In this document: positions 1 through 41,000 of the stretch, piece after piece
Numbering within the stretch: position 1 is the stretch's first letter
How the letters are laid out: each line of letters starts with the position of its first letter
Source: Bacillota bacterium
GTDB taxonomy: Bacteria; Bacillota; Clostridia; Eubacteriales; Eubacteriaceae
Length of the DNA: 41,000 nucleotides
Assembly (NCBI GenBank): GCA_018903255.1
Contig: JAHIQT010000183.1
Location: 1 to 41,000, forward strand
Direction of reading: 5' to 3'
Notes under the pieces: generated by a model
What the model was told of the DNA's origin: nothing
What the model saw: only the letters and a program-made list of their open reading frames with translations
The model's database searches: none
Program-made: the position numbers and the translations under genes

Positions 1-694
1 CAGGCTCTTTTTCTTTTTGCAGATTGATGACTAAGATACTCCGTTCAATGTCTGAAATAATGCCGTCGTCAAAGGTGCCTTCTAAATAGGTATCGCGGGC
101 AGGGTAAAAGGCACCATAAGTCGGTTTGCCGCATTTGTTTATGGTGGGCTTGGTTATGAGATAATGAAGAACACCAAGCAGGAAAGGCTGTAATTCAAAG
201 ACCGGACAGTTAACGATTTCAGTTTTAGTCACGGCTGTTCCATCTTTGAAAATGTAAAACAAGTCAGAAATTGCGATTGACGAATCTTTCTCGATTATTG
301 CCAGCAATGATTTGACAAGCCAGGCCATGCGCCCGGGATTCTCGGAAAAAATACATGAGTCTGTAAGATCAATCATTCGATTAAGGACAGAAATGTACCT
401 GTTCTTAAAGCTATTATCGAAACCGAAAATAACAGGAGTTTGATCGAATGGTACATTTTTACCACCATTAATCAGACAATTTCTGTACTCGGATACAGAT
501 TTGCTAAAAGGACTTCTGGTTGAATCTGGCATCGTTTCTGTTACAACGTGAATCAAGTGTGCCATCAGTAATGGGGCTGAAATTCCATCGTATCGATTAT
601 TTACCTTATCACTAGCAGTACCCTCGTATTTTACCTGTAACAACAAGGTGAAAAAAATACCACCGCAAAGATAAGGTACAGAGTCTTTAGCCAT
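1..694 (-). CDS. Conserved-looking hypothetical protein, 3' end cut by the window edge
   Basis: Reading leftward from the ATG at 694-692, the frame stays open for about 231 codons to the window edge with no stop. A purine-rich ribosome binding site (GAGGGAGC) lies just upstream of the ATG. The protein begins MAKDSVPYLCGGIFFTLLLQ and continues as a soluble, mixed alpha/beta-looking sequence with no catalytic motif I recognise. It is transcribed away from the phage early genes, so it is either host DNA, the last gene of a leftward lysogeny module, or a conversion gene. I cannot name the family. The coding call is confident because of the length, the start context and the lack of competing frames; the function is unknown. 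Confidence 0.7.
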   Translation of the reverse strand, partial: MAKDSVPYLCGGIFFTLLLQVKYEGTASDKVNNRYDGISAPLLMAHLIHVVTETMPDSTRSPFSKSVSEYRNCLINGGKNVPFDQTPVIFGFDNSFKNRYISVLNRMIDLTDSCIFSENPGRMAWLVKSLLAIIEKDSSIAISDLFYIFKDGTAVTKTEIVNCPVFELQPFLLGVLHYLITKPTINKCGKPTYGAFYPARDTYLEGTFDDGIISDIERSILVINLQKEKEP

Positions 695-725
695 ATGCTC
701 CCTCTTTTCTGTCATCTGTAAGCAA

Positions 726-773
726 AGTAACTGAAGTAAGCGACAGTAACTATTGCAAGTAACTTAAGTAACT
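726..773. repeat. Four AGTAACT direct repeats in the divergent control region
   Basis: The heptamer AGTAACT occurs at 726-732, 745-751, 758-764 and 767-773, with start-to-start spacings of 19, 13 and 9 bases. They lie between the leftward gene at 1-694 and the rightward phage genes, where an operator is expected. The irregular spacing fits a multi-site operator better than a tandem microsatellite. Which protein binds is unknown. Confidence 0.5.
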
Positions 774-781
774 ATAAATTA

Positions 782-819
782 ATCCTTAGAGAAGAAAAAT
801 CTCTGAGGATTTTTATTTT
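782..819 (+). terminator. Intrinsic terminator-like hairpin upstream of the structured leader
   Basis: ATCCTTAGAGA (782-792) pairs with TCTCTGAGGAT (800-810) with one wobble, and a TTTTTATTTT tract follows. It reads as a terminator on the plus strand. No plus-strand gene lies directly upstream in the window, so it may insulate the early leader from transcription arising in the control region. Confidence 0.55.
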
Positions 820-996
820 ATCAAGAGAAAAAGTAGAAATGAACACATTTTAAGAACTATTATATCACAAAAATGTGAAAACATACGAAACATCAAAAAT
901 TTACACGCGATAATCTAATCAGCGTTTTGACATGTTAATTTTTGTCTTGAACGAAAAAATCCGGAGGTTGAATCTTCTCATAAAAAATTATCTCAA

Positions 997-1143
997 AGCC
1001 TGAGATGCGCATTAGGGCGGCGGGATACATCAAGAGTCTTGAACACAGCTTAGCTGTGGACAAGCTACTGATGTACCCACCGTGCTTTACTATGCCATTT
1101 TTAGGTATCGGAGTCGGTGCGTACCAGTGCATCGGCTCTTTTT
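997..1143 (+). ncRNA. Predicted structured leader RNA / attenuator before the sigma-like gene
   Basis: This stretch has no convincing reading frame but folds well by eye. A long hairpin pairs GGG (1022-1024) and TACATCA (1026-1032) with TGATGTA (1069-1075) and CCC (1076-1078), with A1025 bulged. It continues with CTTG/CAAG (1038-1041/1061-1064) and CACAGC/GCTGTG (1044-1049/1053-1058) around a TTA loop. A second hairpin, ATGCC/GGTAT, lies at 1092-1108. The 5' end (AGCC 997-1000, ATGCGC 1005-1010) can pair with GTGCAT and GGCT (1127-1137). That pairing excludes the terminator at 1111-1138, so the RNA could switch between terminated and read-through forms. I do not recognise a named riboswitch class. 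The structure is seen in the sequence; the function is inferred. Confidence 0.55.
1111..1143 (+). terminator. Intrinsic terminator at the end of the structured leader
   Basis: GAGTCGGTGC (1111-1120) pairs fully with GCATCGGCTC (1129-1138) using two G-U pairs, with an 8-nt loop and a following run of five T. It ends 45 bases before the start codon of the sigma-like gene. Transcription of that gene from upstream must therefore pass this hairpin, as expected of an attenuator. Confidence 0.7.
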
Positions 1144-1188
1144 GTATCCTTGCTGCCCAAACCATCCAGGGGAAAGGCAAGGAACTTT

Positions 1189-1671
1189 ATGAGAAAGTTT
1201 AAAACCCCAGAAAAGAATCGGACTAACTATGTTTATTACACTGCAGAGAACAAAAAGTATGTTCTTTCACCGGACGATGTGGACAGCACCTGGATTGCAA
1301 TTTTGCATGGCGAAGATGATAGAGCCGTTGATGCTAGTCGCAGAGAAGATTACCATGCTCCGGTGCATCTCGAATCTTACCAAGATGCGAGTGATGAAGA
1401 CACCGCCGACCGAAATCCCTATCTAATTGACCCAGAACCCAACCCGATGGAGAGTCTCATTCAGTCAATTGACGCAAATGAGCACGAAGAACGGTTGGCA
1501 AAATTAAGATCAGCGATTGAAACCCTGCAGCCACAGCAAAAGGCTTTAATTCAAAAAGTGTTTTATGAAGGACGCACCTACGTGGATATTGCAGCCGAGG
1601 AAGGTGTCACTGAAGCAGCAATAAGAAATAGACTGAAAAAGATATTTAACAATCTACGCAAAAAAATCTGA
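1189..1671 (+). CDS. Phage RNA polymerase sigma-70 region-4-like regulator
   Basis: A 160-residue protein whose C-terminal part (about residues 108-160) reads as a sigma region 4 / LuxR-like helix-turn-helix. It has LQPQQKALIQKVFYEGRTY, then an IAAEEGVTEAAIRNRLKKI recognition helix and a basic end. The N-terminal half is acidic and has no region 2, so it is a stand-alone region-4 regulator of the kind common at the start of clostridial phage and conjugative-element early operons. The start at 1189 is chosen because AAGGAA lies about five bases upstream; a GTG at 1117 would start inside the terminator stem. It is preceded by a structured leader and followed five bases later by RNA element A. 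It probably directs transcription of phage genes. Confidence 0.8.
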   Translation: MRKFKTPEKNRTNYVYYTAENKKYVLSPDDVDSTWIAILHGEDDRAVDASRREDYHAPVHLESYQDASDEDTADRNPYLIDPEPNPMESLIQSIDANEHEERLAKLRSAIETLQPQQKALIQKVFYEGRTYVDIAAEEGVTEAAIRNRLKKIFNNLRKKI

Positions 1672-1676
1672 AAAAG

Positions 1677-1732
1677 GGGGGTTCGAATCCCCCCAGATTT
1701 TCGCATATGGACAGAGGAATGATTAACATTCC
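1677..1732 (+). promoter_or_regulatory. Repeated cis RNA element, copy A
   Basis: This copy shares the pattern GGGGGTTCGA...GAT..TTCGC.TAT.G..AGA with 7229-7283 and 37799-37857. The spacing between GGGGG and TTCGC is identical in all three. In this copy the G run can also pair with CCCCCC (1689-1694). A 6-bp hairpin GGAATG/CATTCC (1716-1721/1727-1732) follows, then the ribosome binding site and ATG of the 74-residue protein at 1752. The three copies have different stem sequences that still pair, which supports a functional RNA hairpin. Confidence 0.6.
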
Positions 1733-1751
1733 CGGAAAGGAGCGACAAAAA

Positions 1752-1976
1752 ATGAGTCTGAAACATAAGGTGTCAATTAGTATTGCACAACCTGACGGTA
1801 GAACATCTTCCGTTATTAAAAGTGGGTCAATGCAGATTCGCAACAAATTGTTAAAATTTTTGTTTGGCGAAAAAGTAAACGTGCTGGTACTCACGCCCGG
1901 AGATTCGGTTGAAACGGTGGAAATCCATCAGATAGGAGGAGGTAAAGGCCATGAGTCGAACAAGACTACTGCTTGA
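1752..1976 (+). CDS. Small hypothetical phage early protein
   Basis: A 74-residue protein beginning MSLKHKVSISIAQPDGR. The start is set by AAAGGAG about eight bases upstream of ATG 1752. The alternating hydrophobic pattern in the middle and the segment KLLKFLFGEKVNVLVLTPGD suggest a compact, beta-rich fold. No catalytic motif is visible and I do not recognise the family. It overlaps the next gene by 26 bases and is the first gene of the DNA-replication operon, directly under RNA element A. A role in replication or its regulation is possible from position alone. Confidence 0.7.
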   Translation: MSLKHKVSISIAQPDGRTSSVIKSGSMQIRNKLLKFLFGEKVNVLVLTPGDSVETVEIHQIGGGKGHESNKTTA

Positions 1977-2277
1977 CGTTATTTCCGATGTCCGATCCCT
2001 AGCAGACAGCTTACAGGCGGTTGTTGATGCGATGCTGGAAAATGAGCCAGTTGAAGTGGCAAGTCAAGCTGTTCCTGCGGAAGAACCGATCGTTGAGAAT
2101 TTCGAAGAACCGGCAGAAATCAAAATGGAAGATGTGAGAGCGGTGCTCGCTGACAAATCCCGCATGGGCCATACTGCATCCGTAAGAGAACTACTGACGA
2201 AGTACGGGGCATCCAAGCTGTCGGAGATCGATCCAGAAAAATATCCGGCGCTGCTAAAAGATGCGGAGTTGCTCTAA
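1951..2277 (+). CDS. Small helical phage protein, often mislabelled rRNA biogenesis protein
   Basis: 108 residues. The N-terminal half is a helix followed by a long acidic, Glu/Pro-rich linker. The C-terminal part (about residues 60-108) is a helical domain containing VRAVLADKSRMGHTASVREL and KYGASKLSEIDPEKYPALL. Such sequences are widespread just upstream of DUF2800 genes in Firmicutes phages and are often annotated rRNA biogenesis protein Rrp5 without support. The start has a strong AGGAGGAGG site. The TAA stop overlaps the ATG of the nuclease gene, so translation is coupled. It is probably an accessory to the DUF2800/DUF2815 recombination proteins; the function is unproven. Confidence 0.75.
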   Translation: MSRTRLLLDVISDVRSLADSLQAVVDAMLENEPVEVASQAVPAEEPIVENFEEPAEIKMEDVRAVLADKSRMGHTASVRELLTKYGASKLSEIDPEKYPALLKDAELL

Positions 2278-3443
2278 TGAAAAAGCAAAAAGTAATCAAT
2301 GACAGAAGCACACAGCCTGCAGAGCCAGGTCATGCCTTATTATCGGCATCATCAAGCCATCGATGGATCCGATGTCCGCCATCGGCCAGACTCTGTGAAA
2401 ATTTCGAAGATAAGGGCAGTGACTACGCAAAACAGGGAAGTGAAGCCCACAGCCTTTGCCAGTTTAAACTGGAGTCGATGCTTGGCATGAAAACAACAGA
2501 TCCAACGGCAGATCTTTCTTTTTACGATGAGGAAATGGAAAACTGTGCCGAAAATTATGCCCTCTATGTGATGGAACAGGTGGCCAAAGCCAAAGAAACC
2601 TGCTCCGATCCGGTGGTATTAATTGAACATCGACTGGATTTTAGCAGGTGGGTCGAGTCAGGCTTCGGCACTGGCGACTGTGTCATTATCGCAGACGGTA
2701 CATTATCCGTAATTGACTATAAGCACGGAAAAGGAATCCTAGTGGAAGCCGAGAACAACCCACAAATGCTCTGTTATTCACTTGGGGCAGTCGAGTTATT
2801 TGATGGTATTTTTGATTTTGACACCATCAACACTATAATTTACCAGCCGAGACGGGAAAACATCAGCATCGATACGTTGTCGAAAGCTGAACTGCTACAG
2901 TGGGCCGACGATGTTCTTGCTCCAGCCGCCCGACTGGCCAATAAAGGCGACGGTGAATTTGAATCTGGAGAACACTGCTATTTCTGTAAGGCAAAAGCGA
3001 CCTGCAGAAAACGTGCCGAAAACAATATGGAACTGGCCCGTTATGATTTTGAGAAGCCTGCCACCCTGGAAGATGAAGAAATTGAAGCCATTCTTCTCAA
3101 AGTGGATGATCTGGTGTCCTGGGCATCGGACATCAAGGCATTTGCACTACAAGCTGCAATTTCTGGTAAAGAATGGGCAGGCTGGAAACTGGTCGAAGGC
3201 CGAGCCAACCGCAAATATATCGATGAAACGGTAGTTGCGGATGCGGTTGTTGCAGCTGGGGTTAACCCCTATGAACAGAAACTACTTGGTATAACCGCCA
3301 TGACATCTGCACTTGGTAAGAAGCAATTTGAAGAAGTCCTCGGTCAGCTCGTCTGCCGGCCCCAGGGTAAACCAACACTCGCGCCGGAGAGTGACAAGCG
3401 ACCGGCAATGAATACAGCCAAAAATGATTTTATAGAAGAATAG
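2277..3443 (+). CDS. DUF2800 family Cas4/RecB-like PD-(D/E)XK nuclease
   Basis: 388 residues. A PD-(D/E)XK core is visible around residues 133-170: FGTGDCVIIADG, then VIDYKHGKGI and AENNPQMLCY, giving the Asp, Asp-x-Lys and Gln of the RecB subgroup. A cysteine pair in the N-terminal region (WIRCPPSARLC) and a C-terminal cluster CYFCKAKATCRKRA resemble the ligands that hold the iron-sulfur cluster in Cas4- and AddB-type nucleases. It lies between the small helical protein and the SSB-like DUF2815 protein, an order typical of phage recombination modules. A single-strand exonuclease role feeding homologous recombination is likely. Length and domains look complete. Confidence 0.88.
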   Translation: MKKQKVINDRSTQPAEPGHALLSASSSHRWIRCPPSARLCENFEDKGSDYAKQGSEAHSLCQFKLESMLGMKTTDPTADLSFYDEEMENCAENYALYVMEQVAKAKETCSDPVVLIEHRLDFSRWVESGFGTGDCVIIADGTLSVIDYKHGKGILVEAENNPQMLCYSLGAVELFDGIFDFDTINTIIYQPRRENISIDTLSKAELLQWADDVLAPAARLANKGDGEFESGEHCYFCKAKATCRKRAENNMELARYDFEKPATLEDEEIEAILLKVDDLVSWASDIKAFALQAAISGKEWAGWKLVEGRANRKYIDETVVADAVVAAGVNPYEQKLLGITAMTSALGKKQFEEVLGQLVCRPQGKPTLAPESDKRPAMNTAKNDFIEE

Positions 3444-3455
3444 GAGAAAAATATT

Positions 3456-4025
3456 ATGTCAAATGTAAAAAATGTAAATCCCATGAAAGTAATTACCGGA
3501 CCCGACACCCGTTGGAGTTATGCGAACGTCTGGGAGCCAAAGAGCATTAATGGCGGCACACCGAAGTACAGTGTCAGCGTCATTATTCCGAAGTCAGACA
3601 CAAAAACCGTGACAAAAATTAAAGTCGCGATTGAAGCAGCTTACAAGGAAGGTGAATCTAAACTGAAGGGAACGGGGAGAAGCGTTCCGGCGTTATCAGT
3701 TCTAAAGACACCACTTAGAGACGGCGATACTGAAAGACCCGATGATCCCGCCTATGAAAACTGCTATTTCCTGAATGCTAACAGTACCACTGCTCCCGGC
3801 ATCGTGGATGCTGATCGCCAGGAAATCATCGACCGTTCTGAAGTCTATAGTGGCGTTTATGGTCGGGCGAGTATAAACTTTTATGCATTCAATACCAACG
3901 GTAATAAAGGCATTGCCTGTAACTTGAATAATCTGCAGAAGATTAAAGATGGGGAAAATCTTGGCGGGAAATCACGAGCTGAGGACGATTTCGCAACCCA
4001 AGACGATGATGACTTCCTGGCTTAA
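3456..4025 (+). CDS. DUF2815 single-stranded DNA-binding protein (SSB-like)
   Basis: 189 residues matching the DUF2815 pattern: an N-terminal strand region with GPDTRWSYANVWEPK and YSVSVIIPKSD, a central YENCYFLNANST segment, and VYSGVYGRASINFYAFN. The protein ends in an acidic tail DDFATQDDDDFLA like those of SSB and T7 gp2.5, which recruit partner proteins. It follows the DUF2800 nuclease after 12 bases with an AGGAGAAA site. The likely role is to coat single-stranded DNA during phage replication and recombination. Confidence 0.85.
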   Translation: MSNVKNVNPMKVITGPDTRWSYANVWEPKSINGGTPKYSVSVIIPKSDTKTVTKIKVAIEAAYKEGESKLKGTGRSVPALSVLKTPLRDGDTERPDDPAYENCYFLNANSTTAPGIVDADRQEIIDRSEVYSGVYGRASINFYAFNTNGNKGIACNLNNLQKIKDGENLGGKSRAEDDFATQDDDDFLA

Positions 4026-4091
4026 TACGGACAAATAATCAGAATGGTGGAAATTGGTCAACAAAGACAAATATAGAAAGCAGGTAAATCG

Positions 4092-4232
4092 ATGGTCAAT
4101 CAAATTTTAACAATTTTTTTGGTGGGACTCGCCATTATTTATATGAGTGGTAGCGCCTATATGTTTTTAACCTTCATTCGTGACGATATCCGTTCCGAAC
4201 GCAAAAAGAAAAGAGAACAGCAAAACCAGTAG
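4092..4232 (+). CDS. 46-residue single-pass membrane protein
   Basis: ATG 4092 opens a 46-codon frame ending at TAG 4230-4232. The N-terminal 30 residues form one hydrophobic helix (ILTIFLVGLAIIYMSGSAYM...). The tail is strongly basic and charged (RSERKKKREQQ), giving an N-out/C-in orientation by the positive-inside rule. A weak AAGCAGG site lies upstream. It fits between the DUF2815 gene and the polymerase with no competing frame. Function unknown; a membrane anchor for the replication machinery is only a guess. Confidence 0.55.
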   Translation: MVNQILTIFLVGLAIIYMSGSAYMFLTFIRDDIRSERKKKREQQNQ

Positions 4233-4247
4233 CAAAAAACATCACCG

Positions 4248-4275
4248 GGCGGCAATGGGATTAATCCCAGCCGCC
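4248..4275 (+). other. Strong hairpin just before the DNA polymerase ribosome binding site
   Basis: GGCGGC (4248-4253) pairs with GCCGCC (4270-4275), and inside it GGGAT (4257-4261) pairs with ATCCC (4264-4268). TTTGTTT follows. It may be a weak terminator or an mRNA-stabilising or processing structure that lowers polymerase expression relative to the upstream genes. Confidence 0.5.
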
Positions 4276-4304
4276 TTTGTTTATAAAAGGACGGAGATTT
4301 GGAA

Positions 4305-7214
4305 ATGAAAAATTTATCAATTGATATTGAGTCGTTCTCTGATGTGGACTTGTCAAAAGGTGGTGTATACAAATATTCAGAGTCACCAAATTTTGACATT
4401 CTGCTTTTCGGATATGCGATGGATGGCGGCGAGGTCCAGGTGGTTGATCTGGCCAGTGGTGAAGAAATACCCCCAGAAGTGATTGCCGCACTGGTGGATG
4501 ATACCGTGATTAAATGGGCCTTCAATAGTCAGTTTGAGCGGGTCTGCCTGTCGGTATGGCTGAGACGGAATTATCCCCAGGATTTTTGCAGCTACAGTAT
4601 TGCAGCCGATACAGTCAGGGGTTATCTGGATCCGTCGGCATGGCGATGTACGATGGTCTGGTCTGCCTACATGGGGTTGCCACTGTCGCTGGAAAGGGTT
4701 GGTGCAGTGCTGGGTCTGGAAGATCAGAAGCTGAAGGAAGGAAAAGATCTGATCCGGTATTTCTGTATGCCATGTAAAAGTACCAAAGCAAATAGCGGTC
4801 GTACTCGCAATTTACCGGAACATGATCAAGAAAAATGGAAACGATTTTCGAACTATAATCGGCGTGACGTTGAGGTAGAGATAGCCATTCAGAAAAAACT
4901 GACTAAGACCCCTGTGCCTGATTTTGTCTGGGATGAGTATCATCTTGATCAGGAAATCAATGACCGGGGTATTGCCCTTGATATGACCTTTGTCAAACAG
5001 GCGATTGCGATTGATCAGCTATCTCGAGAAAAGCTGACAATACAGATGCAGGCACTCACCAATCTGGATAACCCCAATTCAGTCCAGCAGATGAAAAGTT
5101 GGCTGGCGGATAAGGGGCTGGAAACCGATACACTTGGGAAAAAAGCGGTCACTGAGATGCTAAAAACGGCTCCGGATCAGTTGGCAGAAGTGCTTTCGCT
5201 GCGTCAGCAACTGGCTAAATCCTCGGTGAAAAAATACCAGGCCATGCACCATGCGGTTTGCGAGGATAGCCGGGTCCGGGGAACTTTTCAATTCTGCGGC
5301 GCTAACCGGACGGGACGATGGGCGGGTCGCCTGATCCAGCTGCAAAACCTTCCCCAGAACCACATCCCAGACCTGGAACAGGCGCGCGCCCTGGTTCGAA
5401 GCGGAAATGAGGATGCACTTTCAATGCTTTATCATTCAGTGCCGGAAGTACTATCAGAACTGATTCGGACGGCCTTTATTCCACGAGATGGCATGAAGTT
5501 TATTGTTGCCGATTTCTCAGCGATTGAAGCAAGAGTTCTATCCTGGCTGGCGGGTGAAAGTTGGCGGATGGATGTTTTTGCAGATAACGGGGACATCTAT
5601 TGTGCGACCGCATCAAAGATGTTTCACTGCAACGTGGTCAAACATGGCGAAAATAGTGAACTCCGTCAGAAAGGGAAGCAAGCCGAGTTAGCCTGTATTG
5701 CAGAAGGGCAACTTGTCTTAACGAATGATGGTCTGGTGCCGATCGAAAAGATTTTAATCGATCATAAACTTTGGGATGGTGAAAAATGGGTGAGTCATGA
5801 AGGAGTAGTTTTCAAAGGAGAAAGAGAGGTCATAACCTATGACGGTCTTACAGCAACCGCAGACCACCTTGTGTGGGTTGAGGGGCAATCGCAGCCGATA
5901 CAATTTGGAATCGCCGCCGCCAGCGGCGCACATCTCATACAAACCGGAGATTGTGGGACAGCAATTCGGTTGGGTGAAGATTATTTCATCCGAGAAACGA
6001 TGGAACAAAAAAATGAATCATTGTTATGTGCTGACCCAGTGTACCGGCTGCGGAAGCATTCAGTGGCAGCTGTATTGCAATTTAAAAAGCGGGAAATCGA
6101 AAGGATGTCAAAGTTGTTCTCAGCCAAGGCAGATTCCGTTCTGGTTGGATCGAAGACTTGCGGCAGCAAAACAACGATGCGAAAATCCAAACGATGGAGG
6201 TTATCACAATTACGGTGCGAGAGGAATAAAATTCGCTTTTACAAGTGTTACCGAAGCCGGTCTTTATTTAATAAAAACATTTGGCTTGCCACCAAAAGAG
6301 CTAGAAATCGACCGGATCAACAACGATCTGGATTATGCACCAGGCAATCTTCGTTTTGTGACACATTTGGAAAACAACCAAAACAAAAGGTGTACGGTGC
6401 TCAGCCATTTTTCTCAGGAATATTGGCCTTATGTAAGAAATGTGGTCGTTCGCAAATTATCGGTCGGATTAAGCAGGGACGAAATAATCCAGGGAGCCGA
6501 AACAGCAGTATTCGAAAAAAGAAAAAATTGGAAATTGATCAGCGCAAGGCTCGACTTTATGACATACGAAATGCCGGATCACATCACCGTTTTACCGTAT
6601 CGGGAAAACTCGTCCACAACTGCGGGTATGGCGGATCAGTCGGCGCACTAAAAGCAATGGGTGCTCTTGAGCTCGGTATGAAAGAGGAAGAATTAAAGCC
6701 GCTGGTTGATGCCTGGCGTCAGGCCAATCCCAACATCGTCCGTTTCTGGTGGGCGGTGGATCGTGCGGTAAAAATATGCATCAAACAAAAAATCCCAACC
6801 GAGACCCATGGTATTTACTTTTCTTATCAGAGTGGGTTTTTATTTATCACCCTTCCTTCCGGCAGAAAACTGGCATATGTAAAACCCCGTATCGGTGAGA
6901 ATCGCTTTGGCGGTGAGTCGGTGACCTATGAAGGGGTGGGTGGCACAAAGAAATGGGAGCGGATTGAGAGTTATGGGCCAAAGTTTGTTGAGAATATCGT
7001 CCAGGCAATCAGCCGGGATATTTTGGCCGAAGCGATGACAAGACTCCGATATTGTTTTATTGTGGCCCATGTCCATGATGAAATTATTATTGAGGCGGAT
7101 ATGCGTATGTCTCTTTTAGCCATCTGTAAGCAAATGGCAAAAACACCGTTCTGGGCTAAGGGACTGCTGCTTCATGCCGAGGGTTATGAATGCAGTTTTT
7201 ATAAAAAAGATTAA
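4305..7214 (+). CDS. Phage family-A DNA polymerase interrupted by an intein
   Basis: The precursor is 969 residues. The mature polymerase would be about 660, the usual size for phage family-A enzymes without a 5' nuclease domain. The N-terminal 3'-5' exonuclease has the DIE signature (Asp7, Glu9). Polymerase motif A is VADFSAIEARVLSWLAGE (Asp403). Motif B (RQKGKQAELA, residues 454-463) is broken after Ala463 by an intein and resumes at CGYGGSVGALKAMG. Motif C is VHDEIIIEA near the C-terminus. ATG 4305 is chosen because GGACGGAG lies eight bases upstream; a TTG at 4299 is too close. Splicing must occur for activity because the intein sits in the template-binding helix. It replicates the phage genome with the VapE primase-helicase and DUF2815 protein. 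Confidence 0.92.
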   Translation: MKNLSIDIESFSDVDLSKGGVYKYSESPNFDILLFGYAMDGGEVQVVDLASGEEIPPEVIAALVDDTVIKWAFNSQFERVCLSVWLRRNYPQDFCSYSIAADTVRGYLDPSAWRCTMVWSAYMGLPLSLERVGAVLGLEDQKLKEGKDLIRYFCMPCKSTKANSGRTRNLPEHDQEKWKRFSNYNRRDVEVEIAIQKKLTKTPVPDFVWDEYHLDQEINDRGIALDMTFVKQAIAIDQLSREKLTIQMQALTNLDNPNSVQQMKSWLADKGLETDTLGKKAVTEMLKTAPDQLAEVLSLRQQLAKSSVKKYQAMHHAVCEDSRVRGTFQFCGANRTGRWAGRLIQLQNLPQNHIPDLEQARALVRSGNEDALSMLYHSVPEVLSELIRTAFIPRDGMKFIVADFSAIEARVLSWLAGESWRMDVFADNGDIYCATASKMFHCNVVKHGENSELRQKGKQAELACIAEGQLVLTNDGLVPIEKILIDHKLWDGEKWVSHEGVVFKGEREVITYDGLTATADHLVWVEGQSQPIQFGIAAASGAHLIQTGDCGTAIRLGEDYFIRETMEQKNESLLCADPVYRLRKHSVAAVLQFKKREIERMSKLFSAKADSVLVGSKTCGSKTTMRKSKRWRLSQLRCERNKIRFYKCYRSRSLFNKNIWLATKRARNRPDQQRSGLCTRQSSFCDTFGKQPKQKVYGAQPFFSGILALCKKCGRSQIIGRIKQGRNNPGSRNSSIRKKKKLEIDQRKARLYDIRNAGSHHRFTVSGKLVHNCGYGGSVGALKAMGALELGMKEEELKPLVDAWRQANPNIVRFWWAVDRAVKICIKQKIPTETHGIYFSYQSGFLFITLPSGRKLAYVKPRIGENRFGGESVTYEGVGGTKKWERIESYGPKFVENIVQAISRDILAEAMTRLRYCFIVAHVHDEIIIEADMRMSLLAICKQMAKTPFWAKGLLLHAEGYECSFYKKD
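5694..6620 (+). mobile_element. Intein in polymerase motif B (309 residues)
   Basis: The intein starts with Cys (codon 5694-5696) in CIAEGQLVLTNDGLVPIEKI, a clear block A. Block B is TYDGLTATADHLVW with the expected Thr and His. Block F is ARLYDIRNAG...HHRFTVSGKLVHN, ending in Asn at 6618-6620, and Cys is the +1 extein residue. All residues needed for class 1 splicing (Cys1, block B His, terminal His-Asn, Cys+1) are present. The middle (about residues 60-270 of the intein) contains no LAGLIDADG or HNH motif in this frame and is rich in Arg, Lys, Ser and Cys, as if it were the shadow of another gene. That other frame carries the HNH gene at 5839-6651. Confidence 0.88.
5839..6651 (+). CDS. HNH homing endonuclease nested in the intein in a different frame
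   Basis: This frame is offset by one base from the polymerase/intein frame, which stays open throughout. It encodes a complete phage-type HNH protein. There is a VGQQFGWVKIISS entry strand, a zinc-type CTGC...CQSC pair, then KQRCENPNDGGYHNYGARGI, ELEIDRINNDLDYAPGNLRF and ENNQNKRC. A C-terminal DNA-binding part contains EYWPYVRNVVVRKLSVGLSR. The motif order matches HNH nucleases of the I-HmuI/AP2-HNH type, with Asp-Arg in place of the usual Asp-His. AGAGG nine bases before ATG 5839 could support independent initiation. The gene overruns the intein by 31 bases into the C-extein. It probably promotes homing of the intein. Confidence 0.75.
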   Translation: MTVLQQPQTTLCGLRGNRSRYNLESPPPAAHISYKPEIVGQQFGWVKIISSEKRWNKKMNHCYVLTQCTGCGSIQWQLYCNLKSGKSKGCQSCSQPRQIPFWLDRRLAAAKQRCENPNDGGYHNYGARGIKFAFTSVTEAGLYLIKTFGLPPKELEIDRINNDLDYAPGNLRFVTHLENNQNKRCTVLSHFSQEYWPYVRNVVVRKLSVGLSRDEIIQGAETAVFEKRKNWKLISARLDFMTYEMPDHITVLPYRENSSTTAGMADQSAH

Positions 7215-7228
7215 TCTTTCTTAATCTT

Positions 7229-7283
7229 GGGGGTTCGATTGATGCGGATTCTTCGCTTATAGGCAGAGGTGATGATACCTCTG
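7229..7283 (+). promoter_or_regulatory. Repeated cis RNA element, copy B
   Basis: GGGGGTTCGATT (7229-7240), GGATTCTTCGCTTAT and GGCAGAGG match copies A and C. The hairpin is CAGAGGT/ACCTCTG (7264-7270/7277-7283) with loop GATGAT. A U-rich stretch and then AGGAGG and the ATG of the antirepressor follow. The U tract makes this copy look partly like a terminator, so it may control read-through or translation of the antirepressor. Confidence 0.6.
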
Positions 7284-7310
7284 TCTATTTTATTTTAGGA
7301 GGTAATTCGG

Positions 7311-8093
7311 ATGAACGAATTAGTCAGAATCAATTTTGACAGTGAGCGCCCCACAGTAAACGGTCGGGATTTATGTGAGACCCTACAGGTCAAAACACCC
7401 TACACCCAGTGGTTTGAACGCATGAAAGAGTATGGTTTCAGTGAAAACAGTGATTTTGTGACGGTTCACAAAAATGTTATCCGTGTGGATGGTACAAAAA
7501 TGCCACAGCAGCATTATAACCATCAGCTGACACTGGATATGGCCAAAGAAATCTGTATGATTCAACGCAGTGCAATCGGCAGGAAATGTCGCCAGTATTT
7601 CCTGGAGCTGGAAAAAGCCTGGAATAGTCCGGAAGCTATTATGGCAAGAGCATTGCAGTTTGCCGATTCCCAGCTGGCGCTGATGCGATCTAAAAATACT
7701 GAGCTGGCAGATACCGTAGCCATCCAGAATCAGCAGATTACCGAGATGAAGCCGAAGGTCAGCTACTATGATGTGGTGTTAAACTGCAAAGATCTTATCA
7801 CAATATCAGTCATTGCCAAAGACTTCGGTAAGTCTGCCAGATGGATGAACCGCTATCTTCACGACAAAAAAATTCAGTTTAAACAAGGCGAGATCTGGTT
7901 GTTGTATCAGAAATATGCTGAAAAAGGCTACACCAGCACGAAAACGCACAATTATGCCGGGTCGGATGGAGAACAGCACATCAAACCCCACACCTATTGG
8001 ACCCAAAAGGGACGATTATTCATTTATGATCTGTTAAAAGTAGACGGCATCATCCCTCTAATTGAGCTGGAAATGGAGGAAGTTTATGAATAA
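7311..8093 (+). CDS. Phage antirepressor, AntA/AntB plus KilAC domains
   Basis: 260 residues. The N-terminal domain (about 1-90) has the AntA/AntB pattern: VNGRDLCETLQVKTPYTQWF, SDFVTVHKN, LTLDMAKEICMIQRSAIGRK and CRQYFLELEKAW. A helical linker follows. The C-terminal KilAC domain (about 145-250) has SYYDVVLNCKDLITISVIAK, SARWMNRYLHDKKIQ and THTYWTQKG-like spacing (KPHTYWTQKGRLFIYDLL). Antirepressors of this type bind or displace the prophage repressor on induction. It starts after an AGGAGG site directly below RNA element B and overlaps the next gene by 8 bases. No repressor is visible in the window, so its target is unknown. Confidence 0.87.
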   Translation: MNELVRINFDSERPTVNGRDLCETLQVKTPYTQWFERMKEYGFSENSDFVTVHKNVIRVDGTKMPQQHYNHQLTLDMAKEICMIQRSAIGRKCRQYFLELEKAWNSPEAIMARALQFADSQLALMRSKNTELADTVAIQNQQITEMKPKVSYYDVVLNCKDLITISVIAKDFGKSARWMNRYLHDKKIQFKQGEIWLLYQKYAEKGYTSTKTHNYAGSDGEQHIKPHTYWTQKGRLFIYDLLKVDGIIPLIELEMEEVYE

Positions 8094-8334
8094 AGAATCA
8101 GTTAATCAGGCGGGAACGAATAGTGCGGCTGATCTAAGCGAATTGCTTGATTGGTTGTTACCGTTAAAGCTGACGCAATCGGCAGAGCTTGAAGCGACGA
8201 TGGTCAGAGGTTTTGTCGATGAGAATGGCAAGCTGTGGCTTGAAACTGATGAGTTGGGCATTTTTTCAGTTGAGTTTTTAATGGCACTTGTGATGGCAGA
8301 AAAATTCGGAGGTGAATGTAATGAGCATCAGTAA
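8086..8334 (+). CDS. Small hypothetical acidic phage protein
   Basis: 82 residues starting at ATG 8086, inside the end of the antirepressor gene. GGAGGA lies five bases upstream, so translation is coupled. The sequence is acidic and helical (LSELLDWLLPLKLTQSAELE and FSVEFLMALVMAEKF) with no recognised motif. It overlaps the DUF4406-like gene by 14 bases. Its position between antirepressor and primase suggests an early accessory function; I do not recognise the family. Confidence 0.7.
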   Translation: MNKESVNQAGTNSAADLSELLDWLLPLKLTQSAELEATMVRGFVDENGKLWLETDELGIFSVEFLMALVMAEKFGGECNEHQ

Positions 8335-8758
8335 GAAAAATGGCGAGGGCTATTATGATCCGACTGCTTATGATGCATTAACCAGCGTAATGAAATCAGA
8401 AAAGGCTAAAAAGAGAGCCGATTTTAAACCACTGGTTTATGTCTGTTCGCCGTACTCTGGCGATGTGGATCAAAATGTCAAGAATGCCAGAGCGTTTTGC
8501 CGATTTGCCTTGGAGCAGAACTGCATTCCCCTGGCACCACATCTGTTGTTTCCACAGTTTATGGATGATGATAACCCGGTGGAGCGGGATATGGCAATGT
8601 TTATGAATTACGTGCTGCTGGGCAAGTGTGATGAATTATGGGTGTTTAGCAGTCAGGTCACAAAGGGGATGGAACAGGAGATTGCGGTGGCTACAAAACG
8701 CAACCAGAAAATCAGATGGTTTGGGCGGAAAGCGAAGGGAGGACAGCAGAATGCGTGA
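8321..8758 (+). CDS. DUF4406 / nucleoside deoxyribosyltransferase-like protein
   Basis: 145 residues. A Rossmann-like core starts with LVYVCSPYSGDVDQNVKNAR. It continues with FALEQNCIPLAPHLLFPQF, ERDMAMFMNYVLLGKCDELW and SSQVTKGMEQEIAVATKRNQ, the hallmark pattern of DUF4406 proteins related to nucleoside 2-deoxyribosyltransferases. The Tyr-Ser, Glu-Met and Gly-Met-Glu positions match likely substrate contacts in that superfamily. ATG 8321 has GGAGG seven bases upstream, while a GTG at 8312 overlaps that site. It may act on nucleotides during phage replication, but the substrate is unknown. It overlaps the primase gene by 8 bases. Confidence 0.8.
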   Translation: MSISKKNGEGYYDPTAYDALTSVMKSEKAKKRADFKPLVYVCSPYSGDVDQNVKNARAFCRFALEQNCIPLAPHLLFPQFMDDDNPVERDMAMFMNYVLLGKCDELWVFSSQVTKGMEQEIAVATKRNQKIRWFGRKAKGGQQNA

Positions 8759-11111
8759 GTTGCCAATCGCATACGGCAACAGCTGCTATGCGAAAAAATG
8801 GTCAAACAAGAAAATACCCTTTGATGATTTATGCCAAAGATTGGAGCATACCGTGCGTACCTCGGAAACGGTGGAAGAATACCCGAAACTCCCCAAGACT
8901 GAACGGGATAGGACCAAGGACAAGGGCGGCTTTGTCGGCGGCAGCCTTAAAAACGGCAGCCGTAAACGGGATTCGGTAGCTTGTCGGTCGATGCTGACCC
9001 ATGATGCCGACCATGCAGATAAAGACTTTATTGAGCGCTTTGAGATGTTGTGCAAATATACCGCCTGTCTTTATACCACCCATGGTCATACCCCGGAAGC
9101 ACCAAGAATCCGGATAATTATTCCCATGACCCGGGATGTGACGCCGGATGAATACACGGCCATTGCCAGATATTTTGCCGAAGAGTGGAACATGGACTGT
9201 TTTGATGAATGTTCATATCGTCCCCATCAGCTGATGTATTGGCCCACCACCCCGTCAAACGGAGAATATATTTTTAAACGTATCGACGGGGAGTGGCTTG
9301 ATCCGGACAGATATCTCAGCGCCCACCCCAACTGGCGTGACTGTTCGCTACTGCCAACCTCTTCACGGGAAAGCAGGGCCTCCGATCACAAGCAGCGTCG
9401 CCAGCAGGATCCGCTTGAAAAAGCCGGTGTGGTCGGAGCCTTCTGCCGGGCTTATAGCATCCAGGAGGCCATTGAGACATTTCTTGGTGATGTCTATGAA
9501 GCGTCAGCGGTGCCGGGCCGGTATGATTATATCCCAGCTGACAGCAGTGCCGGGGTGGTGGTGTACGATGACAAATTTGCTTACTCCCACCACAGCACTG
9601 ATCCTGCCAGTGAAAAGGAACTCAATGCCTTTGATCTGGTGCGTGTTCATAAATTCAGTGATGTCGATGAAAAGAAGTCCTTTAGTTTAATGGCTGAGTT
9701 TGCGGTGGCCGATGACGCAGTGAAATCGGAACTTTCAAAAGCGCGGGAAGCGTTGCTTGAGGAAGATTTTGCTGACACGGATGACTGGACAACCCGATTA
9801 AAATACCAGCCCAAAAGCAGTGTGTTGGATAATAGCGTCTGGAATGAAGTGCTGATTCTCAATAATGACCCTGATTTTTCAAATTTTGCATTTAATGAAA
9901 TGGCCAATAGGATCCAGATTACCGGAACTGTTCCATGGGATCGACCAAGCGGAAATCCATTCTGGAGGGATGCAGATACAGCGCAGCTAAAAGCTTTAAT
10001 TGATGTACGCTATGTTTCGTTTTCAAGCAGAAACCACGATGTCAGTTTTGTGAAGGTTGCCGATGATCGCCATTTTCACCCCATCCGTGACTATCTTGAT
10101 AAACTCCCGGAATGGGATGGAACTAAACGATTGGAGAATCTGCTGATCCGATATTTTGATGCAGCAGACACCCCATATATCCGGGCAGTTACCCGTAAAA
10201 CATTTGCAGGGGCGGTGGCGAGAATCTATAAACCAGGCACAAAATTTGACTGCATTCCTGTCCTCGACGGCGACCAGGGGATCGGCAAAAGCACCTTCTT
10301 TAAAGATCTGGTGGGCGAAGAATATTATTCGGATACGCTGTCACTCACCGATATGAATGATAAATCCGGCGCAGAAAAACTGCAGGGCTTCTGGATTGTC
10401 GAAATTGGCGAACTGGCCGGGATGAAAAAAGCAGACATTGAAAGAGTCAAAGCGTTCCTTTCGACAACCGATGACAAGTATCGGCCCAGCTATGGTAGAA
10501 CCGTGGAGAGCCATCCAAGGCAGTGTATTATTATCGCATCCGTCAACGGAGAGCGTGGTTATCTGCGCGATATTACCGGTAATCGCCGTTTCTGGGTGGT
10601 GAAGTGCAACCGTAAAGAGCAGATCAAGACCTGGAATTTCTCAGAAGTCGAACGGGACCAGATCTGGTCTGAGGCAAAGCACTATTATCAAGGCGGCGAG
10701 AAACTGTTTCTTGAGGGCGAGATGCTTCGTGCTTCTGAAGAAGCCCAGCGTGATGCAATGGAAGTGGACGAGCGCCAAGGTATGGTGGAGGAATACCTCG
10801 ACACGCTGCTGCCAGAAAGCTGGGAAAGCATGGATGCGTATGCCCGCAGAAATTATCTGGCCGAAACGAATTCACCAACAAGCCCGTTAGGAACGGTGGA
10901 ACGAACGACTGTCAGCAATGCCGAAATTTGGTGCGAATGCTTCGGGCGGGGTCTTTCCGATTTGAAGCCCTCCGATTCTTATGCGATAGCGGCGCTGATG
11001 GCAAAGGTGGAAGGCTGGGTAAAAACCGGAAAAGTCAGAAAGCGACCCATCTACGGCAAGCAGCGCCTTTATGAAAGAAGTTGTTGTCAGTTGGAAAACG
11101 CTGATAAATAG
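8751..11111 (+). CDS. VapE-family primase-helicase
   Basis: 786 residues. The N-terminal part (about 80-190) has SMLTHDADHAD followed by RIRIIIPMTRDVTPDEY and SYRPHQLMYWP, resembling an archaeo-eukaryotic primase domain. The C-terminal half is a VapE/D5-like AAA+ helicase: DGDQGIGKSTFFKDL (Walker A, about residues 506-513), LQGFWIVEIGELAGM (Walker B/sensor), VESHPRQCIIIASVN and ITGNRRFWVVKC. The start at 8751 has GGGAGG eight bases upstream; an in-frame ATG at 8628 lies deep in the previous gene. It unwinds DNA and primes synthesis for the family-A polymerase. The length is normal for the family. Confidence 0.9.
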   Translation: MRELPIAYGNSCYAKKWSNKKIPFDDLCQRLEHTVRTSETVEEYPKLPKTERDRTKDKGGFVGGSLKNGSRKRDSVACRSMLTHDADHADKDFIERFEMLCKYTACLYTTHGHTPEAPRIRIIIPMTRDVTPDEYTAIARYFAEEWNMDCFDECSYRPHQLMYWPTTPSNGEYIFKRIDGEWLDPDRYLSAHPNWRDCSLLPTSSRESRASDHKQRRQQDPLEKAGVVGAFCRAYSIQEAIETFLGDVYEASAVPGRYDYIPADSSAGVVVYDDKFAYSHHSTDPASEKELNAFDLVRVHKFSDVDEKKSFSLMAEFAVADDAVKSELSKAREALLEEDFADTDDWTTRLKYQPKSSVLDNSVWNEVLILNNDPDFSNFAFNEMANRIQITGTVPWDRPSGNPFWRDADTAQLKALIDVRYVSFSSRNHDVSFVKVADDRHFHPIRDYLDKLPEWDGTKRLENLLIRYFDAADTPYIRAVTRKTFAGAVARIYKPGTKFDCIPVLDGDQGIGKSTFFKDLVGEEYYSDTLSLTDMNDKSGAEKLQGFWIVEIGELAGMKKADIERVKAFLSTTDDKYRPSYGRTVESHPRQCIIIASVNGERGYLRDITGNRRFWVVKCNRKEQIKTWNFSEVERDQIWSEAKHYYQGGEKLFLEGEMLRASEEAQRDAMEVDERQGMVEEYLDTLLPESWESMDAYARRNYLAETNSPTSPLGTVERTTVSNAEIWCECFGRGLSDLKPSDSYAIAALMAKVEGWVKTGKVRKRPIYGKQRLYERSCCQLENADK

Positions 11112-11127
11112 CGGGTTTGACGGTGAT

Positions 11128-11253
11128 AAGCAACAACTGTAACAACTATATCCCTTATATTAGTTATCGGCTTTAAATAATAGGGAATAGGTTTGTTGTG
11201 CCTGTATACGCCCGCGTAGAAATTATAGGAAATGGTGTTGCCAGTTGTTGCTT
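11128..11253. repeat. 12-bp inverted repeat flanking a non-coding gap
   Basis: AAGCAACAACTG (11128-11139) is the exact reverse complement of CAGTTGTTGCTT (11242-11253), 102 bases apart. A further AACAACT (11141-11147) adjoins the left arm. The 130-base gap between primase-helicase and VRR-NUC genes is AT-rich and without a gene. This could be a replication-origin motif, a protein-binding pair, or the ends of an mRNA stem. Confidence 0.5.
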
Positions 11254-11280
11254 GTTGCTGAAAAAAGAAGGATGGAATGT

Positions 11281-11559
11281 ATGAGAGAAAAAACAATCGA
11301 ACGAAAATTGGCAGTAACTGTAAAAAAGATGGGCGGTATCTGCCCGAAGTTTGTATCTCCGGGTTTAGATGGAATGCCGGATCGGTTGGTGCTTTTACCC
11401 GGTGGGAGACTGGCATTTGTCGAAGTGAAGGCTCCCGGTAAAAAACCACAGCCATTGCAAATGGTAAGGCATGAGATGTTAAAACGTCTGGGCTTTGCAG
11501 TTTATGTTCTGGATGATGTGGGAAAAATTGGAGAGATGCTTGATGAAATTATCGATTAA
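11281..11559 (+). CDS. VRR-NUC domain nuclease
   Basis: 92 residues, essentially one VRR-NUC domain. It reads MREKTIERKLAVTVKKMGGI, then GLDGMPDRLVLLPGGRLAFV with EVKAPGKKPQPLQ, giving the Asp, Glu-x-Lys and Gln of the PD-(D/E)XK fold. ATG 11281 is used because AAGGA lies about nine bases upstream; the ATG at 11272 overlaps that site. Stand-alone VRR-NUC proteins are common next to primase-helicase and SNF2 genes in phages and probably cut branched or structured DNA. Confidence 0.9.
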   Translation: MREKTIERKLAVTVKKMGGICPKFVSPGLDGMPDRLVLLPGGRLAFVEVKAPGKKPQPLQMVRHEMLKRLGFAVYVLDDVGKIGEMLDEIID

Positions 11560-11686
11560 GTGTGATTGGTGCGGAAAAGAATTTCATAGGGACAGCAAAA
11601 ATATCCATACCAGAAATCATTTTTGCATAATGCGTCTTGGAAAAGAAAACGCAGAAAGAGAAGGATCGTCTTGGAAGCTTTGTTAA
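11543..11686 (+). CDS. 47-residue Cys-rich zinc-finger peptide
   Basis: Starts at ATG 11543 inside the VRR-NUC gene, in another frame. The protein has CDWCGKEFHRDSKNIHTRNH followed by Phe-Cys, a typical half of a treble-clef or ribbon zinc finger. The final Cys at the C-terminus could complete the site. It ends just inside the SNF2 gene start. It may be a real small DNA-binding protein or the remnant of a longer HNH-type finger whose second half was lost. Translation would rely on coupling, because the upstream site (GGAGAGATG) is only moderate. Confidence 0.5.
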   Translation: MKLSIKCDWCGKEFHRDSKNIHTRNHFCIMRLGKENAEREGSSWKLC

Positions 11687-13032
11687 AAAAGAATGATTTG
11701 CATAGATATCAAAAATTCAGTGCCCAATTTATTATTGAACATCCAGTAGCAGCCATTTTTTTGGATTGCGGACTTGGAAAGACCGTTACCTCCCTCACGG
11801 CAATCAACGAGTTACTGTTTGATTCTTTTGAGGTGCAGCGTGTGTTGGTGGTATGCCCGTTACGAGTAGGAAGCGTCTGGGCAAATGAAATACATCGCTG
11901 GGAGCATCTGCAGAAACTGCAGTATTCGATTGCAATCGGCACGGAACCAGAGAGACTGGCTGCATTAAGTAGAAAAGCTGACATTTATATCATTAACCGT
12001 GAAAATGTGCAGTGGCTAATTGAAAAAAGTGGTGTTCCCTTTACATTCGATTTGCTTGTCATAGATGAATTATCATCATTCAAAAATCACCAATCAAAAC
12101 GCTTCCGTGCACTTTTGAAAGCCAGACCCAAGGTGAAACGTATCATCGGTCTAACTGGTACACCAAGTGCTAACGGTCTGATGGATTTATTCGCCGAATT
12201 TAGACTGCTTGACTTAGGCGAACGTCTCGGCAGGTTCATTGGCCAGTACCGCTCCAGCTATTTTAAGCCAGACAAGCGTAATGGCCAGGTCATTTTTTCC
12301 TATAAACCATTACCCGATGCCGAAGAAGCGATCTATTCCAGAATCGCCGATATTACAATTTCTATGAAATCGACGGATCACTTGCAAATGCCAGAACTGG
12401 TCTCATCCCAATATGAAGTGCAGCTCTCTGATGACGAGCGGATCCGATACGATGAACTAAAACGGGATTTGATATTGCAGCTCCCAGATGGCGATGTGAC
12501 TGCAGCAAATGCCGCTTCTCTTACCGGGAAGCTTTGCCAGCTGGCCAATGGAGCCATTTATTCTGATAATGGCGATACCATCAAATTCCACGACAGGAAG
12601 CTGGACGCTTTGGAGGATTTAATCGAAGCAGCCAATGAAAAGCCGGTACTGGTGGCCTACTGGTTTAAGCATGACCTTAACCGCATCAAAAAACGATTTA
12701 CCGTCAGGGAGATCAAATCCAGCCAGGACATCGCTGATTGGAACGCCGGAAAAATTCCGATCGCCGTGATCCATCCGGCTTCGGCTGGGCATGGCCTGAA
12801 TCTGCAGTCTGGTGGATCAACCCTGATCTGGTTCGGACTGACCTGGTCTCTTGAACTGTATCAGCAGACCAACGCCCGCCTATGGCGTCAGGGTCAAAGC
12901 AGCAAAACCGTGATCATCCTACACCTTATCACAAAAGGCACCATTGACGAGCAGATCTTAAAAGCCCTATCTGAAAAGAACCTGACACAGCAATCACTGA
13001 TTGATGCAGTGAAAGCTGATCTGAAAATCTGA
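11671..13032 (+). CDS. SNF2-type superfamily 2 DNA helicase
   Basis: 453 residues from TTG 11671, which has AGAAGGA five bases upstream; a longer in-frame start at 11623 is possible but overlaps the zinc-finger gene. Motif I is LDCGLGKTVTSL (about residues 31-42), motif II is VIDELSSFK and motif III is GLTGTPSANGL. The C-terminal lobe has HGLNLQSGG, TWSLELYQQTNARLWRQGQ and KGTIDEQILKAL, as in SWI2/SNF2 proteins. Phage members sit beside VRR-NUC and primase genes and are thought to remodel DNA-protein complexes or forks. The first dozen residues are uncertain because of the start choice. Confidence 0.88.
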   Translation: MEALLKKNDLHRYQKFSAQFIIEHPVAAIFLDCGLGKTVTSLTAINELLFDSFEVQRVLVVCPLRVGSVWANEIHRWEHLQKLQYSIAIGTEPERLAALSRKADIYIINRENVQWLIEKSGVPFTFDLLVIDELSSFKNHQSKRFRALLKARPKVKRIIGLTGTPSANGLMDLFAEFRLLDLGERLGRFIGQYRSSYFKPDKRNGQVIFSYKPLPDAEEAIYSRIADITISMKSTDHLQMPELVSSQYEVQLSDDERIRYDELKRDLILQLPDGDVTAANAASLTGKLCQLANGAIYSDNGDTIKFHDRKLDALEDLIEAANEKPVLVAYWFKHDLNRIKKRFTVREIKSSQDIADWNAGKIPIAVIHPASAGHGLNLQSGGSTLIWFGLTWSLELYQQTNARLWRQGQSSKTVIILHLITKGTIDEQILKALSEKNLTQQSLIDAVKADLKI

Positions 13033-13078
13033 GACAATCAATGACAATCCGAGGAAACTATTATTCGGAGGTACGATT

Positions 13079-13345
13079 ATGGAACCCTATCAAAGTTTAG
13101 TCAATGCGCTTATTATTCAGGCAGTTAAAGACTACCGAAAAGCAATTCGATTTTTGAAGCATCATCCCCACACACCAGAGCTTGATAACGATCCTCAACA
13201 AAATACGCTGCGAGATAAAGTTATCAAAAATGAGAATGAACGAGATGCTGCTGAGCGCTTCTTTCGGTCTGGATGGTTTGAGATGCTCTCCTCCCTGGAT
13301 GGCGAGGTTCTGTTAAAAAAGGTTTGTGAAATGGAGGAGGGCTGA
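13079..13345 (+). CDS. Small hypothetical phage protein
   Basis: 88 residues with a strong CGGAGG site before ATG 13079. Helical sequence LVNALIIQAVKDYRKAIRFL is followed by a charged middle and ENERDAAERFFRSGWFEML. This layout recurs as a small gene next to DUF1492 regulators in Firmicutes phages. No enzymatic motif is visible. It ends two bases before the ATG of the DUF1492 gene, so the two are probably co-translated and may act together in late gene control. Confidence 0.72.
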   Translation: MEPYQSLVNALIIQAVKDYRKAIRFLKHHPHTPELDNDPQQNTLRDKVIKNENERDAAERFFRSGWFEMLSSLDGEVLLKKVCEMEEG

Positions 13346-13346
13346 G

Positions 13347-13763
13347 ATGACCGCTTTGGATTTTTTAAGCCAAGCTTACCGGTTGGATCTTCGCATCGAC
13401 AGTAAACTGGAACAGATTAATTCTTTAAATGAACTGGCGACAAAATGCACCGCTACCATCAGCGATATGCCCCGCAGCCCCAACCAGAGCATTTCTTCGA
13501 TGGCGGATACCGTTGCAAAGATCGTTGACCTTCAAATAGAAATTGACCGGGACATTCATCAGTTGATCGACATCAAGCGGCGGATTGTTGCCAGCATTAA
13601 AGCTGTGGACAATAAGGAATTTCAGACTTTGCTTGAGCTTCGATTCCTTTGCGGTTGTACCTGGGAGGAAATAGCCATCAAGATGGGCTTTAGCATCCAG
13701 CACACCTATCGAATGCGTGATCGAGCTTTAAAGAAAATCGTCGTCAACGAAAGTGGAGAGTAA
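13347..13763 (+). CDS. DUF1492 / sigma region-4-like late regulator
   Basis: 138 residues. The first two thirds are a long helical hairpin with SLNELATKCTATISDMPRSP and VAKIVDLQIEIDRDIHQLID. The C-terminal part is a helix-turn-helix: LLELRFLCGCTWEEIAIKMG followed by FSIQHTYRMRDRALKKI. This is the usual DUF1492/ArpU-like architecture of proteins placed at the early/late boundary. GGAGGAGG before ATG 13347 sets the start. Its own stop is eight bases before a strong promoter (13771), so it probably controls the packaging and structural genes from that site. Confidence 0.83.
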   Translation: MTALDFLSQAYRLDLRIDSKLEQINSLNELATKCTATISDMPRSPNQSISSMADTVAKIVDLQIEIDRDIHQLIDIKRRIVASIKAVDNKEFQTLLELRFLCGCTWEEIAIKMGFSIQHTYRMRDRALKKIVVNESGE

Positions 13764-13770
13764 ATGAGAG

Positions 13771-13798
13771 TTGATGTTAATACCCAATGTGGTATAAT
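13771..13798 (+). promoter_or_regulatory. Strong sigma-A-type promoter, candidate late promoter
   Basis: TTGATG (13771-13776), a 16-base spacer and a perfect TATAAT (13793-13798). It lies between the DUF1492 regulator and the HNH/terS packaging genes, the usual place for a phage late promoter. Transcription would start near 13805 and meet the terminator at 13824 within about 20-50 nt. Confidence 0.75.
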
Positions 13799-13823
13799 GG
13801 TATTGTGAAAAAAGTAGGCACAG

Positions 13824-13857
13824 GCCACCACGGGAGAAATCTCATGGTGGCTTTTCT
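13824..13857 (+). terminator. Terminator in the late leader
   Basis: GCCACCA (13824-13830) pairs with TGGTGGC (13845-13851), with a GAGA/TCTC inner stem, followed by TTTTCTT. It lies between the late promoter and the first late gene. Late transcription must pass it, as in promoter-leader-terminator sites controlled by antitermination. Confidence 0.7.
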
Positions 13858-13881
13858 TATGCCCAAAACGAGGTGAACATT

Positions 13882-14235
13882 ATGCCGAGAAAACCTAAGC
13901 GTCCCTGCAGCTACCCCGGTTGTAAAGAACTAACCAATGGCCGGTTCTGCGAGGAACACCAGAAATTATCGGAACAACATTACAATAAATATCAGCGTGA
14001 CCCAGAGACCCGGAAACGCTATGGCTGGTCCTGGAAACGCATCCGCGATCGTTACATTAGAAACAATTCCCTTTGTGAGATGTGTTTGAAAAAAGGAAGG
14101 CTGACCCCAGCCCAGGAAGTTCATCATATCAAACCGTTGTCTAAGGGTGGTACCCACGATGAAAAGAACCTGATGGCGTTGTGCAGCAGCTGTCACTCTA
14201 CCATCACGGCTCGAGAAGGTGGCCGGTGGGGGTAG
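13882..14235 (+). CDS. HNH endonuclease of the DNA packaging module
   Basis: 117 residues. The N-terminus carries Cys/His ligands (CSYPGCKELTNGRFCEEH). The core has CEMCLKKGRLTPAQEVHHIK, then GGTHDEKNLMALCSSCHS, a canonical HNH with two CxxC zinc knuckles and the catalytic His-His, Asn and His. The start at ATG 13882 has GAGG eight bases upstream. HNH proteins directly before terS/terL are characteristic of cos-type HK97-like phages, in which they help the terminase cut cos. It is complete and of normal length. Confidence 0.92.
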   Translation: MPRKPKRPCSYPGCKELTNGRFCEEHQKLSEQHYNKYQRDPETRKRYGWSWKRIRDRYIRNNSLCEMCLKKGRLTPAQEVHHIKPLSKGGTHDEKNLMALCSSCHSTITAREGGRWG

Positions 14236-14344
14236 TCAAATCGCTAAAACGTGTTGCAAATGCAACGGGTAGGGGGGCACGTGCGAAAAGTCGCAATTTC
14301 AAGAGGCCATATAGGAAAAAGCAAAGAAAGGACGGTGTATTCAG
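14236..14344 (+). other. Candidate cos region between HNH and terS
   Basis: A 109-base gap without a gene holds a GTTGCA-AA-TGCAAC inverted repeat (14253-14266), a GGGTAGGGGGG run and the palindrome GCACGTGC (14277-14284). In cos phages with an HNH protein the cleavage site lies next to terS, so this is the best place for cos. No cut site can be fixed from the sequence alone. Confidence 0.4.
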
Positions 14345-14887
14345 ATGGCCAACGGTCACGGCGGTTCCCGAGTTGGAGCCGGAAAAAAGAAGAAAGCATT
14401 AGTGGATAAACTGATGGACGGTAACCCTGGTAAACGTAAACTGACGGTATTGGAATTTTCTGACACCGCCATGCTGGAAGGCCAGGACATGCCGCCACCT
14501 AAAGAATATCTCAGCGCCACCCAGAAAAATGGCAAGCCGCTGATGGCGGCTGACATTTATGAAATTACCTGGCAATGGCTGGCCGAACGGGGCTGCGCCC
14601 AACACGTTTCAGCGCAATTAATCGAGCAGTATGCCATGGCGGTGTCCCGTTGGATTCAGTGTGAAGAATCAATTACTGAGTTTGGCTTTCTGGCCAAGCA
14701 CCCCACCACCGGCAATGCGATTCCATCTCCTTTCGTAGCCATGTCGCAAAGCTTTATGAAATTGTCAAACAACCTCTGGTATCAAATCTATCAGGTGGTA
14801 AAAGAAAACTGTGCCCAAGAATTTAAAGGCAGTAACCCTCACGATGATGTGATGGAACGGCTGCTGACGGCCCGACGTGGCGAATAG
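14345..14887 (+). CDS. terS: Terminase small subunit, P27 family
   Basis: 180 residues. The N-terminus GGSRVGAGKKKK is followed by NPGKRKLTVLEF, the basic entry typical of P27-type small terminases. A helical body has ADIYEITWQWLAERGCAQ, LIEQYAMAVSRWIQCEES and SPFVAMSQSFMKLSNNLWYQ. It recognises the phage packaging site and loads the large subunit. The upstream AAAGGA is 12 bases from ATG 14345, which is long but there is no better start. In this phage terS is unusually far from terL, about 5 kb away, separated by the methyltransferase and amidoligase genes. Confidence 0.88.
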   Translation: MANGHGGSRVGAGKKKKALVDKLMDGNPGKRKLTVLEFSDTAMLEGQDMPPPKEYLSATQKNGKPLMAADIYEITWQWLAERGCAQHVSAQLIEQYAMAVSRWIQCEESITEFGFLAKHPTTGNAIPSPFVAMSQSFMKLSNNLWYQIYQVVKENCAQEFKGSNPHDDVMERLLTARRGE

Positions 14888-14903
14888 AATTAGGAGGATC
14901 CTA

Positions 14904-16142
14904 TTGGAACTACAAAAAATACCTATTAAGAAAATAAAACATGCAAAATATAATCCCCGGAAAAATCTTAAACCCGGTGATGCGGAGTATGAAAAACTCA
15001 AGCGCTCCATTAAGGAATTCGGCTACGTCGAACCTGTCATCTGGAACCAGCGCACTGGTAACATCGTCGGGGGCCACCAGCGCTTTAAGGTGTTAACCCA
15101 GCTGGGCGAAAAAGAAGTGGATTGTGTGGTTGTGGATATGGATGATGAAAAAGAAAAGGCTTTAAATGTTGCCCTGAATAAGGTTTCCGGAGATTGGGAT
15201 ATGCCGCTGTTAACAGATCTACTAAAAGATCTTGATGATAGCGGCTTTGATCTTTCACTGACTGGTTTTGATCTGGCCGAGATCAATGAACTCTTTGGCG
15301 AACCCGATGCCCAGGAGGATGACTTTGATCCCGATCAGGCTTTGGATGAGATCACCACCCCGATGACCCAAACCGGTGATGTTTGGCACCTGGGAAAACA
15401 CCGGTTGATCTGTGGGGATTCCACAGTTAAGGAAGATATGGATACCCTGATGGATGGCCAGCTGGCTGACCTCATTCTAACGGACCCCCCGTATAACGTC
15501 GACTATCAAGGTGGCACCAAAGAGAAGCTCAAGATTCAAAATGACAAGCTTGGCGATGCAGCCTTCCTGGAGTTTTTAACAGCTGCCTTTGAACGAATGT
15601 TTGAACAGTCGAAAAAAGGTGCCCCGATTTATGTTTTCCACGCCGATAGTGAAGGCTACAATTTCAGAACCGCCTTTAAAGAAGCCGGCTATGTGCTGCG
15701 GCAATGCCTGGTCTGGGTGAAGAACTCCCTGGTGATGGGCCGGCAGGATTACCAATGGCAGCACGAACCGGTTCTTTACGGCTGGAAGGATGGCGCTGGC
15801 CACGCCTGGTATGGCGATCGAAAGCAAACCACCCTGGTGCGGTTTGACAAACCCCTGCGAAACGGGGAGCACCCCACCATGAAGCCCGTCGGTCTCTGTG
15901 GCTACTTTATCGGCAACTCCAGTAAAGAAGGCGACATTGTCCTGGACTCTTTTGGTGGCAGCGGCAGTACCCTGATCGCCTGCGAGCAGATGGGCCGGGT
16001 TTGTTATACCTCGGAATTGGATCCCAAATACTGCGATGTGATTGTTAAGCGCTATGCTGAAACCATTGGTTACGATGATGGAATCTCAGTCATCCGAAAT
16101 GGTAAGATGATTCCTTATTCCGAACTTTTACCAGTCGAATAA
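14904..16142 (+). CDS. ParB-like nuclease domain fused to DNA methyltransferase
   Basis: 412 residues from TTG 14904, which has AGGAGGA six bases upstream. The N-terminal 100 residues are a ParB/Srx-type domain: YNPRKNLKPGDAEYEKLKRS, then GNIVGGHQRFKVLTQLGEKE. The C-terminal methyltransferase has LTDPPYNVDY (catalytic DPPY motif IV) followed later by VLDSFGGSGSTLIACEQMGR (SAM-binding motif I). This is the beta-class order of N6-adenine or N4-cytosine enzymes. It is common beside terminases and may protect packaged DNA from host restriction or mark packaging sites. The specificity cannot be read from the sequence. Confidence 0.9.
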   Translation: MELQKIPIKKIKHAKYNPRKNLKPGDAEYEKLKRSIKEFGYVEPVIWNQRTGNIVGGHQRFKVLTQLGEKEVDCVVVDMDDEKEKALNVALNKVSGDWDMPLLTDLLKDLDDSGFDLSLTGFDLAEINELFGEPDAQEDDFDPDQALDEITTPMTQTGDVWHLGKHRLICGDSTVKEDMDTLMDGQLADLILTDPPYNVDYQGGTKEKLKIQNDKLGDAAFLEFLTAAFERMFEQSKKGAPIYVFHADSEGYNFRTAFKEAGYVLRQCLVWVKNSLVMGRQDYQWQHEPVLYGWKDGAGHAWYGDRKQTTLVRFDKPLRNGEHPTMKPVGLCGYFIGNSSKEGDIVLDSFGGSGSTLIACEQMGRVCYTSELDPKYCDVIVKRYAETIGYDDGISVIRNGKMIPYSELLPVE

Positions 16143-16164
16143 ACCCATCAACTTTGTCAAATAC

Positions 16165-16203
16165 GACTTGCTTATTAGCACCTTTTGAGTGATATATGGA
16201 CAC
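16165..16203 (+). promoter_or_regulatory. Promoter-like block 1 before the DUF4314/amidoligase cassette
   Basis: GACTTGCT.ATTA, a T-rich spacer and GAGTGATATATG.ACA are shared almost exactly with 17408-17450. TTGCTT followed after 16 bases by TGATAT is a plausible promoter in both copies. AAAGGAG and a start codon follow at similar distances. Two copies in one cassette suggest a common regulator. Confidence 0.5.
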
Positions 16204-16233
16204 AACAAAACTACATTTAAAGGAGAAAAAATC

Positions 16234-16443
16234 ATGAAAAAAGGTACATTATTTACAATTGGAAACGGAAAGAAAGTCTACGAGGTGGTCGGCCGCTTCG
16301 GAAAAGACATTGTTCTTGCGGACACGAGCGAAAATGGTGATGAAGTGTTAATCTACGGACCCACAGAACTGCAAGGGCTGATAGATGAAAAGCACTTTGA
16401 GCTGGTTCTCGACGGTAAAAAGAAAAGCGGCGGAAAAAAATGA
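16234..16443 (+). CDS. Small hypothetical protein of the amidoligase cassette
   Basis: 69 residues starting at ATG 16234 with AAAGGAG about nine bases upstream. The body is strand-rich (GTLFTIGNGKKVYEVVGRFG, then DIVLADTSENGDEVLIYGP) and the tail is lysine-rich. It resembles small SH3/KOW-like barrels but I do not recognise a named family. It overlaps the DUF4314 gene by four bases (ATGA), so both are translated together. Confidence 0.72.
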   Translation: MKKGTLFTIGNGKKVYEVVGRFGKDIVLADTSENGDEVLIYGPTELQGLIDEKHFELVLDGKKKSGGKK

Positions 16444-16679
16444 AACTTCGAAACTTAACAAATGTCAAAAAAGGCGATCGGGTTCGGCTGATTTACATGA
16501 ATGACCCCTACTCGGATCCTGGCGAAGGGGCGACTGGCACTGTCGATTGCATCGACGACATTGGAACCATCCACGTTATATGGGACTCAGGGAGTCGCCT
16601 CGGGTTAATCCCCGGGGTAGATCGCTGGGTGATGATTGAAAACAGCAGCGAAAATGAAAAGCAAGGTGAAAGACCATGA
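16440..16679 (+). CDS. DUF4314 protein
   Basis: 79 residues. VKKGDRVRLIYMNDPYSDPG, then GATGTVDCIDDIGTIHVIWD and GSRLGLIPGVDRW form the typical DUF4314 pattern, a small SH3-like barrel ending in a conserved Asp-Arg-Trp. It has four-base overlaps with both neighbours, indicating a tight translational unit with the downstream 'virulence-related' protein. DUF4314 genes regularly accompany amidoligase genes in Firmicutes prophages. Its biochemical role is unknown. Confidence 0.83.
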   Translation: MKLRNLTNVKKGDRVRLIYMNDPYSDPGEGATGTVDCIDDIGTIHVIWDSGSRLGLIPGVDRWVMIENSSENEKQGERP

Positions 16680-17386
16680 CGATGCAATACCAATTTAACG
16701 ACTGCGATCGAAAAATCTTAGTAGCAGCCATTGGTGAAATCCTCCAGATTCAGCCCGTCTACCAAGGGGTACCATCCTTTGCCTACATCATTGGGGGCTT
16801 TGAGGTGGATAAGCAAGGAACCCTGATTATTGCTGAAACGACTACCGATACGGAGGTTGATACCTTACTGGAAGACCTGCGGCTAAGAGGATTCACTTAT
16901 GAAAAAGAAGAAATTCAAACCGAAAACCAAACTGAAATTGAGAACCAAATCCAAACTGATACCGAAAGCGATGAAGTCCTTACCATTGAAATGCCCAAGG
17001 AAGGCTTCACCGATGAAGCCATGACCAACCTTGAAAACCTGATCAAAGGCAAAGGTGAGTTGATTAAAAAAGCCCTTGGCATTGAAACCCTACCGGTTGA
17101 GATGTCCGAGAATAGCATTTCCTTCCCCTGGTTCAAAGCGAATGCTGAACCAGAAGCCGTCCAGGCCTATACCCAATTCATTGCCGCCATTTGTGAGATG
17201 GCCAAAACTCAAAAGCGCATCTCAGCTACAGCCAAGGCCGTCGATAATGAAAAGTACGCCTTCCGCTGCTTCCTGCTGCGATTGGGGTTTATCGGGAACG
17301 ACTACAAAACCACCCGCAAGATTCTGCTTTCAAAGCTGTCAGGCAGTGCGGCTTTTAAAAGCGGTAAAAAAGCAAATGCTGAGTAA
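16676..17386 (+). CDS. Phage 'virulence-related' protein with C-terminal module shared with the amidoligase
   Basis: 236 residues. The N-terminal domain has YQFNDCDRKILVAAIGEILQ and VPSFAYIIGGFEVDKQGTLI. It is followed by a Gln/Glu/Asn-rich linker, a middle domain with ENLIKGKGELIKKALGIETL and ISFPWFKANAEPEAVQAYTQ, and a C-terminal segment. That segment (residues 189-230) matches the end of the neighbouring amidoligase (residues 256-297) at 20 of 42 positions by hand alignment, including LGFIG/IGFIG and the GSAA motif. Proteins of this kind are often annotated virulence-related without evidence. The shared module suggests that both bind the same partner. Confidence 0.75.
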   Translation: MTMQYQFNDCDRKILVAAIGEILQIQPVYQGVPSFAYIIGGFEVDKQGTLIIAETTTDTEVDTLLEDLRLRGFTYEKEEIQTENQTEIENQIQTDTESDEVLTIEMPKEGFTDEAMTNLENLIKGKGELIKKALGIETLPVEMSENSISFPWFKANAEPEAVQAYTQFIAAICEMAKTQKRISATAKAVDNEKYAFRCFLLRLGFIGNDYKTTRKILLSKLSGSAAFKSGKKANAE

Positions 17387-17407
17387 TTCTTTTGTGTTTC
17401 TTCCGAA

Positions 17408-17450
17408 TTGACTTGCTATTAATGTCGTTTAGAGTGATATATGTACATAC
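17408..17450 (+). promoter_or_regulatory. Promoter-like block 2 before the amidoligase gene
   Basis: TTGACTTGCTATTA, then TTTAGAGTGATATATGTACA, is the second copy of the block at 16165-16203. TTGCTA-16-TGATAT fits a promoter. AAAGGAG and the ATG of the amidoligase follow. The conserved part ends before the ribosome binding site, so similarity is not explained by a gene duplication of coding sequence. Confidence 0.5.
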
Positions 17451-17486
17451 AAACGGAACAAATGCATTTTAAAGGAGTACGAAACG

Positions 17487-18386
17487 ATGTTAACAGCAAA
17501 ATTCGGAATTGAAATTGAGTTCACCGGGATTAACAGAGAAAAGGCCGCTGCGATTGCCGCCAGCTTCCTAAACGGAACCTACGCAGAAGGCGGGACCTAC
17601 TACGACACCAAAAAGGTCACCGCCCCGGATGGTCGGGTGTGGAAGTTCATGAGCGACGGCAGCATCAACTGCCAGCGCAAATCACAGGGTCGCAGGGTCG
17701 CCGCTGGTAGAGACTACAGCGTTGAGCTGGTCAGCCCGATCCTTTCCTACGGGGAGGACATTAAGACCCTGCAGGAGTTGGTACGGCTGCTCAGACGCGC
17801 CGGGGCCTTTACCAACAGCTCCTGCGGCATCCACATCCATCTGGATGGTAAAGACCACTCACCCCGCAGCATCCGAAACTTCATCAACATCATTGCCAGC
17901 AAGAACGACCTTTTTTACAAAGCTCTGGAGATTGCCCCCCAGCGGATGAGCTACTGCAAAAAGATGGACGGCATCCTGATTGAAAAGCTGAAAAAACAAA
18001 AGCCCACCACCATGGCAGAAATTGAGGATATCTGGTACGACGGCTACAACGAAAGCCGCCGGATTCACTACCATAACAGCCGCTACCATTTCCTGAACCT
18101 GCACAGCTTTTTTACCGGCCACCACACGGTCGAGTTACGGGGCTTCAACAGCATCCTCCACGCCGGAAAAATCAGAAGCTACATTGTTTTAGCCCTGGCC
18201 ATCAACAACCAGGCCTTAACCCAAAAGTGTGCTTCTTCAAAAAAGCCCCAGGTTGAAAATGAAAAGTTTGCCATGCGAACCTACTTAAACCGCATCGGCT
18301 TCATTGGCAGCGAGTTTGCCAACTGCCGCGAGCACTTAACCGCAGCCCTCACCGGGTCGGCAGCATGGCGGTATGGGGTGGCATGA
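17487..18386 (+). CDS. Amidoligase (ATP-grasp-like COOH-NH2 ligase family)
   Basis: 299 residues. It opens FGIEIEFTGINREKAAAIAA, the glutamine-synthetase/ATP-grasp-like Glu-x-Glu entry of the Amidoligase_2 family. VELVSPILSYGEDIKTLQEL and SSCGIHIHLDGK supply the conserved Glu and His-x-His residues. RYHFLNLHS and HTVELRGFNSILHAGKI complete the core. The family joins amino and carboxyl groups using ATP, and has been linked to peptide or protein modification. The C-terminal 44 residues repeat the module seen in the upstream protein. The gene has its own promoter-like block and an adjacent cyclotransferase that may edit or recycle gamma-glutamyl products. The substrate is unknown. Confidence 0.88.
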   Translation: MLTAKFGIEIEFTGINREKAAAIAASFLNGTYAEGGTYYDTKKVTAPDGRVWKFMSDGSINCQRKSQGRRVAAGRDYSVELVSPILSYGEDIKTLQELVRLLRRAGAFTNSSCGIHIHLDGKDHSPRSIRNFINIIASKNDLFYKALEIAPQRMSYCKKMDGILIEKLKKQKPTTMAEIEDIWYDGYNESRRIHYHNSRYHFLNLHSFFTGHHTVELRGFNSILHAGKIRSYIVLALAINNQALTQKCASSKKPQVENEKFAMRTYLNRIGFIGSEFANCREHLTAALTGSAAWRYGVA

Positions 18387-18417
18387 GCTGCCCCCGGTTC
18401 AAAAGGAGGAAAAAGAC

Positions 18418-18867
18418 ATGAAGACTAAATTGTATCTGGCCTATGGCTCAAACTTAAATCTAGCCCAAATGGGCAAACGCTGCCCCACTGCCCGGGTGGT
18501 TGACACGCTCACCCTTGACGGCTATCAACTGCTCTTTAAAGGCCCCCACGATGGCGCGGTGGCCACCATCAAACCCCAACAAGGCAGCCGGGTGCCAGTG
18601 CTGGTCTGGGAAATCACCCCGGAAGATGAATCCGCCCTGGACCATTACGAAGGCTGGCCGATTCTATATCGAAAAGAAACCATCACCGTTCGCATCGGCA
18701 AACGGCTGACAAAAGCCATGGTTTACCTGATGAACGAGAACCGGCCCTTGGGGCTGCCAAGCTGTTATTACTACAGCGTTATTCTAGAAGGCTACAAGAC
18801 CGCCGGGTTTGATGTTGGCATCCTGCGGCAGGCGGTCAGTGATTCAACCGAAGCTGCAATTGGATAG
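18418..18867 (+). CDS. Gamma-glutamylcyclotransferase-like (AIG2 family) protein
   Basis: 149 residues with the family signature LYLAYGSNLNLAQMGKRCP near the N-terminus. This is followed by GYQLLFKGPHDGAVATIKPQ, VPVLVWEITPEDESALDHYE (the conserved catalytic Glu region) and KAMVYLMNENRPLGLPS. AGGAGG sets ATG 18418. Its start lies 31 bases after the amidoligase stop, and the pair is a known genomic association. The enzyme probably cyclises gamma-glutamyl groups and so could reverse or trim amidoligase products. A terminator follows at 18895. Confidence 0.88.
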   Translation: MKTKLYLAYGSNLNLAQMGKRCPTARVVDTLTLDGYQLLFKGPHDGAVATIKPQQGSRVPVLVWEITPEDESALDHYEGWPILYRKETITVRIGKRLTKAMVYLMNENRPLGLPSCYYYSVILEGYKTAGFDVGILRQAVSDSTEAAIG

Positions 18868-18894
18868 TATCGTTTAACAACATATCAAATTTTT

Positions 18895-18920
18895 AAGCAT
18901 CTCTTGCGGGGTGCTTTTTT
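18895..18920 (+). terminator. Terminator between cyclotransferase and amidase genes
   Basis: AAGCATCTC (18895-18903) pairs through A-U, G-C and G-U pairs with GGGGTGCTT (18908-18916) around TTGC, and a T run follows. Its arms closely resemble those of the hairpin at 22580-22597. It separates the amidoligase cassette from amidase and terL. Confidence 0.75.
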
Positions 18921-18957
18921 GTTGTCTGTTTTTACCGGCAACAAGGAAAGGAAAAAC

Positions 18958-19935
18958 ATGAATCTTGAAATAGGAACCATGGGTACCGCTGTGGCCCAAT
19001 TACAGCGGGATTTAAATTTCTGTGCTTATGACGCCGGAACGATTGATGGCGACTTTGGAAGCCAAACCCAGGAAGCCGTACTGGCCCTACAAACCTACCA
19101 CGGTTTGGAGCCGGATGGCATTTACGGAGACCAATCCGATGCTGCCTTAATGGGAGAAATCCGGGTGATTCAGGAAGCACTCATAAAGAATGGCTACCAC
19201 CTCGCAATCGATGGCGCTGTTGGTTCGGAGACCCTGGCAGCCATCACAGATTTTCAAAAATCAAAAGGTCTAACCGTCGATGGGATTGTTGGGAACGAAA
19301 CGCTGAAGGCACTGGGAATTGAAATACCATCGGCGGCAAACCAGACCGAAACGACCACACCCATATCAAAACCAACACCTACCACTCCCCCTAATGGCAC
19401 GGGAAACGGCCAGCTGGTCTGCATCAACCCCGGTCACGGCGGCTCTGATCCCGGTGCCTGCGGCAACCTGCAGGAAAAGGATATGAACTTGGTGGTGAGC
19501 CTGAGACTGGGGCAATTGCTTAAGGAGCGCGATTTCAGCGTTGTTTATACCCGGACCGATGATAGTTGGATGGCTTTAAGTGACCGTCCGGCCATTGCCA
19601 ATGAAAGCAATGCCGATATTTTTGTCAGCATCCATCACAATGGTTCCGCCAGTCCGGAATCCAGCGGTACCCTGGTCATCTGTTATCCCGGGAGTACCAA
19701 CGGCTTAAGATTGGCACAGCTGGTGCTCAATGGGCTGTGCAATCGCATGGGTTTAGCCAACCGGGGCATTATCCAGCGTGATGATTCCGACGTCACCTAT
19801 TCCAACATGCCCGCCATTATCACCGAAGGGCTGTTTGCCTCATCACCCAGCGACTGTCATTTCTTTAATAATGGCGGCGCTGAACTGGAAGCCCAGGGCA
19901 TTCTGGAAGGAATCCTGGCCTATTTTAACAGTTAA
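18958..19935 (+). CDS. N-acetylmuramoyl-L-alanine amidase (endolysin) with two PG-binding repeats
   Basis: 325 residues. Two peptidoglycan-binding repeats come first: LEIGTMGTAVAQLQRDL...TIDGDFGSQTQEAVLALQ (about 1-62) and VIQEALIKNGYHLAIDGAVG...VDGIVGNETLKALG (about 64-119). A Pro/Thr-rich linker leads to an Amidase_3 domain with INPGHGGSDPGACG, EKDMNL, IFVSIHHNGSA and PAIITEGLF, supplying the zinc ligands His, Glu, His and the catalytic Glu. There is no signal peptide, so export would need the holin encoded about 18 kb downstream. Its place before terL rather than after the holin is unusual. AAGGAAAGG lies just before ATG 18958. Confidence 0.93.
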   Translation: MNLEIGTMGTAVAQLQRDLNFCAYDAGTIDGDFGSQTQEAVLALQTYHGLEPDGIYGDQSDAALMGEIRVIQEALIKNGYHLAIDGAVGSETLAAITDFQKSKGLTVDGIVGNETLKALGIEIPSAANQTETTTPISKPTPTTPPNGTGNGQLVCINPGHGGSDPGACGNLQEKDMNLVVSLRLGQLLKERDFSVVYTRTDDSWMALSDRPAIANESNADIFVSIHHNGSASPESSGTLVICYPGSTNGLRLAQLVLNGLCNRMGLANRGIIQRDDSDVTYSNMPAIITEGLFASSPSDCHFFNNGGAELEAQGILEGILAYFNS

Positions 19936-19970
19936 AAACAGCACCAGTTCTCAGAAAGGAGCGGTCGGCC

Positions 19971-21572
19971 ATGCGTTATCTGGACAATTATCAACCAACC
20001 CCGTTTAAACAAAAGACATCCATCTTTGATCAAAACCGTGCCGATCTGGCGGTTTCATTTATCAATTGCCTCAAGCACACCAAAGGCCAATGGCATGGTC
20101 AGCCCTTTGAACTGATCGACTGGCAGGAGCAGATCATCCGGGATGTTTTCGGGATTCTAAAACCAAACCAGGCCCGACAGTTTAATACTGCATATGTAGA
20201 AATCAGCAAGAAACAAGGTAAGAGTGAGCTGGCTGCCGCAGTGGCACTGCTCTTAACTTGTGGTGACTATGAACATGGCGGTGAGATTTACGGCTGTGCC
20301 TCGGATCGTCAGCAAGCTTCGATTGTTTTTGATGTGGCGGTGGATATGGTAGACCAATGCCCAGCCCTTAAATCACGAATTAAGCCGGTTCTTTCTCAAA
20401 AGCGATTGATTTATAAACCGCTGGGTAGCTTCTACCAGGTTTTATCGGCTGAAGCATACACCAAGCATGGTCTGAACGTTCATGGCGTGGTCTTTGATGA
20501 GCTGCATGCCCAACCCAATCGAAACCTCTATGACGTCATGCTCCATGGCTCCGGTGATGCTAGAAAGCAACCGCTGTATTTTTTAATCACCACCGCTGGA
20601 ACCGATCGCCACTCCATCTGTTGGGAGGTTCATCAGAAAGCCGAGGATATCTTGGCTGGAAGAAAGATTGACCAGACCTTTTATCCGGTTATCTATGGTG
20701 CCGGAGAAAATGAAGATTGGACGGATCCCAAGGTATGGCAAAAAGCCAATCCTTCCATGGGCATCACCGTTGACATCGAAAAGATCGAGGTCGCCTGCGA
20801 AAACGCTAAAGAAAACCCAGCTGAAGAGAACCTCTTTCGACAGCTGCGGCTCAATCAGTGGGTCAAACAATCCGTCAGGTGGATGCCGATGGAAAAGTGG
20901 GATAAATGCAGAGAGACAATTGATCCAGACGATCTTCTCGGTAGAGAATGCTATGGCGGCCTTGACCTCTCAAGTTCGATTGACATCACGGCTTTCGTCT
21001 TGGTCTTTCCACCCAAGTATGATGATGAAAAGTATGTCATTATGCCTTTTTTCTGGATTCCAGAGGAAAACATCGAACAGCGAGTCCGGAGGGATCATGT
21101 ACCTTATGACGTTTGGGAAAAGCAAAACCACATGCAGACCACCGAAGGAAATGTGGTCCATTACGGCTTTATTGAGAGCTTCATTGATGAACTGGGTACC
21201 AAGTATAATATCCGAGAAATCGCCTTTGACCGCTGGGGAGCAGTTCAGATGGTACAAAACCTCGAAGGTTTAGGATTTACCGTGGTTCCCTTCGGACAGG
21301 GGTTTAAGGATATGTCGCCCCCAACCAAAGAGCTGATGAAGCTGACCCTGGAAGAGAAGATCGCCCATGGCGGGCATCCGGTGCTCAGGTGGATGATGGA
21401 CAACATTTTTGTCCGGACTGACCCGGCTGGAAATATCAAACCGGATAAGGAGAAATCCACCGAGCGGATTGATGGGGCCGTGGCCACTATTATGGCGCTG
21501 GATCGGGCAATTCGCTGTGGTGGCAATATGGGAGGGAGTGTTTATGATGAGCGAGGGATATTAGTTCTTTAG
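19971..21572 (+). CDS. terL: Terminase large subunit
   Basis: 533 residues. The ATPase has YVEISKKQGKSELAAAVALL (Walker A, Lys84-Ser85) and HGVVFDELHAQPN (Walker B, Asp176-Glu177). The nuclease lobe starts at YGGLDLSSSIDITAFVLVF with the metal-binding Asp near residue 332. It continues with EIAFDRWGAVQMVQNL and ERIDGAVATIMALDRAI. The pattern matches HK97-like terminases. It translocates DNA into the prohead and cuts at cos with TerS and the HNH protein. AAAGGAG precedes ATG 19971. Its stop abuts a moron rather than the portal gene. Confidence 0.95.
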   Translation: MRYLDNYQPTPFKQKTSIFDQNRADLAVSFINCLKHTKGQWHGQPFELIDWQEQIIRDVFGILKPNQARQFNTAYVEISKKQGKSELAAAVALLLTCGDYEHGGEIYGCASDRQQASIVFDVAVDMVDQCPALKSRIKPVLSQKRLIYKPLGSFYQVLSAEAYTKHGLNVHGVVFDELHAQPNRNLYDVMLHGSGDARKQPLYFLITTAGTDRHSICWEVHQKAEDILAGRKIDQTFYPVIYGAGENEDWTDPKVWQKANPSMGITVDIEKIEVACENAKENPAEENLFRQLRLNQWVKQSVRWMPMEKWDKCRETIDPDDLLGRECYGGLDLSSSIDITAFVLVFPPKYDDEKYVIMPFFWIPEENIEQRVRRDHVPYDVWEKQNHMQTTEGNVVHYGFIESFIDELGTKYNIREIAFDRWGAVQMVQNLEGLGFTVVPFGQGFKDMSPPTKELMKLTLEEKIAHGGHPVLRWMMDNIFVRTDPAGNIKPDKEKSTERIDGAVATIMALDRAIRCGGNMGGSVYDERGILVL

Positions 21573-21613
21573 TTATTTCTAAATAATGCAAAATACAAAT
21601 TTGCAAATATGTA

Positions 21614-21642
21614 TTTACAAATAATAATATGTGTCGTATAAT
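21614..21642 (+). promoter_or_regulatory. Sigma-A promoter of moron 1
   Basis: TTTACA (21614-21619), a 17-base spacer and a perfect TATAAT (21637-21642). It lies directly after terL and 25 bases before the ATG of the moron gene, in AT-rich DNA unlike the flanking late genes. It would allow expression from the prophage. Confidence 0.75.
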
Positions 21643-21666
21643 AAATCCAAAAGGAGGATTTACGAT

Positions 21667-22560
21667 ATGGCAAAACTTGAACTGATTATCCCCGATAGTT
21701 TATATGAACAATTTCAGATTGCTCTTACCCTAAACAAAAATAGTTTGGATGAAGTAGGTGAACAGATTATTGCTGCATATGTGAGTGATAGCTTTATGCA
21801 AGCAGCTAAAAATCTCTCAGTTAATAACACTCCTAAACCCGTAACCCCTGTTATACATTACGACCAAAATTATGCCAAAGCGAATCGAAAGATTCCAGCT
21901 TGGGTACATCGTCCAAAGCAAAACAATCATCGAATCATCAAAGCTTTTTTGCAGATTGAAAGCGAAAAAGGGGTTGTGCTTCTAGATGAGTTGGTCAAGA
22001 GGTGTTCTAACAAAGTCGATTACCCAGGAACTTTTGTCACAGACTTTAGAGGTAATTTTGCTCAAATGAAGACTGATTCAAGTAACTCACACGGAAAAGT
22101 CTTTATTACTAATGGTGATATCGTTGAAATTTGGAGTGAAGTTTATGAAAGCGTTGATCGTTATCGATATGAGTTTTTAAATTCTGTAGAGGAGGATAGC
22201 ATGAGAAAAACTATCACAGATGAGATGGTAATAAGTTCTTATGAAATTGCAAAGAAGGTTTATGAAGGGAAAATTGGCAGAACCGAAGGGAAACTGGAGA
22301 TCGCACAAAAAACTGGCATGAATGAGGGATCAGCTGGCGATTTTATTACCAACTTCATGGCAATGATCGATGGTCAAAAGTACACAAGGACTCTTAACAC
22401 TTTTGCCACAAGATTCTATCTTGAGAGTATCAAAAAAGATTATGGTGAAGCGGTTTTCAAAAATGCCATACGTGCGGTTACTGAGCACGTGAAATATTAT
22501 AACGCATTAGGCCATGGAAATCTCAATAGTATTCAAGCAGTTATTGATGACCTAATATAG
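21667..22560 (+). CDS. Moron 1: two-domain protein with a McrA-associated head-like C-terminal domain
   Basis: 297 residues. The N-terminal 60 residues look like a short DNA-binding or dimerisation segment (LELIIPDSLYEQFQIALTLN). The middle (about 90-175) contains a compact domain with FLQIESEKGVVLLDELVKRC. The C-terminal 119 residues (from Met179) have MRKTITDEMVISSYEIAKKV, AQKTGMNEGSAGDFITNFMA and YTRTLNTFATRFYLESIKKD. They resemble the N-terminal head domain found with 5-methylcytosine-type HNH restriction proteins; this is a family impression, not a search. No nuclease motif is present. A strong GAGGAGG and ATG at 22201 could give the C-terminal domain alone. It has its own promoter and terminator, so it is probably a lysogenic-conversion gene. 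Confidence 0.7.
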   Translation: MAKLELIIPDSLYEQFQIALTLNKNSLDEVGEQIIAAYVSDSFMQAAKNLSVNNTPKPVTPVIHYDQNYAKANRKIPAWVHRPKQNNHRIIKAFLQIESEKGVVLLDELVKRCSNKVDYPGTFVTDFRGNFAQMKTDSSNSHGKVFITNGDIVEIWSEVYESVDRYRYEFLNSVEEDSMRKTITDEMVISSYEIAKKVYEGKIGRTEGKLEIAQKTGMNEGSAGDFITNFMAMIDGQKYTRTLNTFATRFYLESIKKDYGEAVFKNAIRAVTEHVKYYNALGHGNLNSIQAVIDDLI

Positions 22561-22579
22561 ACTAAAAAAAAATAATAAC

Positions 22580-22604
22580 GCATCTCAACCGAGGTGCTTT
22601 TTTT
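22580..22604 (+). terminator. Terminator after moron 1, just before the portal gene
   Basis: GCATCTC (22580-22586) pairs with GAGGTGC (22591-22597) around AACC, followed by seven T. ACGCCCA and AGGAGG of the portal gene follow at once. Confidence 0.8.
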
Positions 22605-22628
22605 ACGCCCATTTTTAAGGAGGAACTC

Positions 22629-23876
22629 ATGAGTCGATTAAGAGACCTATTCCATTCCCGCGACAAACCCAAAAACTATCTTGATAATAACCCCTTCAGT
22701 TTTTTCTTCGGTGGCACCACCGCCGGAAAAACGGTCAATGAACGAACGGCGATGCAGACCACAGCCGTCTATTCCTGTGTGCGGATCCTGGCCGAAACCA
22801 TCGCCAGCTTACCGCTTCATACCTATCATTACACTGACAATGGCAAAGAAAAAGCCGAGGGGCACTGCTTATACCAGCTCCTCCAGCATGAACCAAATCC
22901 GGAGATGACTTCTTTCGTGTTTCGAGAAACACTGATGAGTCATCTTTTGCTTTGGGGCAATGCTTATGCTCAGATTATTCGGGATGGAAGGGGACAGGTG
23001 TTGGCGCTGTATCCCTTAATGCCAGACAAAATAACGGTTGATCGAGCCGCCAATGGTGAGCTTTTTTACAAATATCAGAGTGATAAGGGCGAAGTGGTGA
23101 TGCGCAAAGAAATGGTTCTGCATATTCCTGGCCTTGGTTTTGATGGTTTAATCGGTTATTCACCGATAGCCATGGCCAAAAACGCCATTGGGATGGCCAT
23201 TGCCACCGAAGAGTATGGCTCTAAGTTTTTTTCCAATGGCGCAAATCCCGGGGGTGTGCTTGAGCATCCTGGTGTAGTCAAAGATCCCAAACGGGTCCGG
23301 GAAAGCTGGAACGCTGTTTATCAGGGCAGCAGCAACGCTCATCGGATTGCAGTCCTTGAAGAAGGAATGCGGTTTACTTCCATTGGCATACCCCCGGAAC
23401 AGGCCCAATTTCTGGAAACCCGAAAGTTTCAGATCAATGAAATCGCTCGGATTTTCAGGATTCCACCCCATATGATTGGAGACTTGGAGAAGTCCAGTTT
23501 TTCAAACATCGAGCAACAGTCATTGGAGTTTGTCAAATATACCCTGGATCCCTGGGTCATTCGCTGGGAACAATCGATGCAAAAAGCGCTGCTGAGTGAC
23601 AGCGAAAAAAGCCAATACTTTATCCGCTTCTCGGTGGATGGCCTTCTGCGTGGTGACTACGCTTCCCGCATGGCCGGCTATGCCACTGGCAGGCAAAACG
23701 GCTGGCTGTCCACCAACGATATTAGAGAGCTGGAAAACCTCAATCGCATCCCAGAAGCATTGGGCGGCGATCTTTACCTGATTAACGGTGCCATGACAAA
23801 ACTGGAGGATGCTGGTGCCTTTGCAAATACAAATGAAAGTGAGGAAACGAATGAAGAAGTTCTGGAATTGGATTAA
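22629..23876 (+). CDS. HK97-family portal protein
   Basis: 415 residues. MSRLRDLFHSRD entry, then NERTAMQTTAVYSCVRILAE, ASLPLHTYHY and LLQHEPNPEMTSFVFRETLM, typical of phage portals. The core has GNAYAQIIRDGRGQVLALYP, FQINEIARIFRIPPHMIGDL and SNIEQQSLEFVKYTLDPWVI. The ring sits at one capsid vertex and passes DNA. AAGGAGG precedes ATG 22629. Its end overlaps the protease gene by 26 bases. Complete and of normal length. Confidence 0.95.
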   Translation: MSRLRDLFHSRDKPKNYLDNNPFSFFFGGTTAGKTVNERTAMQTTAVYSCVRILAETIASLPLHTYHYTDNGKEKAEGHCLYQLLQHEPNPEMTSFVFRETLMSHLLLWGNAYAQIIRDGRGQVLALYPLMPDKITVDRAANGELFYKYQSDKGEVVMRKEMVLHIPGLGFDGLIGYSPIAMAKNAIGMAIATEEYGSKFFSNGANPGGVLEHPGVVKDPKRVRESWNAVYQGSSNAHRIAVLEEGMRFTSIGIPPEQAQFLETRKFQINEIARIFRIPPHMIGDLEKSSFSNIEQQSLEFVKYTLDPWVIRWEQSMQKALLSDSEKSQYFIRFSVDGLLRGDYASRMAGYATGRQNGWLSTNDIRELENLNRIPEALGGDLYLINGAMTKLEDAGAFANTNESEETNEEVLELD

Positions 23877-24537
23877 GAATGAAGATGGTTCACGGACCCT
23901 GTACCTCAACGGAGCCATTGCGGAAGAAAGCTGGTTCGGTGACGAAATAACCCCCAAGCAGTTTAAATCAGAACTGGTTTCTGGTGAAGGCGACATCGAT
24001 ATCTGGATTAACAGCCCTGGTGGCGATTGCATTGCCGCCAGTCAAATCTACAACATGCTGATGGACTATAAAGGCAACGTTACCATCAAGATTGATGGGA
24101 TTGCCGCCAGCGCCGCATCGGTGATCGCCATGGCGGGAACAACGGTTAAGGTCTCACCCACCAGCCTGATGATGATTCACAACCCCTTGACGGTGGCGAT
24201 TGGCGATAGTGCTGAAATGAAAAAAGCCATTCAGATGCTGGATGAAGTGAAGGAAAGTATTATTAACGCCTATGAGCTTAAAACCGGCCAACCCCGGGCG
24301 AAGCTGTCAAAGTTGATGGATGGTGAAACCTGGCTCAATGCCAATAAAGCTTTAGAGCTTGGCTTTGCCGATGAAATGCTCTTTGAGAAAAATGAGACTC
24401 AGGATGACGTGATGAATTACAGTTTTTCCCGGCAGGCAGTGACCAGCTCCCTGCTGGATAAACTAATACCCCAACTACCCAAAGCAGTAGGAATACCGGT
24501 CGACGTGTTTGAAACACGATTAAATTTGATTAAATAA
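23851..24537 (+). CDS. ClpP-like prohead protease
   Basis: 228 residues from ATG 23851 with GAGGAAAC upstream. The serine protease fold shows IDIWINSPGGDCIAASQIYN, then IDGIAASAASVIAMAG (nucleophile Ser in AASAAS) and SLMMIHNPLTVAIGDSAEM (catalytic His). DGETWLNANKALELGFADEM follows. It processes the capsid protein and scaffold during head maturation. Its position between portal and capsid genes is the standard HK97 order. Confidence 0.94.
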   Translation: MKKFWNWIKNEDGSRTLYLNGAIAEESWFGDEITPKQFKSELVSGEGDIDIWINSPGGDCIAASQIYNMLMDYKGNVTIKIDGIAASAASVIAMAGTTVKVSPTSLMMIHNPLTVAIGDSAEMKKAIQMLDEVKESIINAYELKTGQPRAKLSKLMDGETWLNANKALELGFADEMLFEKNETQDDVMNYSFSRQAVTSSLLDKLIPQLPKAVGIPVDVFETRLNLIK

Positions 24538-24552
24538 GTGGAGGAAACAACT

Positions 24553-25749
24553 ATGAAAAGAATTTTAGAATTACGTGAAAAACGAGCCAAAATCTGGGAT
24601 GATGCGAAAGCCTTTCTGGATCAGAAACGGGGGCAAGATGGAATCTTAGCGGCTACTGATATTGAAGTCTATGAAAAAATGGAAGCTGATGTGGTGAACC
24701 TCGGCAAGGAAATCGATCGCCTCGAGCGTCAGCAGACCCTGGATCTGGAGTTTTCAAAACCGATCAATACCCCGATCACCGGAAAACCCACCGGCATGGC
24801 AGAACCTAAAACCGGTCGTGGCAGCGATGAGTATGCGACTTCCTTCTGGAATGCCATGAGAAACAAATCCTTGAGCTTTGACATCACCAATGCCCTACAA
24901 ATTGGTAGCGACAGTGAAGGCGGTTATCTGGTCCCCGATGAGTTTGAACGCACCCTGGTGGAAGGTCTCGAAGAAGAAAATATCTTCAGAACCCTGGCCA
25001 AGGTCATCACCACCGCCAGCGGCGATCGCAAAATCCCCGTAGTGGCCACTAAGGGGACGGCTTCCTGGATTGATGAAGAAGGGGCTGTCCCTGAGAGTGA
25101 TGACTCCTTTGGACAGGTTTCCATCAGTGCCTATAAGCTGGGAACGATGTTAAAAGTGTCCGAAGAACTGCTCAATGATTCGATCTTTAACCTGGAAGCC
25201 TATATCGCCAAAGAATTCGCCCGTCGGATCGGTGCCAAAGAGGAAGAATCCTTCTTTATTGGTGATGGCAACGGTAAACCAACCGGGATCTTCAATGCCA
25301 CCGGCGGTGCCCAGGACGGGATCACCGCAGCCAGTGCCACCGCTATTACGGTGGATGAGATCATGGATCTGTTTTACGCCCTTAAATCTCCTTATCGAAA
25401 AAGCGCCACCTTTATTCTCAATGATGCCACCGTCAAAGCCATCCGGAAACTCAAAGATGGCAATGGCAATTATATCTGGCAGCCATCGATTACCGCTGGA
25501 ACCCCAGATACGATTCTCAACCGTCCCGTTAAAACATCAGCTTATGTGCCAAACATCGCAGCTGGCGCTAAGACCATCGCCTTTGGTGACTTTAGCTATT
25601 ACTGGGTGGCGGACCGTCAAGGCCGGTCTTTTAAACGGCTCAATGAACTTTATGCCACCACTGGCCAGGTGGGCTTTATGGCCACCCAGCGGGTCGATGG
25701 CAAGCTGATCTTACCAGAAGCCATTAAAACCCTGAAACAAAAGGCATAG
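24553..25749 (+). CDS. HK97-type major capsid protein
   Basis: 398 residues from ATG 24553, with GGAGG just upstream; a GTG at 24538 overlaps that site. Residues 1-75 are a charged coiled coil (LELREKRAKIWDDAKAFLDQ and EVYEKMEADVVNLGKEIDRL), the delta/scaffold region removed by the protease. The mature shell starts in the region of GRGSDEYATSFWNAMR and includes SDSEGGYLVPDEFERTLVEG, ASWIDEEGAVPESDD and FFIGDGNGKPTGIFN. All are hallmarks of the HK97 gp5 fold. Confidence 0.95.
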   Translation: MKRILELREKRAKIWDDAKAFLDQKRGQDGILAATDIEVYEKMEADVVNLGKEIDRLERQQTLDLEFSKPINTPITGKPTGMAEPKTGRGSDEYATSFWNAMRNKSLSFDITNALQIGSDSEGGYLVPDEFERTLVEGLEEENIFRTLAKVITTASGDRKIPVVATKGTASWIDEEGAVPESDDSFGQVSISAYKLGTMLKVSEELLNDSIFNLEAYIAKEFARRIGAKEEESFFIGDGNGKPTGIFNATGGAQDGITAASATAITVDEIMDLFYALKSPYRKSATFILNDATVKAIRKLKDGNGNYIWQPSITAGTPDTILNRPVKTSAYVPNIAAGAKTIAFGDFSYYWVADRQGRSFKRLNELYATTGQVGFMATQRVDGKLILPEAIKTLKQKA

Positions 25750-25756
25750 GTGGATC

Positions 25757-25969
25757 ATGAGTTATACGACAAAGAACTACACAACTGATGGCGGCGATAA
25801 AACCGTGATTGGCGGCACCCTCCAAATTAAAGAGGGTGCTGTTTTATTGGGTTTACCCCAAGCCGCCTATCAAGCCGATAGTACCGCGACGACCATTGCG
25901 GGACTGGTGACGGATTTTAATGCCCTGCTTGCAAAGCTTAAAGCAGCTGGTTTAATGAAAAACGAATAA
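25757..25969 (+). CDS. Head fibre-like small protein
   Basis: 70 residues. KTVIGGTLQIKEGAVLLGLP leads into a helical stretch TIAGLVTDFNALLAKLKAAG. This strand-then-helix pattern is that of the short Head_fiber family seen after capsid genes in many Firmicutes siphophages. It starts 8 bases after the capsid stop, with a weak AGGTGG site. It probably decorates the capsid or aids its assembly. Confidence 0.75.
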   Translation: MSYTTKNYTTDGGDKTVIGGTLQIKEGAVLLGLPQAAYQADSTATTIAGLVTDFNALLAKLKAAGLMKNE

Positions 25970-25987
25970 TGAAATGAGGTGGCAGTG

Positions 25988-26299
25988 ATGCAGACACTCC
26001 TGGAAAAAGTCAAAGCCAATCTGATTCTACAGCACAACGAGGATGATGAGCTCCTACAAAATCTAATCTTTACTGCCACCGCATATGCCGAAAGCTATCA
26101 AAAAAAGGAAGATGGCTATTATTCAAAGCATGACATGCACCCCACCACTGAACAGGCAGTGATTATGCTGTCCTCTCATTTCTATGAAAGCCGGGATGGC
26201 AGCACCGGGGGCTTTTTTGCTGATAACGTTCAGGCCAGCAGCCAGGTCTGGACGGTGGTCAATGGACTGCTTAGCATGAACAAGGATTGGCAGGTATAA
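25988..26299 (+). CDS. Head-tail connector, gp6-like
   Basis: 103 residues from ATG 25988, with GAGG eight bases upstream. The protein is mostly helical: LLEKVKANLILQHNEDDELL, then QNLIFTATAYAESYQKKED and TTEQAVIMLSSHFYESRDG. This is the DNA-packaging/connector pattern of HK97 gp6 and SPP1 gp15 relatives, which form a ring below the portal. It lies in the expected place after the capsid gene and just before the head-tail joining protein. Confidence 0.87.
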   Translation: MQTLLEKVKANLILQHNEDDELLQNLIFTATAYAESYQKKEDGYYSKHDMHPTTEQAVIMLSSHFYESRDGSTGGFFADNVQASSQVWTVVNGLLSMNKDWQV

Positions 26300-26300
26300 G

Positions 26301-26633
26301 ATGAGTTTTGGGAAAATGAATACTTTGATCGATCTGATCACCACCCAACCGATCAAAGATGCGGAAGGGTTTGCAAACAAAGGCGATACCATTATTGCTT
26401 CAATCAGAGCTTATAAAGAAGATCGCCATGGTAATGAAAGCTGGAAAAACCGTGCCATCTTTACCAATGCTTCAGCGCTTTTCAGATTTAGAGCCATTCC
26501 CGGCATTGTCGTTAAAACCAGTATGGTAATCGTCTGTGATATCGGGCGGTATAACATCGTCTCTGTTGAGGATGTGAAAGGCCGCGGGATGTACACCGAA
26601 GTGCTCTGTGAAAGGATGGAAACCAGTGGCTAA
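26301..26633 (+). CDS. Head-tail joining (stopper) protein
   Basis: 110 residues. MNTLIDLITTQPIKDAEGFA, then ASIRAYKEDRHGNESWKNRA, FRFRAIPGIVVKTSMVIVCD and YNIVSVEDVKGRGMYTEVLC. This is the beta-barrel pattern of phage head-tail adaptors. It starts one base after the connector gene and overlaps the next gene by 8 bases. Confidence 0.87.
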   Translation: MSFGKMNTLIDLITTQPIKDAEGFANKGDTIIASIRAYKEDRHGNESWKNRAIFTNASALFRFRAIPGIVVKTSMVIVCDIGRYNIVSVEDVKGRGMYTEVLCERMETSG

Positions 26634-27057
26634 AATTACGATTAAAATGCCGGACGATTTTCTGCTTAAGATCTCACAACTGGCAGAAAAATCCGATGAA
26701 ATCATTCCCAGAGTTTTGGAAGCAGGCGGTGACGTGGTGCTTGAAAAAGTCAAAAGCAATCTCAGCGCGGTCATTGGCAGTGAAACGAAACTTAAGAGTC
26801 GCTCCACCGGCGAGCTGGAAGCGGCCCTGGGGATATCCCCGGTGAAAAAAGACAGTGCTGGTAATTACAATCTTAAAGTCGGCTTTTCCGAACCCCGCTC
26901 CGGTGGCGAAAGCAATGCCAAGATCGCCAATATTCTGGAATACGGAAAAAGCGGCCAACTGCCGAAACCTTTTCTAAAACCAGCAAAAGCAAAGTCTCGT
27001 AAGGCTTGTGTTGAAGCGATGAAAAATAAACTGGAAAGTGAGATTGAAAGCTTATGA
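26626..27057 (+). CDS. HK97 gp10-like tail completion protein
   Basis: 143 residues from GTG 26626, with AAAGGATGG about ten bases upstream. It has KISQLAEKSDEIIPRVLEAG, VVLEKVKSNLSAVIGSETKL, then GELEAALGISPVKKDSAGNY and NILEYGKSGQLPKPFLKPA. The last segment, with Pro-Phe-Leu-Pro spacing, is diagnostic for HK97-gp10 family proteins. It works at the head-tail joint. It has a four-base overlap with the following gene. Confidence 0.88.
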   Translation: MAKITIKMPDDFLLKISQLAEKSDEIIPRVLEAGGDVVLEKVKSNLSAVIGSETKLKSRSTGELEAALGISPVKKDSAGNYNLKVGFSEPRSGGESNAKIANILEYGKSGQLPKPFLKPAKAKSRKACVEAMKNKLESEIESL

Positions 27058-27398
27058 ACAGTTTAATCGAACTCAATCAGATCATTAGTGCTCTGAACAT
27101 TTCGGTAGAAACCGGGAAATTCTCTGAAGAACCAGCCTATGAGTATATGGTGGTGACACCGCTAACCGATACCTTTGCACTCTACGGCGACGATCTGCCC
27201 CTCCGCAACGTTGAGGAGGTGCGGATTTCGATCTTTTGTAAGAATAATTACATCGCTTTAAAAAATCGACTCACGACTGCCCTGATTAAAGCCGGGTTTG
27301 TCATTACCGATCGGCGCTATGTCGGTCATGAGGATGACACCGGCTATTACCATTATGCCATCGATGTGGCAAAAGACTATGAAGTGGAGGAAGAATAA
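27054..27398 (+). CDS. Tail terminator-like protein
   Basis: 114 residues: LIELNQIISALNISVETGKF, then YEYMVVTPLTDTFALYGDDL, VRISIFCKNNYIALKNRLT and HEDDTGYYHYAIDVA. The alternating pattern and its position between gp10-like and tail-tube genes match tail terminator or completion proteins that cap the tail. Overlaps on both sides are minimal, as in a coupled morphogenesis operon. Confidence 0.8.
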   Translation: MNSLIELNQIISALNISVETGKFSEEPAYEYMVVTPLTDTFALYGDDLPLRNVEEVRISIFCKNNYIALKNRLTTALIKAGFVITDRRYVGHEDDTGYYHYAIDVAKDYEVEEE

Positions 27399-27973
27399 TG
27401 GCACAAATAGGACTTAAATATCTCATCTGTTCAAAACTGACAGAAACCGAAACCGATACCAGCTACGCTGAAGGCCGAATCATGGCTTATGCCATTAAAG
27501 CCGATATGAATATCGAAGTCAATGAAGGGGTGCTGCGGGGCGATGACCGGATCATCGAAAATGTCAAAGAGTTTAAATCAGGTAAGCTCACCCTCAACGG
27601 CGATCATCTCGATTATGAAACCCGGGCGCTTATCTTAGGGCATACCCTGACGACCATTGAAAGTGGTACCAATAAAAAAATGACCGCCAAAGGCTCTGAC
27701 GATGGCGCCTTTGTGGGGGTCGGCTTTTATGCCACCAGTATTAAAAATAACATCCGTGGTTTTCGAGCGATCTGGCTCACCAAGGTAAAATTCGGGGTTC
27801 CATCAGAGAGTATGGAAACACGAGGGGAATCCATAAATTTTCAGACCCCTACCATTGAAGGCACCATCCTAACCGATGTGCTGGATGTCTGGAAAGAAGA
27901 AGCGACTTTTCCGACCGAAGCTGAAGCAAAGACCTGGCTTAATACCATGGCCAGTATTGGAGGTACACCATGA
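27398..27973 (+). CDS. Major tail protein, phi13 type
   Basis: 191 residues. GLKYLICSKLTETETDTSYA, then AYAIKADMNIEVNEGVLRGD, FKSGKLTLNGDHLDYETRAL and VGVGFYATSIKNNIRGFRAI are typical of the phi13 family tail tube. It ends with an EATFPTEAEAKTWLNTM segment. It polymerises around the tape measure to form the tail tube, implying a long non-contractile tail. Confidence 0.92.
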   Translation: MAQIGLKYLICSKLTETETDTSYAEGRIMAYAIKADMNIEVNEGVLRGDDRIIENVKEFKSGKLTLNGDHLDYETRALILGHTLTTIESGTNKKMTAKGSDDGAFVGVGFYATSIKNNIRGFRAIWLTKVKFGVPSESMETRGESINFQTPTIEGTILTDVLDVWKEEATFPTEAEAKTWLNTMASIGGTP

Positions 27974-28374
27974 TGACGGATACTGATCGAATGGCAAAGG
28001 TAAAAATCGGTGGTGTGGAATATCCGCTGATTTTTACCACCAAAGCCACCAAGGAAATTGCCAAGCGCTATGGCGGGCTTGCCAACCTGGGTGAAACCCT
28101 AATGAAGAATGAAAACTTTGAAATGGCTCTGGATGAGGTGACCTGGCTGATTGCCCTGCTGGCCAACCAAAGCATCCTGATTCATAATCTTCAGAATGAA
28201 GAACAGAAACCCCTACTCACCGAAGAAGCGGTCGAGCTGCTAACCACCCCGATGGAGCTGGCTGATTATAAAAATGCCATTACCGAGGCGATGGTCAACG
28301 GTACTAAGCGCCATGTGGAAAGTGAGGATAATACCGCTGAGGGTGAACCCCTAAAAAACGTGAAAGTCGAGTAG
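27970..28374 (+). CDS. Tail assembly chaperone, gpG-like short product
   Basis: 134 residues. VKIGGVEYPLIFTTKATKEI, KRYGGLANLGETLMKNENFE, then EVTWLIALLANQSILIHNLQ are characteristic of Firmicutes tail chaperones placed between tail tube and tape measure genes. The start ATG overlaps the tail-tube stop (ATGA), after a GGAGG site. A perfect slippery heptamer lies at 28353-28359, five codons before its stop, so a fraction of ribosomes should continue into the longer product. Confidence 0.87.
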   Translation: MMTDTDRMAKVKIGGVEYPLIFTTKATKEIAKRYGGLANLGETLMKNENFEMALDEVTWLIALLANQSILIHNLQNEEQKPLLTEEAVELLTTPMELADYKNAITEAMVNGTKRHVESEDNTAEGEPLKNVKVE

Positions 28375-28553
28375 ATGATGAAACATTATTTACTCGACTT
28401 TTATATTATGGCACCGTCCATTTAAACCGTTCTGAGGATCAGGTCTGGCTGATGCCATTGGGTCAGCTACTTGATCTTTGGACTTGTCATAAACAGTTTT
28501 TAGGCATGGAGAAACCAAAACGGGAATGGACCATTGATGATATTATTCCATAA
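27970..28553 (+). CDS. Tail assembly chaperone, gpGT-like -1 frameshift product
   Basis: At AAAAAAC (28353-28359, codons A AAA AAC), a -1 slip joins the gpG frame to a frame with no stop until TAA 28551-28553. The extension reads RESRVDDETLFTRLLYYGTV, then SEDQVWLMPLGQLLDLWTCH and KPKREWTIDDIIP, a typical gpT-like helical tail. The extension has no good start codon or ribosome binding site of its own. The ratio of short to long products normally sets tail assembly. The product would have about 194 residues, reading base 28359 twice. Confidence 0.82.
28353..28401 (+). promoter_or_regulatory. Programmed -1 frameshift site with downstream stem-loop
   Basis: The slippery heptamer A AAA AAC is in the correct phase. 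Three bases later AAAGTCGAGTA (28363-28373) pairs perfectly with TACTCGACTTT (28391-28401), an 11-bp stem with a 17-nt loop that also hides the gpG stop codon. Heptamer, spacing, stem and open downstream frame agree. Confidence 0.85.
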
Positions 28554-28626
28554 AACTAATAATATATCTGAAATAATTAAAATGATTTATGTTTCAATCA
28601 GTTGATTTTATTGCTGTAAAATACAG

Positions 28627-28655
28627 TTGTAATATTTTAATTTAATAGCTATAAT
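28627..28655 (+). promoter_or_regulatory. Sigma-A promoter of moron 2
   Basis: TTGTAA (28627-28632), a 17-base spacer and a perfect TATAAT (28650-28655) in very AT-rich DNA after the tail chaperone. Transcription would start about 55 bases before the moron ATG. Confidence 0.7.
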
Positions 28656-28718
28656 GTCTATTAAGAAAAGGTTTAAAATTATTTTAGTTTATCATTATTT
28701 AGAAATAAGGTGGGGTAT

Positions 28719-29528
28719 ATGGGGGTTTTATTAGGTATAATTGCGTTTCCGGGTATCGTTTTTTGTTCATTATTTCTGATAATGAACGTTCAAACAAAGA
28801 AACCTTATAAGAAAGCAGTTATTTGGTTGGTTTTTTTTGTAAGCCTGCTATTGTTGAGTATGGCTGATTTTACAACAAATGCGTTTGGTTATATCTTGTT
28901 GATAAGTTTATTTACAACTTTTGGTATTTTAGCATATTTTGGCACTAAAGATAAGCCAATTAAAACACCGATTATCACAATATCTATTATTTTGCTATTT
29001 TTTATGATTAATAGCAGCTCATATAGTTCAACAGTTGAAAATAATAAAAGTCAACAAGCGACGGCCACTTCAGAGCAAACCGCAACTGAGCAAACTGTAA
29101 CTGAACAGGCGGCAGCAGAACAGGCAGCGGCAGAACAGGCGGCAGCAGAACAGGCGGCAGCAGAACAGGCAGCAGCGGAACAGGCAGCAGCAGAACAGGC
29201 GGCAGCAGAACAGGCGGCAGCAGAACAGGCGGCAGCAGAACAAGCAACAACTAGTACTCAAACTGATCATAATTCAAATGAAATTATGCCAGCTGATACG
29301 AAATGGGTAAGACCTTTGGGTCATTTTTATGTGGGTGTTGATTTATACTATTTAAATAGTGATAATGAGGGGATAAAATATGCGACGGTAGTAGGCTTTT
29401 ATGAAGATGGGCAAAAGGTTGAATGTTATATGTATGAAAGTGATACTATTAAAATATTCAATCGTAAAGATCCGCAATTCATAGGGGATTTTCTTCACAT
29501 AAGAGCAGATGATCCACACTTGCAGTAA
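28719..29528 (+). CDS. Moron 2: membrane protein with EQAAA tandem repeat and C-terminal domain
   Basis: 269 residues from ATG 28719, with AAGG eight bases upstream. Four hydrophobic helices fill the first 100 residues (for example GIIAFPGIVFCSLFLIMNV and AVIWLVFFVSLLLLSMADF). Next comes a linker made of degenerate and nine perfect EQAAA pentapeptides (about residues 119-178). The C-terminal 80 residues are a compact domain: KWVRPLGHFYVGVDLYYLN, GIKYATVVGFYEDGQKVECY. The DNA is much more AT-rich than its neighbours, and it has its own promoter and terminator. It is probably expressed from the prophage and sits in the host membrane; superinfection exclusion or surface modification is plausible but unproven. 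Confidence 0.72.
   Translation: MGVLLGIIAFPGIVFCSLFLIMNVQTKKPYKKAVIWLVFFVSLLLLSMADFTTNAFGYILLISLFTTFGILAYFGTKDKPIKTPIITISIILLFFMINSSSYSSTVENNKSQQATATSEQTATEQTVTEQAAAEQAAAEQAAAEQAAAEQAAAEQAAAEQAAAEQAAAEQAAAEQATTSTQTDHNSNEIMPADTKWVRPLGHFYVGVDLYYLNSDNEGIKYATVVGFYEDGQKVECYMYESDTIKIFNRKDPQFIGDFLHIRADDPHLQ
29073..29252 (+). repeat. 15-bp tandem repeat encoding EQAAA units
   Basis: Twelve units with a 15-base period: two degenerate (EQTAT, EQTVT), nine EQAAA units starting GAACAGGC at 29103 and every 15 bases to 29223, and one EQATT. Variation is mostly silent (GCA/GCG), so the repeat has grown in frame. Copy number is likely to vary between strains. Confidence 0.9.
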
Positions 29529-29575
29529 TTTTTCTGAATGAAATAGAAATCAGTTAATAAAATATAATTTCAACT

Positions 29576-29604
29576 AACCACCTATTTGTATAAGGTGGTT
29601 TTTT
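29576..29604 (+). terminator. Terminator after moron 2, before the tape measure gene
   Basis: AACCACCT (29576-29583) pairs with AGGTGGTT (29593-29600), followed by T residues. ATGCCCAAAA and AGGAGG of the tape measure gene follow. Confidence 0.8.
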
Positions 29605-29633
29605 CATGCCCAAAATCAAGGAGGTGATGCATT

Positions 29634-31937
29634 GTGGCAGATAATTTCGGCTTAAAAATTGGGGTTGAGGGCGAAAAAGAATTTAAGAATGCCCTCCGGG
29701 ATATCAATCAATCCTTTAAGGTACTGGGCAGTGAAATGAAGCTGGTCGAGTCCCAGTTTGACCGACAGGATAAGAGTATCGAAGCGGTCACCGCCCGAAA
29801 CCAGCTGTTGAACAAGGAGATGGATGCCCAAAAGGATAAGATCAAGGCCCTGGAAAAAGCTCTGGACAATGCCGCCACCTCCTTTGGTGAGAATGATCGT
29901 CGTACCCAAAACTGGGCGATCCAACTCAACAACGCCAAGACGCATCTCAATGGGCTAGAGCATGAAATCAAACAGAATGAAAAAGCCCTGACTGAAATCG
30001 GAGATGAGTTTGATGATGCCGAAAAACAGGCCGAGCAGTTTGGCAAGTCCCTTCATGACACCGCGATTAAAGCAGAAAGCTCTGGCAGTAAATTTAGTGC
30101 GTTAGGTGGGACGCTAAAAGGGATCGGCATTGCCATGGGTACCGCCTTTGTCGCCGTTGGTGCGGTAGCGGTTTCTTCAGCCAAGTCACTCACCGATATG
30201 ACGGTAGGTGCTGCTGCCTATGCCGATGAAATCCTAACGACGGCAACCGTTGCCGGAGTTTCCGCCGAAAGCTTACAAGCATACAAATATGCCGCAGAGT
30301 TAGTCGATGTCTCGATGGAAACCCTCACCGGCTCGATGGCCAAACAGATCCGTTCGATGTCTTCGGCCCGGGATGGCTCAGCCGATATGATTGAAGCCTA
30401 TGGTCGCTTGGGGGTAGCTGTTTCTAATGCCGATGGCTCCTTGCGAAATGGCGAAACGGTTTATTGGGAGACTATTGACGCCCTTGGCAAAATGGAAGAA
30501 GGAGCGGAGCGGGATGCCTTGGCTATGAAGATCTTCGGGAAATCGGCTCAGGAATTAAATCCGCTGATTGCCCAGGGTTCAGCCGGTATTGCCGAACTGA
30601 CCGACGAAGCCAAACGCATGGGCGCTGTGCTCAGTGATGAAACCCTGGCCCAGTTGGGGAAATTTGACGACAGCGTCCAGCGCTTAAAATCCGGCAGCGA
30701 TGCAGCAAAAAATGCTCTTGGCACGGTGCTACTGCCACAGCTCCAGATCCTGGCCGATGAGGGGGTGGCTCTGCTGGGTGACTTTACCAAAGGTCTCCAA
30801 GATGCCGGTGGCGACTTTACCAAAATATCCCAGGTCATTGGCAGTACCGTTGGCGGCATTGCCGATATGGTCCTGAGCAACATGCCAGCCGTGGTTCAGG
30901 TAGGGATGGATATTGTTGGAGCAGTTGGCAGTTCACTCCTTGAAAATCTGCCGATGCTCATTGATACCACCAACCAATTAATCTTCACCCTTCTGGAAGG
31001 TTTGATCTCAGCCATGCCGCAACTCACCGATGGCGCCCTGCAATTGGTGCTGGCTCTCACCCAGGGGATTCTCGATAACCTTCCGGCTATTTTGGAAAGC
31101 GCCATGGTGATGGTGGCCACCCTGATTACCGGGATTGCTGAGGCGCTGCCCGAACTGGTGCCAAAGATTGTCGAGTGCGTCATCCTGATGGCTCAGACCC
31201 TGATGGACAATGCCGGGCTTTTAATTGAAGCGGCTCTCGCTTTAATCACGGGATTGGCCCAAGGACTGATTAATGCCTTACCGATTTTGATTGAAGCCCT
31301 GCCCCAGCTGATCAATTCGTTTATCAACTACTTTGTCAATAACCTGCCGCTGATTATTGAAACCGGGATCAACTTAATCATATCCCTGGTCACCGGACTG
31401 ATTGCCGCCATTCCCACACTGATTGCGGCGCTGCCTGAAATTATTATCGCTCTGGTAAGCGGTCTAGGACAGGCAGCTGAGGTGATCTATGATGTGGGGA
31501 TCAACATCGTCAAAGGCTTATGGGACGGGATCATGTCCATGGGACAGTGGCTTTCAGATAAGGTCACCGGTTTCTTTGGTGGCGTTACGGACGGTGTCAG
31601 AAATCTCTTAGGGATGCACTCACCATCGACAGTGTACGCGGATATTGGAGAAAACATGGGTGCTGGCGTTGGGATTGGTTTTGTCAGAAAAATGGCGACG
31701 GTCACCCGGGATATGCTCGGTGCCATCCCGACCACCCTGGATGTCAGTACCCAATCAAACGGGTTAACCGGGAGAACATCAGCTGGAAACAGCTCAAACG
31801 GTATGCTGGATGGTGGCAGTACCGCACCGATTTATATCTACACCACCGTCGAGCTGGATAAAAAAGCCGTGGGTCATTCGATCACCCCGATTGTTTCACG
31901 AGATCTGGCCTTTAGCTTACGAGGAGGTAAAATCTAA
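29634..31937 (+). CDS. Tape measure protein
   Basis: 767 residues from GTG 29634 with AGGAGG upstream. The first 150 residues form a long coiled coil (LGSEMKLVESQFDRQDKSIE, LNKEMDAQKDKIKALEKAL). A hydrophobic stretch LKGIGIAMGTAFVAVGAVAV follows. The middle is helical with many Leu-Pro repeats (ILDNLPAILESAMVMVATLI and later ALPILIEALPQLINSFINYF). At about 0.15 nm per residue the tail would be near 115 nm. The C-terminal RNLLGMHSPSTVYADIGENM motif is common to Firmicutes tape measures. It sets tail length and helps DNA entry. Confidence 0.93.
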   Translation: MADNFGLKIGVEGEKEFKNALRDINQSFKVLGSEMKLVESQFDRQDKSIEAVTARNQLLNKEMDAQKDKIKALEKALDNAATSFGENDRRTQNWAIQLNNAKTHLNGLEHEIKQNEKALTEIGDEFDDAEKQAEQFGKSLHDTAIKAESSGSKFSALGGTLKGIGIAMGTAFVAVGAVAVSSAKSLTDMTVGAAAYADEILTTATVAGVSAESLQAYKYAAELVDVSMETLTGSMAKQIRSMSSARDGSADMIEAYGRLGVAVSNADGSLRNGETVYWETIDALGKMEEGAERDALAMKIFGKSAQELNPLIAQGSAGIAELTDEAKRMGAVLSDETLAQLGKFDDSVQRLKSGSDAAKNALGTVLLPQLQILADEGVALLGDFTKGLQDAGGDFTKISQVIGSTVGGIADMVLSNMPAVVQVGMDIVGAVGSSLLENLPMLIDTTNQLIFTLLEGLISAMPQLTDGALQLVLALTQGILDNLPAILESAMVMVATLITGIAEALPELVPKIVECVILMAQTLMDNAGLLIEAALALITGLAQGLINALPILIEALPQLINSFINYFVNNLPLIIETGINLIISLVTGLIAAIPTLIAALPEIIIALVSGLGQAAEVIYDVGINIVKGLWDGIMSMGQWLSDKVTGFFGGVTDGVRNLLGMHSPSTVYADIGENMGAGVGIGFVRKMATVTRDMLGAIPTTLDVSTQSNGLTGRTSAGNSSNGMLDGGSTAPIYIYTTVELDKKAVGHSITPIVSRDLAFSLRGGKI

Positions 31938-32317
31938 TGGCAGTATGCGACATTAACAATAGCAGTGGACCGGTAGTATTATCAACCTTCAAAGCGACCT
32001 ATGCCAATAGTCTTTATACGCCGGGTGATTACAGCCCATCTTATTTCTGGCCTGAAAACGCTGAGAAGCCGATCTATTTTAAAACCAAGGAACGGTTCAG
32101 CAAGCTGGCGTTGGAATGTTATTTTAAAAACGGCAAGCTTTCCGATATCGAAACATTAAAACGCGCTCTTAAAAAATGTGTAATTACGATCAATAATCGG
32201 TTCATCCAAGGCCTAAGCTTTGATTGCATGCTGGTGAGTACCCAGATCAATCAAATCTCAAGCCGCCATTATAGTGCTGTTTTCGTTTTTGATTGTGTGA
32301 TCCTAACCGCAGTATAG
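31937..32317 (+). CDS. Tail protein of unknown family after the tape measure
   Basis: 126 residues with GAGGAGG upstream; ATG overlaps the tape measure stop. The sequence DINNSSGPVVLSTFKATYAN, KERFSKLALECYFKNGKLSD and INNRFIQGLSFDCMLVSTQI is strand-rich. Position between the tape measure and the Tal-like gene is that of the distal tail protein, but it is shorter than usual Dit proteins and I see no Dit motif. It probably forms part of the tail tip hub. Confidence 0.72.
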   Translation: MAVCDINNSSGPVVLSTFKATYANSLYTPGDYSPSYFWPENAEKPIYFKTKERFSKLALECYFKNGKLSDIETLKRALKKCVITINNRFIQGLSFDCMLVSTQINQISSRHYSAVFVFDCVILTAV

Positions 32318-32331
32318 AAAAAGGTGAAATG

Positions 32332-33480
32332 ATGATATTAAACTTACTCAATCAAAACAAAACGCCGATTGGTGAACTCGATCAGCTGGATAATTGTTAC
32401 ATCACGGAGTTGCTGGAAACCGGAGAAGATACCTTATCCTTTGAAATCTACGTCAAACACCTGCTGTATAAAGATCTGATTGAAGAGAACCTGATTTTGA
32501 CCGATGACAACCGCTACGTTATCAAAAGCATTGATGAACGCGGTCAAACCACCATCTTTGGTTGCAGTTTGGATTTATCTGACTTTATGGTGGCAGGGTA
32601 TCATTTGTTTTTTGTTGAAGAGATCACTTTATCTGCATATCTCAATCAAGTGCTTGCAGGGACTGGCTGGTCTTTCACCGGTGATGAGAGTATCACTTCT
32701 GCAAAAACAGTATCCTTAGAATCCGGAAATACCCTGGATCTGCTGCGACTGGCTGAAAAAACCTATGGCGTGATCTTTCGCTATGATTGCATTGGAAAGA
32801 TTATCCGCGTAACCACCACTCAAGGTTACACCAACAAAGGCGTTCATTTTTCCGACGAACTCAACATCAAAGAATGCGAACTCCGTGGTGACAGCTTTGA
32901 TCTGGTCACTCGCTTGTATGCCTTTGGCAAAGATGGGCTTTCTTTTGAGGACATCAACGGCGGCAAAGCCTATGTCGAAAATTTTCAGTACACCAGCAAG
33001 GTGATCACCCAGGTATGGGTGGATGAGCGTTATGAATTAAAAGAAGAACTGCTGGCGGCAGCTCAGAAAAAAGTGGCTGGGTTATCCATCCCCAATCGGG
33101 TCTATACTGCATCAGTGGTTGATCTGTCCAGCCTGTTGCCGGATGACTATAGAAACCTGGCCATTGCCATTGGCGATAAGGTCACTTTGATTGATCGGAT
33201 TCGTGGGATTGAAGTGGAGCATCAGATTGTCAAACTGGTCAGCTATCCCGATACTCCAGAAAAGAATGTTGCTGAGTTAGGGCGGGTGGCTACCGACTTT
33301 GAATCCACCATCACCAAACTTAAAACGGAGGATATCAAAGAAGCGATTGATAAAACTGTCCCTCCAGCGGTTAATGAATACATGAATGAATACTTTGGTG
33401 GGCAAAAATGGCTCTGTGTTGAAGCGTATCCCGAAGTGATGGATGCGAACACCTTGTACCTGAAGTATGTATCCGGATAG
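32332..33480 (+). CDS. Tail-associated (Tal-like) prophage tail protein
   Basis: 382 residues; ATG 32332 is chosen because the AAGGTG site is too close to the ATG at 32329. The N-terminal gp27/gp44-like domain has IGELDQLDNCYITELLETGE, FEIYVKHLLYKDLIEENLI and RYVIKSIDERGQTTIFGC. It continues with LLRLAEKTYGVIFRYDCIGK, DSFDLVTRLYAFGKDG and YRNLAIAIGDKVTLID. This matches the prophage endopeptidase tail family. It forms the tail-tip hub that anchors fibres. Confidence 0.87.
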   Translation: MILNLLNQNKTPIGELDQLDNCYITELLETGEDTLSFEIYVKHLLYKDLIEENLILTDDNRYVIKSIDERGQTTIFGCSLDLSDFMVAGYHLFFVEEITLSAYLNQVLAGTGWSFTGDESITSAKTVSLESGNTLDLLRLAEKTYGVIFRYDCIGKIIRVTTTQGYTNKGVHFSDELNIKECELRGDSFDLVTRLYAFGKDGLSFEDINGGKAYVENFQYTSKVITQVWVDERYELKEELLAAAQKKVAGLSIPNRVYTASVVDLSSLLPDDYRNLAIAIGDKVTLIDRIRGIEVEHQIVKLVSYPDTPEKNVAELGRVATDFESTITKLKTEDIKEAIDKTVPPAVNEYMNEYFGGQKWLCVEAYPEVMDANTLYLKYVSG

Positions 33481-33492
33481 ATGAGGTAAGCG

Positions 33493-34464
33493 ATGGGAAT
33501 GAAATTTAAGGGTTGTGAAATAGAAAGCCTTAAAGCAAAGGGCTATACGATTATTGAAGCAATGATAAATGGCCGGATTGTCTGGCCGGAAGAAAGCGAC
33601 TTTCAGTGGCAGCCCAACCCCGATATGGTCTGGGCCAGAAGTCAGTGGGAAGCCCTCTCTGATGGACGAATCGGCTATCTGCGGATGCACTATGCCAAAG
33701 ACCTGGTCAATGATTTCTTCTTCGAAGAAGGCACCGTTGTCACCTCTGATGGACAGACCTATCATAATTCAGCGGCAACATACGGCGTTGAACATATCTG
33801 GAATTATTCCAACAGCCGGGTCAGTGCAGTATATCCGACCACCAAGGTCGTTTGGACCATGTATTTTCCCAATAATCCAACGGTTTATCCCAGTACAATT
33901 GAATATGGGGAGACCTATTTTTGTTTTGATGGCGTTTCTGCGGATTGGTACCCCTGTCTCTGGACGGATATCGCCTACTTTGATCTGTTAAACCAGGCAA
34001 CAGTCTTCATTGATGATAACAGTGTGGCCCTTTATCTCGGGTTTTTTAACGGCTGTCGAAAACTTCAAGCCGTCCCTCAAGAATTTACGATGAAACTTAG
34101 CGCCTGCCGCTTGCAGGGGATTTTTTCTGGTTGTGCCGCCTTAGTGTCGGTGCCGTATCTGGATATGACCAACGCCATATACGGAATGGGAATGTTTGAT
34201 GGATCGGTTAATCTAAAAGAACTTAAACTGTTAAATATCAATATTGCCATTGACCTATCGCCCTGTACCAATCTGACCAAAAGCAGTCTGCGAAATGTGC
34301 TGGCAGGGCTAAAAGATAGAACCGGTCAGGAAAAGCTGGCCATTGGTTTGGGCGCCGCCAATATCGCTAAGCTTTCTCAAAGCGAACTGAGTGTGGCACT
34401 GAATAAAAACTGGGATGTGGTTGAGACTATCACCGAATGGCCAGATTATTCGGAGGAGGAGTAA
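33493..34464 (+). CDS. Tail protein with BspA-type leucine-rich repeats
   Basis: 323 residues. A short N-terminal module (MKFKGCEIESLKAKGYTIIE followed by AMINGRIVWP) is common in phage tail-tip proteins. A Trp-rich middle follows. Residues about 188-262 have BspA-like units: FFNGCRKLQAVPQEF, IFSGCAALVSVPYLDM and MFDGSVNLKELKLL. The end contains SLRNVLAGLKDRTGQEKLAI, typical of LRR surface proteins. It may contact the host surface or another fibre protein. Confidence 0.75.
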   Translation: MGMKFKGCEIESLKAKGYTIIEAMINGRIVWPEESDFQWQPNPDMVWARSQWEALSDGRIGYLRMHYAKDLVNDFFFEEGTVVTSDGQTYHNSAATYGVEHIWNYSNSRVSAVYPTTKVVWTMYFPNNPTVYPSTIEYGETYFCFDGVSADWYPCLWTDIAYFDLLNQATVFIDDNSVALYLGFFNGCRKLQAVPQEFTMKLSACRLQGIFSGCAALVSVPYLDMTNAIYGMGMFDGSVNLKELKLLNINIAIDLSPCTNLTKSSLRNVLAGLKDRTGQEKLAIGLGAANIAKLSQSELSVALNKNWDVVETITEWPDYSEEE

Positions 34465-34482
34465 AAATTGGAAGGAGATTCT

Positions 34483-35784
34483 ATGCGAAATTTTAAGGTG
34501 ACTGTCAAAGAGAAGCAGCTTTTTTATGATGAGATGATCGTGAGTCAATACGATCACTTGGTTCAGTGTTTGGTATTTGAGATTCCCAGAATGAATGATG
34601 GTCTTAATGTGGCCGATTTTAATATTCATGTCGAAACAGAGCTTGGTCGTTTAACCGATCGGATTCTCATGATACCGGTAATCGATGGTGATTTTGTTCG
34701 TTTTATCTGGATTCTGACCGCAACGACAACCCAGACTTCCGGGCTTTTGGCTTTTGAAATCCAGTTGGAAGGCAAAGCGGATCCCGGCATCCCGGTCTGG
34801 AAAAGTGAAAAAGGATTGATCCGGATCAACCAATCAATTAAGGCTGATACACCCCAACCACCCATCGAACCATCACTCCTTTTGCAATGGGAGCAGCAAA
34901 TGATAAAACTGGGTGAAGATGCCCAATCGGTAATGGAAAAAGTCGATCATGCCAGCGGTGAAGTATTAACCGTTGTGGAGCGCGCCAATGCTGGGGAGTT
35001 TATTGGCGCTAAAGGAGATCCCGGGATTCCGGGGGCTCAAGGCAGCACTGGTGAAGTTGGGCCACAAGGTCCGCCCGGAATTCCAGGCCCCAAAGGTGAT
35101 CCGGGTGATGCTGGTCTTCAAGGCCCAGTCGGTGAAAAAGGCGACCCCGGATTGCAAGGGCCCCAGGGATCACCCGGTGAGACTGGCCCACAGGGTATTC
35201 CGGGAATTCAAGGACCAAAAGGCGATCAGGGAGAGATTGGCCTTCAAGGACCGGCTGGTGAAAAAGGTGATCCTGGGTTACGAGGCCCTCAAGGGCTACA
35301 GGGAGAAACCGGTGCCCAAGGAGAACCTGGCTTGCAAGGGCTAAAAGGAGATCCCGGTATTGACGGACAACCAGGCGAACAAGGCCCAAAGGGCGATAAA
35401 GGTGACCCTGGAATCCAAGGGTTGCCCGGTGAAAAAGGTGACCAAGGCATTCAGGGAATCCAAGGCCCGCCCGGTGCTAAAGGAGATCAAGGGATTCAAG
35501 GCTTGCAGGGCTTGACAGGCGAAACTGGTCCTCAGGGTGACCCGGGGATTCAGGGACCCAAGGGTGATAAAGGTGATCCCGGTGATGTAGGTCCAATTGG
35601 TCCAGCGGGTGCTGCCGGTTATTCCCCCGTCAAGGGCGTGGACTATTTCACTGAAGTTGATAAAGCGGCATGGTTTGATCCTTTGGGAACACGGCTGGGT
35701 GCAGCTGAATCTGCTATTACATCTATTACAACCCAGCTGGGCACCCTCAATGATCAATTGGAAGGAGCGTTAAATGGCAACTAA
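34483..35784 (+). CDS. BppU-like baseplate protein with collagen-like fibre
   Basis: 433 residues from ATG 34483, with AAGGAGA upstream. Residues 1-120 resemble the BppU N-terminal domain ([40 protein letters not shown]). A helical neck precedes 68 uninterrupted Gly-X-Y triplets (residues 175-378), with many Gly-Pro-Lys and Gly-Asp-Pro triplets. The C-terminus carries [20 protein letters not shown] and a coiled coil ([20 protein letters not shown]). It should form a trimeric triple-helical fibre that presents a receptor-binding tip. It overlaps the kelch-like gene by 11 bases. Confidence 0.88.
35005..35616 (+). repeat. Collagen-like Gly-X-Y coding repeat (68 triplets)
   Basis: A 9-base periodic coding repeat without interruption from GGC 35005. 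It gives long open frames on the opposite strand and in other phases that should not be annotated as genes. Confidence 0.9.
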
Positions 35785-37102
35785 AACCTTAAGTGAAAAC
35801 ATTCAAACGGCCATCACTGATCTTTCCAATATTAAAACCTCGCTGATCGGCAAAGGCGTCGCCATTCCATCCGGGACCCCCACTAATAGCTATTCAGGAC
35901 TGATTGATGGTCTGCTAATCGGTACCCCGGCCAGTGCGGAGTTTAATATTCATTTTGGCGATACCGCCCCGGAAGATACCACCAAGCTATGGGTCAAAAC
36001 CACTCCGGTTACAAACATCAAACTGGACTGTGAAATATCCAGTGTCCTCAATGCGACCACCAGGGTGAATGATATCCTTGATGCGGCCACCAATGAAATT
36101 GTCAGTGGCGCTGGGGGGTCTGCTGAGCGGGTTGGTAATCTGGTTTATCTCTTAGGAGGCTATACCATGAGTCCGAAGATTCTGACTTATAACCTGGATA
36201 CCCTCGCAACCGTCTCCACGGGTGTGGCGATGCCATCCAACTACTTTAGATATGCAGCCACGGGGCTGGTTGACGACTTCATCTATTTATTGGGCGGACT
36301 TAAGTATTCAACCATGTCCTTGGACATCTACAAATATGATATCCTCGAAAAGACCATGACAAAGTTAGCAGTTGCCATTACTAATGATGGTAATCATGGC
36401 TGGCAGTCATTTGCCTACGCCACAGTTGGAACGCGGATCTATCTATTTGGCGGCTATAATTCAACCAGTTTTTCAAACTCCTATATTGTCACGAAAGCGT
36501 ATTACTTTAATACCGTGTCGCAGACATTTACAATGATTGCGGCGACATTAAATCACTGCGTTGAAGCCGGTACCGCGGTTATTGGGACGGATATTTACCT
36601 GATCGGTGGTCGCAATTCAGGGGGTACAGCGACATCACGGATTAGTAAATACGATACCCTTCTTGATACGTACACGATCGTAGCAAATTTGCCAGCGGGG
36701 TATACAAACTGTCGAGCCGCCGTGGTGGGGACGGATATTTATATTTATTGGGATAATAGCATTTTTAAGCTGGATACCCTGACGAATACCCTTTCAACGG
36801 TTTCAAGTGGGCTGGCTTGGGATTCTAATGGCGGCACCATTATTTCTTATGACACCGACGTTTTTTATTTCTGCGGCAGTGGTGCTGCCAACCGGGTGAT
36901 AAAAACCACTGCTGATGTCACTTTGGAATCGAACCATCTGCTGATTTCCAGTCTCACATCCGGTCATCGGATTGCACTATTTAACCAGCATGGCATTGAC
37001 ATAAAACTACCGGTATCCAATGTGTATAAAGGCGATGTCAATAATAAGGCTCAGAGAGTCGAAGCCTACTATTATCATAACGCCCAGTGGAATCTGGTTT
37101 AA
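35774..37102 (+). CDS. Kelch-type beta-propeller tail/receptor-binding protein
   Basis: 442 residues. The N-terminus ([20 protein letters not shown]) is a helical trimerisation segment that matches other tail fibre genes. At least five kelch-like blades follow from about residue 110 to 370: [41 protein letters not shown] and [11 protein letters not shown]. The C-terminal 80 residues end in [26 protein letters not shown] lies upstream, inside the preceding gene. The propeller is likely to bind sugars or another surface receptor. Confidence 0.8.
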
Positions 37103-37112
37103 AACAATGAGG

Positions 37113-37130
37113 AGCCTTCGGGCTTTTTTT
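37113..37130 (+). terminator. Short terminator after the kelch-type gene
   Basis: AGCC (37113-37116) and GGCT (37121-37124) close a UUCG tetraloop, followed by a T run. The stem is short but the tetraloop is very stable. Confidence 0.6.
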
Positions 37131-37164
37131 ATAGAGAAAAATAAATTTGAAGGAGAAACTAAAA

Positions 37165-37671
37165 ATGGAATATCTTGATAAGATTAAATTAGTCGTCGTC
37201 GTGGTCTTTACTGCCCTTTCCGGTTGGCTGGGGATGCTGGCCGTGCCGGTCATCCTGCTTTTTGTGCTGGCCAGCTTTGATTACGTCACCGGGTTGGCGG
37301 CAGCCAAGTATCGGGGCAATAAGATCTCAAGCTACAAAGGCTTTCAGGGTATCATGAAAAAGGTCTGTTTGTTTTATCTGATTGCCGTGGGGGCAATTCT
37401 TGATTACACCTTACTCTATGCCAGTCAGTATATCGGCGTTGATGCCCGAGTCAATTTTGTCATCGCATCATTTGTGGCGGTGTGGCTGATCTGTAACGAG
37501 ATCATCAGCATTTTAGAAAATATGAAGGATATGAATGTCAACTTCCCACCATTCTTAGAAAAGCTGACCCAGAATATCCGCACCCAGATGGAGAACGAAA
37601 CAGATGTTGATGGTGGGAAGAAACAATCAGGGAATGAGGATCATGCCGATAAAACCGGATTGAAACAATAA
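37165..37671 (+). CDS. Holin, phage_holin_4 / TcdE-like family
   Basis: 168 residues from ATG 37165, with AAGGAG nine bases upstream. Three hydrophobic segments are visible: KLVVVVVFTALSGWLGMLAV leading into VILLFVLASFDYVTGLAAA, then VCLFYLIAVGAILDYTLLYA and VNFVIASFVAVWLICNEIIS. The motif FDYVTGLAAAKYRGNKISS and the later NEIISILENM are hallmarks of this holin family. The tail is charged. It permeabilises the membrane so that the amidase encoded at 18958 can reach the wall. Confidence 0.92.
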   Translation: MEYLDKIKLVVVVVFTALSGWLGMLAVPVILLFVLASFDYVTGLAAAKYRGNKISSYKGFQGIMKKVCLFYLIAVGAILDYTLLYASQYIGVDARVNFVIASFVAVWLICNEIISILENMKDMNVNFPPFLEKLTQNIRTQMENETDVDGGKKQSGNEDHADKTGLKQ

Positions 37672-37754
37672 AATTGATCAAGGTATCACGCAACCGTGAG
37701 GGAAGGTTTCAGCCGGATGCCGCAAAGGTTAAGTTAATAACAATATTCTAGCAG
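37672..37754 (+). other. Non-coding region with small hairpin after the holin
   Basis: No gene. TCACG (37686-37690) pairs with CGTGA (37695-37699), and AAGGTT occurs twice. This GC-richer block may belong to a leader or a 3' untranslated structure. No known riboswitch pattern was recognised. Confidence 0.3.
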
Positions 37755-37794
37755 TGCCCACTAAGGAGTTTTTCCTGGTGGGCATTATTTTTTT
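37755..37794 (+). terminator. Terminator closing the late operon
   Basis: TGCCCAC (37755-37761) pairs with GTGGGCA (37778-37784), with an inner AGGA/TCCT stem and a T-rich tail. It separates late genes from the recombinase operon. Confidence 0.82.
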
Positions 37795-37798
37795 GTCC

Positions 37799-37857
37799 GG
37801 GGGTTCGATTCATATGGATTTTTCGCTTATCGGTAGAAGGAAACAGATCAATCCTTC
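37799..37857 (+). promoter_or_regulatory. Repeated cis RNA element, copy C
   Basis: GGGGGTTCGATT (37799-37810), GGATTTTTCGCTTAT and GGTAGAAGG match copies A and B. The hairpin is GAAGGA/TCCTTC (37836-37841/37852-37857). GGAGG and the ATG of the SHOCT-like gene follow. This copy comes after a terminator, so a promoter must lie inside or near it, or read-through feeds the recombinases. Confidence 0.6.
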
Positions 37858-37874
37858 AGATTGGAGGAACAACC

Positions 37875-38093
37875 ATGCATGTAACAAAAATCACAGATGA
37901 TCAGCCGATACCGGTGTTTACCATAAAAAGATTCACAAAAGAAGAACTTCAACGGGAGTATGACTATTATCTTGCCCAGAAAATACTGGAATCGATGCTG
38001 GCAGAAGGGCTGATCACCAGGGACGAATTCAATCAAACAACTGTATTGAACCGCAGGACATTCTTACCTTATTTAGCTGAGATAATGCCCTGA
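37875..38093 (+). CDS. Small SHOCT-like protein preceding the recombinases
   Basis: 72 residues. A variable N-terminus is followed by TIKRFTKEELQREYDYYLAQ, then ILESMLAEGLITRDEFNQTT, a SHOCT-type helical hairpin. GGAGGAAC precedes ATG 37875. Small SHOCT proteins directly upstream of multi-recombinase operons recur in clostridial elements. It may act as a recombination accessory or regulator; this is inferred from context. Confidence 0.78.
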   Translation: MHVTKITDDQPIPVFTIKRFTKEELQREYDYYLAQKILESMLAEGLITRDEFNQTTVLNRRTFLPYLAEIMP

Positions 38094-38154
38094 ATTCGTT
38101 GCTATCAAGGGCTTTCAGAGGTAACATGTGACCTACGGAAGGTGAGGTGAGTTG

Positions 38155-39717
38155 ATGAAAAAGATAACAAAAATCGAACAAAACAGGGATTTCGAAGGGA
38201 AGAAAAAAACTCGGGTGGCAGCGTATTGCCGGGTATCAACGGCAAGTGACGAACAGCTGGTTAGCCTTAAAAACCAGAAAGTCCACTATGATCATTACAT
38301 CAAGGCAAACAGGGACTGGGATTATGCTGGCATTTATTTCGACAAGGGCATTACTGGGACAAAGAAAGATAAACGGGATGGGCTTCTTTCCTTAATTGCT
38401 GACTGCGAATGCGGTAAAATTGATCTTGTGATCACAAAATCCATTAGCCGATTTTGTCGAAATACGACCGATTGCCTGGAACTGGTCAGAAAGCTTCTGG
38501 ATTTGGGCGTTCATATCATTTTTGAAAAAGAAAACCTCAATACCGGCTCGATGGAGAGTGAATTGATGCTTTCGATTTTAAGTAGTCTGGCTGAAAATGA
38601 ATCAGTGTCAATTTCTGAGAATGAAAAATGGAGTGTTCGGAGGCGCTTTCAAAATGGGACGTTCATCATTTCCTATCCACCCTATGGCTATCATAATGAA
38701 GATGGGGCCATGGTCATTGTGCTTGATCAGGCAGAAATAGTCAAAGAAATCTTCGCATCCGCATTATCGGGAAAAGGGACTGGGACCATTGCCGACGATT
38801 TGAACGCAAGAGCAGTCCCCGCTAAAAAAGACGGAAAATGGACTTCAGCAACAATCTGGGGAATTATCCGGAATGAAAAGTATACGGGGGATGCGCTCTT
38901 TCAGAAAACATACACAGATGACAGCTTTAACCGGCATAAGAATTATGGCGATCAGGATCAGTATCTGGTACAGGGGCATCATGAAGCAATCATCAGCCAT
39001 GAGGACTATGAAAAGGCCAATGCTGCGTTGAAACAGCGGGGCAGAGAAAAAGGGATCAGTGATCAGACTGAAAAATACCATAACCGGTATGGCTTTTCAG
39101 CAAAAATAAAATGTGGGGAATGCGGCAGTAATTACAAGCGCCGAATTAACTATAAACCCAGTGGTTCTGAAATTGCCTGGTGCTGCTCCAGACATATTGA
39201 AAATGCAGACGAATGCTCCATGAAGTACATTCTGGATGATCGGGTAAAAGCCGCTTTTTTAACGATGATGAACAAACTGATATTTGGACAAAAGCTCATC
39301 TTAAAACCCCTGTTTAACAGTCTCAAAGGTCAGAATGATGACAATCGGCTTGAAAGAATCAACGAGCTTGAGATAAAACTGGAGAAAAATATCGAACAGC
39401 GGCAGTTACTGACGAATCTGATGGCAAGCGGTTATCTGGATCCGGCGCTTTTCAATGAGGAAAGCAATGAATTGAGTCGGCAGGTAGAATTATTGCGTGA
39501 CGAAAAGGAAAACCTGATCCACTTCATCGGGGGAGATATGTCTCGGACGGAGGAATTAAAGAAGCTGATGAAATTTGTCTCAAAAAGTGAAATGCTCACC
39601 CAATATGTGGATGAATTGTTTCTTTCCTATGTGGAAAGAATAACGGTGTTGTCACGGGAAGAACTGGTTTTTGAACTGAAATGTGGACTGAAATTGAGAG
39701 AAAGGCTGGTGAAATAG
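38155..39717 (+). CDS. Large serine recombinase 1
   Basis: 520 residues from ATG 38155; a TTG at 38152 is possible. The catalytic resolvase domain has [20 protein letters not shown] with the nucleophile Ser, FDKGITGTKKDKRDGL and [20 protein letters not shown]. The recombinase domain contains WTSATIWGIIRNEKYTGDAL. A zinc ribbon (CGECGSNYKRR...CCSRH...C) and a coiled coil (ERINELEIKLEKNIEQRQLL) complete a normal large serine integrase. It is the only complete recombinase in the cluster, and its stop touches the next ATG. Confidence 0.93.
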   Translation: MKKITKIEQNRDFEGKKKTRVAAYCRVSTASDEQLVSLKNQKVHYDHYIKANRDWDYAGIYFDKGITGTKKDKRDGLLSLIADCECGKIDLVITKSISRFCRNTTDCLELVRKLLDLGVHIIFEKENLNTGSMESELMLSILSSLAENESVSISENEKWSVRRRFQNGTFIISYPPYGYHNEDGAMVIVLDQAEIVKEIFASALSGKGTGTIADDLNARAVPAKKDGKWTSATIWGIIRNEKYTGDALFQKTYTDDSFNRHKNYGDQDQYLVQGHHEAIISHEDYEKANAALKQRGREKGISDQTEKYHNRYGFSAKIKCGECGSNYKRRINYKPSGSEIAWCCSRHIENADECSMKYILDDRVKAAFLTMMNKLIFGQKLILKPLFNSLKGQNDDNRLERINELEIKLEKNIEQRQLLTNLMASGYLDPALFNEESNELSRQVELLRDEKENLIHFIGGDMSRTEELKKLMKFVSKSEMLTQYVDELFLSYVERITVLSREELVFELKCGLKLRERLVK

Positions 39718-40141
39718 ATGGGGCGAAGCATACCTTTCGGTTACCGGATCGAGGATGGCCAGGCTGTGGTGGATAAAGAACAGGCGGCCAGAATCAGAGA
39801 ATTTTTCAATGCATATATTTCCGGCATGGCACTGACTGTTGCTGCCGAAACAGCCGGATTAAAACTGCATCATGGCTGTGCAGGAAGGATGCTGCGGAAC
39901 AAACGCTATCTGGGCGATGCGTATTATCCGGCAATCATTGATAAAGAGATCTTTGAAAAAGCAGAAGAAAAGCGCATGGTAAGAGCCAGATCACTGGGGA
40001 GAATTCGTGAGCTGAATGATCAGAAAATGCCGGAATGTTTGATGAAATTCAAGATGCCGAAAGTGATTGATAAATTTGCGGATCCTTTCAAACAGGCGGA
40101 ATACGCCTACAGTCTGATCGAAAGTGAGGTGGCAGTAAGCG

Positions 40142-40155
<14 letters not shown>
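39718..40155 (+). CDS. Recombinase 2: short protein with recombinase domain only
   Basis: 145 residues. It begins [20 protein letters not shown] and continues with [20 protein letters not shown] and [20 protein letters not shown], the 'recombinase' DNA-binding domain of large serine integrases. It has no catalytic serine domain, zinc ribbon or coiled coil. Short partners like this lie between two full recombinases in similar clusters, so it is probably functional rather than a fragment. It overlaps recombinase 3 by 14 bases. Confidence 0.82.
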
Positions 40156-40948
<793 letters not shown>

Positions 40949-41000
40949 CACCTGATTCGGCAGATTAAATAAACCGCGCTATTAACGGAGCAAATTAAAC

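What the first reader, a model, noticed from the sequence alone, without database searches (positions are those of the whole stretch)
5694..6651. HNH homing endonuclease encoded out of frame inside a polymerase intein
The intein in motif B of the DNA polymerase has all splicing residues, yet its central region carries no endonuclease motif in its own frame. In the frame shifted by one base, the same DNA encodes a complete zinc-containing HNH protein with its own AGAGG and ATG, ending beyond the intein. Both frames are open for about 800 bases. An in-frame fused endonuclease is the usual design; a nested independent gene would separate splicing from homing and constrain two proteins at once. 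The alternative, a pair of compensating sequencing errors, is unlikely because intein blocks A, B and F are in frame with both exteins.
Basis: partly seen in the sequence, partly recalled or inferred. Interest (0 to 1): 0.85.

Follow-up and report, generated by a model that had tools for sequence, protein, structure and literature searches.

The report
Endonuclease gene hidden inside an intein
A phage DNA polymerase carries a self-splicing protein insert whose DNA also spells, one base out of step, a separate DNA-cutting-type protein with its own start; the same double design recurs across a large phage family and, in a few members, the insert is broken in two.

Summary
The family A DNA polymerase (ORF 4299-7214) has a class-1-type intein at 5694-6620. 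A 270-residue HNH-type protein is read one base out of frame from 5839 to 6651. It is not a frameshift artefact: of 216 distinct relatives, 192 carry this HNH, 127 in frame +1, 65 in +2, none in the intein's own frame. Over the HNH region the intein frame has 0 stops in 177 contiguous inteins, against 823 (+1) and 251 (+2) expected after synonymous recoding; in 5 relatives whose intein is split, stops return (62 seen, 58 expected). Both frames are constrained at 5838-5945 and 6543-6620, the HNH alone between. The likely HNH start lies inside intein block B. AlphaFold2 folds the HNH product and the two intein ends, not the intein middle. Closest published case: the ShiLan element, an out-of-frame HNH without a splicing domain. 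I judge this a new variant of a known kind: an intein overprinted with a separately translated HNH-type homing endonuclease gene. Splicing, nuclease activity and homing are untested, and the usual first HNH histidine is arginine in all 53 aligned relatives. The split relatives suggest a route to fractured genes.

The parts
4299..7214 (+). family A DNA polymerase ORF, host gene; exteins 4299-5693 and 6621-7214
   Evidence: open frame; Pfam DNA_pol_A E 9.9e-19; PHROG DNA polymerase E 8.1e-135
5694..6620 (+). intein, 309 residues, in motif B (AELA|C...HN|CGYGG)
   Evidence: Cys1, TxxH, HN and +1 Cys; conserved in relatives; model matches solved inteins
5839..6651 (+). nested HNH-type gene, 270 residues, frame +1 to the polymerase
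   Evidence: open frame; PHROG HNH E 6.6e-21; frame and conservation in relatives
5825..5829 (+). AGAGG, likely Shine-Dalgarno site of the nested gene
   Evidence: sequence; SD-like run at the matching place in 38 of 40 relatives with this ATG, 4 of 26 without
5838..5945 (+). N-side dual-coding zone (intein block B side and HNH N-terminus)
   Evidence: both frames conserved beyond recoding nulls in 168 of 168 pairs; third-position rate drops
5946..6527 (+). HNH core; the intein frame here is near-neutral, stop-free filler
   Evidence: substitutions concentrate at HNH third positions; intein-frame identity 0.299 against 0.277 recoded
6040..6117 (+). four-cysteine (CxxC...CxxC) zinc-type motif of the HNH product, C68 C71 C90 C93
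   Evidence: C68, C71, C93 invariant and C90 at least 90% conserved in 53 relatives; zinc binding inferred
6310..6384 (+). HNH-type motif region, D158-R159 ... N170 ... N182
   Evidence: R159 and N170 invariant, D158 and N182 at least 90% conserved
6543..6620 (+). C-side dual-coding zone (intein C-terminal splicing blocks and HNH tail)
   Evidence: HNH frame 0.596 against 0.284 recoded (160 of 168 pairs), intein frame 0.763 against 0.401 (168 of 168)

Best explanation
An intein in motif B of a prophage-type family A DNA polymerase, whose central DNA is overprinted with a separate HNH-type homing endonuclease gene. Ribosomes in the polymerase frame make a precursor with two folded halves of a splicing domain joined by about 186 disordered residues, which are the HNH gene read in the wrong frame; the precursor would splice itself to give intact polymerase (inferred from residues and fold). 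Other ribosomes start at an SD-ATG inside intein block B and make the HNH protein as its own polypeptide (start supported by conservation, not measured). That protein would cut or nick intein-less polymerase alleles so that repair copies the whole element (inferred). Selection acts on both frames near the two ends, on the HNH frame alone in the middle, and against stops in the intein frame (shown by comparison).
For: HNH out of frame in 192 of 192 HNH-bearing relatives, in either +1 or +2. 0 stops in the intein frame of 177 contiguous inteins against 823 and 251 expected; 62 against 58 in 5 split ones. Codon-position rates and two-way recoding tests. SD and ATG signals in block B. HNH model pLDDT 87; intein model confident at 1-94 and 281-309, disordered at 95-280, matching solved inteins. 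Patchy distribution: intein-less alleles, several sites in polA, two other genes, repeated HNH loss.
Against: No activity was tested. First HNH histidine is arginine in all 53 aligned; Pfam HNH_3 below cut-off; no PDB match by sequence or fold. HNH-less inteins also show the start-like codons (TAT 12 of 12, GAG 9 of 9), and Lys44 shows no SD-directed bias (15 of 22 AAG, 14.4 expected). 15 of 67 loci in the +1 group have neither common ATG. The ATG swap is not significant on independent pairs.
Confidence: 0.78

Rival explanations
1. An ordinary in-frame HNH intein in which two compensating frameshifts, real or from sequencing, put the HNH out of frame.
For: Single-genome reading alone could not exclude it.
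Against: 0 of 192 relatives have the HNH in the intein frame; named, separately sequenced phages share it, such as Streptococcus Javan113 and Javan255 and Gardnerella AB1; dual-coding zones at both ends.
Confidence: 0.01
2. A group I intron with an HNH ORF, as the record of Sodalis phage SO-1 calls its counterpart.
For: The SO-1 annotation.
Against: No group I intron match in window 5500-6800 at E up to 10, nor at gathering score in four relatives including SO-1; the polymerase frame stays open and carries intein residues.
Confidence: 0.01
3. Programmed ribosomal frameshifting joins the N-intein to the HNH, so no separate start is used.
For: Both frames are open and conserved from the block B ATG onward; 15 of 67 loci lack both common ATGs.
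Against: HNH-frame conservation begins at the ATG, not before (0.315 against 0.292 before it, 0.554 against 0.292 after it); SD-like run tracks the ATG (38 of 40 against 4 of 26); no slippery site was sought.
Confidence: 0.06
4. The nested protein is real but not a homing endonuclease: a DNA-binding protein or a nuclease with another role.
For: Arginine in place of the usual first HNH histidine in all 53 aligned; Pfam score under cut-off.
Against: PHROG HNH match; strong HNH-frame conservation; patchy distribution with intein-less alleles and repeated HNH loss.
Confidence: 0.13
5. A chance open frame opposite an HNH-less intein.
For: None beyond the single window.
Against: HNH frame 0.626 identical in the core against 0.264 when the intein frame is recoded; profile match; confident fold.
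Confidence: 0.005

Closest known systems
[quoted passage not shown] outline, parts 1-4 of 6 and the figures and tables section read)
   Same: An HNH gene read out of frame within an insert that stays open in the host frame; proposed to home. My HNH profile finds it in frame +2 (E 3.9e-7).
   Different: Its authors found no splicing domain of any kind, and no ribosome binding site near the HNH; here the insert carries intein splicing residues and fold, and most +1 relatives have an SD-like run and ATG in block B.
Fractured genes: split inteins with a homing endonuclease gene between (Dassa et al. 2009; seen only in reference lists, content recalled)
   Same: Five relatives have N-intein, HNH and C-intein on separate ORFs.
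   Different: The window and 204 of 216 relatives are contiguous inteins with the HNH nested inside.
APSE-1 P45/P46, Sodalis SO-1 gp38/gp39 and Salmonella Ent1 gp37 (GenBank annotation)
   Same: Same architecture on my reading: an out-of-frame HNH within an intein-bearing polymerase; Ent1-type inteins cover 80% or more of the query in 164 of 185 matching phage records.
   Different: Each record names one half: APSE-1 a nested HNH gene without an intein, SO-1 a group I intron, Ent1 an intein with splicing domains only.
Inteins with in-frame LAGLIDADG or HNH endonuclease domains (recalled)
   Same: Splicing domain plus homing-type endonuclease in one element.
   Different: There the endonuclease is fused in frame; here it is a separate polypeptide in another frame.
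Actinobacteriophage inteins with non-canonical architecture (preprint 10.1101/2025.01.02.630785, cited in PMC11855218; not held, not read)
   Same: The title suggests unusual intein designs and may include this one.
   Different: Cannot be judged; not read.

Membership tests
class 1 intein | Cys1, block B TxxH, terminal His-Asn and +1 Cys/Ser/Thr in frame with both exteins | tested here: met
   same residues in aligned relatives
class 1 intein | HINT splicing fold | tested here: met
   model confident at 1-94 and 281-309; best Foldseek matches are inteins, NpuDnaE prob 1.00, E 1.8e-3; predicted, not solved
class 1 intein | protein splicing | not testable with these tools
   needs expression of the precursor
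HNH endonuclease | significant match to HNH profiles | tested here: inconclusive
   PHROG phrog_374 E 6.6e-21; Pfam HNH_3 14.2 bits under the 24.8 cut-off; no PDB sequence match at E up to 0.1
HNH endonuclease | canonical catalytic histidine at the first HNH position (recalled) | tested here: not met
   Arg159 in all 53 aligned relatives; I therefore call it HNH-type, with activity unproven
homing endonuclease gene | cuts the intein-less allele and drives its own copying | not testable with these tools
   only patchy distribution, repeated loss and multiple sites are seen
ShiLan-type out-of-frame HNH element | HNH out of frame in an insert open in the host frame | tested here: met
ShiLan-type out-of-frame HNH element | no splicing domain in the host frame | tested here: not met
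   intein residues and fold present
fractured gene / split intein | intein halves on separate ORFs | tested here: not met
   window polymerase frame is continuous; met in 5 relatives only
group I intron | group I intron RNA core | tested here: not met
   no such Rfam match in window 5500-6800 at E up to 10

The most novel reading that the evidence does not exclude
Out-of-frame nesting is the standing design of a broad phage intein family, and it is a stepping stone to split inteins. Once the endonuclease has its own start in another frame, the intein's middle is free filler, so a stop there is tolerated as soon as the C-half gains a start. One polymerase gene (L278) shows both states side by side: a fractured intein with the HNH between its halves, and a contiguous intein with a nested HNH.
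Probability: 0.5. Interest if true: 0.85.

Novelty: new variant of a known kind. Interest (0 to 1): 0.78.

Why it matters
Endonuclease-bearing inteins are normally described as in-frame fusions (recalled). Here a large family keeps splicing and DNA cutting on separate polypeptides written over each other, so searches for in-frame domains miss the endonuclease: Ent1 is annotated with splicing domains only, and the Felix O1 paper ruled out inteins because no HNH gene was in frame with its neighbours (passages). The design also offers a testable path from contiguous to split inteins, with contiguous, HNH-less and fractured forms at hand, and a natural experiment on overlapping genes: stops are absent while continuity is needed and return when it is not.

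Tried and rejected
Compensating frameshifts, group I intron and chance open frame were tested and rejected. The one genome-contig scan was badly chosen (patterns from the unconserved middle) and gave one locus. The HNH profile found no PDB chain at E up to 0.1, and Foldseek on the HNH model nothing better than E 0.27. The swap between two start codons looks compensatory (Fisher p 6e-6) but is not significant on independent pairs (7 pairs on well-supported branches, median p 0.25), and one HNH-less locus has both ATGs; I do not rest on it. The first core null used only 35 of 168 pairs because the recoder failed; one search replaced it with all 168. The script stopped with an error after its main table; redid the rest on 66 of the 67 loci. 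In one search one control query was cut in the wrong frame and is not used. Identity between the window and the empty allele L181 is higher near the site, which may be only conserved motif B.

Limits and rows dropped: 332 N-intein hits were reduced to 216 at 93% identity over the first 700 bases, 2 hits with a partial start left out. L002 and L094 (N-intein lost) were left out by hand. L100, L101 and L150|1864 were left out of the splicing-domain tree. Loci whose HNH match covers under 100 profile positions were left out of the recoding counts: 177 of the 182 complete HNH-bearing inteins were counted. The first HNH search started from the out-of-frame product and is biased toward it; started from the N-intein only, and the HNH profile was rebuilt from all three frames. 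The tool kept only the best 80 of 511, of 293 and of 529 relatives.
Full report
What is there. The window lies on contig 142 of its genome; the one relative found in the named genome collection is an Acetobacterium MAG, 94% identical in the intein frame. The gene order reads to me like a prophage replication module. The family A DNA polymerase ORF runs 4299-7214 without a stop. In motif B, between KQAELA and CGYGG, lies an insert of 309 codons, 5694-6620, with Cys1, TADH, HN and a +1 Cys. One base out of frame, ATG 5839 to the stop at 6649-6651 encodes 270 residues that match PHROG HNH endonucleases (E 6.6e-21). AGAGG stands nine bases before that ATG. The third frame is full of stops.

Relatives and frame. 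Searches from the HNH product and from the N-intein or the intein supplied the relatives. A first set of 102 distinct inteins had 97 complete ones: 69 with the HNH in frame +1, 10 in +2, 18 without, none in frame 0 (three of the 69 are HNH remnants of 32 to 63 profile positions). The extended set of 216 had 204 complete: 120 in +1, 62 in +2, 22 without, none in frame 0; 5 ran into contig ends and 7 were flagged. Of the 7, L030 is whole by eye, L387 is whole but its extein stops a few codons on, and five are split. Over the 216 the HNH is detected in 192: 127 in +1 and 65 in +2. Among the HNH-less, L101 reads to me as an intein with an in-frame LAGLIDADG-like domain. As a positive control, the same kind of profile finds the hidden HNH of ShiLan gp65 in frame +2, E 3.9e-7, the third frame as its authors say.

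Stops. Synonymous recoding of each HNH region predicts how many stops the intein frame should hold. For 76 loci of the first set: 0 seen, 722 or 573 expected by codon usage, 794 in the third frame. Contiguity was a condition for entry, but in the first set the five loci not called complete were four contig ends and L030. In the extended set: 0 against 823 (116 loci, +1), 0 against 251 (61 loci, +2), and in the five split loci 62 against 58. So stops are kept out only where translation must run through.

Three zones. In 19 distinct inteins of equal length, over 166 pairs at 50-70% identity in the HNH core, substitution rates at polymerase codon positions 1/2/3 are .28/.16/.62 before the ATG.27/.15/.35 from the ATG to the HNH core.60/.33/.25 in the core.23/.14/.32 in the C domain and .425/.36/.67 in the extein. 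Recoding one frame and watching the other (168 pairs) gives for the HNH frame.315 against .292 before the ATG.554 against .292 after it.626 against .264 in the core.596 against .284 in the C domain, and .227 against .209 in 300 bases of extein as a negative control. For the intein frame it gives .642 against .277.299 against .277 and .763 against .401 in the last three zones within the HNH gene. So window 5838-5945 and 6543-6620 serve two proteins and 5946-6527 serves the HNH. The small excess in the core (136 of 168 pairs) may be unsaturated sites or weak constraint.

Start signals. In the +1 group the ATG is made from the Tyr49 codon and the codon after it. Of 67 loci 41 have it, 11 have another ATG 12 bases upstream, 15 have neither, none has both. 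An SD-like run sits at the matching place in 38 of 40 loci with the first ATG and in 4 of 26 without it. Glu45, which spells part of that run, is GAG in 32 of 36 (19.2 expected), while Glu codons at residues 1-43 are GAG in 59 of 180. Residue 49 ends in T in 40 of 50 when the next codon begins with G (20.1 expected) and in 3 of 9 otherwise. Against this: Lys44 shows no such bias (15 of 22, 14.4 expected), and HNH-less inteins keep TAT 12 of 12 and GAG 9 of 9, as expected if they lost the HNH lately, but it weakens the argument. On the tree the two ATGs always swap in opposite directions, yet 7 independent pairs do not reach significance; the SD-ATG link has median p 0.06.

Structures. AlphaFold2 gives the HNH product mean pLDDT 87, low mainly at the first 20 and last 20 or so residues. 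The intein is confident at 1-94 and 281-309 and disordered at 95-280; its best PDB matches are inteins such as NpuDnaE. The HNH model has no convincing PDB match. C68, C71, C93, R159 and N170 are invariant in 53 relatives; C90, D158 and N182 are at least 90% conserved. Arginine stands where the HNH motif, as I recall it, has its first histidine, so catalysis must be shown, not assumed.

Mobility and history. Among loci with a close C-extein, 80 show an intein end (+1 Cys in 79, Ser in 1; copies of one contig and L002-type loci included). Intein-less alleles have Leu (66 in the script's tally, one of them, L113, misassigned, so 65) or Cys (12) there; seven further rows in the tally are inteins out of register, and L111 has Ser. 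L181, at 91% C-extein identity, has no intein. The same intein type sits at several sites of polA, in a DEAD-type helicase (L088, ResIII E 9.2e-22) and in what may be a DnaB-like helicase (L142, E 4.5e-4, under cut-off). HNH-less inteins are scattered over the splicing-domain tree (13 changes on the best tree, at least 4 forced by well-supported branches; few columns). L047, without HNH, is sister to L045 with it and lacks 555 bases, in the intein frame, at a 9-base direct repeat. Frames +1 and +2 need two changes on the best HNH tree, though one is not excluded.

Fractured relatives. In five loci the N-intein ORF ends in a stop, the HNH ORF follows, and the C-intein lies on another ORF that has a possible start of its own. 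In L278 these ORFs are 66-1172, 1042-1809 and 1763-3586, and the third holds a second, contiguous intein with its own nested HNH at 2703-3335. Trans-splicing is inferred, not shown; decay or assembly faults are not excluded in single loci.

What is known. The ShiLan element (PMC11855218; outline, parts 1-4 of 6 and figures section read) is an out-of-frame HNH in a methylase insert without a splicing domain; phage Applejack has one too (PMC12613952, passages). GenBank marks an HNH gene inside the APSE-1 polymerase and inside that of Sodalis phage SO-1, there called a group I intron. Salmonella phage Ent1 is annotated with an intein that has splicing domains only; 164 of 185 matching phage records hold 80% or more of that type of intein. 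Fractured genes are known from Dassa et al. 2009, seen only in reference lists. A preprint on actinobacteriophage inteins with non-canonical architecture is cited in PMC11855218 but not held; it may overlap. I therefore rate this a new variant of a known kind.

Noticed in passing
L002 3452-4768 (same state in L118): In an Acetobacterium-group relative the HNH frame is fused to an upstream sigma-factor-like ORF (439 codons open); the N-intein start and N-extein were not found in that locus, so the HNH survives without its intein.
   Followed up: partly
L278 66-3586: One polymerase gene with a fractured intein (HNH between the halves) and a second, contiguous intein with a nested HNH.
   Followed up: partly
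L058, L080, L143, L162, L174: Polymerase loci with two inteins of this type close together, often at motif B and at a second site near the QAxxRD motif; in L080 and L143 both carry an out-of-frame HNH.
   Followed up: partly
L047 against L045, intein nt about 287-295: Clean 555-base loss of the HNH in the intein frame at a 9-base direct repeat, leaving a 124-residue intein.
   Followed up: yes
motif B site in L181-L258 and the intein loci: Intein-bearing alleles have Cys (79) or Ser (1) at +1, while most intein-less alleles have Leu; the insertion may bring its own +1 Cys.
   Followed up: partly
window about 5947-6493, intein frame: The intein-frame reading of the HNH core is very basic: net charge +29 over 182 residues (mean +10 in the +1 group, +3.5 in the +2 group).
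   Followed up: no
L260 1094-4282: Sodalis phage SO-1: the polymerase is annotated as containing a type I self-splicing intron, but no group I intron reaches Rfam's gathering score and the sequence shows an intein with an HNH in frame +2.
   Followed up: yes
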